Shown here piece by piece: positions 1-64,000 of a stretch of DNA of 64,000 bases. Position numbers and translations under genes: made by a program. The stretch lies in assembly GCA_020444545.1 (NCBI GenBank), contig JAHLKT010000002.1, forward strand, positions 526,870-590,869. The letters run 5' to 3'. The stretch is from Desulfarculaceae bacterium. GTDB taxonomy: Bacteria > Desulfobacterota > Desulfarculia > Desulfarculales > Desulfarculaceae. The notes beneath the pieces are model-generated. The model saw nothing but the letters and a program-made list of their open reading frames with translations. It ran no database searches and was not told where the DNA came from. The first letter of the stretch is position 1; every line of letters starts with the position of its first letter.

Positions 1-409
1 GGGCCATGAGCTTCCGCTCGCGCTCCAGGCCCACCCGCACCGACTCCCCGGGCTCGGACAGGGGGGGCTTGCGCCGCGTCTCGGAGAAGCGGCGGATGAG
101 CACCTCGTCGTTGGCCTCCAGGAACAACAGCTCCAGGCGGTGGCCGGCGTTGGCCAGGCGCAGATAGGTGTTGGGAAAGCGCTCCACAAAGCCGCGGCCG
201 CGCACGTCCATGCCCAGGGCGGCTTGGAAGGGTGTGTTCAGGGAGCTGAGGGGAAGCTTTACAAAAGCGGGCAGAAGCTCCACCGGCAGGTTGTCCACCG
301 CGTAGTAGCCCAGGTCTTCCAGGGCCTTCAAGGCGGTGGACTTGCCCGATCCCGACAGGCCGGTGATGACCACGAAGCGGGAGGGGCTGGAGTCTGGCTT
401 GGGGCTCAT
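1..409 (-). CDS. rapZ: RapZ-type nucleotide-binding protein (RNase adapter), 5' part only
   Basis: N-terminal 136 residues of a RapZ/YvcJ-family P-loop protein; the gene runs off the left edge. The Walker A motif GLSGSGKST is at residues 17-25. It is followed by the family-typical stretch on the dual GTP/ATP-binding fold (YYAVDNLPVELLP, then LFLEANDEVLIRRFSETRRK). In enterobacteria RapZ links small-RNA turnover to cell-wall precursor supply; in other bacteria the role is less clear. The ATG at 409 lies 27 bp after the ptsN stop, so it is the last visible gene of the lpt-rpoN-hpf-ptsN-rapZ run, a classic gene order. Identity is firm; function in this organism is inferred. Confidence 0.92.
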   Translation of the reverse strand, partial: MSPKPDSSPSRFVVITGLSGSGKSTALKALEDLGYYAVDNLPVELLPAFVKLPLSSLNTPFQAALGMDVRGRGFVERFPNTYLRLANAGHRLELLFLEANDEVLIRRFSETRRKPPLSEPGESVRVGLERERKLMA

Positions 410-436
410 GCCGGCTACGCCGTCTCTGAGGCAGGC

Positions 437-898
437 TTAGAACTCTTCGTCTTGCGCCTCTATGATCTCGTAAATCTCGCGGGCGTCGCCGGCTTCCAGA
501 AGCTCCTGGCGCACCGCGTTGCTTTTGAGCAGGCGGCTTATGCGGGCCAGGGCCTTGAGATGGGTGCCGGCGCTGTTGTCCGGGGCCACCACCAGGAAGA
601 AAAGGTGGGCGGGCTTGCCGTCCAGGGAATCGAAATCCACCCCCGCCCGTGAGCGCCCGAAGGTGAGCATCAGTTCGTTCAGGCCCACCATCTTGCCGTG
701 GGGGATGGCTATGCCGTCGCCGATGCCGGTGGAGCCCAGCTTTTCGCGCTCCACCAACACCTCCATGAGCGCGCCGAGCTCGATCTCCGGGTGCTGGGCC
801 AACAGGGGGCGGCAGAGCTCTTCCATGACCGCGCGTTTGCCGCGGCCGGCCAGGTCGGCCACCACCTGATCAGGGCTGAGTATGTCGGTGAGCTTCAT
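437..898 (-). CDS. ptsN: PTS IIA-like nitrogen-regulatory protein PtsN (EIIA-Ntr)
   Basis: A 153-residue single-domain EIIA of the fructose/mannitol family. The phospho-acceptor histidine is H67 in the motif IGDGIAIPHGKM, and the length matches stand-alone EIIA-Ntr. It acts as a regulatory phosphoprotein, not as part of a sugar transporter: no EIIB/EIIC is encoded nearby. Its position behind rpoN and hpf and before rapZ is the standard location for ptsN. The ATG at 898 follows hpf by 14 bp, so it is very likely cotranscribed. Confidence 0.95.
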   Translation of the reverse strand: MKLTDILSPDQVVADLAGRGKRAVMEELCRPLLAQHPEIELGALMEVLVEREKLGSTGIGDGIAIPHGKMVGLNELMLTFGRSRAGVDFDSLDGKPAHLFFLVVAPDNSAGTHLKALARISRLLKSNAVRQELLEAGDAREIYEIIEAQDEEF

Positions 899-912
899 GG
901 ACCGTTCCTAGG

Positions 913-1455
913 CTACTGCGGCTCGATCAGGCCGAAGTTGCCGTCGGCACGGCGGTAGATGACGTTGAGCGACTCGGTGCGCTCGTTGATGAAGACCAGG
1001 AAGTCGTCTTCGGACAGGTCCAGCTGCATTGCCGCCTCGTCGGCGTTCATGGGCTTGGCCACCAGGCTCTGGCTCATGATCACCCGGGGGGTCTCCTCGG
1101 GCAGGCTCTCGGCCTCCAAGACCTCCACGGTGTAGGGGACCTCGGCGGCTTCGGAGCGGGCGCGGCGGCCCACATTCTTGAGCTTGTCGCGGTAGCGGCG
1201 CACCTGCTTTTCCAGCTTGTCGCAGGCCAGGTCGATGGACGAGAACAGATCGCCGGTGGTTTCCCGGCTGTGGATCTTCAGGCCCGAGGCGATGAGGTTA
1301 ACGTCAGCCTCGTGACGGTGCTTTTCCACGCTCAGGGTTACGCTGGCCTCCAGGGGGCCATCCAGGTACTTTTGTAGCTTGCCGACCTTATCCCTGGCGT
1401 ATTCCTTGACAGCCTCGGAACTTTCCACGTGGCGGAAGGTCACCTGGATTTGCAT
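913..1455 (-). CDS. hpf: Long-form ribosome hibernation promoting factor
   Basis: A 180-residue protein with the N-terminal RaiA/HPF beta-alpha fold (about residues 1-100, MQIQVTFRHVESSEAVKEYA at the start). A short linker leads to a C-terminal dimerisation domain (about 120-178, with MNADEAAMQLDLSEDDFLVF). The two-domain layout is that of long HPF, which makes 100S ribosome dimers by itself during slow growth. It sits between rpoN and ptsN as in many proteobacteria. A ribosome binding site (AAGGAGA) precedes the ATG. Confidence 0.95.
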   Translation of the reverse strand: MQIQVTFRHVESSEAVKEYARDKVGKLQKYLDGPLEASVTLSVEKHRHEADVNLIASGLKIHSRETTGDLFSSIDLACDKLEKQVRRYRDKLKNVGRRARSEAAEVPYTVEVLEAESLPEETPRVIMSQSLVAKPMNADEAAMQLDLSEDDFLVFINERTESLNVIYRRADGNFGLIEPQ

Positions 1456-1533
1456 GCTGCTGTTCTCCTTGGCAATAAAATGGGCACCCGGAAGAATAAT
1501 GAATATGTGGCTTACCCCCCAGCCGGTTGGTTG

Positions 1534-3072
1534 TCAACGCCCTTTTTTGCTCAGGGCGCTGAGGGGTTGCCGCCGGCGGGAGGAGGGCAGAATGCCCAAC
1601 ATCTCTCTATATTTCGCCACTGTCCGGCGGGCAATGTCTATATCTTCTTTTTTAAGCATATCAGCAATGGTCTGATCCGACAGTGGCTTGGCCGGATTCT
1701 CCTCGGAAATAATCTTGCGGATGCGCTCCTTGACCGCCTCCGAGGCCATGGCCTGGCCCTGGAAGCGGTTGATGCCGCTGTTGAAGAAGTACTTGAGCTC
1801 GAACACGCCCTGGGGGGTGTGCACGTACTTGTTGGTGGTCACCCGGCTGATGGTGGACTCGTGCATGCCCACGTCCTCGGCCACGTCTCTGAGCACCAGG
1901 GGCTTCAGATAGGCGATGCCCTTGTCGAAGAACTCTCGCTGGAACTTGACGATGGACTCGGTGACCTTGTAGATGGTGCGCTGCCGCTGGTGGATGGAGC
2001 GGATGAGCCACAGGGCGCTACGGAGCTTGCCCTGCACGTACTCCTTGGCCTCGGCGTCGCCGCCCGCGGCCAGGGCCGCGCGGTAGAAGTTGTTCACCCT
2101 CAGCTTGGGCAGGCCGTCCTCGTTGAGCACGATCACGTACTCCCCGTCCACCTTGTAGATGTAGATGTCCGGGGTAATGTAGTAGGGCTCTTCGTTGCTC
2201 AGCGCCTGGCCCGGCTTGGGCTCCAGGGTCTGGATGGCCTCCAGGGCAGCGGCCACCCGCTCCAGGGGCACCTTGAGCTTCTTGGCAATGACTTGGTAGC
2301 GTCGCCGCTCCAGGTCGCCCAGGTGCTGGTCGATGATGGTCAGGGCCACCTCGTCCTCGGGGTATAGCTCCCGGGCTTGGATGAGCAAGCATTCGCGCAG
2401 GTCGCGGGCGGCCACGCCCAGGGGATCGAAGGTGTGAATGACCTGGAGCACCTCTTCGGTCTGCTCCCGGTCGGCCCCGGCCATTTCGGCCACCTCTTCC
2501 ACCCCCAAGGGCAAATAGCCGTCGGGGTTTAGCGATTCGATGATCATCTCGCCCAGGGCCATCTGCTCTTGGCTCAGGCCGGTGACCGCCAGCTGCTCCA
2601 AGAGGTGGTCGCGCAGGGAAGGGGGCCGCGAGATCATGTTCTCGTAGGCCGGGGCGTCCTTTTCCTCGCGCACGATGCTCTCGTAGCCCGAGCCGCCCGA
2701 GGAATACTCGCCCAGGTAGTTCTCCCAGTCGAAGTCCTCGTTGACGTTGCCGTCCACCTCCACCTCGGGCTCGGCCGCGGTCTCCGCCGCCGCCTCGGCC
2801 GCGATCTCGTCGCCCCCGTGGGCCTCCTCGATGTCGTCCGCGCGCAGGGCCGGGTCGCTTTCAGGCTCGGCCCCCGCGTCCATGGCGATGTCCTGGCTCT
2901 CCTGGGTGGTCTCCTCGCTTATCTCGAGGATGGGGTTCTCCAGCAGCTCCTGGTTGATGGTGTCGGCAAGCTCCAGCCGGTTGAGCTGCAACAGCTTGAT
3001 AGCCTGCTGCAGCTGGGGGGTCATCACCAGCTGCTGGCTTAGCCGAAGGGTTTGTTTGATTTCCAGGGCCAT
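1534..3072 (-). CDS. rpoN: RNA polymerase sigma-54 factor
   Basis: A 512-residue sigma-54. The N-terminal Gln/Leu-rich activator region (LRLSQQLVMTPQLQQAIKLL) is at residues 8-27, then an acidic region II (about 50-115), the core-binding domain, and a HTH (STISRVTTNKYV). The RpoN box ARRTVAKYRE lies near the C-terminus. The frame stays open upstream to 3219, but homologues begin at MALEIKQT, so the ATG at 3072 was chosen. It lies 7 bp after the lptB stop. Sigma-54 needs AAA+ activators to open promoters; none is encoded in this window. Confidence 0.96.
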   Translation of the reverse strand: MALEIKQTLRLSQQLVMTPQLQQAIKLLQLNRLELADTINQELLENPILEISEETTQESQDIAMDAGAEPESDPALRADDIEEAHGGDEIAAEAAAETAAEPEVEVDGNVNEDFDWENYLGEYSSGGSGYESIVREEKDAPAYENMISRPPSLRDHLLEQLAVTGLSQEQMALGEMIIESLNPDGYLPLGVEEVAEMAGADREQTEEVLQVIHTFDPLGVAARDLRECLLIQARELYPEDEVALTIIDQHLGDLERRRYQVIAKKLKVPLERVAAALEAIQTLEPKPGQALSNEEPYYITPDIYIYKVDGEYVIVLNEDGLPKLRVNNFYRAALAAGGDAEAKEYVQGKLRSALWLIRSIHQRQRTIYKVTESIVKFQREFFDKGIAYLKPLVLRDVAEDVGMHESTISRVTTNKYVHTPQGVFELKYFFNSGINRFQGQAMASEAVKERIRKIISEENPAKPLSDQTIADMLKKEDIDIARRTVAKYREMLGILPSSRRRQPLSALSKKGR

Positions 3073-3079
3073 GGTTTGG

Positions 3080-3802
3080 CTACAGCCGGAACTGCTCTCC
3101 CAGGTAGATGCGGCGGGCCACCTCGCTGCAGGCGATGGCGTCCGGTGTGCCTTCTTCCAGCAGGGTGCCTTCGTTGAGGATGTAGGCCCGGTCACAGACG
3201 CCCAGGGTCTCGCGGACATTGTGGTCGCTGATCAGGATGCCGATGCCCCGTTCCTTGAGCTGACGGATGATGTTTTGCAGGTCGGCCACCGCCAAGGGGT
3301 CGATGCCCGCGAAGGGCTCGTCCAGAAGAATGAAGTTGGGCTCGGTGACCAGTAGACGGGTGATCTCCACCCGGCGGCGCTCCCCGCCCGAGAGGCTGTA
3401 GGCCCGGTTGCGCCGGAGATGGCTAACGCCCAGCTCTCCCAGCAGGCGCTCCAGGCGGGCCTCCTCCTCGGCCTCGGAAAGCTCCAGGGTCTCCAGGATG
3501 CCCCGCACGTTTTCTTCCACAGTGAGCTTGCGGAAGATGCTGGGCTCCTGGGGAAGGTAGCTGATGCCCAGGCGGGCACGCTGGTACATGGGCAGGTCGG
3601 TGATGTCCTCCTGGTCCAGGTACACCCGCCCCTCGTCAGGGCGGATCAGGCCGCTGGTCATATAAAAAGAAGTGGTCTTGCCCGCCCCGTTGGGGCCCAA
3701 CAGACCCACGATCTCCTGGTCGCGCACCTCCAGTGATACGCCGTCCACCACGCGGCGGCCGCCGTACACCTTGACCAAGTTTTCCAGACTGAGGCGGGGC
3801 AT
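3080..3802 (-). CDS. lptB: LPS export ABC transporter ATP-binding protein LptB
   Basis: A 240-residue ABC ATPase with Walker [10 protein letters not shown] (about residue 36), signature [11 protein letters not shown] and Walker [14 protein letters not shown]. The last matches LptB's characteristic DEPFAGIDP. LptB powers extraction of lipopolysaccharide from the inner membrane with LptFG and delivers it to the LptC-LptA bridge. It overlaps neither neighbour, but lies 5 bp from lptA and 7 bp from rpoN in the same operon. The LptFG permease genes are not in this window. Confidence 0.96.
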
Positions 3803-3807
3803 TTAGG

Positions 3808-4356
3808 CTACTTCTTGTCCTTCAAGCTATTGGGGGTGATGGTCACCGACACGCGCTTGCCCGGCTTGCCGTGCACCACCGCGCGGTCCTGGTCCAGGAA
3901 CACGGTGATTTTTTCGCCGGAGAGCTGGTTCTTGCCGCGCCACACCGTGGCCTTGCCCTCCAGGAGCATCTTGCGGCCGCCGGCCCAGTAGGTGGCCTTG
4001 CGCCCCACGGCGATGCGGTCCTTTTGCACCACCTTCACGTGGCCCGAGGCCACCACCTTGCGCACCTTGCCCCCGCCGTCCATCAGGCCCTCGGCCTTCT
4101 TGGAGGCCTTGGACTCCTTGGCGTTCTGGTCGTAGAACACCGAGAGCTTGTCGCAGGTGATCTTCACGTCGCCCTGCACCGCCTTGACCTTGCCGATGAA
4201 GTCGGCCACCTGGGTCTTGTTGTTCACTTCCAGGCTGTCGGCCACCACATGGATGGGCTGGTCGCTGGAGGCCATGGGCAATTCGGCGGCGCCGGCAAAG
4301 GCGGCCAGGCCCAGCACGAGGGCCGCGGTGACGGCTGCGAACAGGAACCGGGTCAT
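3808..4356 (-). CDS. lptA: Periplasmic LPS transport protein LptA
   Basis: About 182 residues: a signal peptide (MTRFLFAAVTAALVLGLA, cleavage near AGA-AEL) and an OstA/LptA beta-jellyroll. The repeated pattern (IHVVADSLEVNNKTQVADF, then ITCDKLSVFYD) is typical of LptA, which forms the periplasmic bridge for LPS. Two ATGs lie 6 bp apart (4362 and 4356). The GGGGA ribosome binding site is correctly spaced only for 4356. The next gene upstream is lptC, as in the classic lptC-lptA-lptB order. Confidence 0.92.
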   Translation of the reverse strand: MTRFLFAAVTAALVLGLAAFAGAAELPMASSDQPIHVVADSLEVNNKTQVADFIGKVKAVQGDVKITCDKLSVFYDQNAKESKASKKAEGLMDGGGKVRKVVASGHVKVVQKDRIAVGRKATYWAGGRKMLLEGKATVWRGKNQLSGEKITVFLDQDRAVVHGKPGKRVSVTITPNSLKDKK

Positions 4357-4388
4357 AGTCATCTCCCCTCGGAGCAATAAAATGGGCT

Positions 4389-4982
4389 CTAGTCCACCGT
4401 GGCCCCGGGCGGGGGGCCCGAGCCCTGAGGCCGGAAGGTGGAACGAACGTTGCGTTTCAGTTTCACCAGGCTTTTTTCCACCAGCACCCGCATACCCAGG
4501 CCCACTACCTTGTACTGGGCCCCTTCAACCGTGACTTCGGCATCGGTCTCGGCCACCTTGTCCTTGTCGCGATAGGTGATCACCGAGGTGGTGAGCCGGT
4601 CGCCTTGGCTGGTGTGGCCGTCCACGTGGCCCTTCAGGGTGACGGTCTGGGTCTTCTGGTTATAGACGCCCTCGTCGCCCTTGAGATATATGGGGCCGCC
4701 CTTGTCGCGGTAGAACTCGATGGCCACCTGGTCCAAAAATACCTTGCCGGTGTTCTCCTCGTAGCGGGCCCGGTCGGCCTTGAGGCTCCACTTGCGCACC
4801 CCGTTCTCCACGTGGGTGTAGTTGAGCCCTCGCAGGCGGGGGCGGCCGTCGCTGTCGGTGGGCGCCTTGTCGCCGGCCTTGAGGGCCGGCAGCTTGGCCG
4901 GTTGGTGCAGCATGGCCGCGGCCATGGCTCCGGCCACGATGGCCGCCAGCACGGCCAGGATTATCCACCGCAGACGCTTCAA
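4389..4982 (-). CDS. lptC: LPS export system protein LptC
   Basis: A 197-residue bitopic inner-membrane protein. One N-terminal membrane segment (about residues 5-25, WIILAVLAAIVAGAMAAAML) leads to a periplasmic OstA-like beta-jellyroll with YEENTGKVFLDQVAIEFY and GDEGVYNQKTQTVTL patterns. LptC links LptBFG to LptA. The start is a TTG preceded by AGGA at good spacing. It is the first gene of the run; the upstream region (4983-5293) should hold the operon promoter. Confidence 0.9.
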   Translation of the reverse strand: MKRLRWIILAVLAAIVAGAMAAAMLHQPAKLPALKAGDKAPTDSDGRPRLRGLNYTHVENGVRKWSLKADRARYEENTGKVFLDQVAIEFYRDKGGPIYLKGDEGVYNQKTQTVTLKGHVDGHTSQGDRLTTSVITYRDKDKVAETDAEVTVEGAQYKVVGLGMRVLVEKSLVKLKRNVRSTFRPQGSGPPPGATVD

Positions 4983-5293
4983 GCTATATCCTCGCTGTCC
5001 GGCCGGCCGGGCGGTTTCCCGGCACGGGCCCTTGGCCTATGCCCCCGGCACGGCTTGCCGTTCCCAGCCGGGAGTCCGCGCCCCAAGTATATATAGGCGG
5101 CATGGGAGGGTAAAGGCAAAATTCTTGCATACAGGGATAAAACCTGGGCCAAATGCTCAGGAATCGGAATTATCATCACTTGAGTTCACATTTCCATTAC
5201 AGTTTGTTTACAATAAGTGCAGCAAGACCGTCCCTCTGGTCATAAATAGCCGCCAGCCCCACTCCATCCCCCACCAGGATTCGGAGGATTTTT
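4983..5293. other. Divergent intergenic region with no gene
   Basis: This 311-bp gap separates the leftward lpt-rpoN run from the rightward gene at 5294. The half near lptC is GC-rich. The part from about 5100 to 5250 is clearly more AT-rich than its surroundings (TATATATAGG, TTTGTTTACAATAAG), as expected for divergent promoters. No clean -35/-10 pair stands out on either strand. A 66-codon minus-strand reading frame here overlaps the lptC start and lacks protein-like character. Confidence 0.6.
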
Positions 5294-6238
5294 TTGTCCC
5301 AGGATCGGCCATGTCCCAAATGCGGCAGCAAAGAGGTCCGGCGCGTACACCGCAAGAATAACCAGGAGCGCTTCATCAGCCTCTTCGGGATATATCCTTA
5401 CACCTGCCGGGGTTGCCGCCACCACTTCTACCGTCACCGCCGTGGTTCAGCCTTCCTGCTCCTGGTCGCGGCGGTGTGGCTGGTGTCGGCCGTGCTGGTG
5501 GGCGGGGCGCTGTGGTCGCTCTTGGGCCCAGATACGCCGGCCAAGGCCGTCACCCTGGAGCGGGCGGCCCCTCGGGCTCCGGCCGAACCCTCGAGCACGC
5601 AGGTGCGGGCCAGTCTGCAAGAGCTGCGCCTGGCCGTGGCCGCCCTCAGCCAGGAGAAAGCCGCCCTGCAACAGTCCCTGGCCCAGGTGAGCCGCCAGTT
5701 GGCCGCCCCGGCCCCGGCCGTCCCGGAGCCGCGCCTGGCCCAATTGGAGGCCGCCAACCTCCGGCTGCGCCGAGACCTGGAAACCCAGCGCCGCCAGCTG
5801 GCCGAGCTGAGGGCCCAAAAGGCGGACATGCAGAAGCTCGCGGCCGCCAAGGCCCCACAGCCCCTTCCCCAGGCTGCCGCCGCCCCGGCCCCAACCCCGG
5901 GCCTGCTGGCCACGGTCAGCTTCGGGCCGGGACGCACCCAGCTGAGCGGCCAGGCTCTCGCCGCCTTGCAAAAGGCCGCCGGCACGGCCAAGGGCTCCCC
6001 GTCCGCCGAGATATGGGTGGAGGGACGGGCCGACGCCACCCCTCTGGGGGCGGCCACGGCCAAGCTCTACTATGACAATGCGGGGGTGGCCCTGGCCCGG
6101 GCGCTCAGCGTGTTCCGGGCCCTGCGCGATCTGGGCGTGGACCCGGAGAGGATGCAGGTGCGCGCCTCCGGCGCTCCGGCCAAAGAGCCGGACGCCGGAC
6201 GCACCGTCACGGTCTGGATGGTGAAAAGTCCGGGCTAG
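5294..6238 (+). CDS. Zinc-ribbon / transmembrane / coiled-coil / OmpA-like protein of unknown function
   Basis: A 314-residue protein with an unusual domain order. A cytoplasmic zinc ribbon (CPKCG at about 7-11 and CRGC at about 38-41) is followed by one membrane segment (about 53-75). Then come an Ala/Gln-rich coiled coil (about 95-185), a Pro/Ala linker, and a C-terminal OmpA-like domain (about 205-311). The OmpA-like domain has a GRADATP motif where GHTD is usual, and the peptidoglycan-contacting Asp and Arg are present (YDNAGVALARA, GRTVTV). The start is TTG, 5 bp after a GGAGGA site. Its stop shares the tetranucleotide CTAG with the convergent hisD stop. I do not know a named family with this architecture; a tether from cytoplasm to peptidoglycan is inferred. 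Confidence 0.8.
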   Translation: MSQDRPCPKCGSKEVRRVHRKNNQERFISLFGIYPYTCRGCRHHFYRHRRGSAFLLLVAAVWLVSAVLVGGALWSLLGPDTPAKAVTLERAAPRAPAEPSSTQVRASLQELRLAVAALSQEKAALQQSLAQVSRQLAAPAPAVPEPRLAQLEAANLRLRRDLETQRRQLAELRAQKADMQKLAAAKAPQPLPQAAAAPAPTPGLLATVSFGPGRTQLSGQALAALQKAAGTAKGSPSAEIWVEGRADATPLGAATAKLYYDNAGVALARALSVFRALRDLGVDPERMQVRASGAPAKEPDAGRTVTVWMVKSPG

Positions 6239-7533
6239 TCCAGCAGCCCAAGCCTCTTCTTGATGCACATGGCGTGAATGGGCAGGCCCTCGGCCTCGGC
6301 CAGGGTTATCACCGTCTCGCCCAAGGCGCTCAAGCCTTCCTTGGTCAAGTACTGGTAGGTGGGCTTCTTGATGAAGTCGTCCACCGACAACCCGCTGAAG
6401 CTCAGGGCCGCCTGGCCGGTGGGCAGCACGTGGTTGGTGCCACTGGCGTAGTCGCCCACCGGAACCGGGGCCCAGGGGCCCATGAAGATGCTGCCCGCAT
6501 GGCGGATCTTCTGCAGGGTCAGGAAGGGATCGGCGGTGATCACCTCCAGGTGCTCGGCTGCGTACTGGTTGGTGAACTCCAGGGCGGCTTCCATGTCCTC
6601 GGCCACCAACACCGCGCAGTAGCGCAGGGCCTGGTCCATGATCTCCTGGCGGGGCATGCTGGGGTAGAGCCGGGCCATCTCGTCGCACACCGCCTGGGCC
6701 AGCTCCGCGTCGTCGGTGACCATCACCGCGGCCGCGTCCGGGTCGTGCTCCACCTGAGACAGGAAGTCCAGGGCCAAAAAGTCGGCCCGCGCGGTCTTGT
6801 CGGCCAGGATCAGGGCCTCGGAAGGACCGGCCGGGGAATCGATGTCCACCTGGCCGTAGACCAGCATCTTGGCGGCGGTCACGTACTTGTTGCCCGGCCC
6901 CACGATCTTGGCCACCTTGGGAATGGTCTGGGTGCCGTAGGCCAGGGCGCCCACCGCCCAAGGACCGCCCAGCTTGTAGACCTCGGCCACCCCGGCGATG
7001 TCGCAGGCCACCAGGGTGTAGGGGTTGGCGGTCAGGCCTTCGTCGGGCGGGGTGCACACGGCCACCCGCTTAACCCCGGCCACCACGGCGGGCAAGATGG
7101 TCATCAGCACGCTGGAAGGGTAGGCCGCCCGCCGGCCGGGCACGTAGCACCCCGCCGAGTCCAGGGGGGTGTTCTTGCGCCCGGCAATGATGCCCGGGGT
7201 CACTTCCATCTGCCACTGGGGGCGATCCAGCTGGGCGGTGTGGAACTTCTGGATGTTGGCCGCGGCGATCTTCAGATGCTCCACCACCTTGGGGTCCACC
7301 ACCTTGTAAGCCGCCTCGGTCTCCTCGGGGGTGATCAGGAAGTCACCCGCCTCCAGGTCGTCCTTGAGCTTCAGGTAGTGCTCCACATTCACCGCGTCGC
7401 CGCGAGTGCGGATATCGTCCAGGATCTCCTTGGTGGAGCCGTATATGTCCGAAACGTCCTGCATGGAACGAACCAGGATGTTCTTCAGGCGCTCGGGACT
7501 GAGGTCTGCCAGTTTTTCGGGCTTTAACTGCAT
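6235..7533 (-). CDS. hisD: Histidinol dehydrogenase
   Basis: A 432-residue histidinol dehydrogenase, the last enzyme of histidine synthesis (histidinol to histidine, 2 NAD+). Visible family features are GNKYVTAAK, IDSPAGPSE, the zinc-ligand stretch SQVEHDP, VGDYASGTNH and EGLPIHAM. The open frame begins at 7605, but homologues and length support the ATG at 7533. No other his gene is nearby, so it is separated from the rest of the pathway. Its 3' end overlaps the convergent OmpA-like gene by 3 bp. Confidence 0.95.
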   Translation of the reverse strand: MQLKPEKLADLSPERLKNILVRSMQDVSDIYGSTKEILDDIRTRGDAVNVEHYLKLKDDLEAGDFLITPEETEAAYKVVDPKVVEHLKIAAANIQKFHTAQLDRPQWQMEVTPGIIAGRKNTPLDSAGCYVPGRRAAYPSSVLMTILPAVVAGVKRVAVCTPPDEGLTANPYTLVACDIAGVAEVYKLGGPWAVGALAYGTQTIPKVAKIVGPGNKYVTAAKMLVYGQVDIDSPAGPSEALILADKTARADFLALDFLSQVEHDPDAAAVMVTDDAELAQAVCDEMARLYPSMPRQEIMDQALRYCAVLVAEDMEAALEFTNQYAAEHLEVITADPFLTLQKIRHAGSIFMGPWAPVPVGDYASGTNHVLPTGQAALSFSGLSVDDFIKKPTYQYLTKEGLSALGETVITLAEAEGLPIHAMCIKKRLGLLD

Positions 7534-7617
7534 GGCCTTAAACTCTCTTGTAATTGCAAGTCTTCGGGGAAATGAGAAAATACCAGCAAGGCCCTGCTTT
7601 GGCAAGGCCCGGGCGGG

Positions 7618-8139
7618 CTAGGCGGCGGCCAGGTGGTCCTTGATGGCGTGGGCGGTGGAAACGTAGCCCAGCTCGTCCCAGGGCAGCTCCCCGGGCGCAA
7701 ACACCTTGATCTCTAGCGCCTCGCGTCCGGCCACCACCTCGCCTCCCACTGGCCGGGCGGCGTATACCACCAGCACCCAGGGGTTGCCCTCGTAGGAATA
7801 GACCCCCACCAGGCGGGTCAGCTCCACCTCCAGGCCGGTCTCCTCGGCCACCTCGCGCACCCCGGCAGCGGTGACCACCTCTCCCCGGTCCACGTGGCCG
7901 CCGGGGAGGATCCATTTGCCGTGGGCCTGGTCGCGCTGGGCCCGGCGCAAGAGCAAGATGCCCTCGCCGTTTTCCACGATCACCGCCACGGCCACCTTGG
8001 GGTCCTCGTAAACCGGCGCGTCGCAGCCGGTGCAGTAGAAGGGCGCGCCGCCAGGGTTAAGGCCGCCGGCCACGGCCAGCTTGCCGCCGCAGAGCGCGCA
8101 GAATCGGGGGGTGAAGACCGGGGTCAAGGCTAATCGCAC
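7618..8139 (-). CDS. Nudix hydrolase with N-terminal zinc ribbon
   Basis: A 173-residue protein. A four-Cys zinc ribbon (CALCGG at about 13 and CTGC at about 36) is followed by a Nudix fold. The Nudix box, at about residues 83-105, matches GX5EX7REUXEEXGU perfectly (G-HVDRG-E, then REVAEETGL). It hydrolyses some nucleoside diphosphate linked to X; the substrate cannot be read from sequence. The SQPWPFPxS signature of NADH pyrophosphatases is absent. The GTG start overlaps the end of the upstream response-regulator gene by 10 bp, suggesting translational coupling at the tail of the chemosensory cluster, though functional linkage is unproven. Confidence 0.85.
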   Translation of the reverse strand: MRLALTPVFTPRFCALCGGKLAVAGGLNPGGAPFYCTGCDAPVYEDPKVAVAVIVENGEGILLLRRAQRDQAHGKWILPGGHVDRGEVVTAAGVREVAEETGLEVELTRLVGVYSYEGNPWVLVVYAARPVGGEVVAGREALEIKVFAPGELPWDELGYVSTAHAIKDHLAAA

Positions 8140-8999
8140 CCCGCCACGGGCTCCTGCCGCTTAATCAGGGTCACCTCGTTGCCCGACTCGTTGTAGATCA
8201 CCTGATCCATGATGGACTTGATCAAAAACACCCCGCGCCCCCGTTCGGAGAGCAGGCGCTCGTTGGCCGTGGGGTTGAGCACGCTGTGATGGTCAAAGCC
8301 TTCGCCCTCGTCGCGGATGGTTACCTGGATCTCGCCGCTGGTGATCTCGGCGGTCACCCGGATCTGCTTGTCCTGGTCCCAGCGGTTCCCGTGCTCCATG
8401 GCGTTGGTCACCGCCTCCACCAGGGCCAGCTTCAGGTGGTTGTCCAGGTCCGGCCGGGCGAAGCCCACCGCCACCGCCGACAGGGCCAGCTGGTAGACCA
8501 CCTCTTGCACGCACTCCGGACGGCTGGGGGCCTCCATGCGGGTCTGCTGCCAGATGGTGGGCAGGGCGCATCCCCGGGGCTGGATGCTGGCCAGGGACAG
8601 GCTCTGCTCCACCACGTGCTCCAGGGCGTCTAGGTCCAGGGGCTTGGCCAAAAAGTTCTCGGCTCCGGCCTTGAGGGCCTGCACCACGGTCTCGGCCTCG
8701 CCGTAGCCGCTGATCACCACCACCGGCAGGCGGGGGTTCAGGTCCTTGGCCGCCTTTAATAGCTGCAAGCCGTCGAGATACGGCATGCGCACGTCGGTGA
8801 TGAGCAGGTCGAACTCGTGGGCGCGCAGGTGGTCCAAAGCCTGCTTGCCGTCGGCCGCCGCGACGACCCGGTAGCCCTTGTCCTCCAGGCAGCGGCGCAG
8901 GAGCTCGGTCATCAGCTTTTCGTCATCAGCCACCAGTATCCTGGCGTCGGCGGGCCGGTGAGTCGAGGAGTCGGATGGTTGAACTGAAGGTGGCTTCAT
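8130..8999 (-). CDS. Response regulator with RsbW/SpoIIAB-type HATPase output
   Basis: A 289-residue protein: a REC domain (about 20-135, phospho-acceptor D69 in LLITDVRMPYLDG, acidic pair ADDE) joined to a C-terminal GHKL ATPase of the anti-sigma/serine-kinase class. The N-box is ALVEAVTNAMEHGN near residue 200, followed by RDEGEGFD and ERGRGVFLIKSIMD. There is no His-kinase dimerisation domain, so the output is expected to be a Rsb-like serine kinase or anti-sigma switch. The ATG at 8999 overlaps the upstream PP2C gene stop by 4 bp. It likely acts opposite to that phosphatase on the STAS proteins of the same cluster. Confidence 0.88.
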   Translation of the reverse strand: MKPPSVQPSDSSTHRPADARILVADDEKLMTELLRRCLEDKGYRVVAAADGKQALDHLRAHEFDLLITDVRMPYLDGLQLLKAAKDLNPRLPVVVISGYGEAETVVQALKAGAENFLAKPLDLDALEHVVEQSLSLASIQPRGCALPTIWQQTRMEAPSRPECVQEVVYQLALSAVAVGFARPDLDNHLKLALVEAVTNAMEHGNRWDQDKQIRVTAEITSGEIQVTIRDEGEGFDHHSVLNPTANERLLSERGRGVFLIKSIMDQVIYNESGNEVTLIKRQEPVAGCD

Positions 9000-10177
9000 T
9001 GGAAATCCATGACGATCAAAGCCATGTCGTCGCTGTGATCGCCCCGCGAGAAATTCTCCAGCTGCATTTGCAGCCGGTCCACGAAATCCTGGGGAGGCAG
9101 GTCTCTGGCCGCTTGGGCCATGCGTTCCAGGCCTCCTATGCCCAGGGGCCTTCCCTGGGCGTCCTCGGCCTCGGTGCACCCGTCGGTGTACAGGAGCAGG
9201 CGATAGCCGGGCCCCAGCTCGGTCCGGGTATCCTTAAAGCTTACCAAGGGCGGCTCTTGCGAGAAAACCCCCAGCAGAAAACCGGGGTTGCTCAGGCGCA
9301 TCGCCGGCCCCGAGGGAGGCAGGCACAGGGGAGGGGGGTGCCCGGCCGAGCACCAGGTAAGGCGGCGGCCGGGGTGGTAGAGCCCCAAAAAGGCGGTGAC
9401 GTAGCGGTCCTCCTCGGTGAGGCTCACTAGGTCCTGGTTCAAGGCGGCCAAAGCTTCCGCCGGGGAGTAGGTGCGCTCCAGGTAGCCGGGCAAAAGGGCC
9501 TTGAGAATGCTGGCGGTCATGGCCGAGGCCACGCCGTGGCCGGCTACGTCGGCCACCACCACGCCCAGGTCGCCGCTGGGCAGGGGGAAGAAATCGAAGT
9601 AGTCGCCGCCCAGTTCCTGGCAGGGTTTGAATAGCCAGGCCGCCTCCACCCCAGGGGCTTGCAGGGGGGCGGGGAGCAGGAAGTTCTGGTAGCGGGCGGC
9701 CATGGCCAGCTCCCGGCTCATGTGCTGGTTGGCCCGGCGCACCTGGGAAATCATGCGCCGCGCGTTCACCGCGTTGCGCACCTTCAGGGGCAATACCAGC
9801 TTCAGCTCGCGCCCCCTCAGCGGTTTGATGAAATAGTCGTAACAGTCCATGCTCAGGGCTTCGGAAAGCGAGTCCAGGTCGTCCAGGGAGCTGTTGACGA
9901 TCACCGGAATGTCCCGGGCCACCTCATTTTCCAGGCGCCAGCGCAGGAAGGCAAAGCCGTCCATCACCGGCATCATCAGGTCCAGGAGGATCAGGTCCAC
10001 CCCGGCCCCGGATTGTAGGGTGTCCACCGCCTGGCGGCCGTCTTCGCATTCGATGAAGTGGTAATCGCCCCGGGAGGTGAGGGCGGAGATCAACAGCTCC
10101 CGGTTCAGCCGGGAGTCGTCCACCACCATGATCGCCGCCTTGGGTTCCCAGTGGTCTTGCCGCCAATGATGACTCAT
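8996..10177 (-). CDS. Response regulator with RsbU/SpoIIE-type PP2C phosphatase output
   Basis: A 393-residue protein. The N-terminal REC domain (about 14-130, acceptor D66 in LILLDLMMPVMDG) and a short helical linker (about 140-165) precede a PP2C-like SpoIIE domain (about 170-390). That domain carries the metal-binding motifs GGDYFDFF, VVADVAGHGVAS, LLLYTDGCTEA and a terminal DDMALIV. Such proteins dephosphorylate STAS anti-anti-sigma factors when the receiver is phosphorylated. The ATG at 10177 overlaps the cheB stop (ATGA); the frame upstream to 10207 is less likely. It sits inside the chemosensory operon, so CheA is a plausible phosphodonor. Confidence 0.9.
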   Translation of the reverse strand: MSHHWRQDHWEPKAAIMVVDDSRLNRELLISALTSRGDYHFIECEDGRQAVDTLQSGAGVDLILLDLMMPVMDGFAFLRWRLENEVARDIPVIVNSSLDDLDSLSEALSMDCYDYFIKPLRGRELKLVLPLKVRNAVNARRMISQVRRANQHMSRELAMAARYQNFLLPAPLQAPGVEAAWLFKPCQELGGDYFDFFPLPSGDLGVVVADVAGHGVASAMTASILKALLPGYLERTYSPAEALAALNQDLVSLTEEDRYVTAFLGLYHPGRRLTWCSAGHPPPLCLPPSGPAMRLSNPGFLLGVFSQEPPLVSFKDTRTELGPGYRLLLYTDGCTEAEDAQGRPLGIGGLERMAQAARDLPPQDFVDRLQMQLENFSRGDHSDDMALIVMDFQ

Positions 10178-11241
10178 TTGTCCGCTCCCGTGCGCGCCTG
10201 GCGCCACAGCCTTTCCATGATCGGGGCCAAGCGCTCCAGGGGCAACACCAGGTCGGCCGATCCCCCTTCCACCACCGCCCGGGCCATGCCGTAGATGACC
10301 GAGCTGGCTTCGTCCTGGGCCAGGATCAGAGACCCGGCCCGGCGCATCTCGGCGGCTCCCAGCGCGCCGTCGCTGCCCATGCCGGTCATGATTATACCAA
10401 CCGCCGCTGGGCCCGCGCTGGCCGCGGCTGACCGGAACAGGACATCCACCGAGGGTTTGTGATGATTGACCAGGGGGCCGTCCTTGACTCGGACATAGTA
10501 GCCGTGCAGACCCTTTTCCAATAAGAGATGGCGGCCTCCCGGCGCGATGAGCGCCCAGCCCGGCTCCAGGGGCTGGTAGTCCTCGGCCTGGGCCACGCTG
10601 ACCGCGCAGTTTTGGTTGAGGCGGGCGGCAAAGGGCCCGGTGAACTGGGCGGGCAGGTGCTGCACGATGGCCAGGGGAGGGCTGTCGGCCGGCAGGCCGG
10701 CCAGCAGGCGCTCCAGGGCCACGGTGCCCCCGGTGGAGGCCCCGATGGCCACCACCATGGCCGGCGTGGGGCGATAGCGCGAGGTTGCGGGCAGGGCAAC
10801 TGCTTGGGGCGCGGCGGACGCGGATGGCAGCTTAAGCCGGGCCCGCGCGGCGGCGCGCACCTTGGAAACGATCTCCAGGCCCAGCTCGGGCAGGCGCTCC
10901 TGGAGGTTGGCGGTGGGCTTGCTCACCACCTCCACCGCGCCCAGGCTCAGGGCCTTGAGGGTGGCCTCGGCCCCCTGCTGGGTGGTCTTGGAGAACATCA
11001 CCACAGGCATGGGCCGGGAGGCCATCAGCTTTTCCAGGAAGGTCAGCCCGTCCATGCGGGGCATCTCGATGTCCAGGGTCAATACGTCGGGATCGAGCTT
11101 GATTATCTTGTCCCGGGCGAAGTAAGGGTCCGCCGCCGCTCCCACCACCACCATATCCGGCTCGGCCTCGAGCAGGGAGCGCAGATACTCCCTGATCATG
11201 GCCGAGTCGTCGATGATGAGCACCTTGATGGGTTGGGTCAT
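10174..11241 (-). CDS. cheB: Chemotaxis protein-glutamate methylesterase/glutamine deamidase CheB
   Basis: A 355-residue two-domain CheB. The receiver has acceptor D57 (VLTLDIEMPRMDG). The C-terminal methylesterase domain carries the catalytic Ser in IGASTGGT, His in VQHLPAQFT and Asp in MTGMGSDGA. CheB demethylates chemoreceptors and feeds back on CheA activity. It lies in the operon between cheD (31 bp upstream) and the PP2C response regulator (4-bp overlap). No receptor gene is present locally, so its targets must be encoded elsewhere. Confidence 0.95.
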   Translation of the reverse strand: MTQPIKVLIIDDSAMIREYLRSLLEAEPDMVVVGAAADPYFARDKIIKLDPDVLTLDIEMPRMDGLTFLEKLMASRPMPVVMFSKTTQQGAEATLKALSLGAVEVVSKPTANLQERLPELGLEIVSKVRAAARARLKLPSASAAPQAVALPATSRYRPTPAMVVAIGASTGGTVALERLLAGLPADSPPLAIVQHLPAQFTGPFAARLNQNCAVSVAQAEDYQPLEPGWALIAPGGRHLLLEKGLHGYYVRVKDGPLVNHHKPSVDVLFRSAAASAGPAAVGIIMTGMGSDGALGAAEMRRAGSLILAQDEASSVIYGMARAVVEGGSADLVLPLERLAPIMERLWRQARTGADK

Positions 11242-11272
11242 GTGTTTCCGCCTCTTTCGGCCGGGGCAGGCT

Positions 11273-11866
11273 TCAATCGTCGAAAACGGTCAGGTCCTCC
11301 GCGCGGGAGGCCTTGCGGGCCCGGCGGCGGAAGTCCTCTTCCTGTTCCAGCGCCTCCTGCCCCAGGGGCTGGGCCAGGCGCTTGATAAAGGCCTGGCCGC
11401 TATGGGGCAGATAAAACACCTTGCGTCCGCAGTTGCCCCCCACGTCGTAGGACGCCAGAGGGATGTTCTCCAGGGACAAGAAACGCCGCACGAAATCCAG
11501 GTTGGCCTGGGGCACGCTGCGCGCGCAAGAGGGCGCCGCGGGCAACACGTGGCCTCCGCCAAAGACCTTGGCCTCCAAATGATCCCGTCCGCCGCCCGCC
11601 TTGATGATCCCGCCGATCACCAGCTCCATGGCGTACATGCCGTAGCGGGCGCTGGCCGAGGCCTTGGCGCCGGGCAGGGCGCCGCTGCTTTCCGGCAGCA
11701 TGAAGTGGTTCATGCCCCCGATGCCCAGACTGGCATCGCGGATGCACACCGACACGCAGGAGCCCAGGATGGTGCTTATCACCTCGTCGCTCCTCGTTAC
11801 ATAATACTCTCCCGCCTGGATGGTGATCAGGGGGCGCGAAAAGCGCGGCGAGTATTGGCGCAGCAT
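11273..11866 (-). CDS. cheD: Chemoreceptor glutamine deamidase CheD
   Basis: A 197-residue CheD-family protein with the catalytic Cys and His in TILGSCVSVCIRDASLGIGG and GGMNHFMLP. A second conserved stretch is AKVFGGGHVLP. CheD deamidates receptor glutamines and in some bacteria modulates CheC. There is no CheC here, but CheB and CheR flank it. It ends with a charged tail (about 165-197) beyond the usual 160-170-residue core. The ATG at 11866 lies 6 bp after the cheR stop. Confidence 0.93.
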   Translation of the reverse strand: MLRQYSPRFSRPLITIQAGEYYVTRSDEVISTILGSCVSVCIRDASLGIGGMNHFMLPESSGALPGAKASASARYGMYAMELVIGGIIKAGGGRDHLEAKVFGGGHVLPAAPSCARSVPQANLDFVRRFLSLENIPLASYDVGGNCGRKVFYLPHSGQAFIKRLAQPLGQEALEQEEDFRRRARKASRAEDLTVFDD

Positions 11867-11872
11867 GACGAT

Positions 11873-12748
11873 CTATCGCTTCCGGTAAACCGTGGGGCCC
11901 ACGCAGGCGAAGCGCCCGGCATCGGAGAGCAGGGATTCGGAATGGCCCAGGAACAACCAGCCCCCCGGCTTGAGGGCGGCGCTCAGCCGTTCCACGATGG
12001 CCGCCTTGTCCTCGGCCTCGAAGTAAATGAGCACGTTGCGGCAAAAGATGAGATCCAGTGAGGCGGCGCGGGGGTAGGGCGCGCCCATGAGGTTCATCTT
12101 GCCGAAGACGATCATCTGGCGCAGCTCGGGCCGGGCCTGGAAATGGGGCCCGCCGGGCTCGCGCAGCCGGGCGAAATGCTTGAGCAGCAAATGGCGGGGC
12201 AGGCGCTCGGTTTCCAGCCGGCCGTAGATTCCCTGGCTGGCCCGGCGCAGCAGGGCGGTGTGCAGGTCCGTGGCCAAAACCCGGGCCGACCAGCCCGGAC
12301 GCAAGGCCAGGAACTCGGACAGGGTGATGGCCAGGGAGTAGGCCTCTTCGCCCGAGGAGCATCCGGCCGACCAGGCCCGCAGGGCGCGGGGAGGGCCCGT
12401 GGCGGTCAGGGAGGGCAGCGCCGTCTGGCGCAGGAAATCGAAGTGGTGCCCCTCGCGGAAGAAGCCGGTCTGGTTGGTGGTGATCTGGTTGATCATCTGC
12501 ACCAGCTCGTCCTCGCCTGCGGCCGATTGGAGCAGGGCCACGTACTGGGTGAAGTTGGCCAGGCCCAAGGCGCGCAAGCGGCGGCTCAGGCGGCTGATCA
12601 CCAGGTCCTGCTTGTTGGGCCCCAAGGTTATGCCCGTGCGCTGCTTGACCAAGTCGCGGATGGCCGTGAAGTCGGAAGCGCGCAAGGGAAAGGGGCCCAG
12701 GGGAGGGGCCTGGGGGGCGCGGGAGGGGCGGTTGGGTTCAGGAGGCAT
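11873..12748 (-). CDS. cheR: Chemotaxis protein methyltransferase CheR
   Basis: A 291-residue CheR. The N-terminal all-alpha domain (about 20-90, with RTGITLGPNKQDLVISRLSR) is followed by a class I SAM methyltransferase domain. Motif I is LRAWSAGCSSGEEAYSLAIT, and the segment DLIFCRNVLIYF is diagnostic for CheR. It methylates receptor glutamates, opposite CheB. The ATG at 12748 overlaps the 3' end of the HPt-CheW fusion gene by 11 bp, so translation is probably coupled. There is no TPR extension of the kind found in some non-flagellar systems. Confidence 0.95.
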   Translation of the reverse strand: MPPEPNRPSRAPQAPPLGPFPLRASDFTAIRDLVKQRTGITLGPNKQDLVISRLSRRLRALGLANFTQYVALLQSAAGEDELVQMINQITTNQTGFFREGHHFDFLRQTALPSLTATGPPRALRAWSAGCSSGEEAYSLAITLSEFLALRPGWSARVLATDLHTALLRRASQGIYGRLETERLPRHLLLKHFARLREPGGPHFQARPELRQMIVFGKMNLMGAPYPRAASLDLIFCRNVLIYFEAEDKAAIVERLSAALKPGGWLFLGHSESLLSDAGRFACVGPTVYRKR

Positions 12749-14048
12749 GGCGCATCGCCTCCGTGCCCAGCAGGCCGGCCAGATCCACCAGGATGACCAG
12801 GCGCGAATCGTGCTCCACCAGGCCCCGCAGGTGTTCGCGGCCCACCGGCCCGGCCATGTCCGGGGCCTCCTGCATGGTCTCCTCGGGCACGGCCACCACC
12901 TCGCGCACCATGTCCACCACCACGCCTTGCAGCTTGCCTTCCAGGCGCGCCAGCACCACCACCGGCTCGGCGCTCTGGTCGTGGGGCAGCCCCAGCAGGC
13001 GGCGCAGATCGAACACCGGCACCACCGCGCCCCTGAGGTTCATCACCCCCAGCACGTGGGCCGGGCTCAAGGGCAGGGCGGTGATGGGGGGCAGGGTGAA
13101 GATCTCCCGCACCATCCCCACCTCCACGGCGTAGGTCTCCGGCCCCAGGTCGAACACCAGGTATTGCGGGACCGGCCCTTCCACCGGGGCGGGCAGGCCG
13201 GCTTCCGGCTCGCGCGAGGCGGGCGCATCCGGGGCCCGGGGCGTGGCCTCTTGCCGGACGGGCATTGCCTGGGCATCCAGGGGGGCGTCCTCTTCGGCGG
13301 GCCCGGCTTGGGGCCGCTCCAGGGCGGCCAGACCGTGGCCCAGCTCCTCCGGCCCCAGCGGGCGCAGGCTCTCCCGGGGCAGGGACATCACGTCGCACAG
13401 GGGCCCGGCTTCCAGGGCCGAGGCGTAGAGCAGGGCCAGATCCTGGTCTTCGATTTGGGCGCAGGCCAGCAGGTCGCCCAGGGTGAGCAGCTCGCCCAGG
13501 CTGGTGTACAGGGACTGGGCGGGCACTTGGCCGCCGCCGGGCAGGGTCAGGCAATACAGACACACGCCCGGGGGCTGGTGCTCTAAGAGCCAGGGGCTGA
13601 TCCCCCAGGCCGCGCCGGGACGGCCGGGCACGGCCAAGCTCTGGGGCCGCAGACGGGCCAGGTCCTGGCCGGGCAGGCCCGCCCCCAGGGCCGCCTCCAA
13701 AGCGCGCAGGGCCCCGGCGGTCTCCACATGCTCCAGCTCCTCCAGGCGGGCGAACATGGCGGCCAAAACGTCGGCTGCTTGCAATAGGGCGTCGGTGAGG
13801 TGCTGGCGGGGCTCCAGCCCACCCCCGGCCACCAGGCGCAGGGCCGCCTCCATGCCCCCGGCCAGGCGCTCCATGGGCTCGCAGCCGGCCAGGGCCGCGC
13901 CGCCGCGCACCGCGTGCACCGCGCGCAAGACGCTGTGCCCCGCCTCGCTCACCTGCTCGCCGCGCTCCAGGGCCAAAAGGCCCTGCTCCACCTCGGCCAA
14001 CAGGGCCGGGGAGTCGGCGGCCATCAGGCGCAGCAGGCCGCGCCGCAT
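12738..14048 (-). CDS. HPt-like / CheA-P2-like / CheW fusion protein
   Basis: A 436-residue protein. The N-terminal HPt-like helical bundle (about 1-125) has a candidate phospho-histidine H45 in AVHAVRGGAALAG, against HTMKGNAG in the neighbouring CheA. The middle region (about 150-240) resembles the alpha/beta segment that follows HPt in that CheA. A low-complexity linker leads to a C-terminal CheW domain (about 292-430, with VFDLGPETYAVEVGMVREIF and PVFDLRRLLGLP). This looks like the cluster's only CheW, carrying its own HPt domain. It has no kinase domain. The ATG at 14048 abuts the cheA stop. I do not know a standard name for this architecture. Confidence 0.85.
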   Translation of the reverse strand: MRRGLLRLMAADSPALLAEVEQGLLALERGEQVSEAGHSVLRAVHAVRGGAALAGCEPMERLAGGMEAALRLVAGGGLEPRQHLTDALLQAADVLAAMFARLEELEHVETAGALRALEAALGAGLPGQDLARLRPQSLAVPGRPGAAWGISPWLLEHQPPGVCLYCLTLPGGGQVPAQSLYTSLGELLTLGDLLACAQIEDQDLALLYASALEAGPLCDVMSLPRESLRPLGPEELGHGLAALERPQAGPAEEDAPLDAQAMPVRQEATPRAPDAPASREPEAGLPAPVEGPVPQYLVFDLGPETYAVEVGMVREIFTLPPITALPLSPAHVLGVMNLRGAVVPVFDLRRLLGLPHDQSAEPVVVLARLEGKLQGVVVDMVREVVAVPEETMQEAPDMAGPVGREHLRGLVEHDSRLVILVDLAGLLGTEAMRHAS

Positions 14049-16063
14049 CAGTGGGCCTCTCCCGTCTCCAGGGACATCTTCTCCAGGCTGGGCACATCCA
14101 GCACCAGGCCCACCCGGCCGTCGGCCAGGATGGTGGCCCCGCCGATGCCCGGCACCTTCTGGTAGTTCTGCTCGATGGATTTGATCACCGCCTGGCGCTC
14201 GCCCAGGATGTCGTCCACCAGCAGGCCGAAGCGCTTGCCCAGGCTGCCGATGATCATCACCAGGCCCTCGCAGGGGTCTTCCACCCCGCCTTCAAGGCAA
14301 AACAGGCGGGCCAGGCGCACCAGGGGAAGGTAGCCCTCGCGGTGCCGGATCAGCTCGCCCTTGCCGCGCACCGTGCGCAGCTGGTCGGGCCGGGGCTTCA
14401 TGGATTCCACGATGGAGAGCATGGGCAAGACAAAGGTCTCGCCGGCCACCTTCACGTTCATGCCGTCGATGATGGCCAGGGTCAGGGGCAGCTTGATGCG
14501 GAAGGTGGCCCCCAGCCCAGGGGAGGAATCCACCTCCACCGAGCCGCGCAGGGACTCGATGTTCTCGCGCACCACGTCCAGGCCCACCCCCCGGCCGGAA
14601 AGCTCGGTGACTTGGCTGGCGGTGGAGAATCCGGGGTGGAACAGAAGCTCGTGAATCTCTTCCGGGCCGGGCCGGGCATCCGGCGGGATGAGCCCCAGGG
14701 CCTCGGCCCGCTGGCGCACCTGCTCCGCGTCGACGCCCCGGCCGTCGTCGGCCACCTCTATGAAGATGCGCCCGCCCTGCTGATAGGCCCTCAGCCAGAT
14801 GGTGCCCTCGGCGGGCTTGCCCGCGGCCCGCCGCTCCTCGGGCGCCTCCAGGCCGTGGACCGCCGCGTTGCGCACCAGGTGCCCCAGGGGATCGGCCATC
14901 TGCTCGGCCACGTTCTTGTCCAGCTCGGTGTCCAGGCCGCTCAGCTCCAGGCGGATGTCCTTGCCCAGCTCGGCGGCCAGGTCGCGCACCATGCGGCGGA
15001 AGCGGTTGAAGGTGCCCTCCACCGGCACCATGCGCACCCGCATCACCTGCTGCTGCATCTCCCGGCTGATGCGGCCCATGGACTCCAGGGCGCTTTGCAA
15101 CTCCGGCGCGGCATAGGGACCCACCCCCTCGCTCACCCGGCCCAGGCCGATGACCATCTCGCCCACCAGGTTGATCAGCTTGTCCAGCTTCCCGGTGTCC
15201 ACCCGGATGGTGGGCGCGGCCATGGGCACGGAGCGGGGCGCTGGGCTGGGGGGGGAGGCCTTGGGCGCTGCGGGCTCGGCTGGGGCTTGGCGAGCGGCGG
15301 GCGCCTGGGCCCGGCTCGGCCGCTCCGGGGCCTGATTGGCCGGGGCCTCGCCGCTGGGCCGCACCGTTATCTCGCCCTCGTCGCGCACGAAGATGAAGAC
15401 GTTCTCCACCGTGCTGATGGGGTGCCCGGTGAGCAGCCACAGTTCCCACCACAGGTAAAGCTGGAAGGGGTCCAGGCCGGCGAAGGGCGGCAGCTGTTCG
15501 CTGTGGCACACCACCCGCTCCACCTGGCCCAGCTCCTCCAGCTCCAGAAAAAGCTGCATGGGGTCGGTGCCCATGGTGAATACGTGGCGGGGCAGCTTGA
15601 TGCTCAGGTGCAGGCGCTGGCGCCCGCCGGACTGGGCGGGCAGGGCGGCCGGAGCCGGGGCGGGGCGCGCCGGGCGCGGCGGAGGGGGCGAGCCCTGGTC
15701 CAGGAGAGGGGCCAGCTCACTGAGCAGCTCGTCGGCGGGCCGGGGCCCTTGGCCCTCCATGCGGGCCTGGATCATGCCCTTAAGTTGGTCCGTGGCCTTG
15801 AGCAGCTGGCCCATGACCGGGCCGCCGGGCTCCCGGGAGCCCTGACGCATCTGGTCCAGCACCCCCTCCATGAGATGGGTCAGCTCCACCACCTCCTCGA
15901 AGCCCACGATACCCGCGTTGCCCTTCATGGTGTGGGCCGCGCGGAACACGGTGTTGACCTTCTCGGGGTCCGGACCCCTCTCCAAGGCCAACAGGCCCTC
16001 CTCCAGGGCCTCGATGATCTCCTGCGCCTCTTCCGCGAATATCTCTAGGAGCTTGTCGTCCAA
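14048..16063 (-). CDS. cheA: Chemotaxis histidine kinase CheA
   Basis: A 671-residue CheA. HPt domain with phospho-histidine H44 (RAAHTMKGNAG); a P2-like domain (about 150-245) and a Pro/Ala-rich linker; dimerisation domain (TGKLDKLINLVGEMVIGLGR). The HATPase has N-box HLVRNAAVHG and the G-box VADDGRGVD, and the C-terminal CheW-like P5 domain follows. It should phosphorylate CheY, CheB and probably the two REC proteins downstream. The start is a TTG with GAGGT 7 bp upstream; no ATG fits. It is preceded by cheY by 10 bp. Confidence 0.95.
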   Translation of the reverse strand: MDDKLLEIFAEEAQEIIEALEEGLLALERGPDPEKVNTVFRAAHTMKGNAGIVGFEEVVELTHLMEGVLDQMRQGSREPGGPVMGQLLKATDQLKGMIQARMEGQGPRPADELLSELAPLLDQGSPPPPRPARPAPAPAALPAQSGGRQRLHLSIKLPRHVFTMGTDPMQLFLELEELGQVERVVCHSEQLPPFAGLDPFQLYLWWELWLLTGHPISTVENVFIFVRDEGEITVRPSGEAPANQAPERPSRAQAPAARQAPAEPAAPKASPPSPAPRSVPMAAPTIRVDTGKLDKLINLVGEMVIGLGRVSEGVGPYAAPELQSALESMGRISREMQQQVMRVRMVPVEGTFNRFRRMVRDLAAELGKDIRLELSGLDTELDKNVAEQMADPLGHLVRNAAVHGLEAPEERRAAGKPAEGTIWLRAYQQGGRIFIEVADDGRGVDAEQVRQRAEALGLIPPDARPGPEEIHELLFHPGFSTASQVTELSGRGVGLDVVRENIESLRGSVEVDSSPGLGATFRIKLPLTLAIIDGMNVKVAGETFVLPMLSIVESMKPRPDQLRTVRGKGELIRHREGYLPLVRLARLFCLEGGVEDPCEGLVMIIGSLGKRFGLLVDDILGERQAVIKSIEQNYQKVPGIGGATILADGRVGLVLDVPSLEKMSLETGEAH

Positions 16064-16073
16064 CGCCGCTACC

Positions 16074-16481
16074 TCAAGCCAGGGTGCGGGTGAACTTTTT
16101 GACCACGGTGAGCAGAGTCTGGGGTTGGAAGGGCTTGACCAGCCAGCCCGAAGCGCCGGCCTCTCTGCCCGCCAACTTGCGCTCCGCCTCGTTTTCGGTG
16201 GTCAATACCAGGATCGGCAGGAACTTGAAGGGAGTCTTTTTCACCTCGCGGATAAAGGAGATGCCGTCCAGGCGGGGCATGTTCACGTCGCTGATGATCA
16301 TGGCCGGCGAGCGCCCCTGGCCTTGCAGCCCGGCCAGGGCCTCCAACCCATCCTGACCGTCGGCCGCCTCCATCACCTGATAGCCGGCGGGCTCCAGCAC
16401 CGCGCGCACCGACATGCGCAGGGTGGCCGAGTCGTCCACCAGCAGGATGAGGCGGCGGTCTTCGGCGGGCTGGGCAGGCAT
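16074..16481 (-). CDS. cheY: CheY-type single-domain response regulator
   Basis: About 135 residues of receiver domain and nothing else. Acidic pair LVDDS, acceptor Asp in MIISDVNMPRLDG, the switch Thr in LVLTTENE, and Lys in LVKPFQ. Two starts are possible: GTG at 16490, which overlaps the upstream STAS stop (GTGA), or ATG at 16481, which has GGAG at 8 bp. I prefer 16481. In flagellar systems CheY binds the motor switch; with no flagellar genes here its output may instead be as a phosphate sink or another partner. Confidence 0.92.
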   Translation of the reverse strand: MPAQPAEDRRLILLVDDSATLRMSVRAVLEPAGYQVMEAADGQDGLEALAGLQGQGRSPAMIISDVNMPRLDGISFIREVKKTPFKFLPILVLTTENEAERKLAGREAGASGWLVKPFQPQTLLTVVKKFTRTLA

Positions 16482-16486
16482 GGGGC

Positions 16487-16777
16487 TCACTCCAGGTAGG
16501 GGGCCAGGTTCCGGTTAAGGCCGGACAGCTCCAGGGCGCGCTCCACCACCCCGGGCAATCCGGCGAGCACGGCCCGGGGACAAGCGTCGTCTTGCAGCCA
16601 GGCGGTAAGCAGTTGCAACCCGGCCAGGTCCACCTCGCGCACCTGGGACAGGTCCAGCCGCACGGGCGGGGCCTGGCTCATGGCCGATTCCAGGGCCTCG
16701 CGCAGGATGTCCAAGTACTGCACCCTCAGCTGTCCGCTGAGGGACAACTGGCCGTTGTTGAATTGGTAATCCAGCAA
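16487..16777 (-). CDS. STAS-domain protein of the chemosensory cluster (non-canonical phosphosite)
   Basis: A 96-residue STAS domain (LSLSGQLRVQYLDILREAL, then VREVDLAGLQLLTAWL). In SpoIIAA/RsbV proteins a Ser or Thr follows the Asp of this last motif; here the positions are Leu-Ala. A serine switch of the usual kind is therefore not evident. Proteins of this AGLQLL type are often encoded in chemosensory operons. The start is TTG with only a weak ribosome binding site, 18 bp after the upstream STAS gene; the exact start is uncertain. Function is inferred from fold and location. Confidence 0.8.
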   Translation of the reverse strand: MLDYQFNNGQLSLSGQLRVQYLDILREALESAMSQAPPVRLDLSQVREVDLAGLQLLTAWLQDDACPRAVLAGLPGVVERALELSGLNRNLAPYLE

Positions 16778-16795
16778 AAGGACGCCGCCGGGTCG

Positions 16796-17107
16796 TCAGG
16801 CCGCCGGGGAGAGCTTGAAGATCTTGTCCAGCTTGACCACCTTGAACATGGTGTAGATGTCCTTGGAGAGGTTGTCGATGCGGACCTCGCCGCCGTGCGG
16901 CACCAGGTTTTTGTAGAGCAGCAGCAGCTTGCCGATGCCCGAACTGCCGATAAAGGTCACCCCGCTGAAGTCCAGGATGATTTCATTGAGCGAAGATAAA
17001 TCCAGATCCAAAAAGCGCCGCTTCATCTCTTCCGCGCCGCGTTCGTCGATGTTGCCCGCGATCTCGATGCGCGCCTTGTCGTCTTGTGGAATTACCTTGA
17101 ATTCCAT
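16796..17107 (-). CDS. STAS-domain anti-sigma-factor-antagonist-like protein
   Basis: A 103-residue STAS protein. The core motif ILDFSGVTFIGSSGIGKLL keeps the Ser pair (S55/S56) at the phosphorylation position, though the preceding Asp is Gly. It is the best candidate substrate for the PP2C response regulator and the HATPase response regulator of the same cluster. The ATG at 17107 has AGGAG 5 bp upstream and homologues start with MEFKV-like sequence; the frame continues to 17122. It is the first gene of the leftward chemosensory run. Confidence 0.88.
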   Translation of the reverse strand: MEFKVIPQDDKARIEIAGNIDERGAEEMKRRFLDLDLSSLNEIILDFSGVTFIGSSGIGKLLLLYKNLVPHGGEVRIDNLSKDIYTMFKVVKLDKIFKLSPAA

Positions 17108-17260
17108 TGGTGCTCCTAGCAAGCCTGGTGAGGTGCCATACCACGGACCTGTATGGGCAGGGCTTGAATTCCGAGCTACAGCTTAACAAAGCCCGCAAGG
17201 GGGCGCAATGAAAAATGATTAGGATTAAGGTGGGCTTAGCTCGCCGGCCCATGAGGAGTT

Positions 17261-18448
17261 TCAGGGGGCTTTGCGTGTCAAGCCGGGCAGGGTGATGGAA
17301 ATCTCCATGTCTTGGCCTTGGCGGCGCAAAAGATAGCGGTGGGGCTGGTGGGGCGCGGCCTTGATGGCGTCGTGGATGCCCTTGGGCGTGGTCAGCTTCT
17401 TGCCGTCCACGGCCAGGAGCAGGTCGCCTTTTTTAACCCCCGCCTTGGCCGCCGGGCTTTCCGGGAACACGCCCACCACCTCCAGGCCCTCGGGCTTCAC
17501 CTTAAGGAACACGCCCAAGCGCGGCCTGGGGCGCGGGCCGGGGGTGGAAACCGCCAGGATGTCCGCCGCCGGAGTCCCCGGCGCGGAGACCATGGCCGAG
17601 GCCGCCATGGGGCTCACCGGCAGCACGCCGATCAGTTTGACCCCGGGCAAGCGACGGGCGATGCGCGGGGGCAGGCCCAGCCCGGCGCTCAGGTGCCCGG
17701 CTCCGGCCAAGACCAGGCCTCGCTTGCCCCCATCGGGCCAGGGGTAGAGCCGTTTGGCCAGGTTGTTGGCCATGGTCTCGTCGCGCACCACCTGGGCCGC
17801 GAAAAAATTCTCCTGGGCCGTGGGGTTCTTTACCCCGTGGAAGGCGAACTGGCGGGCCACCTTGGCGCGGTAGTCGGGGTCGTCCAGGTCCAGGGACGGC
17901 GCGATGGCCGCGCGCTGCTCCGGGCTAAGGGACTTGAGCCCGTGCTTGGCCACCGAGCGCACGATCTCCAGCGGCGCGTTGAGGGCCACCAGCACGTGGC
18001 CCTTGGCCCGCACCTCGGCGAAGATGGGTGCGAACATCTTCCAGGGCTGGCTCCAGGCGTTGTCCCAGTCCACCTCTTGGCGGAACTGGTCTACCGTGAT
18101 CTTGCCCGCGCTCAAACGGTCGCAGGCGGGCTGGGCGCTCTGTTCCAGCCACTCCACGCCCAGCACCAGCGGGCCCTGGGCTCCCAGGCGTTTGAGCATG
18201 TCGAGTTGTATCTGGTGATGGCCGGGATGGTCGTGGCGCTCGCCCACCAGGACCACCCGGGCTTGGTCCAGGCGCTCATTGAGCCGCGCCTGGCTAAGTG
18301 GCTTGGGGGCCGGCGGGGCCAGGAAGTCGCCGGGCTTGTAGGCCGGCGCGGCCGGGGCCTCGGGCGTTGGCCCCACCCCGGCGCAGCCCGTGGCCAGGCC
18401 CAGCCCGGCCAGGGCCAAGAGCAAAAACGCGGCGCGCAGACGGGGCAA
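17261..18448 (-). CDS. ChaN-like (DUF399) lipoprotein with C-terminal PDZ domain
   Basis: A 395-residue predicted lipoprotein: signal peptide with lipobox-like LATGC (C22), a ChaN/haem-binding-type domain (about 45-280), and a PDZ domain (about 300-390). The ChaN domain has VVLVGERHDHPGHHQ and LVLGVEWLEQSAQ near its start and AGAGHLSAGLG near its end, the His/Glu pattern shared by the ChaN/TIKI/erythromycin-esterase superfamily. The PDZ domain contains GVFPESPAAKAGVKKGDLLL. The family role (iron/haem handling or metal-dependent hydrolysis) is unsettled. The TTG start has GGGGG 5 bp upstream. The M23 peptidase gene lies 9 bp upstream, so both are probably cotranscribed. Confidence 0.85.
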   Translation of the reverse strand: MPRLRAAFLLLALAGLGLATGCAGVGPTPEAPAAPAYKPGDFLAPPAPKPLSQARLNERLDQARVVLVGERHDHPGHHQIQLDMLKRLGAQGPLVLGVEWLEQSAQPACDRLSAGKITVDQFRQEVDWDNAWSQPWKMFAPIFAEVRAKGHVLVALNAPLEIVRSVAKHGLKSLSPEQRAAIAPSLDLDDPDYRAKVARQFAFHGVKNPTAQENFFAAQVVRDETMANNLAKRLYPWPDGGKRGLVLAGAGHLSAGLGLPPRIARRLPGVKLIGVLPVSPMAASAMVSAPGTPAADILAVSTPGPRPRPRLGVFLKVKPEGLEVVGVFPESPAAKAGVKKGDLLLAVDGKKLTTPKGIHDAIKAAPHQPHRYLLRRQGQDMEISITLPGLTRKAP

Positions 18449-18457
18449 ACAGGCCCC

Positions 18458-19828
18458 CTACTTGTCCGTGGCCGGCAGGGGCAGGGGCAGGCCCGCCTCG
18501 CTGAAGCGCAGCATGATATTGTCCTTGATCCAGTGGGGGTCCCACCACTCGGTGGGGTTCACGTACACCCCGCCCACCAGCACCGAGAAGTGCAGATGGT
18601 CGCCCAGGGCCAGGCCGGTCATGCCCGAAAGGCCCACGGTCTGATTCCGCTTGACCTCGTCGCCTTTTTGCACGTTGAGCTGGGACATGTGGCCGTATAG
18701 CGTGGCCACGCCCTGGCCGTGGCTCAGGATAACCGCCTGGCCGTAGATGCCCATGTCGCCGGCAAAGCGCACGATGCCCCGCCCGGCGGCCTTCACCGGG
18801 CTGCGCTCGGTGTGGGCCAGGTCCACGCCCAGGTGAACGCTGCGACTCACGGTCTTGTTGTTCAGGACGTAGGCCCGGCGGTCGCCGAAACCGGCGCGGG
18901 GAGCGCCCAAGGGCCGGGCCAGGCCGTTCTCCCATAGCTGGAAGGCCTGGGCGGGCTGGGCCGCGGCCCGGATGGAGGCGTTGTTCCTCTGCCTGAGGTC
19001 CTGGTTGACCCACAAGAACTTGGCCAACGGGGTCTTGCGGTCCGTGGGGATCAGGGAGGCGAAGCGGGCGGCCACCTTGTTCATGAAGCGGTCGTTGAGC
19101 GTGATGATGTCGCTCTTGAATTCCTTCCACTTCACCTTCACGTTCAGCGGCAAGACGGCGGTGTTGCCCGCCGCGTCCTCGGCCCACAGGTCTATGTTGG
19201 TCCCGCGCGGGGTCTGGTCGCTATAGGCGAAGTAGCAAAGCTTGGTCTTGGGGCGTTGGGCCCAGGGAGACCAGCCGAAGAATACACGGTCGCCCACCCG
19301 CACCCCGTGCTTGGCCTGGTCCTCGTTCACGGTGTAGATGGCCAGGCCGGTGCCGCCCCGGTTGAGGCGAATGATCTGGTTTAGCGAGGCCAGACGGGGC
19401 GGAGTGGTGTCCACCACCACCGAGAATTCCTTGATGCTCTTGTTGCCCTTGAACCAGTTGCGCCAGGAGCGGTCGCCAGCCTCCACCACCAGGGTGGCCG
19501 GGCCTTGGCGCATGCCCATCTCCAGAGGATTAACCGCCAGCTTGAGCGAGGCCAGGGGCGCGCCCGGCGCGTCGAACTGCTGGTTGAGGATCACCCCGGT
19601 GCGCTCCTTTTGCACCAGGCTCACCTTGACCCAGGCCAGGCCCTGGCCCGCGTCGGCCACCTTCACGTACAGGCGGTTGGACTTGCCCAGGTGGCTAACC
19701 GGCTGGTCCAGGCCGATCTCCGGCGGGGCGCTCTCCAGATGGGGCCAGAGGTAGAAGGCGCCGCCCCCGGCCAGGACCAGGAGCAGGATGAGAATGATCA
19801 GCCAGAGACTGCTTTTACCACGGGACAT
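18458..19828 (-). CDS. M23-family peptidoglycan peptidase, membrane-anchored
   Basis: A 456-residue protein with an N-terminal membrane anchor (about 7-28), a beta-rich extracytoplasmic region containing Ig-like TTPPRLASL and DAAGNTAVLPL stretches, and a C-terminal LytM/M23 metallopeptidase domain. The zinc-binding motifs are present: HLGVDLAH (HxxxD) and DHLHF (HxH), together with VILSHGQGVATLYGHM. This suggests an active endopeptidase, not a degenerate scaffold. It probably trims peptidoglycan cross-bridges. It is followed by the ChaN-PDZ lipoprotein gene. The ATG at 19828 was chosen over an open upstream frame that lacks protein character. Confidence 0.92.
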   Translation of the reverse strand: MSRGKSSLWLIILILLLVLAGGGAFYLWPHLESAPPEIGLDQPVSHLGKSNRLYVKVADAGQGLAWVKVSLVQKERTGVILNQQFDAPGAPLASLKLAVNPLEMGMRQGPATLVVEAGDRSWRNWFKGNKSIKEFSVVVDTTPPRLASLNQIIRLNRGGTGLAIYTVNEDQAKHGVRVGDRVFFGWSPWAQRPKTKLCYFAYSDQTPRGTNIDLWAEDAAGNTAVLPLNVKVKWKEFKSDIITLNDRFMNKVAARFASLIPTDRKTPLAKFLWVNQDLRQRNNASIRAAAQPAQAFQLWENGLARPLGAPRAGFGDRRAYVLNNKTVSRSVHLGVDLAHTERSPVKAAGRGIVRFAGDMGIYGQAVILSHGQGVATLYGHMSQLNVQKGDEVKRNQTVGLSGMTGLALGDHLHFSVLVGGVYVNPTEWWDPHWIKDNIMLRFSEAGLPLPLPATDK

Positions 19829-19948
19829 GCGTGCGCTCTCCCTTGCCGGGGTTGGGGGGCTCTTGCTGCAAAAAGGGTAGGGCAGGGCCGAAGCCCTGTC
19901 AAGGATGCCCGGCTTGCCGGGGCCGCTTTTGGGCCGTAATATTGAGCC

Positions 19949-20488
19949 ATGATCAACACGGTAAACGGCAAGACCCCCAAGATCGACCCCAGCGCCTACG
20001 TGGCTCCGGGCGCGGTGGTGGTGGGCGACGTGGAAATCGGGCCCGAGAGCAGCATCTGGTATCAGGCGGTGCTCCGGGGTGACATCAATTGGATCCGCAT
20101 CGGGGCGCGCACCAGCATCCAGGACGGCACCATCGTGCACGTGGACCACAAGGGCGACGGCACCCTGGTGGGCTCGGACATCGTGGTGGGCCACCGGGTG
20201 ATCCTGCACTCCTGCGTGGTGGGCGACCGTTCGCTCATCGGCATGGGCGCGGTGCTCTTGAACGGCTGCCGCATCGGCGAAGGCTCCATGGTGGCCGCCG
20301 GCGCGGTGGTGGCTCCCGGCTTCGTGGTGCCGCCGGGCACCCTGGCCGCCGGGGTGCCGGCCCGGGTCAAGCGCGACCTCAGCCCGGCCGAGCAGGAGAA
20401 CATCCTGGGCGGGGTGGGGCGCTACTTGCAGGTCATGCGGGCCCACCAGGACCCCGAGGTCCGGGTGGACTTCAGCGTAAAGGTCTGA
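19949..20488 (+). CDS. Gamma-carbonic-anhydrase-like hexapeptide-repeat protein
   Basis: A 179-residue left-handed beta-helix protein of the YrdA/gamma-carbonic anhydrase family. Visible are repeated hexapeptides (PGAVVVGDVEIGPESSIWYQ) and the three metal-binding histidines in TIVHVDH and GHRVILHSC. Enzyme activity cannot be told from sequence; many members are inactive or act as transferases. It is followed after 3 bp by the unknown gene at 20492. The ribosome binding site is weak. Confidence 0.88.
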   Translation: MINTVNGKTPKIDPSAYVAPGAVVVGDVEIGPESSIWYQAVLRGDINWIRIGARTSIQDGTIVHVDHKGDGTLVGSDIVVGHRVILHSCVVGDRSLIGMGAVLLNGCRIGEGSMVAAGAVVAPGFVVPPGTLAAGVPARVKRDLSPAEQENILGGVGRYLQVMRAHQDPEVRVDFSVKV

Positions 20489-20491
20489 GCC

Positions 20492-21595
20492 GTGCCCCAG
20501 GACCCCGAACTGCTGGAAGAGCTGCTGCCCCAGGTACGGGCCAACTGCGCCGTGGCCGACGCGGCGGTGGCCGGCCGCTTCAGCCTCTGCGGCCTCCTGC
20601 TGCGCCTGAGAAACCTCTATAAATGGGAGCGGGCCATCCCGCCCTGGCAAGAGCAGGACACCCCCCAGGTGTTGGACTGGGTGAGCCAGCGCGAGGAGCT
20701 GTGGGAGAGCGTGCTGGAGGCCGAGCCCGGCGAGCTTAGCCTGGGCGGGGAGCGCTTCGATCCCTTTGACACCGAGGGCATCAACGCCCTGCTGGAGCCC
20801 GAGGGGCTGCTTTACGGCGCGGGCCGCATCGGCGGCCAGGCCCCGCTGTTCTTCCTGGGCCGCATCAGCGCCACCGAGCGCCTAAACGGGGTCAAGGTGC
20901 ACCGCCTGGGCGATGAGTTCACCCAGGACATCTTGTTCCTGCCCGGCCTGCGCCAGGGCGGCGACATCTACCTGCGCAGCGCGCCGTTCCCTTATCTGGT
21001 CTGGGATCTCCTGGCCGATCCGCGCCCCAGCATGGCCGCCTTCAAGCGCTACGCCCTGGAGGCCTATGGCCGCGACCTGAAGGAGCTGCTGGCCCGGCCA
21101 TCCTGGGACCAGTTGGAGCCGGTGCTCACGGGCGAAATGCACACCGTGCTGTGGCACGAGCTGGGCGAGGCAGGGGACGCGGCGCCGGCGGCGGAGCTCT
21201 TGGCCAAGGCGGCGGGCGAACACCCGGGCAGCGACGTGGAGCACTTCGTGCGGGGCATCAAGGACCTCATGGCCGACACCGGGCCGGGCGGGCGCCTGGC
21301 CTCGATCATCGCGGCCCAGGCCCGGGGGGCCCTGGCCCTGTACCCGGTGTGGCTGGCCGGTTTCCTGCGCCTGTTGTTCCCGGAGATCATCCCCGCGGTG
21401 CGCAGCTTCATGGATAGCGGCGACTGGGGGATCATCGAGCAGACCCGCGAGCAGGGCTGGCAAAAGGCCGCCGACGCCGCCGCCGAGCTGGAGGAGATAT
21501 TCTCCGGCTACAGCGGCGCCGAGGCGCGCACCCTGGTGCGGCGGGTGGTCATGGAGCCCCTGGTGGGCTGCGCCGTCCCCGCCAGCACGGACTGA
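20492..21595 (+). CDS. Conserved-looking protein of unknown function
   Basis: A 367-residue soluble protein I do not recognise. It has no signal peptide or membrane segment. Composition is ordinary for this genome, and a mix of helices (TVLWHELGEAGDAAPAAELL) with Leu/Tyr-rich blocks (LLRLRNLYKWERAIPPW) suggests a folded globular protein. It starts with GTG 3 bp after the carbonic-anhydrase-like gene, so the two form a bicistronic unit. It may be a deltaproteobacteria-restricted family, which a database search would decide. Confidence 0.75.
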   Translation: MPQDPELLEELLPQVRANCAVADAAVAGRFSLCGLLLRLRNLYKWERAIPPWQEQDTPQVLDWVSQREELWESVLEAEPGELSLGGERFDPFDTEGINALLEPEGLLYGAGRIGGQAPLFFLGRISATERLNGVKVHRLGDEFTQDILFLPGLRQGGDIYLRSAPFPYLVWDLLADPRPSMAAFKRYALEAYGRDLKELLARPSWDQLEPVLTGEMHTVLWHELGEAGDAAPAAELLAKAAGEHPGSDVEHFVRGIKDLMADTGPGGRLASIIAAQARGALALYPVWLAGFLRLLFPEIIPAVRSFMDSGDWGIIEQTREQGWQKAADAAAELEEIFSGYSGAEARTLVRRVVMEPLVGCAVPASTD

Positions 21596-21619
21596 GTTGC
21601 CAAGGGAGGGTTGCGGGCG

Positions 21620-21838
21620 TTACTTGAGCCGGTAGGTGATCAGGCCGTGAGTAAGGTCGTAGGGCGAAACGCTGACGCGCACCTTGTCCCCAACCAGAAC
21701 CTTGATCTTGAAGCGCTTCATCCTGCCGCTGAGCACGGCGCGCAGAGTGTGTCCCTGTTCGGTGACCACTTCCATCTGCCCCCCGCCCAGGGTTCGGGTC
21801 ACCTGGCCTTCCAGGTGGATAAGATCGTCGCGGCTCAA
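21620..21838 (-). CDS. infA: Translation initiation factor IF-1
   Basis: A 72-residue OB-fold protein. It aligns along its length with IF-1: IHLEGQVTRTLGGGQMEV, LSGRMKRFKIKVLVGDKV and SPYDLTHGLITYR correspond to the canonical MRKNYIRILTGDKV and PYDLSKGRIV(F/Y)R stretches. The start is TTG directly behind a perfect AAGGAGG at 4 bp. The frame is open upstream to 21898, but homology begins here. It is monocistronic and divergent from rpmB, with its own promoter candidate at 21927-21955. Confidence 0.9.
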   Translation of the reverse strand: MSRDDLIHLEGQVTRTLGGGQMEVVTEQGHTLRAVLSGRMKRFKIKVLVGDKVRVSVSPYDLTHGLITYRLK

Positions 21839-21926
21839 GCTGCCTCCTTGGGTAGAAAAGTAAGATTTCGCCGCCCGGGCCTTGGCCCGCCCGCTCAACG
21901 GTTTCCAGCGGTTACACGGCGGGTCA

Positions 21927-21955
21927 ACTATGCCACGGCCTCGGCACTACGTCAA
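21927..21955 (-). promoter_or_regulatory. Putative sigma-70 promoter of infA
   Basis: On the minus strand TTGACG (21955-21950) is followed after exactly 17 bp by CATAGT (21932-21927). These match the -35 and -10 consensus at five and four of six positions. It lies about 90 bp upstream of the infA start and reads away from rpmB. Confidence 0.55.
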
Positions 21956-21987
21956 GGCCGGGGGCTTTAGGCTAATCACAAAAACAC

Positions 21988-22016
21988 TTGTCAACCCCGT
22001 GATGCATGTGTATATT
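21988..22016 (+). promoter_or_regulatory. Putative sigma-70 promoter of rpmB
   Basis: TTGTCA at 21988-21993, a 17-bp spacer, and TATATT at 22011-22016, each matching consensus at five of six positions. It lies about 55 bp before the rpmB start and is one of the best promoter matches in the window. Confidence 0.7.
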
Positions 22017-22071
22017 TCCGACTCCAGCACACGGGTCGGCAGTTGCCGGCAGCGTCAGGAGGAATATAACC

Positions 22072-22263
22072 ATGAGCCAGGTTTGCGAATACTGCGGCAA
22101 GAAGCCCATCACGGGCAACAACGTGTCCCACGCCCATAACAAAACGCGGCGCCGCTTCAACCCCAATCTGCAGCGCGTGCGCACCGTGGTCAACGGCCAG
22201 GTCCGTAGGGTGAAGGTTTGCACCCGCTGCCTGCGCTCCGGGGTGATCAACAAGCCCGCCTAA
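22072..22263 (+). CDS. rpmB: 50S ribosomal protein L28
   Basis: A 63-codon-class protein (about 63 residues) that is basic and zinc-ribbon-like, with two Cys pairs (CEYCGKKP and CTRCLRSG). This marks the C+ form of L28. Also visible are [18 protein letters not shown] and RVKVCTRC. A strong AGGAGG site precedes the ATG at 22072; the longer open frame from 22006 covers the promoter. It is monocistronic, between a promoter at 21988-22016 and a terminator at 22286-22320. Confidence 0.95.
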
Positions 22264-22285
22264 GTTTCGTTGAGCAGCAAATTTC

Positions 22286-22320
22286 GCGGAGGGCCCAGTG
22301 TGGGCTCTCCGCTTGCTTTT
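22286..22320 (+). terminator. Rho-independent terminator of rpmB
   Basis: A 12-bp stem (22286-22297 with 22301-22312, one G-U pair) closed by a 3-nt loop, followed by TTGCTTTT. It begins 22 bp after the rpmB stop. Confidence 0.85.
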
Positions 22321-22589
22321 GGCCGCGCGCCGGGCGTGGCGAAGAAGTAAGAGGCAGGTAAGGGGAGATATCCCCGGGCCTCTTTTCGTCCTTGGGCCGC
22401 CCGGCTATCCAGCGGACCCGGCACTCTCCGTCCCGCCCCGAGGCAGGGCAGGGCGGCGTCCCGCACTCTCCCCGCGACGTATCGCCCGTATCTCAACCGG
22501 ACGGCGCACTGCCCCTCGCCTCGGCCACGAGCCGTCCTTCTTTCCTTCAAAACCTTTTTTTTTTGAATTGAACCGGCCCGAACCGGGCC
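22321..22589. other. Gene-free interval between rpmB and rsh with two further hairpins
   Basis: Together with the terminator this makes a 326-bp gap between convergent genes. A second hairpin at 22350-22383 (AGAGGC/GCCTCT enclosing GGGGA/TCCCC) ends in TTTT and could back up the rpmB terminator. A 6-bp GGCCCG/CGGGCC stem at 22575-22589 sits right at the rsh stop but has no U-tract in that direction. No credible coding region was seen. Confidence 0.6.
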
Positions 22590-24743
22590 CTAGTGATCCA
22601 TGCGCTTGACCGAAAGGGTCTCCTTGAGCCGTCCGATGAGGCGCAGCAGCTGGTTGAGCTGCTTGGCGTCGTGCACCTGGATGGTGAAGGTGGCGATGCC
22701 CTTGTTATCCTCGGTGGTCTTGACATCAGCCTCCAGGATGTTGACCTCCTGCTTTTTGAGGATGCCGGCCAGATCGGCCAACACCCCGGCCCGGTCCGAG
22801 GAGAGCACCTGGATGCGCACCGGCCGCACCTCGTCGCCGGCCATATCCCATTCCACATCCACCCGGCGCTCCGGGTCGGTCCGCTCCACGTGGGGGCAGT
22901 CCATGCGGTGCACCGTGACCCCGCGCCCCCGGGTGATGAAGCCGGTCACCTCGTCGCCGGGCAGGGGGTTGCAGCACTTGGCCAGGCGCACCAGGATGTC
23001 GTCCAGGCCGCGCACCTTGATGCCGCCTGGGGCCTGTTTGCGCCGGAGGCGGCGCACCGAGCGCTCGATGATCCCCGGCTTTTCCTCGGCGTCCTCGCTG
23101 GGGCGGGGGAGGATCTTGTTGACGATGTGTCTCGGCGAGACCTTGCCGTAGGCCACCGCGGCCAAGAGGTGGTCCGTGTCGGCCAGGGATAGCTCGGCCA
23201 GCACCGGTGCCAGCTTGCCTTCCTTGAGCACGTGGTTCAGGGTGAGCTTGCGCTTGCGTAGCTCCTTGTCCAGGATGTCGCTGCCCAGGGTCACCGAGCG
23301 GGCCCGCTCGCTCTCGCGGATGTAGGAGCGTATCTTGGAGCGCGCCCGACCGCTGACCACGAAGTTCAGCCAGTCCTTGGAAGGATTGTGGTTGGCCTGG
23401 GTGACGATCTCCACCTGGTCGCCGGTTTTGAGCTCGGTTTTTAAGGGCACCATGCGGCCGTTGACCCGCGCGCCCACGCACTGGTGCCCCACCTCGGTGT
23501 GGATGGAGTAGGCGAAGTCCACCGGTGTGGAGCCCCGGGGCAAGGACTTGACCTCCCCCCCCGGGGTGAACACGAAGATCTCACCGGGGTAGAGGTTCAT
23601 CTTGAGCGACTGCATGAACTCGGTGGGGTCTTCCAGGTCGCGCTGCCACTCCAAAAGGCGGCGCAGCCAGGCGAAGCGCCCCTGCTCGGCCGCGTCGCTG
23701 GCCCCTTGCTCCTTGTAGCGCCAGTGGGCCGCGATGCCTTCCTCGGCCACTCGGTGCATCTCCTCGGTGCGGATCTGCACCTCCATGCGCTGGCCCATGG
23801 GCCCCACCACCGAGGTGTGCAGGGACTGGTACATGTTGGGCTTGGGCATGCCGATGTAGTCGCGGAAGCGGCCGGGGATGGGCTTCCAGATATTGTGCAC
23901 CACGCCCAGGGCCTCGTAGCAATCCCGAAGCCGCGCCACCACCACCCTAAAGGCGATGAGGTCGTAGAGCTGGTCGATGTCCACCGCCCGGCGCTGCATC
24001 TTGCGGTAGATGGAATAGTAATGCTTGGGCCGTCCGCTCACCTCGCAGGTAATGCCCTGTTCGGCCATGCGGTCTTTGATCATCTGCTTCACGTCGGTGA
24101 TGAAGCGTTCCCGCTCGCCCTGGCGGGTGGCCACCCCTTCCTTGATGCGCTGGTAGATGCGCGGCTCCAGGAAGTAGAGGGTCAAGTCCTCCAGCTCGGC
24201 CTGCCAGCGCCGGATGCCCAGGCGGTGGGCCATGGGCGCGTAGATGTCGCGGGTCTCCTGGGCGATGTAGCGCTGCTTGTTGGGCGGCATGTAGCCCAGG
24301 GTGCGCATGTTGTGCAGACGGTCGGCCAGCTTGATCAAGAGCACGCGGATGTCGTTGGCCATGGCCAGGATCATCTTGCGCATGTTCTCGGCCTGCTGGG
24401 CGGTCTTGGTGGTGGCCGAGAGCAGGGTGATCTTGGTCACCCCGTCCACCAGGGCGGCCACCTCGGGCCCCAGGAGCTTGGCGATGTCCTCGATGGTGGT
24501 CTCGGTGTCCTCCACCGCGTCGTGCAGCAGGGCGGCGCAAATGGAGGCCACGTCGGTGTGCATCTCGGCCAACAGGGCGGCCACGGCCAGGGGGTGGCTC
24601 AGGTAGGGATCACCCGAGCGGCGCACCTGTCCCTTGTGCACCTGGGCCGATACCACGTAGGCCTTCTGGATGGCGCTCACGTCCGCGCCCGGGTGATACT
24701 CCCGTACCGCGTCGATGATCTCGTTGATGCGTTGCAGGGCCAT
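22590..24743 (-). CDS. rsh: RelA/SpoT-homologue (p)ppGpp synthetase/hydrolase
   Basis: A 717-residue long RSH enzyme. The hydrolase HD domain (HPLAVAALLAEMHTDVASIC, then LHDAVEDT at about 73-80) keeps the metal residues. The synthetase domain has YDLIAFRVVVARLRDCYEALG. TGS domain from about residue 395 (FVFTPGGEVKSLPRGSTPVD), an RIS/zinc-finger-like segment (LAKCCNPLPGDEVTGF) and a C-terminal ACT domain follow. Both catalytic halves look intact, so it is probably bifunctional and the main stringent-response enzyme. It is followed upstream by proS at 32 bp; a hairpin marks its 3' end. Confidence 0.95.
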   Translation of the reverse strand: MALQRINEIIDAVREYHPGADVSAIQKAYVVSAQVHKGQVRRSGDPYLSHPLAVAALLAEMHTDVASICAALLHDAVEDTETTIEDIAKLLGPEVAALVDGVTKITLLSATTKTAQQAENMRKMILAMANDIRVLLIKLADRLHNMRTLGYMPPNKQRYIAQETRDIYAPMAHRLGIRRWQAELEDLTLYFLEPRIYQRIKEGVATRQGERERFITDVKQMIKDRMAEQGITCEVSGRPKHYYSIYRKMQRRAVDIDQLYDLIAFRVVVARLRDCYEALGVVHNIWKPIPGRFRDYIGMPKPNMYQSLHTSVVGPMGQRMEVQIRTEEMHRVAEEGIAAHWRYKEQGASDAAEQGRFAWLRRLLEWQRDLEDPTEFMQSLKMNLYPGEIFVFTPGGEVKSLPRGSTPVDFAYSIHTEVGHQCVGARVNGRMVPLKTELKTGDQVEIVTQANHNPSKDWLNFVVSGRARSKIRSYIRESERARSVTLGSDILDKELRKRKLTLNHVLKEGKLAPVLAELSLADTDHLLAAVAYGKVSPRHIVNKILPRPSEDAEEKPGIIERSVRRLRRKQAPGGIKVRGLDDILVRLAKCCNPLPGDEVTGFITRGRGVTVHRMDCPHVERTDPERRVDVEWDMAGDEVRPVRIQVLSSDRAGVLADLAGILKKQEVNILEADVKTTEDNKGIATFTIQVHDAKQLNQLLRLIGRLKETLSVKRMDH

Positions 24744-24775
24744 GAACCCTCGCCACCCGTTCCTTCAGGCAGTTG

Positions 24776-26488
24776 CTACAGAGGCTGCGCGCCGCCCTCG
24801 TTGGCCAGGCGCGCCAACAGCTCGGCCGCCTCGGCCACCGGCACCATCTCCACCTCGCCGCCGGAGCGGCGCTTCAATTCCACCGCGCCTTCCTTGAGTC
24901 CCTTGGCCCCCACCACCACCCTGAGCGGCACGCCGATCAGGTCCGCGTCCTTGAACTTCACGCCCGGCCGAAGATCGCGGTCGTCCAGGAGCACGTCCAG
25001 GCCCGCGGCGCTCAGCTTGTCGTAGAGCTCCATGGCCGTGTCCATAACCTCGCCGTCCATGGCCAGGGGCAGGATGCTGATGGAGTAGGGCGCGATGGCC
25101 AGGGGGAAGATGATGCCCCAGTCGTCGTGGCCCTGCTCAATGGCCGCGGCCACGATACGGGTCACCCCGATGCCGTAGCAGCCCATGATCACCGGGTGGG
25201 CCTGGCCCTCGGCGTCCAAGTAGTCGGCCCCCAGGGCCTGGCTGTACTTGGTGCCCAAACGGAAGATGTGGCCCACCTCAATGCCCCGGGCAAAGGTGGG
25301 CTCCTTGCCGCAGCGGGGGCAGGGGTCGCCGGGCGCGATTTCGCGCAAGTCGGCCCGCTTGGCTCCGGGCACGTCGCGGCCCAGGTGCACCCCCATCAGA
25401 TGCGCGTCGGCCGCGTTGGCTCCCACCACCATGGTGCCCAGGCGGTAGAGCTCCTGGTCGGCGTAGATGGGGATGTCCAGGCCCACCGGCCCGGTGAAGC
25501 CCACCGGCCCGCCGCTGACCTCCTTGATCACCGCCGGGGGAGCCAGCTCCAGCTCGGCCGCGCCCAACAGGTTTTTGAGCTTGATCTCGTTGAGCACCCG
25601 GTCGCCCCGCACCAGAGCAGCCACCGGTTTGCCGTCGGCCAGATAGACCAGGGTCTTGGCCACGCCGGCGGGCTCCACTTGCAGGAAGGCGGCCACCTGC
25701 TCCACGGTGTGGGCGTCCGGGGTGTCCACCCGCTCCACCGCCCGCAGGGCCTCGGGCTCCTCTCCCTCGGGCAAGACCACCTCGGCCTTTTCCAGGTTGG
25801 CCGCCCAGCCGCAAGAACAGGAGGCGATGGCGTCCTCGCCGGTCTCGGCCAGCACCATGAACTCGTGGGAGAAGGAGCCGCCGATGGCCCCGGAGTCGGC
25901 CTCCACCACCGCGAACTCCAGGCCCAGGCGGGTGAAGATCTTGCTGTAGGCGTCGTGCATCAGCTTGTAGCTGGCCGCCGAGGTCTCTTCGTCAGGGTCA
26001 AAGGAGTAGGCGTCCTTCATGATGAACTCGCGCGAGCGCATCACCCCGAAGCGGGGGCGGATCTCGTCGCGGAACTTGGTCTGGATCTGGTACAGGTTCA
26101 AGGGCATGTCGCGGTAGGAGCGCACCTCGCGCCGGATGAGGTCGGTGATGACCTCCTCGTGGGTGGGGGCCAGGCAGTAGGCGTGCTCGTGGCGGTCGAT
26201 GAAGCGAAGGAGCTCCCGGCCGTAATGATCCCAGCGCCCGGACTCCTGCCACAGGTCGGCCGGCTGGACACCGGGCATGAGGAGCTCCAGGGCCCCGGCC
26301 GCGTCCATCTCTTGGCGCACGATGCGCTCCACCTTCTTGAGCACCCGAAGGCCCAGGGGCAGCCAGGTGTAGACCCCGGCGGCCAGCTTGCGGATCATGC
26401 CCGCGCGCAGCATCAACTTGTGGCTGATCACCTCGGCCTCGGCCGGGGTCTCCTTGAGGGTGGGAATGAATGCCTGGGAGAACTTCAT
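24776..26488 (-). CDS. proS: Prolyl-tRNA synthetase (bacterial type with editing insertion)
   Basis: A 570-residue class II synthetase of the bacterial ProS type. Visible are motif 1/2 regions ([40 protein letters not shown]), the INS editing domain (about 230-380, with [20 protein letters not shown]), and motif 3 plus the anticodon-binding domain ([17 protein letters not shown]). It charges tRNA-Pro, and the INS domain hydrolyses Ala-tRNA-Pro. It begins 7 bp after ispG, so proS and ispG are cotranscribed. Confidence 0.96.
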
Positions 26489-26495
26489 CGCGTAC

Positions 26496-27590
26496 TTACT
26501 CGCTATCTGAATCCGGTTGAGGGGAATATTCCCGGGCGGCGCCGCGCACCGCCTTCATCAATTCTTCTAGTAGATCGGCCTCGGGCACCTTCTTGATCAC
26601 CTCGCCCTTGGCGAAGATGATGCCCGTGCCCCGGCCCCCGGCCACGCCCACGTCGGCGTGTTTGGCCTCGCCCGGGCCGTTGACCACGCAGCCCATGATG
26701 GCCACGGTGAGCGGCGCGCTGACCTTGGCCAGCTCGGGCTCGGCCCGTTCCAGCAGGCCCATGAGGTCGTACTCGGTGCGGCCGCAGGTGGGGCAGGAGA
26801 TGATCTCCACCCCCCGCTGGCGCAAGCCGCAGGCCCGCAGCAGATGCCAGGCCGCCTCCACCTCGCGCAGCGGGTCGGCGGTGAGGCTGATGCGGAAGGT
26901 GTCGCCGATGCCTTCCATGAGCAGGGGCGCCAGCCCGGCCGCGCTCTTCACCGCCCCGGCCAGGAGGCCGCCCGCCTCGGTGATGCCCAGGTGCTGGGGG
27001 TAGTCGTAGCTCTCGGCCCAGAGGCGGCAGGCGGCCAGGGTGGTCTGCACGGAGGAGGACTTGAGGCTCACCTTGATCTGGTCAAAGCGGTGGGCCTCCA
27101 ACAGGCGCACATGGCCCAGGGCCGCCTCCACCAGGGCCTGGGGCGTGGGGCCGCCGCAACGGGCCAGGATTTCCTTGGGCAGGGAGCCGGAGTTGGCTCC
27201 CACCCGGATGGGCGCGCCGGCGGCCTGAGCCGCGTCCACCACCCGGGCCACGGCACTTTCGCCGCCGATGTTGCCCGGGTTGATGCGCATCCCGGCCGCC
27301 CCGTTCTCCAGGGCAGCTACGGCCAGGCGCGGGTCGAAGTGGATGTCCGCGATCACCGGCAAGGGGCTAAGGTCGGTGATGGGTTTGAAGGCCTCGGCCG
27401 CTTCTTGATCGGGCACCGCGCAGCGCACCAGCTCGCAGCCCGCCTCGGCCAGGGCCTCGATCTGGGCCAGGGTGGCGCTCACGTCGCGGGTGTCGGTGTT
27501 GGTCATGGACTGCACCGCCACCGGCGCGCCGTGGCCCAGGGGCACGCCGCCCAAATATATGCGCCGGGTTTTGTCGCGGGTGTAGCTCAT
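26496..27590 (-). CDS. ispG: 4-hydroxy-3-methylbut-2-enyl-diphosphate synthase (IspG/GcpE)
   Basis: A 364-residue IspG. TIM-barrel half with [18 protein letters not shown] and [11 protein letters not shown]-terminal [4Fe-4S] half with the cysteine motifs [12 protein letters not shown] and [16 protein letters not shown]. The conversion is MEcPP to HMBPP, the penultimate step of the MEP isoprenoid pathway. No other MEP gene lies in the window. A small unknown gene (27621) precedes it by 30 bp on the same strand. Confidence 0.96.
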
Positions 27591-27620
27591 GTCTATTCCC
27601 GTAGCGAGTCCTTCTCAGAT

Positions 27621-28058
27621 TCAGTCTCGCGCAAAAAGCAGCCCAGGGAAAGCAGTTCCAGGCACCAGCTCACCGAGCTCGCCGCCGGGCCCGGCCACAC
27701 GGCACTGCCGCCCCGGCACCCGGGTGATGATGAGCTCCTGCTCCCCGGTGCGGCTGAAATCAAAAACCTGCCCGATCCGGTCCGGCCCCAGGCCGATGAC
27801 CGCGTCGCGGCCACAGGCCAGGCCCAGGAAGGCCGGGCCTTGCTTCAGGTCCGCTGACAGGGCGGCCAGCTCATCGCTGCTGAACCCGAAGCGCCAGGGC
27901 GATTTCTGCTTGGCGTGGCGCAGCCAAAGGCGCAGCTTGTCGTTGACCAGAAAGCGGCCCCGCTCCGGCTCCAGGGGCTCCACGCGCTTGCAGGCCGGGT
28001 GGCCCAGCACCAGGCTCAGGGCCGCGCCCCGGAAAAAATCGCGGGCTGCGATAGGCAT
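27621..28058 (-). CDS. Small protein of unknown function
   Basis: A 145-residue soluble protein that I do not recognise. Noticeable stretches are FFRGAALSLVLGHPACKRVE, VNDKLRLWLRHAKQKSPWRF and FLGLACGRDAVIGLG, and a mixed alpha/beta pattern. The start codon shares its A with the stop of the upstream 187-residue gene (TGATG), so the pair is translationally coupled. Codon use is like its neighbours. The Lys-Gln-Lys-Ser-Pro-Trp block suggests a defined domain, but I cannot name it. Confidence 0.65.
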   Translation of the reverse strand: MPIAARDFFRGAALSLVLGHPACKRVEPLEPERGRFLVNDKLRLWLRHAKQKSPWRFGFSSDELAALSADLKQGPAFLGLACGRDAVIGLGPDRIGQVFDFSRTGEQELIITRVPGRQCRVAGPGGELGELVPGTAFPGLLFARD

Positions 28059-28621
28059 CAGGCCAGGCCGCCCTTAATAAACAGCTCACGGACCCCTTCC
28101 AGGGCCAGCTCGATGACCCGCCCGGCCACGGCCGAGCCGTCGCCCTTGGCATAGAAGCTCTTGACCACGCCAGCGGCCAGCACCTCCAGGGGCGTGCCGG
28201 CCAGGCCCTCGTTCAGCTTGCTCAGGCTGGTGCCCTCGTAGGCCCTGAGCGGGTGGTACATGGCCTCGGAAAGCCCGGCCATCTCCGCCTCGCTGACCAC
28301 CGGCACCAGGGGCCTGAGAATCTCATCCGCCGAGCGCCGGGCCGAGCGCGAGACCAGGACGGTTAGCTCCTCGTCCACCGCCTGCCAATAGGCCGGGTCC
28401 GCCGCCTGGTTCATGCGGGCCTTTTCCAGGGCGCAGGCCAACAGGCCGTATTGGATCTGGCCGTCCAGGGCCGCGTCCACCACCTCGCTCTGGCCCAGGG
28501 CCGCGCCCTGGATGGTGTGCTCGGAGCGCAGGGCCTGGCCCAGCAGGGCGGCGATGTCGGCCGAAAGGGCGTAGAGCGCTTCGGCGTAGGCCTGGGGGTC
28601 GGACTGGTCGGCCTGTCCCAT
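28058..28621 (-). CDS. Helical protein of unknown function
   Basis: A 187-residue, mostly helical, acidic soluble protein with no signal peptide. Repeated Ala/Leu/Glu heptads (YAEALYALSADIAALLGQAL, IQYGLLACALEKARM) suggest a helical bundle. The family is not recognised. It is coupled to the gene at 27621 by a 1-nt overlap and lies 5 bp after the DUF523 gene. The group purM-DUF523-this-27621 therefore behaves as one transcription unit. The start at 28621 is the only ATG consistent with this spacing; the frame runs on to 28975 without protein-like content. Confidence 0.65.
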   Translation of the reverse strand: MGQADQSDPQAYAEALYALSADIAALLGQALRSEHTIQGAALGQSEVVDAALDGQIQYGLLACALEKARMNQAADPAYWQAVDEELTVLVSRSARRSADEILRPLVPVVSEAEMAGLSEAMYHPLRAYEGTSLSKLNEGLAGTPLEVLAAGVVKSFYAKGDGSAVAGRVIELALEGVRELFIKGGLA

Positions 28622-28626
28622 GGGGC

Positions 28627-29085
28627 TCACTCGCCCCGGCCGCTGGCGCGCACTTCGCGCACCTCGATGCCCGCGGCCATGAGCACGGCGGTGAGCACCC
28701 CCAGGGCGGGCCCGCCGTCCGGGTTTAGGCCGGCCGGGTCGTGGCCGCAGGAAGGCGAGCGGTCTTTGAGCAGAGCCAGGCGCACGCCCTGGCGCCGGGC
28801 CTGGAGGGCAACCGCGCGGGCTCCGCGAATGAAATAGTCGCTCACGTCGCGGCCCTGGTCGTCCATGAGGCGGGCGCGGCCCTCGATGAGGTCCAGGCCC
28901 TCGCGGCCCCAGGAAGCGCCCACGAAGCGGGCCGGCGGCCGGGGCACTCCCAGGCCGCCCAGCACCTCGGGGCACAGGGCCAGAATTTCCTCGTCGCCCA
29001 CCAGGGCCTTGATCTCCTCGTTCAGGGCGTGGCGGCCGTCGTAGCGCACCTTATGCCCCAGGAGGCAAGCGGAAACCAGGATCAA
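28627..29085 (-). CDS. DUF523 family protein
   Basis: A 152-residue DUF523 protein. Conserved features are ILVSACLLGHKVRYDG at the N-terminus, LCPEVLGGLGVPRPP and LLKDRSPSCGHDP. The Cys residues in these motifs (ACL, LCPE, SCG) are conserved in the family and may bind a metal or cluster; the function is unknown. The start is TTG, overlapping the purM stop (TTGA) and preceded by GGAGG at 7 bp. Confidence 0.88.
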   Translation of the reverse strand: MILVSACLLGHKVRYDGRHALNEEIKALVGDEEILALCPEVLGGLGVPRPPARFVGASWGREGLDLIEGRARLMDDQGRDVSDYFIRGARAVALQARRQGVRLALLKDRSPSCGHDPAGLNPDGGPALGVLTAVLMAAGIEVREVRASGRGE

Positions 29086-30128
29086 GCAACCACCTCCACC
29101 ACGGACTCGCCGCCTTGGCGCGCGGCGATCTCGCCCACCAGGTAGGCCTCCTCGCCCAGCTCGGCGAGGCGGGAGATCACCGCCCCGGCCTGCTCGCCGG
29201 GCACCACTAGGGCCATGCCCAGCCCCCAGTTGAAGGTGCGGCTCATCTCGCGCTTGCTCAGGCCGCCGGCCTCTTGCAGCCAGGTGAACACCTGGGGCAC
29301 CGGCCAGGAGCCCTCGCGGATCAGGGCGCGGCAGCCTTCGGGCAGCACCCGGGGCAGGTTTTCCAGCAGGCCGCCGCCGGTGATGTGGGCCGCGGCCAAC
29401 AGCTCGAACTCGTCTTTAATTGCCAATACCGGCTTCACGTAGATCTTGGTGGGGGTGATGAGCGTCTGGCCCACCGTGCCTTCCAGGCCCTTGGCGTGGT
29501 CGTCCATGCCCAGATGGAGCTCTTCGAGCACGATCTTGCGCACCAGGGAGAAGCCGTTGGAGTGCAGGCCGCTGGAGCCCAGGCCCACGATGGCCGCGCC
29601 CGGGGCCACCCGGGAGCCGTCGATGATTGAACTGCGCTCGGCCAGCCCCACGGCAAAACCGGCCAGGTCATACTCGCCGGCCGGGTACATGCCCGGCATC
29701 TCGGCGGTTTCGCCGCCGATCAGGGCGCAGCCCGCCTGGCGGCAGCCTTCCACCACCCCGGCGATGACCGCCTCGGCCACGCCCAGCTCCAGCTTGCCCG
29801 TGGCCAGGTAGTCCAACAGGAACAGCGGCTTGGCTCCGGTGACCACGATGTCGTTGACCACCATGGCCACCATGTCGATGCCGATGGTGTCGTGCTTGCC
29901 CGTAAGAAAGGCGATCTTGAGCTTGGTGCCCACCCCGTCGGTGGAGCTGACCAGAACCGGCTCGCCGTCGGTCATGCCGGCCAGGGAGAACAGGCCCGAG
30001 AAGCCGCCCAGGCCCCCCACCACGCCCTCGGTGTGGGTGGATTTAACCAACGTGCCGATATTTTTGATGAACTGATCGGCTTTTTCTATGTCCACGCCAG
30101 CAGCGCGGTAACGGTCGTCCTGGCTCAT
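29082..30128 (-). CDS. purM: Phosphoribosylformylglycinamidine cyclo-ligase (AIR synthetase)
   Basis: A 348-residue PurM with GGLGGFSGLFSL, STDGVGTKLKIAF, GIDMVAMVVNDIVVTGAKPLF, GGETAEMPGMY and GSSGLHSNGFSLVRK, the family's ATP- and substrate-binding motifs. It makes AIR from FGAM, the fifth step of purine synthesis. No other pur gene is nearby. It is the first gene of the leftward run, with GAGGAG upstream, and diverges from recG. Confidence 0.96.
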   Translation of the reverse strand: MSQDDRYRAAGVDIEKADQFIKNIGTLVKSTHTEGVVGGLGGFSGLFSLAGMTDGEPVLVSSTDGVGTKLKIAFLTGKHDTIGIDMVAMVVNDIVVTGAKPLFLLDYLATGKLELGVAEAVIAGVVEGCRQAGCALIGGETAEMPGMYPAGEYDLAGFAVGLAERSSIIDGSRVAPGAAIVGLGSSGLHSNGFSLVRKIVLEELHLGMDDHAKGLEGTVGQTLITPTKIYVKPVLAIKDEFELLAAAHITGGGLLENLPRVLPEGCRALIREGSWPVPQVFTWLQEAGGLSKREMSRTFNWGLGMALVVPGEQAGAVISRLAELGEEAYLVGEIAARQGGESVVEVVA

Positions 30129-30205
30129 GGGGGGCTGACTCCTCTGGTTTTAACCGGCCTTAACCTTAGCAGAAATCTCGGCGGGCATAAAGCGAAGCCA
30201 CGGGC

Positions 30206-30234
30206 TTGACGCGGGCCGCCGGGGCGGGCAGAAA
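30206..30234 (+). promoter_or_regulatory. Possible promoter of recG
   Basis: TTGACG at 30206-30211, a 17-bp spacer, then CAGAAA at 30229-30234. The -10 match is weak (three of six), so this is tentative. The position about 30 bp before the TTG start suits recG. Confidence 0.3.
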
Positions 30235-30264
30235 TGGGGGGAGCAATTTTCCCTGGAGAGCCCC

Positions 30265-32379
30265 TTGCAAGCCTCGGTGACGCCTTTTGATCTGCCCTTG
30301 TTGGCCACCTCTCTGACCGCCCTGCCTGGGGTGGGGCCGGTGACCGCCCGCCGTCTGGCCGCGCGGGGCCTGCAAAGCTGGGGCGACGCCCTGTTCTTTT
30401 TGCCCGCCCGCTACCAGGACCGCCGCACTCCCACGCCCATCGCCGAGCTGAAGGAAGGCGACCTGGCCGTGGTGCGGGGCAGGGTGGCCGCCTCGGCCCT
30501 GTGGGGGCACAAGGGCAAGCTCTACCGCATGGTTATGGAAGATGCTACCGGCCGCATCACCTGCCTGTGGTTCCGCTTCAAGCGGGCTCATCTGGAAGGC
30601 TACGCCGAGGGCGCGGAGCTGTTCGTGGTGGGCGAGGTGAGCCAAGCCCCCAAGGGCGGTTTACAGCTGGTGCACCCGGAGCTTTACCGGGCCGAGGAGG
30701 TGGGGCCGGATCATCCCTCGGTGGGGCGGGTGGTGCCCATGTACCCCGAGGTGGAGGGCGTGGCCCCGGCCACCTTGCGCCGCTCCATGGCCGAGCTGAT
30801 CAACCGGGCCACGGGAGACATCCCCGACCCCTTGGCCGGGCTGCTGCCCAAAGAGTTGTATCCCTTTGCCGCCGGGGAGGCCTTGGCCCGGGCCCACCAG
30901 CCGCCCAAGGACGCGGAGCCCCAGGACCTGGACCCGGCGATTGCCCCTTGGCGCAGGGCTCTGGCCGTTAATGAGCTGATCTACTTCGAGCTGGGCCTGG
31001 CCCTCAAGCGCCGCACCCGCGAAGCCGCGACGGCCGCGCCCCTGCAAGCGCCGGGCAAGCTCCTGGCCGCCTTGCTCAAAAGCCTGCCCTTCGCTCTTAC
31101 CCCGGGCCAGAAAGAGGCCGTGGACGCCATCCGGCAGGACATGGCCCAGGGGCATCCCATGGGCCGCCTCTTGGCCGGGGACGTGGGCACCGGCAAGACG
31201 GTGGTGGCCGCCGCCGCCATCTGCCTGGCCGTGGAGGCCGGAGCCCAGGCCGCCATCATGGCCCCCACCGAGGTGCTGGCCCGGCAGCATCTGGCCACCC
31301 TACAAAGCTATCTGGAGCCGCTGGGCATCAGCATCGCCCTGGCCGTGGGCGGGGCCAATGGCAACAACGGCGCGGCTATCCGCGAGGCCGCCGCCGGGGG
31401 CGCCCAGGTTTTGGTGGGCACCCATGCCCTGTTCTCGGCCAAGGTGGCTTTCCAAAATCTTGGCCTGGCCATCATCGACGAGCAGCACCGCTTCGGGGTG
31501 CACCAGCGTTTGGCCCTGGCGGCCAAGGGCGCGCGGCCCCATCTGCTGGTGCTCTCGGCCACGCCCATCCCCCGCACCCTGGCCCTGGCCCTGGCCGGAC
31601 ATCTGGACCTGAGCGATCTGCCCGAGAAGCCCACCGGCCCGGCCAAGGTGGCTACCCGCGCCGTGGAGTTCGAGCACCGCAAGGCCGCGGTGGACGAGCT
31701 GGCCCGGGTGTTGAAGCGCGGGGAGCAGGCTTATGTGATCTGCCCCTTGGTGGAGGCCTCGGACAAGATCGAGGCCCAAGACGCAGTGGCCACGGCCCGG
31801 CGCTTGGAGGCCTACTTCCCGGATCACCGGGTGGAGCTGCTGCACGGGCGCATGGAGGGCGAGGCCCAGCAGGCCGCCCTGGCCCGCTTCCGCGCCGGTG
31901 AGAGTCGGGTGCTGGTGGCCACCACCGTGGTGGAGGTGGGGGTGGACGTTCCCGCCGCCACCCTGATGATCGTCCTGGGGGCCGAGCGCTTCGGCCTGAG
32001 TCAGCTGCACCAGCTGCGCGGCCGGGTGGGGCGGGGAGCCAAGCCCGGCGCCTGCCTGCTGGTGGCCGGACCCAACCCCGGCGACTTGGCCGCGCGGCGC
32101 TTGGCTGTGCTCACCTCGACCACCAACGGGGCCGAGATCGCCGAGGCGGACCTGTACTTGCGCGGCCCGGGCGAGGCCCTGGGCGAGAAGCAATCCGGCC
32201 TGCCGCCTTTCCGGGTGGCCCGCTGGGAGGTGGACGCCGAGTTGGTGCCGAGCCTCAGGGAGATCATCGCGGGCTGGCTGAAAGACGATCCGGAGCTGCG
32301 GAGCAAAAAGCTGGTTGCGGTGAAAAAAGAGGCGGTGCGGCGCTGGGGCCGGCGGTTGGGCCTGGTGGAAGCGGGGTAG
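30265..32379 (+). CDS. recG: ATP-dependent DNA helicase RecG
   Basis: A 704-residue RecG. The N-terminal wedge/OB domain (ALPGVGPVTARRLAARG, GDLAVVRGRVAA) is followed by superfamily 2 helicase motors: Walker A LLAGDVGTGKTVVA, motif II DEQHRFGVHQR, motif III SATPIPRTLALA, and motif VI QLHQLRGRVGRG. It remodels stalled replication forks and Holliday junctions. The start is TTG after CTGGAGAG. The length is typical of the family. It stands alone between divergent purM and a gene-poor gap. Confidence 0.96.
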   Translation: MQASVTPFDLPLLATSLTALPGVGPVTARRLAARGLQSWGDALFFLPARYQDRRTPTPIAELKEGDLAVVRGRVAASALWGHKGKLYRMVMEDATGRITCLWFRFKRAHLEGYAEGAELFVVGEVSQAPKGGLQLVHPELYRAEEVGPDHPSVGRVVPMYPEVEGVAPATLRRSMAELINRATGDIPDPLAGLLPKELYPFAAGEALARAHQPPKDAEPQDLDPAIAPWRRALAVNELIYFELGLALKRRTREAATAAPLQAPGKLLAALLKSLPFALTPGQKEAVDAIRQDMAQGHPMGRLLAGDVGTGKTVVAAAAICLAVEAGAQAAIMAPTEVLARQHLATLQSYLEPLGISIALAVGGANGNNGAAIREAAAGGAQVLVGTHALFSAKVAFQNLGLAIIDEQHRFGVHQRLALAAKGARPHLLVLSATPIPRTLALALAGHLDLSDLPEKPTGPAKVATRAVEFEHRKAAVDELARVLKRGEQAYVICPLVEASDKIEAQDAVATARRLEAYFPDHRVELLHGRMEGEAQQAALARFRAGESRVLVATTVVEVGVDVPAATLMIVLGAERFGLSQLHQLRGRVGRGAKPGACLLVAGPNPGDLAARRLAVLTSTTNGAEIAEADLYLRGPGEALGEKQSGLPPFRVARWEVDAELVPSLREIIAGWLKDDPELRSKKLVAVKKEAVRRWGRRLGLVEAG

Positions 32380-32721
32380 GGGAAGAGAAAAAAATAGGTT
32401 GGGAAAAATGGGGGGCTACTGCTGTTTGCTTGCTCCGCCGAATAACGGAATTGCAGTCCGCTACCTCGCCGCCACCCGCCGCCCAGCGTGACCGTCTTGC
32501 CTGCTTAAAGGCCAGCCTAACGGCCTGCGCCGCCCTATCTCTTATCCATTAACAACTGCCCTGCCGATGTTGTTCGGCTTGTTTTCCAGCCACGTGCGCC
32601 GCAGGGGGGCGGCAGGGAAATTTCGCCAGGGGGGAAACTTTTGGCTTTATTTGGCGCCTTTGAAAGGTAAAAAATGTAGATAGGTTGCTTTGTTATTCAC
32701 AGTGCCGATAGGGAGGATCCC
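32380..32721. other. Gene-free interval after recG
   Basis: This 342-bp interval contains short A-rich and G-rich runs (AAAAAAATAGG, GGGGGGCGGCAGGG) and is less GC-rich than its neighbours toward 32640-32720. I see no coding region, no clear terminator after recG, and no tRNA-like fold. The last 80 bp should hold the promoter of the small gene at 32722. Confidence 0.55.
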
Positions 32722-32916
32722 ATGCTTTGCAGTCTCGCCAATCTGGACCAAGGCAATCTGACCAGCATCCAGGAGCTGGAAAAGCAGGCCGGCGTAACGG
32801 TGCTGGCCTTTTCCTGCCAGGACCTGACCCCAGCGGCCCTGGATGCCGCCGTGCTCAGCCAATTGCAGAGCCTGGAAGAGAAGTTGGGCCTCTCCCTGGT
32901 GGCCATAAAGGCCTGA
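32722..32916 (+). CDS. Small 64-residue protein of unknown function
   Basis: A 64-residue predicted cytoplasmic protein with an excellent AGGGAGGA ribosome binding site 4 bp before the ATG. The sequence (LANLDQGNLTSIQELEKQAG, then AAVLSQLQSLEEKLGLSLVA) suggests a compact helix-strand-helix domain with amphipathic helices. It stands alone, converging on the HNH gene. The family is not recognised. The RBS and protein-like composition make it likely to be real. Confidence 0.65.
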   Translation: MLCSLANLDQGNLTSIQELEKQAGVTVLAFSCQDLTPAALDAAVLSQLQSLEEKLGLSLVAIKA

Positions 32917-32940
32917 GCCGGCTTCGGCCGCCAGCCGTTA

Positions 32941-33306
32941 TCAGCTCTTCTTTTTAAGCAAGTCCCCCAGGGCCGCGAAGGGCTGGTGGGTGGTGCCGCC
33001 GTCCGAGGCCTTTTGCGGCGCGTCCTGTTCATAGGACTGGGCCACCTGGTCGCGCTGATGCTCGTTGTCGTGGCAGTAAATGCACAACAGCTCCCAGTTG
33101 CTGCCGTCGGGCGGGTTGTTGTCGTGGTCGCTGTCCTTATGGTGCACGGTCAGCTCGCTGAGCCGCTTGCCGCTGAACTCGCGGCCGCAGCGCCCGCACA
33201 CGTGGGGGAACATCTTGAGCGCCTTCTCGCGGTAGGAGCGCTCACGCTCGGCCCGGTTGCGCCGGGCCTCGGACAGCAGGTTGTCCCAGTTGTTATCAGC
33301 CGCCAA
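32941..33306 (-). CDS. YajD-like HNH nuclease-family protein
   Basis: A 121-residue HNH-domain protein closely resembling E. coli YajD: SYREKALKMFPHVCGRCGRE, then ELTVHHKDSDHDNNPPDGSN and ELLCIYCHDNEHQ. Two CxxC pairs for zinc and the HH/N/H of the HNH motif are present. YajD's substrate is unknown. The start is TTG after GGAGAGGG; the open frame upstream to 33378 lies within the end of the copper gene. It is encoded 23 bp downstream of the CopA-CopB fusion. Confidence 0.9.
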   Translation of the reverse strand: MAADNNWDNLLSEARRNRAERERSYREKALKMFPHVCGRCGREFSGKRLSELTVHHKDSDHDNNPPDGSNWELLCIYCHDNEHQRDQVAQSYEQDAPQKASDGGTTHQPFAALGDLLKKKS

Positions 33307-33329
33307 CGATCCCTCTCCTTGTCGTCGCT

Positions 33330-35669
33330 CTAGAAGCTGAAGCCCAGGCCCGCGCCCCAGCCGTATTCCGAGTGCCACTGCCCCACCACGGACAGGTGGC
33401 TGTTGATCATGTAGCTTAGCCCGGCCTCGGCCTCCCAGAAGTCATGGGTATCGTAGCGCCAAGTTCCGAAAAGCGCCAGACGCGGGGTGAGGTCCCACAC
33501 CCGGGCCAGCTCGACGCGCCCACCCAGGTCCGTGTCCATCCAGAACATGGAGTGCAGGTTGTAGGGCAAGAGGTAGTTGATGCCCACGATGCCCCGGGTC
33601 TTGTCCAGGGTGCCGGACTCGCCCTCCAGGTGCGCACCCGCGAAGGCCGAGAAGAAGCGGTTAACATGATAGGCCCAGGTGGGGATAGCCTCCCACTCGG
33701 CTTTGCTGCGCCGCTGCCAGCCCACCTCCCATTCCACCCCGATGACGTTGCGGGTGGAGGCGAGCTGCGCCTTGCCCTCGCTCATGTTGCTTAAGATGCT
33801 GCCCTCCACCATGGGGTACCAAGACTCGGTGTAGAGCCTGGGCCGCACCGCCTGCACTGCGGCGGGGGGCACGAAGCCCTGGTAGTGCACCAGCCGGGCC
33901 ATGCCCGCCTTCATGTGATAGAGCAAATGGCAATGGAAGAACCAGTCGCCGAACTCGTCGGCCTTGAACTCGATCACCGTGGTGCTCATGGGGGCCACGT
34001 CCACGGTGTGCTTGAGCGGGGCGCGCTCCCCCTGGCCGTTGATCACCCTGAAGAAATGCCCGTGCAAATGCATGGGGTGGTGCATCATGGTGCGGTTGAT
34101 CATGATGAAGCGCACCGTTTCGCCCTTTTTGATGCGGATCACGTCGCTGGCCGACAGAGGCTTGTTGTTGAGTAGCCACACGTAGCGCTCCATGTCGCCG
34201 TCCAGGGTCAGGCGGATGTCGCGCACCGGCTTGCCCTTGGCCAGGGCGGTGGAGTGCTTGGCGCGTAGCTTGGCATAGGGCGGCCAGGGGCGCTCCGGGC
34301 CGCCGTCTTTAGCCAGGGAAGGCGAGGCGCTCACGTCGCCGGCCAGGGGCGCTAAGTCATAGGACCAGCGCTTGCCGCTGGGCGGAGGGCTCGGGCCCAT
34401 GGCTTCCATGGCCTTGCCCTGCGCCATGGCCGGAGCGGGCATCTTCATGCCGCCGTGCCCGCCCATGTCCATGGCCTTGTCCTGGCTTTGGCCCATGGCC
34501 ATGTCCTTCATGTTGCCATGGTCCATATTCATTTGGCCCATGCCCGCCATGCCGGGCTTGTCGAACTTGCCCGCAGCCACCGCGCTGTCGGGCATGCCCA
34601 TGGAGCCCGCCGGGGTCAGGGCCAGGATGCGGCCCAAGGAGGGCGTGCCGTGCATGAGGTACAGGTCCGGCCGGGGGATGGCCGGAGCGGGGTGGGGTGC
34701 TCCCTTGCCCAGCCACAGCGCCGCCCAGGAAGATCCGTCCTGGGCCGTGGCCCGGAACTCGTAGGAGCCTTTGCCAGGCAACTTGACGAGCAGGTCGTAG
34801 GTTTCGGCCACGCCGATCAAAAGGCGCTTTTCCTTGATGGGCTCCACCTCCTGGCCATCGGCCGAGAGGATGGTCAGGGGCCCGCCCGCGAACTCCACGT
34901 AGAAAAACGTGGAGGCCGAGCCGTTGATTACCCGCAACCGGAAGCTTTGGCCCGGCTGGGCGTCGATCTTCTGCATGGGTTTGCCGTTGATCAAGAAGCG
35001 GTCGTAGGCCACGTCCGCGATGTCCATGGGCGGCATGCGCACCATCTCGCGCATGGTGTAGTCGCCCAAACGGCTCAGCCGGGCCGCGCCGATAAGGCTC
35101 TGGGCCGAGCCCTTTTGCACCGAGAAAAATTCGCTGCCCCGCTTGAGGGCCTGCATAACGTAGCCCGGCGAGTCGTTGGTCCAGTCCGAGAGCACCAGCA
35201 CCAGCTCGCGGTCGGCCGGTGACTTGTAATCCTTGGGCTTGATGACAATGGAGCCGTAAACCCCGCTCTGCTCCTGCAAGCGGGTGTGGGAGTGGTACCA
35301 GTAAGTGCCGCTCTGGCGGATGGGGAACTCGTAGGTGAAGGTGGCCCCCGGCGCGATGGGCGGGAAGCTGATGTCCGGCACCCCGTCCATGCCCGGCGGC
35401 ACCAGGAGGCCGTGCCAGTGGATGGAGGTGTCCACGTCCATCTTGTTGGTCACCTGGATGCGGGCCGTGTCGCCTTCCACGAAGCGCAGGGTGGGGCCGG
35501 GGATGGAGCCGTTGACGGTCATGGCCGCGGCCGGCTGGCCGGTGAGGTTAACCTTACCCTGGGCGATAGTCAGATGATACTCGCGCACCTTGGCCAGGCC
35601 GGTGGCGGGCGCGGCCAGCAGGACCGGGATAATGAGCAGCAAGAATAAGAAGCGGACGGGTTTGGTCAT
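33330..35669 (-). CDS. CopA-CopB fusion: multicopper oxidase joined to an outer-membrane barrel domain
   Basis: A 779-residue exported protein. Signal peptide (about 1-25) and three cupredoxin domains with the copper motifs SIHWHG, YWYHSH, HHPMHLHGHFF and FHCHLLYHMKAGM. A Met/His/Gly-rich insert (about 365-425, with repeated GMGQMNMDH and DMGGHGGMKM) resembles CopA copper-binding repeats. The segment from about residue 575 on (RLYTESWYPMVEGSIL, ending GAGLGFSF) is CopB-like: alternating hydrophobic strands and a terminal Phe as in outer-membrane barrels. CopA and CopB are usually separate genes; here they form one continuous frame. It would oxidise or sequester periplasmic copper. A GGAGG site lies 10 bp before the ATG. 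Confidence 0.88.
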   Translation of the reverse strand: MTKPVRFLFLLLIIPVLLAAPATGLAKVREYHLTIAQGKVNLTGQPAAAMTVNGSIPGPTLRFVEGDTARIQVTNKMDVDTSIHWHGLLVPPGMDGVPDISFPPIAPGATFTYEFPIRQSGTYWYHSHTRLQEQSGVYGSIVIKPKDYKSPADRELVLVLSDWTNDSPGYVMQALKRGSEFFSVQKGSAQSLIGAARLSRLGDYTMREMVRMPPMDIADVAYDRFLINGKPMQKIDAQPGQSFRLRVINGSASTFFYVEFAGGPLTILSADGQEVEPIKEKRLLIGVAETYDLLVKLPGKGSYEFRATAQDGSSWAALWLGKGAPHPAPAIPRPDLYLMHGTPSLGRILALTPAGSMGMPDSAVAAGKFDKPGMAGMGQMNMDHGNMKDMAMGQSQDKAMDMGGHGGMKMPAPAMAQGKAMEAMGPSPPPSGKRWSYDLAPLAGDVSASPSLAKDGGPERPWPPYAKLRAKHSTALAKGKPVRDIRLTLDGDMERYVWLLNNKPLSASDVIRIKKGETVRFIMINRTMMHHPMHLHGHFFRVINGQGERAPLKHTVDVAPMSTTVIEFKADEFGDWFFHCHLLYHMKAGMARLVHYQGFVPPAAVQAVRPRLYTESWYPMVEGSILSNMSEGKAQLASTRNVIGVEWEVGWQRRSKAEWEAIPTWAYHVNRFFSAFAGAHLEGESGTLDKTRGIVGINYLLPYNLHSMFWMDTDLGGRVELARVWDLTPRLALFGTWRYDTHDFWEAEAGLSYMINSHLSVVGQWHSEYGWGAGLGFSF

Positions 35670-35736
35670 GTGCGGGGGGCCTCCATTGCCTACTTACAAA
35701 GTATGGGAGGCTCTGCCGAACCAGTCAATGCGCGGC

Positions 35737-35767
35737 GGGGCGCCTCGGGTAAGACCCGAAGCGCCCC
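35737..35767 (-). terminator. Long stem-loop between the peroxiredoxin and copper oxidase genes
   Basis: A 14-bp stem (35737-35750 with 35754-35767, one G-U pair) closed by a 3-nt loop. There is no U-tract on either side, so it may be a processing or stabilising structure instead of a classical terminator. It begins 23 bp after the peroxiredoxin stop. Confidence 0.6.
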
Positions 35768-35790
35768 TCTGATTTAGATTTAGTCGCGGC

Positions 35791-36510
35791 TTAGTTGAAG
35801 GCGTCCTCCACCTTCCACTCCTGCCACACCTTGCCCACCAGGTCCTCGCCCGGGGTGAGCACCTTTTTGCCCGGCCGCCAGCCGCTGGGCGTGGCCTGGG
35901 CTCCCTGGCTCTCGCGCACCAGCTGGAAGGCCTGGATCTGGCGCAGGGTCTCGGCCACATTGCGCCCCACCGGCGGGGTGAGCATCTCCATGGCCTGCAC
36001 CACGCCGTCCGGGTCGATGATGAAGCGGCCTCGCACGTCCACTCCGGCCTGGGGGTCGTACACGCCGTAGACTTCGCCCACCTTGCCGCCGCCGTCGCTC
36101 ATCATGGGGAAGGGGATGCCGCTCTCCACCATCTTGGATAGCTCGTGATCCACCCACATCTTGTGCACGAACATGGAGTCCACGCTCATGGAGAGCACCT
36201 CCACGCCCAGCTTCTGAAACTCCGGATACTTCTCGGCGACCGCCGAGATCTCGGTGGCTCAGACAAAGGTGAAGTCGCCGGGGTAGAAGCAGAGCACCAC
36301 CCATTTGCCCAGGTACTCGCTGAGCTGCACAGAGGCGAACTTGCCTTCATAGAAGCAGGGGGCGGTAAAGTCGGGGGCCTTGGTTCCTACGCGCACCATG
36401 GGACGCACCTCCGCGGCGGGGGTTTGACTAGTTTTTTCCTGGGGAGAGGGTTGATCCCCCACCACTCCCCCGGTGGGCCGGGCGCATCCGGCCTTTTGCT
36501 CTTTGGGCAT
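35791..36510 (-). CDS. Selenocysteine-containing peroxiredoxin (in-frame UGA at the peroxidatic position)
   Basis: The frame encodes an AhpC/TSA peroxiredoxin of 239 residues if the TGA at 36261-36259 is read as selenocysteine. Before it stands VGTKAPDFTAPCFYEGKF and CFYPGDFTFV; after it ATEISAVAEKYPEFQKLG, exactly the FTFVC(P/A)TE active-site context with U in place of the peroxidatic Cys. The remainder (VLSMSVDSMFVHKMW, GRFIIDPDGVVQAMEM, ATPSGWRPGKKV) is intact with no other stop. The C-terminal part holds no Cys, so no typical resolving residue. Two starts have good ribosome binding sites: ATG 36510 (37-residue extension, U84) and ATG 36399 (family-like MVRVGTKAPDF, U47). It reduces peroxides; the seleno form should be faster. 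A SECIS-like hairpin follows the UGA. Confidence 0.88.
36232..36261 (-). promoter_or_regulatory. Putative bacterial SECIS element behind the peroxiredoxin UGA
   Basis: Starting 12 nt after the UGA, a 6-bp stem CTCGGC/GCCGAG (36247-36242 with 36237-36232) closes a GGTC loop (36241-36238). The loop starts 17 nt after the UGA. E. coli fdhF has its GGUC-containing apical loop at nearly the same distance, recognised by SelB. Confidence 0.65.
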
Positions 36511-36660
36511 ACGGGTGTCTCCACCTGAGGGTTAAGCATTGGGATAAGCCATGCGAAATACATAGTTCTATTGAAAAGCCTAAAGGCAAAGGCCGGAGTT
36601 GTCTAGGGAATAAAGGTGATTCTCAGAGCTGAGGCGGAAAAGTAACCGAAAGCCGGGGGG

Positions 36661-37410
36661 CTATTTGCTTCGGCGGTCCTTGCGGCGCTCACGCTTCCAG
36701 GCGATGTCCTTTTTGATGCCTTTGCGCTTGTAGGGCTTTTCGGTTTCCTCTGGCATGAGGGTGAAGGAGCCGGGCGGAGAGTCGGCTGAAGGCATGGACG
36801 GGCTTTCGGGCGGCTTGGCCTTGGGCTTGGGCTTTTTGGCGGGCCGGGTTTGTTCGTCAATGGGCGGGCCCATGAGCGCGCTTGCCGGGGCCCAGTCGCA
36901 CAAAAAGTACTCGCCCCAGGCCGGGAACATGGCCCCCTGGTCGCTTGCCTGGTGGGCCTGCACCGTGACCAGCACAGGCTCGGAGTCCCGGCGCTGGCCC
37001 AGCTTGAGGGCAGCTTCCTTGGTTGTGGCCAGGAGCCAGGGCCGTCCGTCGTGCCCGGCCTCCAGGCCCCGGCGGTGCAGGGCGGGCCAGGCCTTGCGCC
37101 GCGCGCCCAAATACAGGTGCGCCGGAGGCGTGGCCCCGTAGTCGGGCCCGGGGTAGTCCCGCTGGGTCACCCGCACCAGCTTGCCGTCGCACTCAACCAG
37201 CTCCGGGTCCACCCGGTTGGCCGCGTCCTCGATCATGCTGCCACGCAGGTGCCGCCAGCCCTCTTCCTGGTGCAGGGCGGCCAGGAGCTCCTTCACCGGC
37301 ACCCAGCCGTCCTCCAGGGGATACAGGCCGAACTCGGCCGGGGCCACGCCCAGGGCGTAACGCAGCATTCGAACCAGGTTGTCCTCTTTTTGGGATTGGC
37401 GCTTGGGCAT
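36661..37410 (-). CDS. KptA/Tpt1-like RNA 2'-phosphotransferase homologue, probably degenerate
   Basis: A 249-residue protein. Residues about 10-175 follow the Tpt1/KptA layout: winged-helix-like LVRMLRYALGVAPAEFGLYP and EDGWVPVKELLAAL, then PPAHLYLGARRKAWPALHRR and GLEAG. The catalytic landmarks do not match: the LRH of helix 2 is ALG, the HGT motif is YLG, and the HVHLS stretch is PWLLA. A Lys/Pro/Arg-rich tail (about 190-249) ends in RKDRRSK. KptA transfers a 2'-phosphate of spliced tRNA to NAD+; this copy may only bind RNA or have another chemistry. It is encoded 17 bp after the small membrane protein gene in the pyr run. Confidence 0.72.
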   Translation of the reverse strand: MPKRQSQKEDNLVRMLRYALGVAPAEFGLYPLEDGWVPVKELLAALHQEEGWRHLRGSMIEDAANRVDPELVECDGKLVRVTQRDYPGPDYGATPPAHLYLGARRKAWPALHRRGLEAGHDGRPWLLATTKEAALKLGQRRDSEPVLVTVQAHQASDQGAMFPAWGEYFLCDWAPASALMGPPIDEQTRPAKKPKPKAKPPESPSMPSADSPPGSFTLMPEETEKPYKRKGIKKDIAWKRERRKDRRSK

Positions 37411-37427
37411 GGCGAATCAGGCGGCGA

Positions 37428-37841
37428 TCAGCGCACCTCTTGCGTGACCCCCCTGGGGGTGACCAGGTAGCGCTTGACGCCCAGAGGGTGCTCCACCTCG
37501 ATCTTCCAGGCAGTGGGGCTGGCGTCCAATAGCTTGACCTGCACCGGAGCGGGGTCGCTCAGCCCTAGGGCCTTTAGCTTGAGCAAGGTGATCTGGGCCG
37601 GGCCCGCAGTGGGCGTGACCTGGCTGGTTTGCGTGGCGGCCTGGTTGGGCTGGGCCGAGGCCGGGGTTGCGGCCGGGGCCTTGCTCAGGAGCTGATAGAT
37701 CTGTTGCGCCACCTTCAGGGCCTTGTCGTCCTGGTTGTCCATGCGCCGCTGGTAGTGGGAGCCCACGAAGATGGCCACTATGCACAGGGCGGCCAACAGG
37801 GCGATGGCCTCGGAGCTGACCAGCTTGCGATAGGCGCTCAT
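37428..37841 (-). CDS. Small membrane-anchored protein of unknown function
   Basis: A 137-residue protein: one N-terminal membrane segment (about 10-28, EAIALLAALCIVAIFVG) and an extracytoplasmic part with a Pro/Ala/Thr/Gln-rich linker (about 52-80) before a small C-terminal domain (KLKALGLSDPAPVQVKLLDA, then YLVTPRGVTQEVR). The family is not recognised. The ATG lies 2 bp after the pyrC stop, so it is cotranscribed with pyrBC. There is no evident link to pyrimidine synthesis. Confidence 0.7.
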   Translation of the reverse strand: MSAYRKLVSSEAIALLAALCIVAIFVGSHYQRRMDNQDDKALKVAQQIYQLLSKAPAATPASAQPNQAATQTSQVTPTAGPAQITLLKLKALGLSDPAPVQVKLLDASPTAWKIEVEHPLGVKRYLVTPRGVTQEVR

Positions 37842-37843
37842 GA

Positions 37844-39136
37844 CTACTCCTTGGCTTGGTGGGTCACCTTGCCGCCGCGGATGGTCAAGACCGCGCGGCC
37901 GGGCAGGGTGCGGCCGGCAAAGGCGGTGTTCTTGGACATCGATAGCATGGCTTCCGGCTCCACCACCCAGGGCGCGGCTGGATCGAACACGCACACGTCT
38001 GCCGGGCCGCCTTTGGCCAGGCTGCCGCCAGGCAGTCCCAGGATGCGGGCCGGGGAGGCGGTGAGGCGCTCGATGGCCTGGCTCAGGGACATAAGGCCTT
38101 CGTTCACCAGCTCCAGGATGATGCCCAGGGCGGTCTCCAGGCCGGTGACCCCGAAGGCGGCCAGCCCGAACTCCAGTTCTTTTTCCAGGACCGAGTGGGG
38201 GGCGTGGTCCGTGGCCACCGCGTCGATGATGCCCTCGGCTAGGCCCCGGCGCACCGCCTCGCGGTCCGCGGCCGAGCGCAGGGGCGGGTTCATTTTGCGG
38301 TGAGTGTCGTACTCGCCCACGTCCTCGTCGCACAGGGCCAGATAATGCGGCGCGGTCTCGCCGCTCACCGCCCAGCCCGCTTCCTTGGCCCGGCGCAAGG
38401 CCTCCACGCTGCCCGCGCAGGAGATATGGCAGATGTGCACCCGCGCTCCGGTGAGCCCGGCCAGGGCCAGGTCGCGCTCCACCGCGATCACCTCGGCCTG
38501 GGCCGGGATGCCCGGCAGGCCCAGGCGGGTGGAGGTGGGGCCCTCGTGCATGGCTCCGCCGGCCGAGAGGCTCTTCTCCTCGCTGTGGCACACCACCGGG
38601 ATGTCGAAGCCCGAGGCGTACTCCATGGCTCGGCGCAGGAGGCGGCTGTCGCTCACCGGGTGGCCGTCGTCGCTCACCGCCACGCAGCCCGCGTCCTTTA
38701 GCTCGGCCATCTGAGTGAGCGCCTTGCCCGCCAGGCCCGGGGTGATGGCCCCCACCGGGTAGACCCGCGCGCTGCCCGCCTTGGCCGCCCGCTCCAGGAT
38801 CTGCTCGGTCACCGCCGCGCTGTCGTTCACCGGGTCGGTGTTGGGCATGCAGCACACGGCGGTGAAGCCGCCGGCCGCCGCCGCGGCGGTTCCGCTGGCG
38901 ATGGTCTCCTTGTACTCCTGGCCAGGTTCGCGCAGATGCACGTGCAGGTCGATGAACCCCGGGGCCACCACCTTGCCGGAGCAGTCGATGACCTTGGCGC
39001 TCTTGGGCGGGTCGATCTTGCTGCCCACGGCTTCCACCCGGCCCTTGGCCAGGAGCAGGTCGCCTTTTTTATCCAGTCCGCTGGCCGGGCAGAGCAGCCG
39101 GCCGCCCTTGAGCAATATGGGGCGTGGGGCGCTCAT
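37844..39136 (-). CDS. pyrC: Dihydroorotase, multifunctional-complex type
   Basis: A 430-residue class I dihydroorotase. Metal ligands in [18 protein letters not shown], the conserved [31 protein letters not shown] and the catalytic Asp in [12 protein letters not shown] are visible. It cyclises carbamoyl-aspartate to dihydroorotate. The start overlaps the pyrB stop by 4 bp (ATGA). This type often assembles with aspartate carbamoyltransferase, which is the adjacent gene. Confidence 0.96.
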
Positions 39137-40059
39137 GCGGCCTCCGGTCCGATCAAGAGGTAGAGAAGGGCCATGCGCACCGCCACGCCGTTGGCCACCT
39201 GATCCAGGATCAGCGACCAGGGGCCGTCGGCCACTTCGGGGGACATCTCCACCCCCCGGTTGATGGGCCCGGGATGCATCACCACCACGTCTTTCTTGGC
39301 GGCGCGCATCTGCTTCATGCCCAACCCGAAGCGCTGGGCGTACTCGCGCAGGGTGGGGAAGAGCACGTCGGTGAGGCGCTCCTGCTGCACCCTGAGCATG
39401 ATGATCACGTCCGCGTCCTCCACCGCCTCTTCCATGCAGGTGGCCACCTTGGCTCCCAGGGTGTCCGCCGCCGGGGGAATGAGAGTGCGCGGTCCGTAGA
39501 AAGTCACCTCGCTGCCCATGGTGGTCAGGCCGATGAGGTCCGAGCGGGCCACCCGGGAGTGGGTGATGTCGCCGATGATGGAGACCTTGAGGCCATCCAG
39601 ATGGCCCTTGGCCTGGCGAATGGTCAGCATGTCCAGCAGGCCCTGGGAGGGGTGCTCGTGGGCCCCGTCCCCGGCGTTGATGATGGATATGGGTATGTGC
39701 TTGGCCAGCAAATGGGGCGCGCCGGACTGGGAATGGCGCATCACGATGCAGTCCGGGCTCATGGCCAGAAGGTTCTTGGCCGTGTCGATGAGGGTCTCGC
39801 CCTTGGTCAGGCTGCTGGTGGAGGCCGAGAGGCTCACCGTGTCCCCGCTCAGGCGCTTGGCGGCCAACTCGAAGGAGGTTCGGGTGCGGGTGGAGGCCTC
39901 GTAAAAGAAATGCACGATGGTCTTGCCGCGCAGGGTGGGCACCTTGCGGATGGGCCGGTAACTAATTTCTTTTAGAGACTCGGCGGTATCCAGAATGGTG
40001 GTGATCTCTTCGGCCGAGACCCCTTCCAGGCCCAGCAGGTTGCGGCGCGACAGGCTCAC
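39133..40059 (-). CDS. pyrB: Aspartate carbamoyltransferase catalytic subunit
   Basis: A 308-residue ATCase catalytic chain. The carbamoyl-phosphate site [17 protein letters not shown], the [10 protein letters not shown] motif and [14 protein letters not shown] are present, with [11 protein letters not shown] near the C-terminus. The start is GTG with GGGAGG 4 bp upstream. No pyrI regulatory chain is encoded. It is the first gene of the leftward run pyrB-pyrC-37428-36661, behind a promoter and a terminator-like leader. Confidence 0.96.
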
Positions 40060-40099
40060 TTGACCTCCCTGTGCGGGCCATGCGGCCCTGAATCAGCCC

Positions 40100-40130
40100 A
40101 AAAAAAACCCCCACTCACCGCGAGGGGTGT
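40100..40130 (-). terminator. Terminator-like hairpin in the pyrB leader
   Basis: On the minus strand an imperfect GC-rich stem (CACCCCTC pairing with GAG and GGGGG around 40108-40129) is followed immediately by eight T (40107-40100). It lies about 40 bp upstream of the pyrB GTG. No minus-strand gene lies further upstream, so it can only terminate a pyr leader transcript. Confidence 0.6.
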
Positions 40131-40152
40131 GGAGGCCCATCCACCTATTTGC

Positions 40153-40177
40153 CCCGGCTCAAGGTTGCCGGGACCTT
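40153..40177 (-). promoter_or_regulatory. Mutually exclusive stems in the pyrB leader
   Basis: CCCGGC/GCCGGG arms (40153-40158 and 40167-40172) form a hairpin. The AAGGT of its loop (40161-40165) can alternatively pair with ACCTT at 40173-40177, which would break that hairpin. The arrangement suggests a switch upstream of the terminator, but no PyrR-binding consensus was recognised. Confidence 0.35.
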
Positions 40178-40229
40178 GGTTTGCAGCCATGCTTTTCGCC
40201 TTGCCGCTTCATGAGTAACTTAACTAGCT

Positions 40230-40258
40230 TTGATAGCAAACCACACGGGTTCTGTCAA
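40230..40258 (-). promoter_or_regulatory. Putative sigma-70 promoter of the pyrBC run
   Basis: On the minus strand a perfect TTGACA (40258-40253), a 17-bp spacer, and TATCAA (40235-40230). The expected transcript start near 40223 leaves a leader of about 165 nt before pyrB. Confidence 0.65.
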
Positions 40259-40343
40259 GGACACAAGGCCCTTTTGAGGCCCTGGCCATGGGCCCGATGG
40301 CCGCACCTAGACACTTGTTGCGCTACATGGTACACCTGGGCTC

Positions 40344-43241
40344 ATGGGCGGCAAGCTGCAAAAATACGTGGCGTCCCTGGGTCGGAGCACCCACCTGGCC
40401 GGCGAGGTGGTGCACGTGGAGGAGATACCTCCCCGCCCGGCCCATTACGCGAGTATCGACCCGCCCCTGCCCGAGGGCCTGGCCGGGGCCTTGGCCGCCC
40501 AGGGCATAACGCAGCTCTACTCCCACCAGGCAGCCGCGCTGAACCTGGTGCGCGCGGGCCGCGACGTGGTGGTGGCCACCCCCACCGCCTCGGGCAAGAG
40601 CCTGGTCTATACCCTGCCGGTGCTGGAGCGTCTGGTCGCTGATCCGGACGGCACCGCCCTGTTCCTGTTCCCTTTGAAGGCCCTGGAGCAGGACCAGATG
40701 GCCGCGATCAACCACCTGGCCCTTAGCGCGGGCCTGGGGCCGGTGGCTGCCATCTACGACGGCGACACCCCGGACGGTCAGCGCCGCAAGCTCCGGCAAA
40801 AGCCGCCGCCCATCCTGATTTCCAACCCGGACATGCTGCACCAGGCGGTGTGCGCCTTCCCCTCGGCCTGGGACAATTTCCTCGCGCGGCTCCGCTACAT
40901 CGTCATCGACGAGGTGCACGCCTATCGCGGGGTGTTCGGCAGCCACGTCTCGGCGGTGTTGCGGCGGCTGCTGCGCCTGGCCGCCAAGCGGGGCAGCCGC
41001 CCGGGCTTCGTGCTCTCTTCGGCCACCATCGCCAACCCCGGCGAGCACGCGGCTGCCCTAACCGGCCGGGAGTTCGCGCCGGACCAGGTGGTGGACTTCT
41101 GCGGCGCGCCGGCGGCCGGGCGCTTATTTGCCTTGGTGAACCCCGGCGGGGCCGCCTCCACCACGGCCAGCCATCTGGTGGCCACGGCGGTAAAGCGGGG
41201 CCTGGCCACCATCTGCTTCACCAAGAGCCGCATCCATACCGAGTTGATCCACACCTGGGTCACCCGGGCGCATCCCGAGCTCAAGGACCTGGTGGCAGGC
41301 TACCGGGCCGGGTTCCTTCCCGAGGAGCGGCGGCAGATCGAGCATGACCTTTCTGCGGGCCGTCTGGCCGGGGTGATCACCACCAGCGCCCTGGAGATGG
41401 GCATCGACATCGGCGGCCTGGATTTGTGTGTGTTGGTGGGCTATCCCGGCTCGCAGATAAACACCTGGCAGCGGGGCGGCCGGGTGGGGCGGGCCGGGCG
41501 CGACAGCGCGGTGGTGCTGGTGGCCAAGCCCGACGCCCTGGACCAGTGGCTCATCTCCCACCCGGCCGAGTTCTTCGCCCGGCCGGTGGAATCGGCGGTG
41601 CTGGACACGGCCAACCCCCAGATACTCAGCAAGCACCTGATCTGCGCGGCTGCCGAGGAGCCTCTGGCCGCGGACGACGAGTTTTTCCACCCCAGCGAGC
41701 ACCCCGAGGCCCTGGCCCGGGCCAGCCAGGACGGGCAACTGTTGCTGGACGCGGAGGGGACACGCTATTTCACCCCGCGCAAGCGGCCCCAGCGCGAGGT
41801 GGACCTGCGCGGCGCGGGCGAGTCTCTGGCCATCCTGGACCACCAGGGCAAGGTGGTGGGCTCCTTTGATGGGGTGCGGGTGTACAAGGAGGGCTATCCC
41901 GGAGCCATCTACTTGCACCGGGGGCGCACCTATCAGGTCAAGGAGCTGGACCTGGAGCACAAGAAGGTGCGGGTGGCTCCGGTCAGGGTCGACTACTACA
42001 CCCACGCGCGCAGCGAAAAAGAGACCGAGATTCTGGAAGAGACCGGCCGCCGGCCCGTGGCCAACTTCCTGGTGCACCAGGGGCGGCTCAAGGTTACCGA
42101 GCAGGTGACCGGGTACGAACGGCGGCGGCTCTCGGGCGGGGACCTCATGGGGGTCTATCCCCTGGACCTGCCCGAGCTGACCTTTGAGACCCACGGCCTG
42201 TGGATCGACATCGAGGACCTGTTGCGCGCGGCCCTGGAAAAGGCGGGCCGCCACTTCATGGGCTCCATCCACGCCCTGGAGCACGCGGCCATCAGCATGT
42301 TCCCCCTGTTCGCCCTGTGCGACCGCGACGACATCGGGGGCATCTCCATCCCCCTGCACCCCCAGACCGGCAAGGCGGCGGTGTTCATCTACGACGGGGT
42401 GCCCGGAGGGGTGGGCCTGGCCGAAAAGGGCTTTGACATCATCGAGGAGCTTCTGGAGCGGGTGGTGGAGCTGTTGGACCACTGCGCCTGCGAGGACGGC
42501 TGCCCGGCCTGTGTGTTCAGCCCCAAGTGCGGCTCGGGCAACAAGCCCCTGGACAAGGCGGGCTCCTTGCACCTGACCCGCCTGCTGCTGGGCCAGGAGG
42601 AGCTTGTGCAGGTGGAGGTGGAGCCCGAGGCCCGGCCCATGATCACCCCGCCCAAGGACCAGGGCCGCGACGCGCCGCTGAGCTTCGGGGTGTTCGACCT
42701 GGAGACCCAGAAGCTGGCCGCCCAGGTGGGGGGCTGGGGCAACACCCACCTCATGCGCGTCAGCGTGGGGGTGCTCTACGACTCCGAAGCCGGCGAGTGC
42801 ATCGCGTACCAGGAAAAGCAGGTGCCCCAGCTCATCAAGCGTCTAAACGAGTTGGAGCTGGTCATCGGGTTCAACCAGATGCGCTTCGACTACGGGGTGC
42901 TCTCGGGCTACACCGGCGAGGATCTGCGCCGCCTGCCCAATCTGGACCTGCTCCTGGAGGTGCAGGAGGCCCTGGGGCATCGCCTGAGCCTGGACGCCCT
43001 GGCCGGGGCCACCCTGGGCGCGGCCAAGACGGCGGACGGCTTGCAAGCGGTGGAGTGGTGGAACGAAGGGCGCATGGAGGAGCTGACCGCCTATTGCCAG
43101 GCCGACGTGGAGCTGACCCGCGATTTGTTCCTTTTCGGCCAGCGCGAGGGCTATCTGCTCTATGAGCGCAAGGGCGGCGAGCGTTTGCGCATCCCGGTGG
43201 ACTGGTCCTGGCGGGCCATCCGTGACAAGCTGGGGCTGTGA
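40344..43241 (+). CDS. MrfA/YprA-like DEAD/H helicase with C-terminal RNase H-like exonuclease domain
   Basis: A 965-residue protein. The superfamily 2 motor (about 45-430) has Walker A ATPTASGKSLVY, motif II VIDEVHAYRGVFGSH, motif III LSSATIANP, and GRVGRAGRDSAVVL. The DUF1998-type region (about 590-755) carries the four-Cys cluster HCACEDGCPACVF and SPKCGSGN. A C-terminal 3'-5' exonuclease-like domain (about 775-935) has acidic residues in GVFDLETQKL, VIGFNQMRFDYGVLSG and YCQADVELTRDLF, the DEDD pattern. MrfA of Bacillus is a 3'-5' helicase acting in mitomycin C repair. The fused nuclease suggests unwinding coupled to degradation. It diverges from pyrB. Confidence 0.9.
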   Translation: MGGKLQKYVASLGRSTHLAGEVVHVEEIPPRPAHYASIDPPLPEGLAGALAAQGITQLYSHQAAALNLVRAGRDVVVATPTASGKSLVYTLPVLERLVADPDGTALFLFPLKALEQDQMAAINHLALSAGLGPVAAIYDGDTPDGQRRKLRQKPPPILISNPDMLHQAVCAFPSAWDNFLARLRYIVIDEVHAYRGVFGSHVSAVLRRLLRLAAKRGSRPGFVLSSATIANPGEHAAALTGREFAPDQVVDFCGAPAAGRLFALVNPGGAASTTASHLVATAVKRGLATICFTKSRIHTELIHTWVTRAHPELKDLVAGYRAGFLPEERRQIEHDLSAGRLAGVITTSALEMGIDIGGLDLCVLVGYPGSQINTWQRGGRVGRAGRDSAVVLVAKPDALDQWLISHPAEFFARPVESAVLDTANPQILSKHLICAAAEEPLAADDEFFHPSEHPEALARASQDGQLLLDAEGTRYFTPRKRPQREVDLRGAGESLAILDHQGKVVGSFDGVRVYKEGYPGAIYLHRGRTYQVKELDLEHKKVRVAPVRVDYYTHARSEKETEILEETGRRPVANFLVHQGRLKVTEQVTGYERRRLSGGDLMGVYPLDLPELTFETHGLWIDIEDLLRAALEKAGRHFMGSIHALEHAAISMFPLFALCDRDDIGGISIPLHPQTGKAAVFIYDGVPGGVGLAEKGFDIIEELLERVVELLDHCACEDGCPACVFSPKCGSGNKPLDKAGSLHLTRLLLGQEELVQVEVEPEARPMITPPKDQGRDAPLSFGVFDLETQKLAAQVGGWGNTHLMRVSVGVLYDSEAGECIAYQEKQVPQLIKRLNELELVIGFNQMRFDYGVLSGYTGEDLRRLPNLDLLLEVQEALGHRLSLDALAGATLGAAKTADGLQAVEWWNEGRMEELTAYCQADVELTRDLFLFGQREGYLLYERKGGERLRIPVDWSWRAIRDKLGL

Positions 43242-43270
43242 GACGGGGAACGCCAAAGAGGAGGGGAGAC

Positions 43271-44164
43271 ATGACAAGCACCGCGAAAAAGTCAAGCGGT
43301 CTGATCATTGCGGGATGGCTGATCCTGGCGGCTTTCATCCTGTTGCGCTGCCTCACGGGCGGCAGCCAGGCGGAGCTCGTGGTCAAGCTGGGGCCGTTTT
43401 TGTTCCTGGCCCTGCTGGTGGGCTTTGCCCTGTTGCACGGCATAGCCCTCTATGGCGGCAAGAACTTCGCGGTGTTCCTGGCCATCGCCTTTGTGGTGAG
43501 CTGGCTCTATGAAAATTGCAGCATCATAACCGGCTTCCCCTTTGGCCATTACTATTACACCGCCGTGCTGGGCCCCAAGCTCTGGCACGTGCCGGTGTTC
43601 ATCATGGGGGCCTACGCGGCGGTGGGCTATCTGGCCTGGACCCTGGCCCAGGTATTGCTGGGCAACTACCAGAGCCCCTTGCAGGGCAAGAACCTGTTCT
43701 TCGCGCCCCTGGTGGCCAGCTTTGTCATGGTGCTGTGGGACGTCTGCCTGGACCCGGTCAAGGCGACCATCGCCAAGCAATGGATTTGGGAGCAGGGCGG
43801 GCCTTACTTTGGTATTCCCCTGACCAATTACGCTGGTTGGTTCCTGTGCGTTTACACGATTTTCCAGTTGTTCGCCTGGTACATGCGGGGCAAGAATACG
43901 CCGTCGCGCCATGATTTGTTTGGCCAACGCTCCTTTTGGCTGCTGCCGGGATTCATGTACGGAACCATCTTGCTGGAGCTGCCCTTTTTGGCCCTGACCC
44001 GGCCCAACAAGACAGTCACCTCCATGGACCATCAGCAATGGTGGACCGCGGACATATATGGGAGTATGACCTTAATTTGGGTGTTCACCATGATTTTCGT
44101 GACTGTGCTGAGCACGTTCAAGATCATGGATCAGGTCAAGGATGCAACGGCATCACGGAATTAA
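43271..44164 (+). CDS. CruF-like carotenoid biosynthesis membrane protein (DUF422)
   Basis: A 297-residue integral membrane protein with seven or so hydrophobic segments. Conserved-looking features are WLYENCSIITGFPFGHYYYT, VFIMGAYAAVGYLA, VLWDVCLDPVK and GIPLTNYAGWFL, which match the DUF422/CruF carotenoid hydratase-like family. No other carotenoid gene (crtB, crtI, lycopene cyclase) is in the window. The start at 43271 has GAGGGGA upstream, 29 bp after the helicase stop. The substrate is unknown; assignment is by family. Confidence 0.8.
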   Translation: MTSTAKKSSGLIIAGWLILAAFILLRCLTGGSQAELVVKLGPFLFLALLVGFALLHGIALYGGKNFAVFLAIAFVVSWLYENCSIITGFPFGHYYYTAVLGPKLWHVPVFIMGAYAAVGYLAWTLAQVLLGNYQSPLQGKNLFFAPLVASFVMVLWDVCLDPVKATIAKQWIWEQGGPYFGIPLTNYAGWFLCVYTIFQLFAWYMRGKNTPSRHDLFGQRSFWLLPGFMYGTILLELPFLALTRPNKTVTSMDHQQWWTADIYGSMTLIWVFTMIFVTVLSTFKIMDQVKDATASRN

Positions 44165-44300
44165 CTCGGAGGGTTTTTTGCGCATTAGTTTGTGCCATCG
44201 CATTTGGGTTCTTGTGCCCTGGGGAAAAGACTAGTTCAGGCAGGGCCGGCGTTCGATAACCCCGGCCCCTAGCAACTGAACCCCCACGGAAACAAGGACA

Positions 44301-45071
44301 ATGCAAGACAGAGAGATTAAGCCAGAGGAGATAATAGAAGCGCTTTGCGCCATGCACCAAGGCCTGCCCCGGGGCGGGCCGGGTAGCGACGACTACACCA
44401 GGCGGGCCCTGAGCAGGCTGGAGGACCTTCCAACCTCGCCACGGGTCCTGGACATAGGCTGCGGGCCGGGCAAGCAGACCTTGGTTTTGGCCGAGGAGCT
44501 GGGCGTGTCGGTAATGGCGGTGGATTTTTACCGCCCCTTTCTGGACCAGCTGGAGGCGGACGCCGAGCAGCGGGGCCTGGCCGGGCTGGTGCGGGCCGTG
44601 CATGGAGACATGCAGCAACTGGAGTTTGCCCCGGCCAGTTGGGACCTGATCTGGTGCGAAGGGGCCATATTTATCCTGGGATTCGCCAAGGGGCTGCGCA
44701 TGTGGCGGCCCTGGCTGGCTCCAGGCGGCTATGTGGTGGTGAGCGAGTGCTCCTGGCTGCGGCCCAACCCGCCCCGGGAGATAGCCCAGTTTTGGGACCA
44801 GATGTACCCGGAGATCGGCCAGATCCAGGATGACCTGGAGGTGATCCGCTCCGCCGGCTATGAGGTGGTGGATCACTTCATCCAGGCCCCCTCGGCCTGG
44901 TGGGATAATTACTTCGGCCCCCTGTCGGCCCGCATCGACGAGCTGAGCAAGCAGGGGGGCAATGACCCGGCCCTGGAGCTGGTTATGCAGCGGTCCCGTC
45001 ATGAGATGGAGCTGTATCGCCGGTATCAGGATTGGTACAGCAACGTGTTCTATGTGATGCGGGCCATTTAG
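44301..45071 (+). CDS. Class I SAM-dependent methyltransferase
   Basis: A 256-residue methyltransferase. Motif I VLDIGCGPGKQTLVLAEELG (about 49-68), acidic motif II AVDFYRPFLDQL, and post-motif WDLIWCEGAIFILGF define a Rossmann-fold type 11/25 enzyme. The C-terminal part (ELYRRYQDWYSNVFYVMRAI) resembles small-molecule methyltransferases, but the substrate cannot be told. It stands alone between a 136-bp gap and an 11-bp inverted repeat at 45081-45116. Confidence 0.85.
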   Translation: MQDREIKPEEIIEALCAMHQGLPRGGPGSDDYTRRALSRLEDLPTSPRVLDIGCGPGKQTLVLAEELGVSVMAVDFYRPFLDQLEADAEQRGLAGLVRAVHGDMQQLEFAPASWDLIWCEGAIFILGFAKGLRMWRPWLAPGGYVVVSECSWLRPNPPREIAQFWDQMYPEIGQIQDDLEVIRSAGYEVVDHFIQAPSAWWDNYFGPLSARIDELSKQGGNDPALELVMQRSRHEMELYRRYQDWYSNVFYVMRAI

Positions 45072-45080
45072 CAAGCAAAC

Positions 45081-45116
45081 GGGGCATGGCCTGTCCGCGC
45101 GGGCGGGCCATGCCCC
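45081..45116 (+). terminator. Stem-loop after the methyltransferase gene
   Basis: A perfect 11-bp stem GGGGCATGGCC / GGCCATGCCCC (45081-45091 with 45106-45116) with a 14-nt GC-rich loop. It starts 9 bp after the stop codon. There is no U-tract, so termination strength is uncertain. Confidence 0.55.
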
Positions 45117-45146
45117 ACATCATTTGATAGTTAGGCAGAATCGTTC

Positions 45147-46031
45147 ATGTCCCAGTCTTTGATCCCAGGGGAACAATGCGCCGCCTGCCTGCAGGGGCTC
45201 ATCGAGGCCACCATTACCGGCTCCAACCTGGAGCCCGTGGCCGAAGAGGCCCTGCGCGCCGAGATCGCGGCCTACACCCAAGACGCCCTGGAGAGGGGAC
45301 TGGCCCCGGCCCAGGTGGCCAGCGGTTTCTTTGCCCTGGCCCGGGAGCGCTCCGGGGTGGACGATCCCTTCACCCAGAAAAAGGCGGCTGACTTCGCGGC
45401 GGCCCAGGAAGCGGCGGCCAAGCTGGGCGACCAGCCAGACACCTTTTCGGCCCGCGCCCGGGTGGCCATCCTGGGCAACGCCATCGACCATTTCTTCCTG
45501 GCCGATACCAGCCGGCTGTGGGAAGAGGGCGGGGGCCTGGAGCTGGGGCGCGACGACCTGGCCCGGGCGGAGATGCATCTGCGCCCCGGCGCCTCGGTGG
45601 TGATCCTGGCCGACAACTGCGGGGAGCAGTCCTTCGACCGTCTGCTGGTGGAGCATTTGGAGAACCGGGGCTGCGCGGTGTCCTATGTGGTGAAAAGCGG
45701 CCCGGCCCAGAACGACCTGACCCTGGCCGACCTGGCCGCGGCCAACCAGGCTCACGGCCTGGGCGAGGTGCTGGCCTGGAGCCCGGCCGCGGTGGGACTG
45801 GACCCGCATGCAATGCCGCCGCGTTTGGAAGACCTGCTGGACGAGGCGGACCTGGTCATCGCCAAAGGCATGGGGCACTACGAGACCCTGGCCGTGGCCG
45901 GGGGCATGCTGGAACGCGGCGCGGCTCCCTGGCACCTGCTGTTGTTGTTCCTGGCCAAATGCGACGCCATCGCGCGGAGCGCGGGCGCGGGCAAGGGGCA
46001 GGGCGTGGCCCTGTATCTGCCGGCCGCTTGA
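45147..46031 (+). CDS. DUF89/ARMT1-like damage-control phosphatase family protein
   Basis: A 294-residue DUF89 protein. The family signatures are VILADNCGEQSFDRLLVEHL (Asp-Asn metal site) and DLVIAKGMGHYETL near residue 240. An N-terminal CAACLQ segment matches the Cys-containing start of archaeal-type members. DUF89 enzymes remove phosphate from damaged or over-accumulated metabolites in a metal-dependent reaction; the substrate here is unknown. It is followed by mltA after 32 bp and the macro-domain gene further on. Confidence 0.88.
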   Translation: MSQSLIPGEQCAACLQGLIEATITGSNLEPVAEEALRAEIAAYTQDALERGLAPAQVASGFFALARERSGVDDPFTQKKAADFAAAQEAAAKLGDQPDTFSARARVAILGNAIDHFFLADTSRLWEEGGGLELGRDDLARAEMHLRPGASVVILADNCGEQSFDRLLVEHLENRGCAVSYVVKSGPAQNDLTLADLAAANQAHGLGEVLAWSPAAVGLDPHAMPPRLEDLLDEADLVIAKGMGHYETLAVAGGMLERGAAPWHLLLLFLAKCDAIARSAGAGKGQGVALYLPAA

Positions 46032-46063
46032 TGCCCAACCCCGGCCGGGGTTACCATGCTGAC

Positions 46064-47287
46064 ATGAAAAAACCCGCCACTTACCATCGCCAAATTCTCT
46101 GGCTGGCGCTGCTTCTGAGCGTCCTGGCCCTGCTGAGCGCCTGCGGCAAGCCGGGCCCGCCGCCCAAGCCCACGGCCGTCAACTCCCTGCGCCTGGTGGC
46201 CGAGGCCGACTGGCCCTTATTGCTGGACGACCTGGAGGCCAAGAGCTTCTTCGCGGCGGCCGAGTCCTCCCTGGGCTATCTGCGCCGGGTCAAGCCAAAC
46301 AAGCGTTTCAGCTTCGGGCCCTACCACATGACCGCCGCCCAGATGGCGGCCATGCTGGAGGAGCTTAAGGACCTGCTCTACCGCGAGCCCGACCCGGTGA
46401 AGCGCAGCGAGTTTTTGCGCGGCAAGTACGCCCTGCTGGAGGCCGTGGGCCGCGACGGCGAGGGCGAGGTGCTTATGACCGGCTATTACGAGCCGGTGCT
46501 CACCGCCCGCAAGATGGAGCAGGGCAGCTTCGTTTATCCCATCTACGCCCTGCCCGAGGACCTGGTGTGGATCGACCTCAGCCTGTTCAACCCGGAGCTG
46601 CCCAAGAAGCGCCTGGTGGGGCAGGTGAGCGGGCACAAGGTGCGGCCCTACCCGGATCGCGAGGCCATTGACTTCAAGCAGGTCCTGGAGGGCAAGGCCG
46701 AGGTGCTGGGCTACGTGGGCGACCCGGTGGAGGTGTTCTTTTTGCACATCCAGGGATCGGGCCAGCTGGCGTTCGGCGACGGCTCCCGCCTCCGGGTGGG
46801 CTACGCGGCCAGTAACGGCCAGCCCTACCGCTCCATCGGGCGCATGATGCTCAAGGAAAAGCTCATGGAGCCCGGCTCCATGTCCATGCAGGAAATCAAG
46901 GCCTATCTGGAGGCCCACCCCGAGCAGCGGCGCAAGGTGCTCACCCACAACCCCTCGTATGTGTTTTTCCGGCCCCTGCCGCCCACCGGCGGGCCGCTGG
47001 GCTGCTTCGAGCAGCCCCTGACCGCCGGGCGCAGCATCGCCACGGACCGGCGGCTCTTCCCGGGCCTGGCCCTGGGCTTCATTGACGGCACCATGCCCGC
47101 CGAGAGGGGAGGGGAGCGCCGCTTCTCGCGCTTCGTGTTCAACCAGGACACGGGTGGGGCCATCCGGGGGCCGGGGCGGCTGGACCTGTTCTTCGGCTCC
47201 GGGCCCCAAGCCGGGGCCCTGGCAGGGCGCATGAAGAACCCAGGGCGCATGTATTTCTTTTTTCCCAAGGAACTGATGGGCAGGTGA
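46064..47287 (+). CDS. mltA: Membrane-bound lytic murein transglycosylase A
   Basis: A 407-residue lipoprotein with a textbook lipobox (LLSAC, C about 27). The MltA domain (GEVLMTGYYEPVLTARKM, and VEVFFLHIQGSGQLAFGDGS) and the 3D domain (ALGFIDGTMP, FVFNQDTGGAIRGPGRLDLF) with its conserved Asp residues are visible. It cleaves the MurNAc-GlcNAc bond to give 1,6-anhydro-MurNAc ends. An in-frame ATG exists at 46031; the ATG at 46064 fits the signal peptide better. Confidence 0.94.
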   Translation: MKKPATYHRQILWLALLLSVLALLSACGKPGPPPKPTAVNSLRLVAEADWPLLLDDLEAKSFFAAAESSLGYLRRVKPNKRFSFGPYHMTAAQMAAMLEELKDLLYREPDPVKRSEFLRGKYALLEAVGRDGEGEVLMTGYYEPVLTARKMEQGSFVYPIYALPEDLVWIDLSLFNPELPKKRLVGQVSGHKVRPYPDREAIDFKQVLEGKAEVLGYVGDPVEVFFLHIQGSGQLAFGDGSRLRVGYAASNGQPYRSIGRMMLKEKLMEPGSMSMQEIKAYLEAHPEQRRKVLTHNPSYVFFRPLPPTGGPLGCFEQPLTAGRSIATDRRLFPGLALGFIDGTMPAERGGERRFSRFVFNQDTGGAIRGPGRLDLFFGSGPQAGALAGRMKNPGRMYFFFPKELMGR

Positions 47288-47290
47288 ACC

Positions 47291-47824
47291 ATGGCGGTTG
47301 AAAAGATGATCGGTGAGACCCGGCTGATCCTGAGCCAGGGGGACCTTACCCAGGCCGACGAGGAGGCCATGGTAAACGCGGCCAACAGCGCCTTGGCCGG
47401 GGGCGGGGGCGTGGACGGGGCCATCCACCAGGCGGGGGGCCCGGAGATCATGGCAGAGGGCCGGGCCATCGGGCACTGCCCCACCGGCGAGGCGGTGATC
47501 ACCACCGCGGGCAAGCTAAAAGCCAAGAAGGTGATCCACACCGTGGGGCCCATTTACCAGGGCCGCCCCGAGGACCCCCGTCTGCTGGCCAGGGCCTACC
47601 GGAGCTCCCTGAAGCTCGCCGCCGAGTACAAGCTGAAAAGCGTAGCCTTCCCCAGCCTGTCCACCGGGGCCTACGGTTATCCCCTGGCCGAGGCGGCCCA
47701 GGTGGCCCTCCAGGCGGTCAAGGAGGGAATCGAGGCCAATCCCGGCTCTTTCCAGCGGGTGCGCTTCGTTTTGTTCAGCCAAGCGGCCTATGACGCCTAC
47801 GCCCAGGCCCTGGCGCGGCTCTGA
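47291..47824 (+). CDS. Macro-domain ADP-ribose-binding protein
   Basis: A 177-residue macro domain of the MacroD/YmdB type: GDLTQADEEAMVNAANSALA, GGGGVDGAIHQAGG (catalytic-loop motif), GEAVITTAGKL, and VAFPSLSTGAYGYPLAEAA. Such proteins deacetylate O-acetyl-ADP-ribose or reverse ADP-ribosylation. The start lies 3 bp after the mltA stop, so the two are cotranscribed. The motifs are intact, so activity is likely. Confidence 0.92.
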   Translation: MAVEKMIGETRLILSQGDLTQADEEAMVNAANSALAGGGGVDGAIHQAGGPEIMAEGRAIGHCPTGEAVITTAGKLKAKKVIHTVGPIYQGRPEDPRLLARAYRSSLKLAAEYKLKSVAFPSLSTGAYGYPLAEAAQVALQAVKEGIEANPGSFQRVRFVLFSQAAYDAYAQALARL

Positions 47825-47869
47825 AATACCAAACAGCCCCCCAAATAAGCCGGAATTGCCGGGCGCGCC

Positions 47870-47905
47870 TTGACATTTGCCGGGGCAAATGGTCAAATTT
47901 TTGAC
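47870..47905 (+). promoter_or_regulatory. Two perfect short palindromes upstream of the Fur-family gene
   Basis: ATTTGCC-GG-GGCAAAT (47875-47890) and GTCAAA-TT-TTTGAC (47892-47905) lie side by side. A TTGACA at 47870-47875 with TCAAAT 17 bp on (47893-47898) could form a promoter beneath them. They look like operators for dimeric regulators. Confidence 0.5.
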
Positions 47906-47970
47906 TAAGACTGCCGCTGAAGCGCCCGTCCGGGGCGTTTCACTCTCTGCCTCATTCCAAGCGGTTGGGC

Positions 47971-47998
47971 TTGACAACCCTTTGCTGATTGCTAGAAT
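47971..47998 (+). promoter_or_regulatory. Putative sigma-70 promoter of the oxidative-defence genes
   Basis: A perfect TTGACA (47971-47976), a 16-bp spacer and TAGAAT (47993-47998, five of six). A Fur-box-like half-site AATCATTATC (48009-48018) follows between it and the AAGGAG at 48019-48024, in a position for autoregulation. Confidence 0.65.
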
Positions 47999-48031
47999 GG
48001 GTTGTAGGAATCATTATCAAGGAGAGCCACA

Positions 48032-48439
48032 ATGGAAACGCCAGGAAAACTCCGCATGACCACCCAGAGGCAGGTCATCATGGAGGAGCTCCAGAGCGTC
48101 AAGAGTCACCCCACCGCTGGGGAGCTTTGCCAGATGGTGCGCCGCCGTTTGCCCCGTATCAGCCTGGGCACGGTGTATCGCAACCTGGACATCCTTTCCC
48201 GGGCGGGCATGATCCAGAAACTGGACGTGGCCGGCCAGGAGATGCGCTTCGACGGCAACACCATGAACCACTACCACCTGCGCTGCCTGGAGTGCGGCCG
48301 GGTGTTCGACGTGGAGATGGACCTGCTGTCCGATGTGGAAGAGCGCCTGGCCCAGGAATCGGGCTTCGAGGTGCTGGGCCATCGTCTGGAGTTCGTGGGG
48401 CGTTGCGAGGCCTGCCAGGGCCGGGGCCCCAGCCACTAA
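48032..48439 (+). CDS. Fur-family regulator, PerR-like
   Basis: A 135-residue Fur protein: winged-helix with TTQRQVIMEELQ and ISLGTVYRNLDILSRAGMIQ, then the metal core MRFDGNTMNHYHLRCLECGR and the second Cys pair RCEACQ. Short length and location upstream of rubrerythrin, desulfoferrodoxin and rubredoxin suggest a PerR-type peroxide sensor, but Fur or another metal preference cannot be excluded from sequence. A Fur-box-like half-site lies in its own leader. Confidence 0.9.
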   Translation: METPGKLRMTTQRQVIMEELQSVKSHPTAGELCQMVRRRLPRISLGTVYRNLDILSRAGMIQKLDVAGQEMRFDGNTMNHYHLRCLECGRVFDVEMDLLSDVEERLAQESGFEVLGHRLEFVGRCEACQGRGPSH

Positions 48440-48470
48440 ATCCGGCTTATGAAAATTTGGAGCGACACTC

Positions 48471-48680
48471 ATGGCGTCCGTTGACGACAAGAAAGTATTG
48501 AAAGCGCTGTCCGGGGCCAAGGAGCCCATGAGCAACAAGCAGGTGGCCGAGAGCGCCGGCTTGGAGAGCAAGCAGGTTTCCGGCACCATGAGCGCCCTGA
48601 AGAAAGAGGGCCTGGTGGAAAGCCCGGTCCGCTGCAAGTACAGCATCACCGCCGCCGGCAAGAAGGCCCTCAAAGGCTAG
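48471..48680 (+). CDS. Small winged-helix DNA-binding protein
   Basis: A 69-residue protein that is nothing but a winged helix: MSNKQVAESAGLESKQVSGT as recognition region, then LKKEGLVESPVRCKYSITAA as wing. It resembles the DNA-binding part of MarR/ArsR-like regulators without an effector domain. It sits between the Fur-family gene and rubrerythrin and likely shares their transcript. GGAG lies 8 bp before the ATG. It may act as an accessory regulator of the redox genes. Confidence 0.75.
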   Translation: MASVDDKKVLKALSGAKEPMSNKQVAESAGLESKQVSGTMSALKKEGLVESPVRCKYSITAAGKKALKG

Positions 48681-48734
48681 GCGACGCCGCGCGGCGATTC
48701 TCACGTTCACGTTCCCCTTTTTGGAGGTGACAGC

Positions 48735-49310
48735 ATGGCCAGCCTGAAAGGCAGCCAGACCGAGAAGAATTTGTTGACCGCCTTTGCCGGCGAGTCTCAG
48801 GCCCGCAACCGCTACACCTATTTCGCCTCGGTGGCCATGAAAGAAGGCTACCGTCAGATGTCCGAGGTGTTCACCGAGACGGCCAACCAGGAGAAGGAAC
48901 ACGCCAAGCGCCTGTTCAAACTGCTGGAGGGCGGCGAGGTGGAGATCAGCGCAGCTTTCCCCGCCGGAATCATCGCCCCCACTCTGGACAACCTCAAGGC
49001 CTCGGCGGCCGGCGAAAACTACGAGTGGACCGAAATGTACCCCGGGTTCGCCAAAGTGGCTTTGGAAGAAGGCTTTGGCAAGATCGCCGGAGTGTTGGAG
49101 TCCATCGCCGTGGCCGAGAAGTTCCACGAGAAGCGCTACCTGGCCCTGGCCGGCAACATCGAGCAGGGCCTGGTGTTCAAGCGCCCCGGCCCGGTGGTGT
49201 GGCGCTGCATGAACTGCGGCTACGTGCACGAAGGTGAAGAGGCTCTTCTTGAGTGCCCGGCCTGCGCCCATCCCCAGGCCCACTTCGCGCTCATTTGCGA
49301 AAATTGGTAG
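48735..49310 (+). CDS. rbr: Rubrerythrin
   Basis: A 191-residue rubrerythrin. The diiron domain carries the Glu/His ligands in [30 protein letters not shown] and [17 protein letters not shown]. The C-terminal rubredoxin-like domain has [10 protein letters not shown] and [11 protein letters not shown]. It reduces hydrogen peroxide using electrons from rubredoxin. TTGGAGG precedes the ATG. It is a core member of the oxygen-defence cluster. Confidence 0.96.
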
Positions 49311-49376
49311 CAGTCGCTTACCATATAAAAAGCGTGAAAAACTGAAACCAATCTTCTTTGCCCAAGGAGGCGAATC

Positions 49377-49757
49377 ATGGCCGACAGGCTTCAGGTTTAC
49401 AAATGCGACGTGTGTGGCAATATAGTTGAGTTGATCAAGGTCGGCGGCGGCGAGCTGGTCTGCTGTGGCGAGCCCATGAAGCTGCAGAGCGAGAACACCA
49501 CCGACGCGGCCCAGGAAAAGCACGTGCCGGTGATCGAGAAGATCGACGGCGGCTACAAGGTGACGGTGGGCAGCGTGCCCCATCCCATGGAAGAAAAGCA
49601 CTGGATCCAGTGGATCGAGCTGGTCGCCGGAGACAAGGCCTACATGGAGTTTTTGAACCCCGGCCAGGCGCCGGAGGCCACCTTCCTGGTGGACGCCTCC
49701 GGGGTCACCGCCCGAGAGTATTGCAACCTCCACGGTCACTGGAAAGCCAGCGCCTAA
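49377..49757 (+). CDS. dfx: Desulfoferrodoxin (2Fe superoxide reductase)
   Basis: A 126-residue class I superoxide reductase. The N-terminal desulforedoxin-like centre is formed by YKCDVCGN and the Cys pair LVCCGEPM. The catalytic Fe(His)4Cys centre is formed by [20 protein letters not shown], and CNLHGHW. It reduces superoxide to peroxide without making oxygen, which suits an anaerobe. AAGGAGG stands before the ATG. It lies between rubrerythrin and rubredoxin, its electron donor. Confidence 0.96.
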
Positions 49758-49780
49758 TCTAGAGATTTAGGAGATACCAC

Positions 49781-49942
49781 ATGAAAAAGTACGTGTGCGG
49801 CGTTTGCGGATACGTTTACGACCCCGAGGCCGGCGATCCCGACAGCGGCGTGGCCCCCGGCACCGCCTTTGAGGACCTGCCCGACGACTGGACCTGCCCG
49901 GTCTGCGGCGCCTCCAAGGACCAGTTCTCCCCCGAGGACTAG
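49781..49942 (+). CDS. Rubredoxin
   Basis: A 53-residue rubredoxin. The reading frame from ATG 49781 encodes [19 protein letters not shown] at the start and [13 protein letters not shown] near the end, giving the two CxxCG knuckles of the Fe(Cys)4 site. The length is standard. It donates electrons to desulfoferrodoxin, rubrerythrin and the flavodiiron protein encoded next to it. TTAGGAG precedes the ATG. A terminator follows, so the flavodiiron gene may be a separate unit. Confidence 0.95.
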
Positions 49943-49951
49943 TTCCCGACC

Positions 49952-49991
49952 AGGGGCCGGGCCGCCCGTGGTCCGGCCCTTGTTTTGCTTT
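49952..49991 (+). terminator. Rho-independent terminator after rubredoxin
   Basis: Arms GGGCCGG (49954-49960) and CCGGCCC (49973-49979), extended by a G-U and an A-T pair, with a 12-nt loop, followed by GTTTTGCTTTT. It starts 10 bp after the rubredoxin stop. Confidence 0.8.
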
Positions 49992-50031
49992 TCGCCATTA
50001 GGCGTGTCTAACTCAGTGAGCGGATGCTGTC

Positions 50032-51261
50032 ATGAAACCGGTTGAGATCAAAAAAGACATTTATTGGGTGGGCGCGGTGGACTGGGACATCCGTGACTTC
50101 CACGGCTATTCCACCTACAAGGGCTCCAGCTACAACGCCTATTTGGCCAAGGACGAGAAGGTCGCTCTCTTCGACACCGTGAAGAAGCCCTTCTACATGG
50201 ACCTGATGCACCGCATCCACAACCTCATGGACCCCCAGGAGATCGACTACCTGGTGGTCAACCACCTGGAGATGGATCATTCCAGCTCCTTGCCCCAGGT
50301 GGTGGAGGCGGTCAAGCCCTCCAAGATCTACACGTCCAAGATGGGGGCCAAATCCATGGCCGCCCACTACAAGATCGACAACTGGCCGGTGGAAGCGGTG
50401 GGCACGGGCGACACCCTTAGCCTGGGGGCGCGCAACATCCACTTTTTGGAGACGCGCATGGTCCACTGGCCGGACAGCATGTTCTCCTACATCCCCGAGG
50501 AGAAGCTCCTGATCTCCAATGACGGCTTTGGCCAGCATTGGGCTACCAGCGAGCGCTTCGACGATGAGGTGGACAACGAGGAGTTGATGCGCCAGGCGGC
50601 CAAGTACTACGCCAACATCCTGTTGCTGTACTCGCCGCTGATCCAGAAGCTCATCAAGTCCGTGGGCGAGATGGGCCTGGAGATCGACATGATCGCCCCG
50701 GACCACGGCCTTATCTGGCGCGGCAACCCGGGCCAGATCCTCAAGGCGTATGACACCTGGAGCCAGCAGAAGACCACGGCCAAGGCCCTGGTCATCTACA
50801 GCACCATGTGGCACAGCACCGAGATGATGGCCAAGGCGGTCTACGACGGCCTGCTGGACCAGGGGCTGTCGGTGCAGCTTCTCAACCTGGAAAAGGTGCA
50901 CCGCTCCGAGGTCATGACCGAGGTGCTGGATGCCAACGCGCTGGTCTTCGGCTCGGCCACCCTGAACAACGGCATGATGCCCAACATGGCCGACCTGCTG
51001 CACTACATGAAGGGCCTCAAGCCCACGGGCAAGATTTGCGGCACCTTCGGCTCCTACGGCTGGAGCGGCGAGGCGTCCAAGCTCATCGCCGCCGAGCTGG
51101 AGGCCATGAAGCTGGAGCTGGTGGGCGACCCGGTCAGGGTGAACTGGGTGCCCAACCACGATACCCTCAAGCCCTGCCGCGAGTTGGGCACGAAGATCGG
51201 GCGCATGGTGGTCGAGCAGAATCTGCCCGCCTCCTGCCGCGCCATCTACTGCGGGGATTAG
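50032..51261 (+). CDS. Flavodiiron protein (rubredoxin:oxygen oxidoreductase type)
   Basis: A 409-residue two-domain FprA/ROO protein. The metallo-beta-lactamase-like half has the diiron ligands VVNHLEMDHSSSL, MVHWPDSM, NDGFGQHWA and APDHGLIWR. The flavodoxin half (from about 255) has VIYSTMWHSTEMMAKAVYDG and FGSYGWSGEA. It reduces oxygen to water (or NO to N2O) with electrons from rubredoxin, encoded immediately upstream. There is no C-terminal rubredoxin or reductase extension. Confidence 0.95.
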   Translation: MKPVEIKKDIYWVGAVDWDIRDFHGYSTYKGSSYNAYLAKDEKVALFDTVKKPFYMDLMHRIHNLMDPQEIDYLVVNHLEMDHSSSLPQVVEAVKPSKIYTSKMGAKSMAAHYKIDNWPVEAVGTGDTLSLGARNIHFLETRMVHWPDSMFSYIPEEKLLISNDGFGQHWATSERFDDEVDNEELMRQAAKYYANILLLYSPLIQKLIKSVGEMGLEIDMIAPDHGLIWRGNPGQILKAYDTWSQQKTTAKALVIYSTMWHSTEMMAKAVYDGLLDQGLSVQLLNLEKVHRSEVMTEVLDANALVFGSATLNNGMMPNMADLLHYMKGLKPTGKICGTFGSYGWSGEASKLIAAELEAMKLELVGDPVRVNWVPNHDTLKPCRELGTKIGRMVVEQNLPASCRAIYCGD

Positions 51262-51271
51262 CGGAGCTACG

Positions 51272-51973
51272 ATGGCCCCGGCGGCCAGCTCCCGGCGGCA
51301 GGTGCGCCGCCTTTTGGAGCAGCCGGATTTTGCCGCGGCCTTGGATGAGATTAAAAAGCTGCCTCCCGAGCGGGCGCTCAAGCACTTGCAGGCCGCATTG
51401 GCCGCGGGCAAGGCAGAGACAAAGTGGCGGGCGGTCACGGCCCTGGGCGCGGTGATCGCTGGGCTGCCCACAGAGAACCTGGAGGCGGCGCGGGAGTTCC
51501 TGCGCCGCCTTCTTTGGTGCCTCAACGAAGAGTGCGGGGCCTCGCCCTGGGGAGTGGCCGAGGCCCTAGGCGAGATTCTGGCCAACTCGCGCACCCTGGC
51601 CCAGGAGTACGCCAACCTGCTGATCTCCTACATCCAACCCGAGGGGCACAATTTTTTGGATTGGGAGCCGCTGTTGGCCGGGGCGGTGTGGGGAGTGGGG
51701 CGCCTGGCTTCGGCTCATCCCGGCCTAGCCGGGGAGCGCGGGGCCGGGGAGAGCCTGATGTCCCTGTTGGGCAGCGACTCGGCGGCCGTGCGGGGGACAG
51801 CCGCCTGGGCCTTGGGCAACCTGGGGCAGGGGCATGGGGCGGCCGAGGCCCTGGCCGAGCTGGCCGAAGACCCCGCCGAAGTGGAGCTGTGGCGAGAAGG
51901 AGTCCTGTGGGAGACCACCGTGGGCAGCCTGGCCAGGGAAGCTGAGGATAAAATAATAAATAACAATGGGTAA
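51272..51973 (+). CDS. HEAT-repeat-like protein of unknown function
   Basis: A 233-residue alpha-helical protein with HEAT/PBS-like repeats: KWRAVTALGAVIAGLP, SPWGVAEALGEILAN, AGAVWGVGRLASAHP and AVRGTAAWALGNLGQG. Such proteins occur in sulfate-reducing bacteria next to redox genes, but their function is not known. It begins 10 bp after the flavodiiron stop, hence probably one transcript. The end is unusually AT-rich (DKIINNNG), running into a low-GC gap. Confidence 0.8.
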   Translation: MAPAASSRRQVRRLLEQPDFAAALDEIKKLPPERALKHLQAALAAGKAETKWRAVTALGAVIAGLPTENLEAAREFLRRLLWCLNEECGASPWGVAEALGEILANSRTLAQEYANLLISYIQPEGHNFLDWEPLLAGAVWGVGRLASAHPGLAGERGAGESLMSLLGSDSAAVRGTAAWALGNLGQGHGAAEALAELAEDPAEVELWREGVLWETTVGSLAREAEDKIINNNG

Positions 51974-52108
51974 TCAATAAAAGATAATATTTGACATTAA
52001 TAAAAAAAGTTAACATCCCACAAATCAATATAAAAACAGGCAGAATATTAGGCTGAGCCGCTATCCCGCGCCAAGGGTTGACACCCGGATGGCGCCGCGC
52101 TAATTTCG
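51974..52108. other. AT-rich intergenic patch
   Basis: Between about 51950 and 52045 the base composition falls sharply below that of the rest of the window (TTAATAAAAAAAGTTAAC). No gene was seen. It separates the oxygen-defence genes from the GntR-led group and holds the latter's promoter at its right end. Confidence 0.6.
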
Positions 52109-52125
52109 TTGTATACGAGATACAA
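52078..52125 (+). promoter_or_regulatory. GntR promoter with overlapping palindromic operator
   Basis: TTGACA (52078-52083), 17-bp spacer, TAATTT (52101-52106). Immediately downstream is TTGTAT-N5-ATACAA (52109-52125), a perfect 6-bp inverted repeat of the kind bound by FCD-class GntR repressors. It covers the expected transcript start and suggests autoregulation. Confidence 0.65.
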
Positions 52126-52168
52126 GACAGCGGGCGGCTTGGCCAAGGCCGCCGGGGAGTCGGGCAAG

Positions 52169-52852
52169 GTGAGCAAGGACGGCAAGAGCACTTTCAAGCG
52201 GCGGCGCTCCCTGGGGCAGGAGGTTACCCTGCATCTGAAACAGCAGGTGGTGCGGGGCGAGTTCAAGCCCGGCCACCGCCTGGTGGAGGAGAACCTGGCC
52301 CGCGAGCTGGGCATCAGCCGCACCCCGGTGCGCGAGGCCCTGCACCGCCTGGAACAGGAGGGTGTGCTCACCAAACGCCCCCGGGGCGGCTATCAGGTGC
52401 GTCCCCTGGCCCCGGAGGAGGTGCGCGACGCCTTGGGGGTGCGCTCGGTGCTGGAAGGCTACTGCGCCGAGCTGGCCTCCAGCCAGGCCCCGCCGGGCAC
52501 CATCGAGCAGCTCGAGGAAAACGTGGTGGGCTTTGAAAGGGCCCTGGCCGAGCAAAACGAGACCGACCTCTTGGAGATGAACAGCCAGTTCCACGTGCTG
52601 CTCTACCAGGCGGCGGGCTCGCCGCTGCTGCTGCGCCTCTTGGGCGAGTTGCAGGAGATCGTGGAGCGCATCTCCCGGGCCATTATCTCCAACATGGAGG
52701 CCGGCCTTTGGTCCACCGAGGACCACCGCGAGATCCTGGAGGCGATCAAGGCGGGCCAAGGCGCCCGGGCGGCCAAGCTGGCCCGCCACCACGTGGAGCA
52801 CGGGGCCCAGTGGATCGTTTCGCGCATGATCGACGAGAAGCTGGAGCTGTAG
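52169..52852 (+). CDS. GntR-family transcriptional regulator, FCD subfamily
   Basis: About 227 residues. N-terminal winged helix (QVVRGEFKPGHRLVEENLAR, ELGISRTPVREALHRLE) and C-terminal FCD ligand-binding helices (VRSVLEGYCAELASSQ, NSQFHVLLYQAAGSPLL, DHREILEAIKAGQGARAAKL) with the Asp/His metal residues. The frame is open from a TTG at 52109, but that codon lies inside the palindromic operator. The GTG at 52169 with GGGGAG upstream is preferred. The effector is probably a carboxylic acid, by family. It likely controls itself and the following genes. Confidence 0.88.
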   Translation: MSKDGKSTFKRRRSLGQEVTLHLKQQVVRGEFKPGHRLVEENLARELGISRTPVREALHRLEQEGVLTKRPRGGYQVRPLAPEEVRDALGVRSVLEGYCAELASSQAPPGTIEQLEENVVGFERALAEQNETDLLEMNSQFHVLLYQAAGSPLLLRLLGELQEIVERISRAIISNMEAGLWSTEDHREILEAIKAGQGARAAKLARHHVEHGAQWIVSRMIDEKLEL

Positions 52853-52856
52853 CCCC

Positions 52857-53246
52857 ATGAACAAGGCGCTGTATTTCGTCTACGCCGGCGGGGTGCTGCA
52901 CATAGGCTGGGCGGTGTTCCATCTGCTGTTTCCCCGCGTGTTCAAGTGGGCCAAGGCCCTGGAGCCCCTGGACCCGGTGAACCGGGGCATCATGCAGATC
53001 ATCAACCTGTGTCTCACCTTCTACTTCGCGGTGGCGGCCTACTTGTCCCTGGCCTTTGGGCCGGAGCTCTTGGGCACCCCCTTGGGGCGCAAGCTATTGG
53101 CCGTGTTCACCGCCTTCTGGCTGTTTCGCCTGGCCTTGCAGCAGCGCTTTTTCCGCATGGTTCACCCCGTGTCGCTGCTCCTGAGCCTCGCCTTCCTCAT
53201 AACCATGCTGGCCTACGGCCTGCCCTTGGTCTGGGCGGGCCGCTAG
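52857..53246 (+). CDS. Small four-helix membrane protein of unknown function
   Basis: A 129-residue integral membrane protein with four hydrophobic segments (about 5-25, 45-68, 78-95 and 103-124). Notable residues are HIGWAVFHLLFPRVF in helix 1 and a basic RLALQQRFFRM loop. The family is not recognised. It begins 4 bp after the GntR stop and precedes the flavin oxidoreductase by 30 bp, so it belongs to the same unit. Confidence 0.75.
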   Translation: MNKALYFVYAGGVLHIGWAVFHLLFPRVFKWAKALEPLDPVNRGIMQIINLCLTFYFAVAAYLSLAFGPELLGTPLGRKLLAVFTAFWLFRLALQQRFFRMVHPVSLLLSLAFLITMLAYGLPLVWAGR

Positions 53247-53276
53247 AGCGGGCCTCATAACCATAGAGAGAAAATC

Positions 53277-54374
53277 ATGGCCGACATCTTCACTCCCTGG
53301 CAGATCAAGGACCTCACCATCCCCAACCGTCTGGTGCGCAGCGCCACCTGGGAGGGCCTGGCCGGCCCGGACGGAGAGCCCACCCACGAGCTGATCCTGG
53401 CCACCGCCGCCCTGGCCGAGGGCGGCACCGGGCTGATCATCACCGGCTACGCCTATGTCTCGCCCGACGGGGTGGGCCTGATGCGCCAGAGCGGGGTGCA
53501 CATCGACGCCTTGGTGGGCCCCCTTACCCGCGTCAGCGACGCGGTGCACAAGTCAGGCGGCCTGGTGGCCATGCAGATCGTGCACGCGGGCGGCCAGACC
53601 AAGTCCGAATGGATGAACGGCCTCCAGCCGGTGGGTCCCTCGGACTACTTCAACCCGGCCTATGAGCAGCAGGTCAAGGGCATGAGCCGGGACCGCATCG
53701 AGGACATCGTCGACGACTTCGCCCGGGCGGCGGCGCGGGTAAAGGCGGCCGGTTTCGACGCGGTGGAGCTGCACGGGGCCCACGGCTATTTGATCAACCA
53801 GTTCTTGAGCCCCATCACCAACCAGCGCGAGGACGACTACGGCGGCAGCCTGGCCAACCGGGCCCGCTTCGCCTACCAGGTGCTGGACCAGGTGCGCCGG
53901 GCGGTGGGCCCCAACTACCCGGTGTTCATAAAGCTAAACACCACCGACGCGCTGGAGGGCGGCCTGACCCTGGAAGACGCCCTGGTGGTGGCCAAGGGTC
54001 TGAGCGACCGGGGCATAGACGCCATCGAGGTGAGCGGCGGCACCCCGGCCTCGGGCAAGCTCTCGCCCTCGCGGGTGGTAAAGAAGGCGGAGCAGGAAGG
54101 CTATTTCCTGGACAACGCGGTGGCGGTGAAAAACGTGGTCTCCTGCCCGGTGATCTGTGTGGGCGGCTGGCGCTCCAAGGCGCGGGTGGAGGCGGCCCTG
54201 GACCAGATCGACGCCGTGGCTATGAGCCGGCCCTTCATCCGCCAGCCCGACCTGGCCAACCGCTGGAAGGCCGGGGAGACCCAGGCCACCTGCATTTCCT
54301 GCAACCAGTGTTTCGAGGTGGGGCGCAAGCAGGGCCTGGGCTGCGGCCAGGAACTGAAAAAGCAAAAAGCTTAA
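53277..54374 (+). CDS. NADH:flavin oxidoreductase, old yellow enzyme family
   Basis: A 365-residue FMN TIM-barrel enzyme: PWQIKDLTIPNRLVRSATWE, the active-site region MQIVHAGGQT, DAVELHGAHGYLINQFLSP, then the phosphate-binding part VICVGGWRSKARVEAAL. The C-terminus carries a Cys cluster (CISCNQC and GLGC) as in 2,4-dienoyl-CoA-reductase-like members, but the second half of those enzymes is missing. It reduces some activated alkene or similar substrate. It is the third gene behind the GntR operator. Confidence 0.9.
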   Translation: MADIFTPWQIKDLTIPNRLVRSATWEGLAGPDGEPTHELILATAALAEGGTGLIITGYAYVSPDGVGLMRQSGVHIDALVGPLTRVSDAVHKSGGLVAMQIVHAGGQTKSEWMNGLQPVGPSDYFNPAYEQQVKGMSRDRIEDIVDDFARAAARVKAAGFDAVELHGAHGYLINQFLSPITNQREDDYGGSLANRARFAYQVLDQVRRAVGPNYPVFIKLNTTDALEGGLTLEDALVVAKGLSDRGIDAIEVSGGTPASGKLSPSRVVKKAEQEGYFLDNAVAVKNVVSCPVICVGGWRSKARVEAALDQIDAVAMSRPFIRQPDLANRWKAGETQATCISCNQCFEVGRKQGLGCGQELKKQKA

Positions 54375-54411
54375 GCCCCAGCCCCCGTGGCCCCGGGCAA
54401 GGTATCGCATC

Positions 54412-55494
54412 ATGCATGAACTTGAGGGTGCGCTGGAGGCGCTGGGCTTGGGGCCCTGGTTCCGGGAAAGGCTCGACCCCGGGCTGGCCGGGGGCTTTTC
54501 GCTGGCCCGCGTGGCGGCGGTGGACAAGGACTCCTGCCTGGTCAACACCGGCACCAAGGAGGTGCAGGCCCAGCTTACCGGAAAGATGCTCTGGGCGGCG
54601 GATTCCTCCCTGGACTACCCCTGCGTGGGGGACTGGGTCTATGTGCAGCTGTTGGATGACGACTCCTTTGCCGTGGTCCACCAGATCATGCCCCGCAAGA
54701 CCAGCCTGGCCCGCAAGACCTCGGGCAAGAAGGTGGATTTTCAGCTGATCGCGGCCAACGTGGACGTGGCCTTCGTGGTGCAGGCCCTGGGCCGGGACTT
54801 CAACCCCAACCGGCTGGAGCGCTATCTGGTCATGGCCAACCAGGGCGGGGTGAGGCCCGTGGTCCTGTTGAGCAAGAGCGACCTGTTCTCGCCCGAAGAG
54901 GTGGCCGCCAAGACGGAGGAGATACGGGCCCACGCCTCGGATGCCCGGATCATGGCCTTCAGCAACCTGACCGGACAGGGCCTGGACGAGGTCTTGGGGC
55001 TGATGAAGGCCGGGACCACCTATTGCCTGCTGGGCTCCTCGGGCGTGGGCAAGACCACCTTATTGAACAACATGCTGGGTGAGGGGGGTTTCGCCACGCG
55101 AGATGTGAGGATCAAGGACGAAAGAGGGCGTCACACCACCAGCCGGCGCTATCTGATGCGCCTTCCCAGCGGGGCGGTGCTTATCGACACTCCGGGCATG
55201 CGCGAGGTGGGGGGGCTTTCGGTGGACGAGGGCCTGAGCGAGACCTTTCGGGAAATCCAAGAGTTGGCCGAGACCTGCCGCTACCGGGATTGCACCCACA
55301 CCACGGAAAAGGGCTGCGCCGTCCTGGAAGCGCTGCGCGATGAAAGTTTGTCCGTGAAGCGCTATGAGAACTACATGAAGATGGTCCGGGAATCGTCTCA
55401 CAACCAGATGTCCTATTTTGAAAAGCGGCAAAAGGACAAATCCTTCGGCAAGATGGTCAAAGACGTCATGAAAAGCAAAGGCAAGCGTAGCTGA
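54412..55494 (+). CDS. rsgA: Small ribosomal subunit biogenesis GTPase RsgA
   Basis: A 360-residue circularly permuted GTPase. OB domain first (GDWVYVQLLDDDSFAVVHQI), then the G motifs in permuted order: SKSD (G4), SSGVGKTTLLN (G1), HTTSRRYLMRL (G2) and DTPGMREVG (G3). The C-terminal zinc finger is CRYRDCTHTTEKGC. It assists late 30S maturation. It is monocistronic, with no strong ribosome binding site. A basic tail (KMVKDVMKSKGKRS) is typical. Confidence 0.95.
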   Translation: MHELEGALEALGLGPWFRERLDPGLAGGFSLARVAAVDKDSCLVNTGTKEVQAQLTGKMLWAADSSLDYPCVGDWVYVQLLDDDSFAVVHQIMPRKTSLARKTSGKKVDFQLIAANVDVAFVVQALGRDFNPNRLERYLVMANQGGVRPVVLLSKSDLFSPEEVAAKTEEIRAHASDARIMAFSNLTGQGLDEVLGLMKAGTTYCLLGSSGVGKTTLLNNMLGEGGFATRDVRIKDERGRHTTSRRYLMRLPSGAVLIDTPGMREVGGLSVDEGLSETFREIQELAETCRYRDCTHTTEKGCAVLEALRDESLSVKRYENYMKMVRESSHNQMSYFEKRQKDKSFGKMVKDVMKSKGKRS

Positions 55495-55611
55495 CCCGGC
55501 TTGTGGGCGGCGGACGGCCGCGACTGGGGCGGGAATCATGCGGCGGGCTTGCCAATCAGCCAACCGAGTTGGTATCAAGGGTAGGAATACTACCTCAACG
55601 GAAAGGGGCCC

Positions 55612-55992
55612 ATGCCCAAGACCAAGCGCAAGCAGGAAAACAACGCCATGGCCGTGGGCCAGGCCAAGCAGGGCCAGCAGCTCAAGGGCCGCCTGTGGCT
55701 GGAGCGCGACGGGCAGACCTACCTCTCCTGGGGCCGGGTGGTGCTCCTGGAGCGCATCAAGGACAAGGGCTCGGTCTCCGCGGCAGCCAAGTCCATGGGC
55801 ATGAGCTTTTCCCACGCCTGGCAACTGGTGGAGAGCATGAACACCCTGGCGCCCGAGCCCTTGGTGGACAAGCAGGCCGGAGGCAAGGGCGGCGGCGGGG
55901 CCTGGCTGACCCCGGCCGGCGAAAAGGCCGTGGCCGAGTTCTGGAGCCTGGTCGGCGGCTTCCAGGAGTGGATCGAGGCCCAGAAGCACTAG
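55612..55992 (+). CDS. ModE-like molybdate-responsive regulator consisting of the HTH domain only
   Basis: A 126-residue protein homologous to the N-terminal LysR-like winged helix of ModE: GRVVLLERIKDKGSVSAAAK, SMGMSFSHAWQLVESMN, then a Gly/Lys-rich wing. It stops at residue 126, so the two Mop/TOBE molybdate-binding domains of E. coli-type ModE are missing. It precedes modABC by 126 bp and a ModE-type operator. AAGGGG lies just upstream of the ATG. How it senses molybdate, if it does, is open. Confidence 0.85.
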   Translation: MPKTKRKQENNAMAVGQAKQGQQLKGRLWLERDGQTYLSWGRVVLLERIKDKGSVSAAAKSMGMSFSHAWQLVESMNTLAPEPLVDKQAGGKGGGGAWLTPAGEKAVAEFWSLVGGFQEWIEAQKH

Positions 55993-56010
55993 GGCCAGGC
56001 AGGCCTTTTT
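55991..56010 (+). terminator. Weak terminator after the ModE-like gene
   Basis: AGGGCC (55991-55996) pairs with GGCCTT (56002-56007, one G-U) around a 5-nt loop, followed by a short T-run. The stem overlaps the stop codon. Confidence 0.45.
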
Positions 56011-56021
56011 TATTTGGCTTG

Positions 56022-56045
56022 CGTTATTCTGCAAAGGGTATAACG
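56022..56045 (+). promoter_or_regulatory. ModE operator upstream of modA
   Basis: CGTTAT (56022-56027), 12-bp spacer, ATAACG (56040-56045): a perfect inverted repeat with the same half-sites and spacing as the E. coli modA operator. It lies 74 bp before the modA start in a locally AT-rich region. Confidence 0.85.
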
Positions 56046-56118
56046 TTATTTTTAAAATACAGTCGAGGCTGCCTGCGCCTCGCTAAATCAGCAACCCTTT
56101 GAGTAAAGGGAACAAGTC

Positions 56119-56898
56119 ATGCGCCGTTGCTTGGCAATCCTGTTGGGCCTCAGTCTGCTCCTGGCCGGGGCCGCGCCGGTTTTGGCCGCGCCCCAGCCGC
56201 TGCTCATTTTCGCCGCCGCCTCCACCACCAACGCGGTGAACCAGATCAACCAGGCCTTTACCAAGGCCACGGGCATCAAGGTGACCGCTTCCTTTGCCTC
56301 TTCGGGCACCCTGGCCAAGCAGATCGCCAACGGCGCCCCGGCCGACGTGTTCCTCTCGGCCAACGTGAAGTGGATGGACTATCTGGACAAAGGCGGCAGC
56401 CTGGCCCCGGGCACCCGCTCCGACCTTTTGCGCAACCGCCTGGTGCTCATCGCGCCCGCCAAGTCGCCGGTGCAAAGCGTGGCCGTCAAGCCGGCCACCG
56501 ACCCGCTCAAGCTGCTGGGCAAGGGCGGCTTTTTGGCCATGGGCGATCCGCGTCACGTGCCCGCCGGGGCTTACGCCAAGCAGGCCATGATCACTCTGGG
56601 CTGGTGGCCCAAGCTGGACAAGCACCTGGCCCTCACCGCCAACGTGCGCGCCGCCCTGATGCTGGTGGAGCGGGGCGAGGCGGCCCTGGGCGCGGTGTAT
56701 GCCACCGACGCCAAGATCAGCCAGCAGGTGAACGTGGTGGGCGTGTTCCCGGCCGACACCCACAAGCCCATCGTCTACCCCGTGGCCCTGGTCAAGGAAC
56801 GGGACAGCCAGGCGGCCAAGCGCTATCTGGAGTTCCTGCGCGGTCCCCAGGCCAAGGAGGCCTTCGCGGCCTTTGGATTCGAGGCATACAAGAAGTAG
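56119..56898 (+). CDS. modA: Molybdate ABC transporter substrate-binding protein
   Basis: A 259-residue periplasmic binding protein. Signal peptide (about 1-23, LLGLSLLLAGAAPVLA), then LLIFAAASTTNAVNQI, SFASSGTLAKQIANGAPADV, FLSANVKWMDYL and GAVYATDAKI: the anion-binding AAAS, SSG and Ala/Tyr segments of ModA. It captures molybdate (or tungstate) for ModBC. The first gene after the ModE operator. Confidence 0.95.
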   Translation: MRRCLAILLGLSLLLAGAAPVLAAPQPLLIFAAASTTNAVNQINQAFTKATGIKVTASFASSGTLAKQIANGAPADVFLSANVKWMDYLDKGGSLAPGTRSDLLRNRLVLIAPAKSPVQSVAVKPATDPLKLLGKGGFLAMGDPRHVPAGAYAKQAMITLGWWPKLDKHLALTANVRAALMLVERGEAALGAVYATDAKISQQVNVVGVFPADTHKPIVYPVALVKERDSQAAKRYLEFLRGPQAKEAFAAFGFEAYKK

Positions 56899-56903
56899 CT
56901 GAT

Positions 56904-57590
56904 TTGCTGACCCCATTCGAGACAGAGGCCCTCAGGCTCAGCCTGAAGGTGGCGGGCTGGGCCGTGGCGGGCAGCCTGCCGGTGGGCATTCTCCTGGCCT
57001 GGCTTTTGGCCCGGGGCCATTTTCCGGGCAAGTCGCTCTTGGACGGCCTGGTGCATCTGCCCCTGGTGCTGCCCCCGGTGGTCACCGGCTACATGCTCCT
57101 GTTGCTCCTGGGCCGCAAAGGCGCGGTGGGGGCCTGGCTGCACGACACCCTGGGCATTTCCCTGGCCTTCAACTGGAAGGGGGCGGCCCTGGCCGCGGCG
57201 GTGATGTCCCTGCCGCTGCTGGTGCGGGCGGTGCGCCTGTCCGTGGAGAGCCTAGACCAGGGCCTGGAGCAGGCGGCGCGTACCCTGGGGGCCGGGCCGG
57301 TGCGCACCTTCTTCAAAGTCTCGCTGCCCCTGGTGTTGCCCGGCGTGCTCACCGGCGCGCTGTTGGCCTTTGCCCGCAGCCTGGGCGAATTCGGGGCCAC
57401 CATCACCTTTGTCTCCAACATCCCCGGCCAGACCCAGACCCTGCCCCTGGCCCTGTACTCCCTGGTGCAGATGCCCGGCGGCGAGCAGGGGGCGCTGCGC
57501 CTGTGCATCATCGCGGTGCTGGTTTCCCTGGCCGCGCTGTTGGTCTCGGAGTTCATCAACCGGCGCTGGGCCGCCCGGCTGAAGGGCTGA
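56904..57590 (+). CDS. modB: Molybdate ABC transporter permease
   Basis: A 228-residue permease with five membrane segments, closely similar to E. coli ModB (GILLAWLLARGHFPGKSLLD, LPLVLPPVVTGYML, AARTLGAGPVRTFF, ARSLGEFGATITFVSNIPGQ). The coupling EAA-type loop (EQAARTLGAGPVRTF) is intact. The start is a TTG 5 bp after the modA stop, with only a weak ribosome binding site. The frame is open upstream through modA, so this start is inferred from homology. Confidence 0.93.
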   Translation: MLTPFETEALRLSLKVAGWAVAGSLPVGILLAWLLARGHFPGKSLLDGLVHLPLVLPPVVTGYMLLLLLGRKGAVGAWLHDTLGISLAFNWKGAALAAAVMSLPLLVRAVRLSVESLDQGLEQAARTLGAGPVRTFFKVSLPLVLPGVLTGALLAFARSLGEFGATITFVSNIPGQTQTLPLALYSLVQMPGGEQGALRLCIIAVLVSLAALLVSEFINRRWAARLKG

Positions 57591-57592
57591 CC

Positions 57593-58240
57593 ATGCTTAG
57601 CTTCAACGCCCGCAAAAAGCTGGGGTCGTTCGACCTGGAGGCCTCTTTCACGGCCAAGCCGCGTTCCATCACCGCCTTGTACGGCCCCTCAGGCGCGGGC
57701 AAGACCTCCATGGTCAACATTCTGGCGGGCTTATTGAAGCCCGACGCGGGCCGGGTGGTGCTGGGCGAGCGGGTGCTCTTCGACTCCCAGGCCAAGGTGA
57801 ACCTGCGGCCCGAGCGACGGCGGGTGGGCTGCGTGTTCCAGGACGGCCGTTTGTTCCCCCACCTAAGCGTGCGCTCCAACCTGCTTTTCGGGCACAAGCT
57901 GGTGCCGCCGGAGCGCCGCCGTTTGGAGCTGAACGAGGTGGTGGGGCTGATGGGCATCGGGCACTTGCTGGAGCGCAGGCCCGCCACCCTGTCCGGCGGC
58001 GAGAAGCAGCGGGTGGGGGTGGGGCGGGCCCTCTTGACCAGCCCGGAGCTGCTCTTGATGGACGAGCCCCTGGCTTCTCTGGATCAAGAGCGCAAGAACG
58101 AGGTGCTGCCCTTCCTGGCCCGCCTTCCGCGCGAGCTGGACATACCCATCGTTTATGTCAGCCATTCAATCGAGGAAATAGAATTCCTGGACGCCAAGCT
58201 GATCGCGGTGCGTGGCGGCCGGGCCGAGGCGGCCGGCTAG
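57593..58240 (+). CDS. modC: Molybdate ABC transporter ATP-binding protein, without Mop domain
   Basis: A 215-residue ABC ATPase: Walker A YGPSGAGKTSMVN, Q-loop VFQDGRLFPHLSV, signature LSGGEKQRVGVGRAL, Walker B LLLMDEPLASLD, and switch His in VSHSIEEI. ModC of E. coli has about 350 residues with a C-terminal Mop/TOBE domain; here the protein ends right after the ATPase. The start lies 2 bp after modB. Its stop shares CTAG with the convergent PEP-CTERM gene. Confidence 0.93.
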   Translation: MLSFNARKKLGSFDLEASFTAKPRSITALYGPSGAGKTSMVNILAGLLKPDAGRVVLGERVLFDSQAKVNLRPERRRVGCVFQDGRLFPHLSVRSNLLFGHKLVPPERRRLELNEVVGLMGIGHLLERRPATLSGGEKQRVGVGRALLTSPELLLMDEPLASLDQERKNEVLPFLARLPRELDIPIVYVSHSIEEIEFLDAKLIAVRGGRAEAAG

Positions 58241-58953
58241 GCCCGTTTGGCGCGTCGGGAGCGGCGGCGCAGGCCCCAGAACAGGCCGCCCGCCGAGGCG
58301 GTGAGCAGGAGGGTGCCCGGCTCCGGGGCGGCCCCCGAGGGCAGGGTGGAGCCGCTGAAGCCCTGGAAGCTGATGAGCCCGCCCGTGCCGGTGGTGCCGC
58401 CGCTGGTTATGCGAATGGAGGTCAACTCCAGGCCCACCTGGGCCGAACCGTAGCCCTGGGTCCTGCTGATAAAGCTATCGCCCACCCCGGTGGACCAGGT
58501 TACGCCGTCCAGAGAGTAGGCCCAGCGCTCGTCACTGCCCAGGTGGGTGTAATCCAGGGAGTCCAGGCGCACCGGCTGGCCGAAGGCCAACTCCAGGTAG
58601 CCTTTGTTCTTGTCCATGGCCCCGTAGCCGGTGCCGGTGTTGACCACGAACCCCAGCCCATCGCTGTTGGGGTCGTAACTGCCCAGGCCCCGCGAGTCCA
58701 CGTAGACCAGGGAGGATTCCTGACCCTGGTAATAGGCGGTGAGGCTCCACTGCAAACCGCCCAAGTTGCCGTTGAGGCTGGTGGGGCCGGAGTAGCGGGC
58801 CTGGTTGCCGCTGGTGGATACCACGTTCCAGGACGAGGTTATGGCCGAGGCCAAATCAGCCACGCTGAATTGGAAGGAGTCGGCTCGGGCCGCGCCGGCG
58901 GCCGGCAGGCTCAACACCATGGCCAACAGGGCTATGTGTAAGGCTAAGCGCAT
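58237..58953 (-). CDS. PEP-CTERM domain exported protein
   Basis: A 238-residue secreted protein. Signal peptide (about 1-23, IALLAMVLSLPAAGAARA), a beta-rich middle (about 25-200, with LGGLQWSLTAYYQ and GYLELAFGQPVRLDSLDY), and a C-terminal PEP-CTERM sorting tag: APEPGTLLL, a hydrophobic stretch and LRRRSRR. The tag targets proteins to exosortase for processing and surface display. No exosortase or EPS gene is in this window. The ATG at 58953 was chosen for the signal peptide. Confidence 0.88.
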   Translation of the reverse strand: MRLALHIALLAMVLSLPAAGAARADSFQFSVADLASAITSSWNVVSTSGNQARYSGPTSLNGNLGGLQWSLTAYYQGQESSLVYVDSRGLGSYDPNSDGLGFVVNTGTGYGAMDKNKGYLELAFGQPVRLDSLDYTHLGSDERWAYSLDGVTWSTGVGDSFISRTQGYGSAQVGLELTSIRITSGGTTGTGGLISFQGFSGSTLPSGAAPEPGTLLLTASAGGLFWGLRRRSRRAKRA

Positions 58954-58983
58954 GTCTTTTCTTGGAAATCCTCTCACATCCCG

Positions 58984-59012
58984 ATTGTGGTCCGCGAGGC
59001 CGTCCGTGTCAA
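58984..59012 (-). promoter_or_regulatory. Putative promoter of the PEP-CTERM gene
   Basis: On the minus strand a perfect TTGACA (59012-59007), 17-bp spacer and CACAAT (58989-58984, four of six), about 30 bp before the start codon. Confidence 0.5.
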
Positions 59013-59228
59013 GCACGGGCGGGATTTATTTGCCCAAGGCGGGGTCGCGCGGGGCCGATTGACCGGGGAAGCCGCGGGCGGCTATATTGCCAGCAACCAC
59101 CAATAAATTTGAGGGATTTCTATTCAGCGGGAAACCGATTTAGGCATCAGCGATACAGGCTCTGGTCCGCCTCCCAAGTCCATAGGGGACGCAACTGCCC
59201 GCCATACTTGCAAAAGAGGAGTGAGTCC

Positions 59229-59594
59229 ATGAAAAAAGCCATCGCTTGGGGAATATTATTATCCTGGTTGCTACTAATGGCCCCAAGCGTGTCCCAGGCC
59301 ATGTGTGCCTACAATGACGCCAAGCACCGGGTGACCGCCTCCTTCATCTGCGGCTGGGGCTGCATCAACACCTGGTCCATGGGCGTGGGTGAGCACGATT
59401 GCCGTCCCAGCAAGGGCGGGACTCTCAAAGTCACCTACATCGACACAGAGCACTTTCCTTTCATGGAATGCGATGTCTACAACATCGATGCTCACGGGTA
59501 CGTGAAAATTTATGAAGATAAATTAATCAACTACTCCTCTAACGGCAGCGTCAAAGAAGTTGTCCAATGTGTGGATGGGTCTGCGCACAAATAG
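59229..59594 (+). CDS. Small secreted Cys-rich protein of unknown function
   Basis: A 121-residue exported protein: signal peptide (about 1-24, LLSWLLLMAPSVSQA) and a mature part of about 97 residues with six Cys, likely disulfide-bonded (SFICGWGCINTWS, HDCRPS, MECDVYN, VVQCVDG). GAGGAG stands before the ATG. Codon use is less GC-rich than that of its neighbours, which may point to recent acquisition. The family is not recognised. The open frame from 58962 is not protein-like before this ATG. Confidence 0.75.
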   Translation: MKKAIAWGILLSWLLLMAPSVSQAMCAYNDAKHRVTASFICGWGCINTWSMGVGEHDCRPSKGGTLKVTYIDTEHFPFMECDVYNIDAHGYVKIYEDKLINYSSNGSVKEVVQCVDGSAHK

Positions 59595-59609
59595 TGAGGC
59601 GTGGCAGGC

Positions 59610-60032
59610 TCAGCGCTTTCCTTCCGAGTAGGCGCCCACCAGCTCGCTCCTGAGATTCCCCACCTTCACCAGGGCCTGCTCCACGGCCATGGTTTCGGCA
59701 TGGGTCATGGCCCGCCGCAGATGGGGGCACACGTAGTGCAAGCAGGCATAGGGACGCGCGTTCCAAGGCAGGGCGCAGCCGCCAACTTCCAGGAAAGGGC
59801 AGCCCCGCATCCGGGCGCTGGGGTAGGGTAGGCCCTCGGGCGCCAGAGCGGCCATGAGGATCAGGTCGCTGGTGTCGATGAGGCCCCGCCGGCTGATGCG
59901 CACGCAGCAGGGGCGGGAGCACTTGGGGCACAGGGAGGGGCAGTGGCGCGCGAAGACCTCGCGGGGCAGCTTCAGCCGGGCGTCGATGCGCGCGACCAGG
60001 GCCCGGGCCGGGGCCTGCGTGGGCGCGGCCAA
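59610..60032 (-). CDS. YkgJ-like putative zinc- or iron-cluster protein
   Basis: About 140 residues with a Cys pattern of the YkgJ/CxxCxxCC family: HCPSLCPKCSRPCCVRIS near residue 30, then GCPFLEVGGCALPWNARPYAC and VCP. The many Cys probably ligate zinc or an Fe-S cluster; the function is unknown. The marked start is TTG at 60032, but the frame continues with protein-like sequence (FPFSPRRWKQRLQSLAEE) back to about 60107. No ATG/GTG/TTG exists there, so a CTG or ATT start next to the trpS stop is possible. Confidence 0.75.
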   Translation of the reverse strand: MAAPTQAPARALVARIDARLKLPREVFARHCPSLCPKCSRPCCVRISRRGLIDTSDLILMAALAPEGLPYPSARMRGCPFLEVGGCALPWNARPYACLHYVCPHLRRAMTHAETMAVEQALVKVGNLRSELVGAYSEGKR

Positions 60033-60096
60033 CTCCTCGGCCAGGCTCTGCAGCCGCTGCTTCCAGCGGCGGGGGCTGAAGGGAAACTTACTCAGA

Positions 60097-61062
60097 CTAA
60101 TAGCTCAAACCCACCCGCGAGCGCACCAGGTCCAGGGTCTTGACCGCCTCGGCCCGGGTTTTGTCCGCGCCCTTGGCCATGATCTCGCGCACATAGTCCA
60201 GGTTGTTCGCCAGCTCGGCCCGCTTGTCGCGGTAAGGCGCGAAGTACTCCCACATGCGGGCGAAGAGCTCCTTCTTGACCGTGCCGTAGCCCAGGCCGCC
60301 GGCCCGGTAGCGCGCCGTCAAGTCGGCCTTTTCCTCGGGCGTGAGGAACAGGCTGATCAGGGCGAATACGTTGCACTTGTCCGGGTCCTTGGGGTCTTCC
60401 ACCGGGGTGGAGTCGGTGACGATCTTCATCACCTTTTTCTTGAGGTACTTCTCCGGCGCGAAGATTTCCAGGGTGTTGCCGTAGCTCTTGGACATCTTCT
60501 GCCCGTCGATGCCGGGGATGACCGCGGTGTCGTCCTCGATCCAGGGCTCGGGCACGGTGAAGGTCTCGCCATAGGCGTTGTTGAACTTGATGGCGATGTC
60601 GCGGGTGATCTCCAGGTGCTGCTTCTGGTCCTTGCCCACGGGCACCGCGTCGGCCTGGTAGAGCAGAATGTCGGCGGCCATGAGGACCGGATAGGAGAAC
60701 AGGCCGTTGTGGGGCTGGAAGCCCTTGGCGATCTTGTCCTTGTAGGAGTGGGCCCGCTCTAAGAGCCCCACCGGGGTGTGGTTGTTCAGGATCCAGGTGA
60801 GCTCGGTCACCTCGGGCACATCGCCCTGCACCCAGAAGAAGGCCTTGTCCGGGTCCAGGCCCAGGGCCAAGAAATCCAGGCACGCGTTCATGGTGTCGGT
60901 GGCCAGGCGCTGGCCGTCGTAGACCGTGGTCAGGGCGTGCAGGTTGACCACGAAGCAGAACAGGGTGTGGTCGCGCTGGAACTGGATCATGCGCTGCATC
61001 ATGGCGAAGTAGTTGGCGATGTGAAGGGTGCCCGAGGGCTGAATCCCCGAAAGAACGCGCAT
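60097..61062 (-). CDS. trpS: Tryptophanyl-tRNA synthetase
   Basis: A 321-residue class I synthetase. The HIGH-like motif is SGTLHIANYF near residue 10, and the KMSKS motif is GQKMSKSYGN near residue 190. VQGDVPEVTELTWILNN and LMAADILLYQADAVPVGKDQ match the family's tryptophan and dimer regions. It charges tRNA-Trp. The YkgJ-like gene follows directly. The ATG has AGGAGG upstream. A leaderless-looking 346-bp gap precedes it. Confidence 0.96.
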   Translation of the reverse strand: MRVLSGIQPSGTLHIANYFAMMQRMIQFQRDHTLFCFVVNLHALTTVYDGQRLATDTMNACLDFLALGLDPDKAFFWVQGDVPEVTELTWILNNHTPVGLLERAHSYKDKIAKGFQPHNGLFSYPVLMAADILLYQADAVPVGKDQKQHLEITRDIAIKFNNAYGETFTVPEPWIEDDTAVIPGIDGQKMSKSYGNTLEIFAPEKYLKKKVMKIVTDSTPVEDPKDPDKCNVFALISLFLTPEEKADLTARYRAGGLGYGTVKKELFARMWEYFAPYRDKRAELANNLDYVREIMAKGADKTRAEAVKTLDLVRSRVGLSY

Positions 61063-61408
61063 TTGCCTGGTCCTCCTGGTGCGGATTACGAATCAAACAA
61101 GCAATATACCCAAGGGGGGAGGGGGCGTCAATCAAAGCGGAGGCAAGGAGGTTTTAAGAGCGGTTAATGAAAGAACGGTTGGCTTTTTTAGAATAGGCTT
61201 TGAAACTTTTTATAGTCACCCGCTTTGAGCAGAGATTGCTTCGCTGCGCTCGCAATGACAGGGGTTGTCATTGCGAGGAGCGGCCTTGCCGCGACGCGGC
61301 AATCTCTGCCTGCAAAAGGGGGCTCCGACTGACAGCCACCTTTGGTGGCGCCAGGCGGCACCCCACTATTTCATTACCTGCTTTTTGCGCTGCTTGATCC
61401 GCGCCCGA
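61063..61408. other. Gene-free interval holding a palindromic repeat
   Basis: A 346-bp interval between trpS and the MetE-like gene, both leftward. It contains the 81-bp palindrome at 61229-61309. The open frames across it (plus strand) are not protein-like. No terminator with a U-tract was recognised for the MetE-like gene's upstream side. Confidence 0.65.
61229..61309. repeat. Imperfect 81-bp palindrome (REP/MITE-like)
   Basis: The ends are a perfect 11-bp inverted repeat, GCAGAGATTGC (61229-61239) and GCAATCTCTGC (61299-61309). Inner arms CGCAATGACA (61251-61260) and TGTCATTGCG (61266-61275) form a second stem around GGGGT. Such TTGCTTCGCTGCGCTCGCAATGACA-like units are common intergenic repeats in many proteobacterial genomes. 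Confidence 0.7.
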
Positions 61409-62434
61409 TTACTCCAACCCCAGCTCCCCCCGCAGCCGCTCGCTCAACTTCTTGATCAACTCAAACGCCTTCTCCACGGTCGCCCCGCCGTCTGGGTTGA
61501 CCAGGCAGCAGGTGGCCGGGGACAGCAGCCCCTGCGCCAGGATCAGCTCGCGGTCCAGGCCGCGCCGCTCCAAAAAGCTCCACAGATCCAGCAGCATGTT
61601 GTAGAGGCTGTCCAGGCTCTCGGCCGAGAAGGGCTCGATGTTGGTGGGGGTGATGCCCCAGACCAAGGTTCCGCCGCGCTCCAGGAACTTCTTGATGGCC
61701 CCCGCGTAGGAGGTGAACACCTCGCCGTTGGAGTACACGTCCAGGGACAGCACGTCGATATCCAGCTTTAGCAGGAAGTCCCAGTCCACGTTGCCGCAAA
61801 GATGCACCCCCCGGGGCCGCTCGATGGCTTCGAAAAAGGCCGCCATGTCCGTGGCCGCCTGCACGTCGCTGTAGCCCGACAGGCCGCTGAAAATGAACTG
61901 GAGGCCCGGCTCGTCGATGAACATGAAGGCGTTGGGGTTCACCTCTTTGAGCCGCGCCAGCTGGGTGTTCACCCGGTGAGCCATGAACTCCAGCATGAAA
62001 GGCCGCACCGTGTCGTCAAAGAGTATGGGCCGGTCGTCCTGGTCCTTCACGTTGAGCCCGAAGCTGATGGGCCCCTCCAGCTGCCCCCGGATGGCGGGAC
62101 GCTCGGCCAGGTCCAGCTCCAGAAAGCGGTGATACACCGCCGAATAGGGCCCGGTGATGTCGAAGTACTCCGGCTGGTCCATGTGGGCCATGGTCTCTTC
62201 GAACTCGGCCAGGAACTTGTCCATGGAAAAGGCGAGCGTCTGCTTGTCCATGTCCAGGACGATGCCCGGGAAGTGCTCCGAGGCCTGCACGTACATGTCC
62301 TCGTAATAGCTGACGTGCGGCAGCTGGGGCCAGAAGGGCACGTCCAGGCTCAGGGCCAGCTCCAGGGCGCGGTCCACGTCCTTGTGAGGCATGACCGCCA
62401 TGGCCGTGGTCAACAGGTTGCCGGGTATGGGCAT
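61409..62434 (-). CDS. Short MetE/uroporphyrinogen-decarboxylase-like protein
   Basis: A 341-residue TIM-barrel protein of the MetE/UROD superfamily. Candidate zinc residues are His and Cys in GVHLCGNVDW (about 230) and Cys in LSPATCCLVNPDGG (about 305); FMFIDEPGLQF gives a conserved Glu. The N-terminal half of classical MetE is absent. The length and motifs fit either a core methionine synthase that takes methyl groups from a corrinoid protein or another methyltransferase of the superfamily. A zinc-ribbon gene lies 12 bp upstream. Substrate is not decided by sequence. Confidence 0.8.
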   Translation of the reverse strand: MPIPGNLLTTAMAVMPHKDVDRALELALSLDVPFWPQLPHVSYYEDMYVQASEHFPGIVLDMDKQTLAFSMDKFLAEFEETMAHMDQPEYFDITGPYSAVYHRFLELDLAERPAIRGQLEGPISFGLNVKDQDDRPILFDDTVRPFMLEFMAHRVNTQLARLKEVNPNAFMFIDEPGLQFIFSGLSGYSDVQAATDMAAFFEAIERPRGVHLCGNVDWDFLLKLDIDVLSLDVYSNGEVFTSYAGAIKKFLERGGTLVWGITPTNIEPFSAESLDSLYNMLLDLWSFLERRGLDRELILAQGLLSPATCCLVNPDGGATVEKAFELIKKLSERLRGELGLE

Positions 62435-62446
62435 GGGGAGGCCTTT

Positions 62447-62650
62447 CTAGGTCTTGGGGGTGGCCGGCTTTTCCGCCGCCTCTTGCAGATACTGGCTCTT
62501 GATGGCGGTGATGTATTGCCAGTGGGTCTTGCGGGGCCGGGTCATGCGTTGCTCCAGGCAGCACTCCGCGCACCAGGTGCGGCCCTGGTGGCCATACTCC
62601 TCGCCAGGGGCGATCGCCTGTCCGCAACCCGCGCATCTGAGAAGCTTCAT
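62447..62650 (-). CDS. Small zinc-ribbon protein
   Basis: A 67-residue protein with LRCAGCGQAI at the N-terminus and WCAECCLEQRM at about residue 26, a four-Cys zinc ribbon, and a charged helical tail (WQYITAIKSQYLQEAAEK). It is encoded between the MetE-like gene and a flavoprotein gene with 12- and 16-bp gaps, so it belongs to the same operon. The family is not recognised; a role as a small partner or metal carrier is only a guess. Confidence 0.7.
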   Translation of the reverse strand: MKLLRCAGCGQAIAPGEEYGHQGRTWCAECCLEQRMTRPRKTHWQYITAIKSQYLQEAAEKPATPKT

Positions 62651-62666
62651 CGCTTCGTCTCCCGTC

Positions 62667-63782
62667 TTAGGTGTCCCACTCCGGCTTGAACTTGTTCATG
62701 AAGCTGCGGTCCAGATAGTCCTTAAAGGCGAAGGCCAGCTTGCCCTGCACGATGAAGCCCCACTTGTGCAGGATGCCCATCCCGCCGCCCAGGTTGTAGA
62801 TGAGCAGATAGGCCCCTTGGGGCTCAAAGTCCTGGAGCTCGCCGCCGGTCAGGCGCGCCTTGAGGTTATGGAGCAGCACCGGGTTCTGGCGCACCGCGAA
62901 CACCCCCACCTTGTCCAGGGGGCGGGGCTCGAAGTAGATGCAGTCGCCCCCGCCGAAGATGTCGGGGTAGTCCGAGCATTGCAGATACCGGTTGACCATG
63001 AGCCCGCCGTCCGGCCCCACGGGCAGGCCCGAGGGCCCGAACAGGGGGCGGGGCTTTACTCCGGTGACCAAAAACACCATGTCGTGCTCAAAGGCGCGGC
63101 CGTCGTCCAGCTCCACCCGGGCCGAGCCCACGTGCTTGGCGTAGCTGCCCTCGATGATCTCTATGCCGCGTTGGGCAAACACCTCGCGGGCGCGGGAGGC
63201 CACGCCCGAGGGCGCCCGCTTGAGGAACTTGCTCCCCGCGTAGATGCGCACCGCCGCGCCTTTGCCGCCGTTCCTGCGGGCCACGGCCCAGGCGTTGCCC
63301 CCAATCTCCAGCGAGGCCGGGCCCCCGCCCACCACCCCGATGTCCACCATCCGGTCGCGGGCTAGCTCCTCGATGCGCCAGCGCGCCTCCAACAGATTTT
63401 CGATGGGCTTGACCCTATAGACCCTGGCCTCGCGCTCCACGGTCTCGTCGGGGATCGAGCTGCCCGTGTTGCAGGAGAGCACGTCGTAGGGCACCGCGCC
63501 GTTGTTCTGGGTCAGCACCTTTTTGGCCAGGGGGTCGATGCCGATCACCTTGTCTTGCAGGAACACCCCGCCCGCCCGCTCCACCATGGCCTGCACCGGG
63601 AAGCTGATGTCCTCTGGCTGGTAGGTGCCGCCCAACATGCCCGGGCCCAAGCCCGAGTAATAGTGGCGAGCTCCCGGCCCGATCACCGTTACCTTCACCC
63701 CCTGGCCGACGATCTCGGCCAGGCTCTGCAACACCATCATGTGGGCGTGGCCCGCTCCGGCTAGCACCAGGCGCTGAGACAT
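62667..63782 (-). CDS. FAD/NAD(P)-dependent oxidoreductase of the type found fused to SelD
   Basis: A 371-residue two-dinucleotide-binding-domain flavoprotein. FAD site VLAGAGHAHMMVLQSL at the N-terminus, the substrate-side motif HYYSGLGPGMLGGTYQPEDI, YDVLSCNTGSSIPDE, the NAD site IGVVGGGPASLEIG near residue 145, and IFGGGDCIYF near residue 280. The GHAH start and YSGLGPGML motif are characteristic of the NDH-2-like domains seen at the N-terminus of some SelD proteins and of sulfide:quinone-reductase relatives. It is a stand-alone enzyme here. GGAGG precedes the ATG at 63782. Confidence 0.83.
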   Translation of the reverse strand: MSQRLVLAGAGHAHMMVLQSLAEIVGQGVKVTVIGPGARHYYSGLGPGMLGGTYQPEDISFPVQAMVERAGGVFLQDKVIGIDPLAKKVLTQNNGAVPYDVLSCNTGSSIPDETVEREARVYRVKPIENLLEARWRIEELARDRMVDIGVVGGGPASLEIGGNAWAVARRNGGKGAAVRIYAGSKFLKRAPSGVASRAREVFAQRGIEIIEGSYAKHVGSARVELDDGRAFEHDMVFLVTGVKPRPLFGPSGLPVGPDGGLMVNRYLQCSDYPDIFGGGDCIYFEPRPLDKVGVFAVRQNPVLLHNLKARLTGGELQDFEPQGAYLLIYNLGGGMGILHKWGFIVQGKLAFAFKDYLDRSFMNKFKPEWDT

Positions 63783-63881
63783 GCGGCCTCCGTGATTTTG
63801 GCTGATTCGCGCTTGTCCATGCCTAGATTGTACGCGAGGCGGGCTATGGGGCACAAAAGGTTGGGCCGCATTTCGGCGCGC

Positions 63882-64000
63882 TCAGCGCACCGGCCCCTTG
63901 AGCGCGGCGGGCGGGGTGCGGCTGCCCGTTGCTCCCGGGAAGTAGGGAGCCACGAAGGCCTTGCGCTTTTCCGCGAGCAGTCGGTCGGCCGCCTCATGGA
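63882..64000 (-). CDS. C-terminal fragment of an unknown protein, cut by the window edge
   Basis: The minus frame ending with TGA at 63884-63882 reads HEAADRLLAEKRKAFVAPY and then FPGATGSRTPPAALKGPVR over the last 38 codons. Composition and GC at third positions fit a real gene end. A competing frame (63761-63997) is Arg/Pro-rich and not protein-like. The family cannot be recognised from this length. Confidence 0.5.
   Translation of the reverse strand, partial: HEAADRLLAEKRKAFVAPYFPGATGSRTPPAALKGPVR

Follow-up and report, generated by a model that had tools for sequence, protein, structure and literature searches.

A ten-gene operon joining a chemosensory gene set to a putative STAS partner switch in Desulfarculaceae

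What could a chemosensory pathway control when its genes share an operon with the components of an Rsb-type partner switch? This question is raised by a 64,000-nucleotide stretch of DNA (the window) from a Desulfarculaceae genome of 4.38 Mb. In the window annotation, ten co-directional minus-strand genes run from 17107 to 8130 with intergenic gaps of at most 31 bp (Table 1). From STAS1 to REC-HATPase the junctions measure +18, -4, +10, -1, -11, +6, +31, -4 and -4 bp, five of the nine being overlaps (4, 1, 11, 4 and 4 bp). REC-HATPase then overlaps the NUDIX gene by 10 bp, and hisD follows next at the operon end. All ten genes were assigned by Pfam and NCBIfam, and every domain call was confirmed. 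A preliminary description of this DNA had claimed a single leftward che/STAS/REC-PP2C/REC-HATPase run coupled by overlaps, and both points held, with all ten genes and their domains present at corrected coordinates. The merged chemosensory and partner-switching operon that it envisaged is supported by intact catalytic residues, by the encoded methylation enzymes and by a genome without FliG and PilT.

Table 1. Coordinates of the operon and its borders in the window, with the evidence for each feature
Feature	Coordinates	Strand	Evidence and remarks
STAS1	16796..17107	-	PF01740 1.4e-13, TIGR00377 3e-14; anti-sigma-factor-antagonist-like, predicted switch protein
STAS2	16487..16777	-	PF13466 2e-14; predicted CheS-like accessory
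CheY	16074..16490	-	PF00072 2.7e-24; catalytic residues conserved
CheA	14048..16063	-	Pfam P1, P3, P4, P5; P2-like region between; P1 His44 invariant
HPt-CheW	12738..14048	-	PF01584 1e-33, PF01627 9e-6; CheA-like P1, P2-like region and CheW, without kinase domain
CheR methyltransferase	11873..12748	-	PF01739 1.2e-54
CheD deamidase	11273..11866	-	PF03975 4.3e-24
CheB (REC and methylesterase)	10174..11241	-	PF01339 8.3e-60; NCBIfam PRK00742 over cut-off
REC-PP2C (SpoIIE-type phosphatase)	8996..10177	-	PF07228 1.2e-45 and PF00072; ATGA overlap with cheB
REC-HATPase_c_2 (RsbW/SpoIIAB-type kinase/anti-sigma fold)	8130..8999	-	PF13581 3.3e-26; ATGA overlap with REC-PP2C
NUDIX hydrolase	7618..8139	-	named from sequence; conserved neighbour (synteny), outside the proposed mechanism
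Probable sigma-70-type promoter, TTGCGC-N17-TAAGCT	17180..17208	-	comparison among genus members

The sigma-70-type sequence upstream of STAS1 is likely to be the sole promoter of the operon. It is recognisable in most genus members, whether or not they carry the che block, as TTGCGC-N17-TAAGCT in G001 and as TTGC..-N17-TATAGA in G004, G006 and G007. A generic promoter scan gave no match at the operon head, this promoter falling under its threshold, so that its support is comparative only. Results of a generic terminator scan of the window were at chance level, and a search of the window for RNA families, tRNAs and long repeats found nothing relevant.

Other genera of the Desulfarculaceae keep the ten-gene order as far as contigs reach, their proteins being about 30-80% identical, which indicates that the arrangement is not due to chance. 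In the genus of the window, the full set was found in four genomes (G000, G001, G004 and G005). The corresponding slot, between a ChaN-like/PDZ gene and NUDIX-hisD, holds STAS1, REC-PP2C and REC-HATPase in G006 and G007, where STAS2 and cheY to cheB are gone, and is reduced to STAS1 and REC-HATPase in G002 and G003. When five genes from the flanks and the core were used to build a tree, G002 and G003 fell apart from a clade of G004, G005, G006 and G007, with support of 100 at both nodes, indicating at least two independent losses of the che block; the node that bears on one or separate losses in G006 and G007 had a support of 56. G011, which kept STAS1-cheR-REC-PP2C and a REC-HATPase without the phospho-Asp, was set aside as a deletion case because relatives of cheA and HPt-CheW sit on another contig. 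These natural losses part the che block from the switch without genetics. As far as gene content can tell, they mark out STAS1, REC-PP2C and REC-HATPase as a unit that is separable from the che block plugged into it, and leave STAS1 plus REC-HATPase as the irreducible core, STAS2 travelling with the che block.

Both of the claimed STAS proteins are present, but they are not equivalent, the phosphorylatable Ser being found in STAS1 only. Ser55 of STAS1, in a GS[SA]G motif, was invariant in 12 family members and was also kept in G002 and G003. In STAS2 the equivalent position is Leu, and across the family it is Leu, Thr, Ile or Met. This site is equally variable in STAS proteins adjoining cheA elsewhere (Ser in Aeromonas, Ala in Xanthomonas and Leu in Methylosinus). 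STAS1 alone of the two is thus a plausible phospho-switch. Because STAS2 lacks a conserved phosphorylatable residue at this site, we compared it with Sinorhizobium CheS, which is a CheA-binding STAS protein (PMC12654446). Like CheS, STAS2 is a STAS-only protein encoded adjacent to cheY/cheA (PMC12654446), and it looks like a CheS-type CheA accessory; the likeness is by analogy, orthology being unproven at the sequence level.

The catalytic residues of both output enzymes are intact. REC-PP2C has conserved acidic metal-binding motifs and a conserved REC Asp, while the N-box residues E195 and N199 of REC-HATPase are invariant and its receiver residues intact. REC-HATPase is the only strong HATPase_c_2 protein in the genome (94.8 bits versus 33.7 for the next match), and its REC domain scored best against NtrC/AtoC-type receivers. 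In G006 and G007, which lack the che block, the receivers of both output proteins retain their Asp sites and evolve under purifying selection. Between these two genomes, dN in REC-HATPase was 0.081 for the REC and 0.173 for the catalytic domain. Relaxed selection on the receivers, expected after che loss if CheA were the sole donor, was unseen in G007, and in G006 REC-PP2C showed a slight sign of it at most; G006 gave no CheA match whatsoever. This conservation indicates another phosphodonor in these relatives, and the idea of CheA as the only phosphodonor did not hold in general. The receivers in the window's genome may also be fed by another donor; judging from their retention, CheA is probably one input to them and not the only one.

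The HPt-CheW protein is a further unusual component. Its residues 1-200 matched the CheA N-terminus (hhalign probability 99.7%), a homology that makes it a kinase-less CheA of the Rhodobacter sphaeroides CheA3 type. CheA3 (P1-P5, with CheA4) likewise combines Hpt and CheW without a kinase (PMC10782961), whereas the protein described here adjoins a complete CheA and has a much shorter linker. The HPt motif is canonical in other genera (HSIKGGA) and eroded in the genus of the window, where the His is kept and the Lys/Gly motif is degraded in G001, G004 and G005. P1-less CheA paralogues are present in G009 and G015.

The operon contains no MCP gene, so the statement in the preliminary description that there is no receptor stands for the operon; it does not stand for the genome, in which the proposed search for receptors found three MCPs. 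Two of them belong to a complete Wsp-like operon (CheW, CheR-TPR, CheW, MCP, MCP, CheA-REC, CheB, REC-GGDEF) and have an insertion of 14 residues in either arm of the hairpin. The third, unlinked, lies at G000 C1:284833-286968 and has two membrane segments predicted from its sequence, which enclose a CZB zinc-binding domain (PF13682, 9.5e-11). Around its tip, the hairpin can be aligned to E. coli Tar without a gap, as in a 36H-type receptor. The protein finishes in GFEEF, and the receptors embedded in the related G129, G093 and G115 clusters also finish in FEEF. This CZB receptor was found in exactly the four full-cluster genomes and was absent from the four without the che block (4/4 versus 0/4, Fisher p = 0.029 for eight genomes with phylogeny ignored). 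In G002 and G006 a small ORF, the NAGPA gene and ftsZ are contiguous, leaving an empty receptor site, and in G007 no CZB receptor lies beside NAGPA; the comparison of sites covers these three genomes, since contig ends fall there in G003. The co-loss with the che block, together with the empty sites, makes the CZB protein the probable receptor of the operon's CheA, a pairing that we infer from genome comparison.

What, then, is the output of the pathway? The claimed absence of motility genes extended to the whole genome for the two markers sought. FliG was found in none of the eight genus genomes, and PilT had no match over the cut-off in the genome, which thus encodes neither a recognisable flagellar switch nor a recognisable retractile-pilus motor. 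The host appears non-motile, and motility is unlikely as the output. A search for sigma factors, also proposed at the outset, identified four sigma-70 family proteins in the genome: RpoD, RpoH, one ECF factor and a 360-aa group-2 protein that scored 302 bits against RpoD_Cterm and 253 bits against RpoS. No RpoS exceeded the NCBIfam cut-off, no SigB/SigF/FliA-type sigma was found in the genome, and no sigma gene is linked to the operon. By analogy with CrsR-RpoS, the 360-aa protein would be the best candidate target. Relatives have this protein whether or not they carry the che block, and co-occurrence is therefore no test of the target.

The merger of a chemosensory pathway with a partner switch is known from other bacteria, and the idea that it is something new did not survive comparison with the literature (PMC7184735, PMC9855816). 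'Stage 1' F7 clusters of Vibrio and Methylomicrobium comprise STAS, cheY, cheA, cheW, cheR, cheD, cheB, STAS and a serine phosphatase (PMC7184735). The same paper describes F7 systems of stages 1 and 2 as unclear in function. The order STAS-cheY-cheA-cheW-cheR-cheD-cheB followed by a distal STAS and serine phosphatase is shared with the Vibrio cluster III type and Methylomicrobium alcaliphilum (PMC7184735). In contrast to these clusters with linked receptors, the operon in the window has none, one HPt-CheW replaces the CheW genes, phosphatase and kinase are split into two REC proteins, and STAS1 heads the operon. A Vibrio chromid cluster (L264) ends in STAS and a fused REC-PP2C-HATPase protein. 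Outside the family, the gene order of the operon recurs in the G129 and G093 clusters; a receptor gene there separates cheA from cheW, and the last gene encodes a single-chain phosphatase protein (HATPase-PP2C in G129). In a CheA/CheB/CheR tree, the proteins grouped with those of G129, G093 and G115. The Vibrio chromid and E. coli F7 proteins were the neighbours of this group, and the Aeromonas and Xanthomonas clusters fell elsewhere, a placement compatible with F7 but weakly rooted (support 0.55).

Shewanella Che1 is linked to a CrsR/CrsA switch acting on RpoS (PMC9855816). As in CrsR/CrsA of the Shewanella che1 locus and HsbR/HsbA of Pseudomonas, a REC-controlled PP2C and an RsbW-like kinase are combined here with a phosphorylatable STAS protein (PMC9855816). 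CrsR and HsbR, however, are single three-domain proteins, whereas the operon spreads the domains over two proteins of two domains each, both with a REC of their own, in a genome without a confirmed RpoS. Nitrospira moscoviensis, too, has separate REC-PP2C and REC-HATPase genes next to STAS and some chemosensory genes (L237: cheB, cheW, MCP, STAS, STAS, REC-PP2C, REC-HATPase), but that locus adjoins motA/motB-like genes, has no complete che set in the stretch examined and is distant in sequence. A search of about 85,000 species genomes found REC-HATPase homologues in planctomycetes, spirochaetes and others, and among the matches listed only that of Nitrospira lay beside a che cluster. An exact description of this operon variant was not found in the open-access literature. 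The features new relative to known mergers are the split into REC-PP2C and REC-HATPase, the CheW fused to a CheA-like P1-P2, and the receptor outside the operon.

On balance, we lean towards the reading that the operon encodes an F7-like chemosensory pathway and that this pathway acts through a CrsR/CrsA-type (HsbR/HsbA-type) partner switch with its enzymes split in two. The gene content, motifs, conservation, deletion series and receptor co-loss with empty sites were observed; the phosphotransfers, the direction of the switch and the sigma target are parts of the model that we infer. The unlinked CZB receptor, CheA and HPt-CheW would form the signalling unit, tuned by CheR, CheD and CheB, with STAS2 acting as a CheS-like CheA accessory. 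Phosphorylated CheA would pass phosphate to CheY, CheB and the receivers of REC-PP2C and REC-HATPase, which would set the balance between the kinase activity of REC-HATPase and the phosphatase activity of REC-PP2C at Ser55 of STAS1. When unphosphorylated, STAS1 would bind REC-HATPase and make it release its partner, for which the 360-aa group-2 sigma factor is the likeliest candidate.

That the same wiring ends on another STAS-bound protein, for example a diguanylate cyclase as in HsbA-HsbD and SiaC-SiaD, is doubtful yet deserves serious attention: such targets are documented (PMC6482189, PMC9239204), and neither a linked sigma gene nor a SigB/SigF/FliA-type sigma was found. Against it stand the RsbW-type fold retained by REC-HATPase, which has no second strong match in this genome, and the binding of RpoS in the closest precedents. 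It is unlikely that other histidine kinases are the main drivers of the switch, with the che block co-transcribed, signalling to CheY only and sharing just its expression. The purifying selection on the receivers after che loss and the NtrC/AtoC-like REC of REC-HATPase would fit such an arrangement, as would Pseudomonas HsbR, which is fed by HptB and not by CheA (PMC6482189); but the same gene association recurs in clusters of other families and Vibrio, the genes overlap tightly, and a CheY with no flagellar or PilT-driven target in the genome leaves the switch as the obvious output.

Decay of the operon within the genus is improbable. Although the che block was lost repeatedly and the HPt of HPt-CheW is eroding, reading frames are open, all other catalytic residues are intact, and CheA is 75% identical between G000 and G001. 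An ordinary motility chemotaxis cluster, which the complete che gene set might suggest, is hardly credible when the cluster persists in a genus with no FliG in eight of eight genomes and in a genome with no PilT match over the cut-off.

The favoured reading, an F7-like pathway feeding a split partner switch, carries a more specific and tentative version, in which a zinc/redox-type receptor with methylation-based adaptation would control a sigma factor by way of two enzymes, a kinase and the phosphatase that opposes it, each with its own CheA-fed receiver. If true, this version would give a genus that lacks FliG and PilT a transcriptional switch with two arms and the capacity to adapt. The co-loss points to a likely CZB-type receptor, so that signalling from chemoreceptor to STAS switch can be tested directly.

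Across every deletion stage within the genus, the genes that flank the operon, encoding a NUDIX protein and a ChaN-like/PDZ lipoprotein, were unchanged in position. STAS1, cheR and REC-PP2C were kept together in G011, a relative with a rearranged gene set (loci L047, L177 and L180), where cheA and a CheW fusion with no recognisable HPt were found at a separate place and the REC of REC-HATPase was missing its phospho-Asp. In the related cluster of G129, from outside the family, a pseudo-REC/HATPase/PP2C protein (L164:11446-13608) ends in GGFVEF, which resembles in sequence the C-terminal tail of receptors by which CheR and CheB are tethered.

Coordinates of the features discussed
Feature	Location	Remark
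NUDIX gene	window 7618-8139	overlaps REC-HATPase
ChaN-like/PDZ lipoprotein gene	window 17261-18448	upstream of operon
Candidate CZB receptor	L149:6834-8969	CZB between two predicted membrane segments
Complete Wsp-like operon	L150 (G000 C4:575000-594900)	two receptors
P1-less CheA paralogue, G015	L181:8463-9761	H-kinase_dim, HATPase, CheW only
P1-less CheA paralogue, G009	L163:8744-9982	H-kinase_dim, HATPase, CheW only

By its placement, the CZB of the candidate receptor is of the periplasmic type, which is reported to account for about 4% of CZBs (PMC8262984); its motif is CxYGxWY rather than Cx(L/F)GxW(Y/L). The two receptors of the Wsp-like operon in the same genome have near-identical signalling domains, and one more response-regulator gene and a hybrid kinase gene lie 3′ of this operon.

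The CheA paralogues of G015 and G009, from other genera, are ~60% identical to the window CheA, and that of G015 adjoins an MCP gene. Because they lack P1, HPt would be required in trans. HPt-CheW, whose HPt is canonical in both genera, is possibly the donor.
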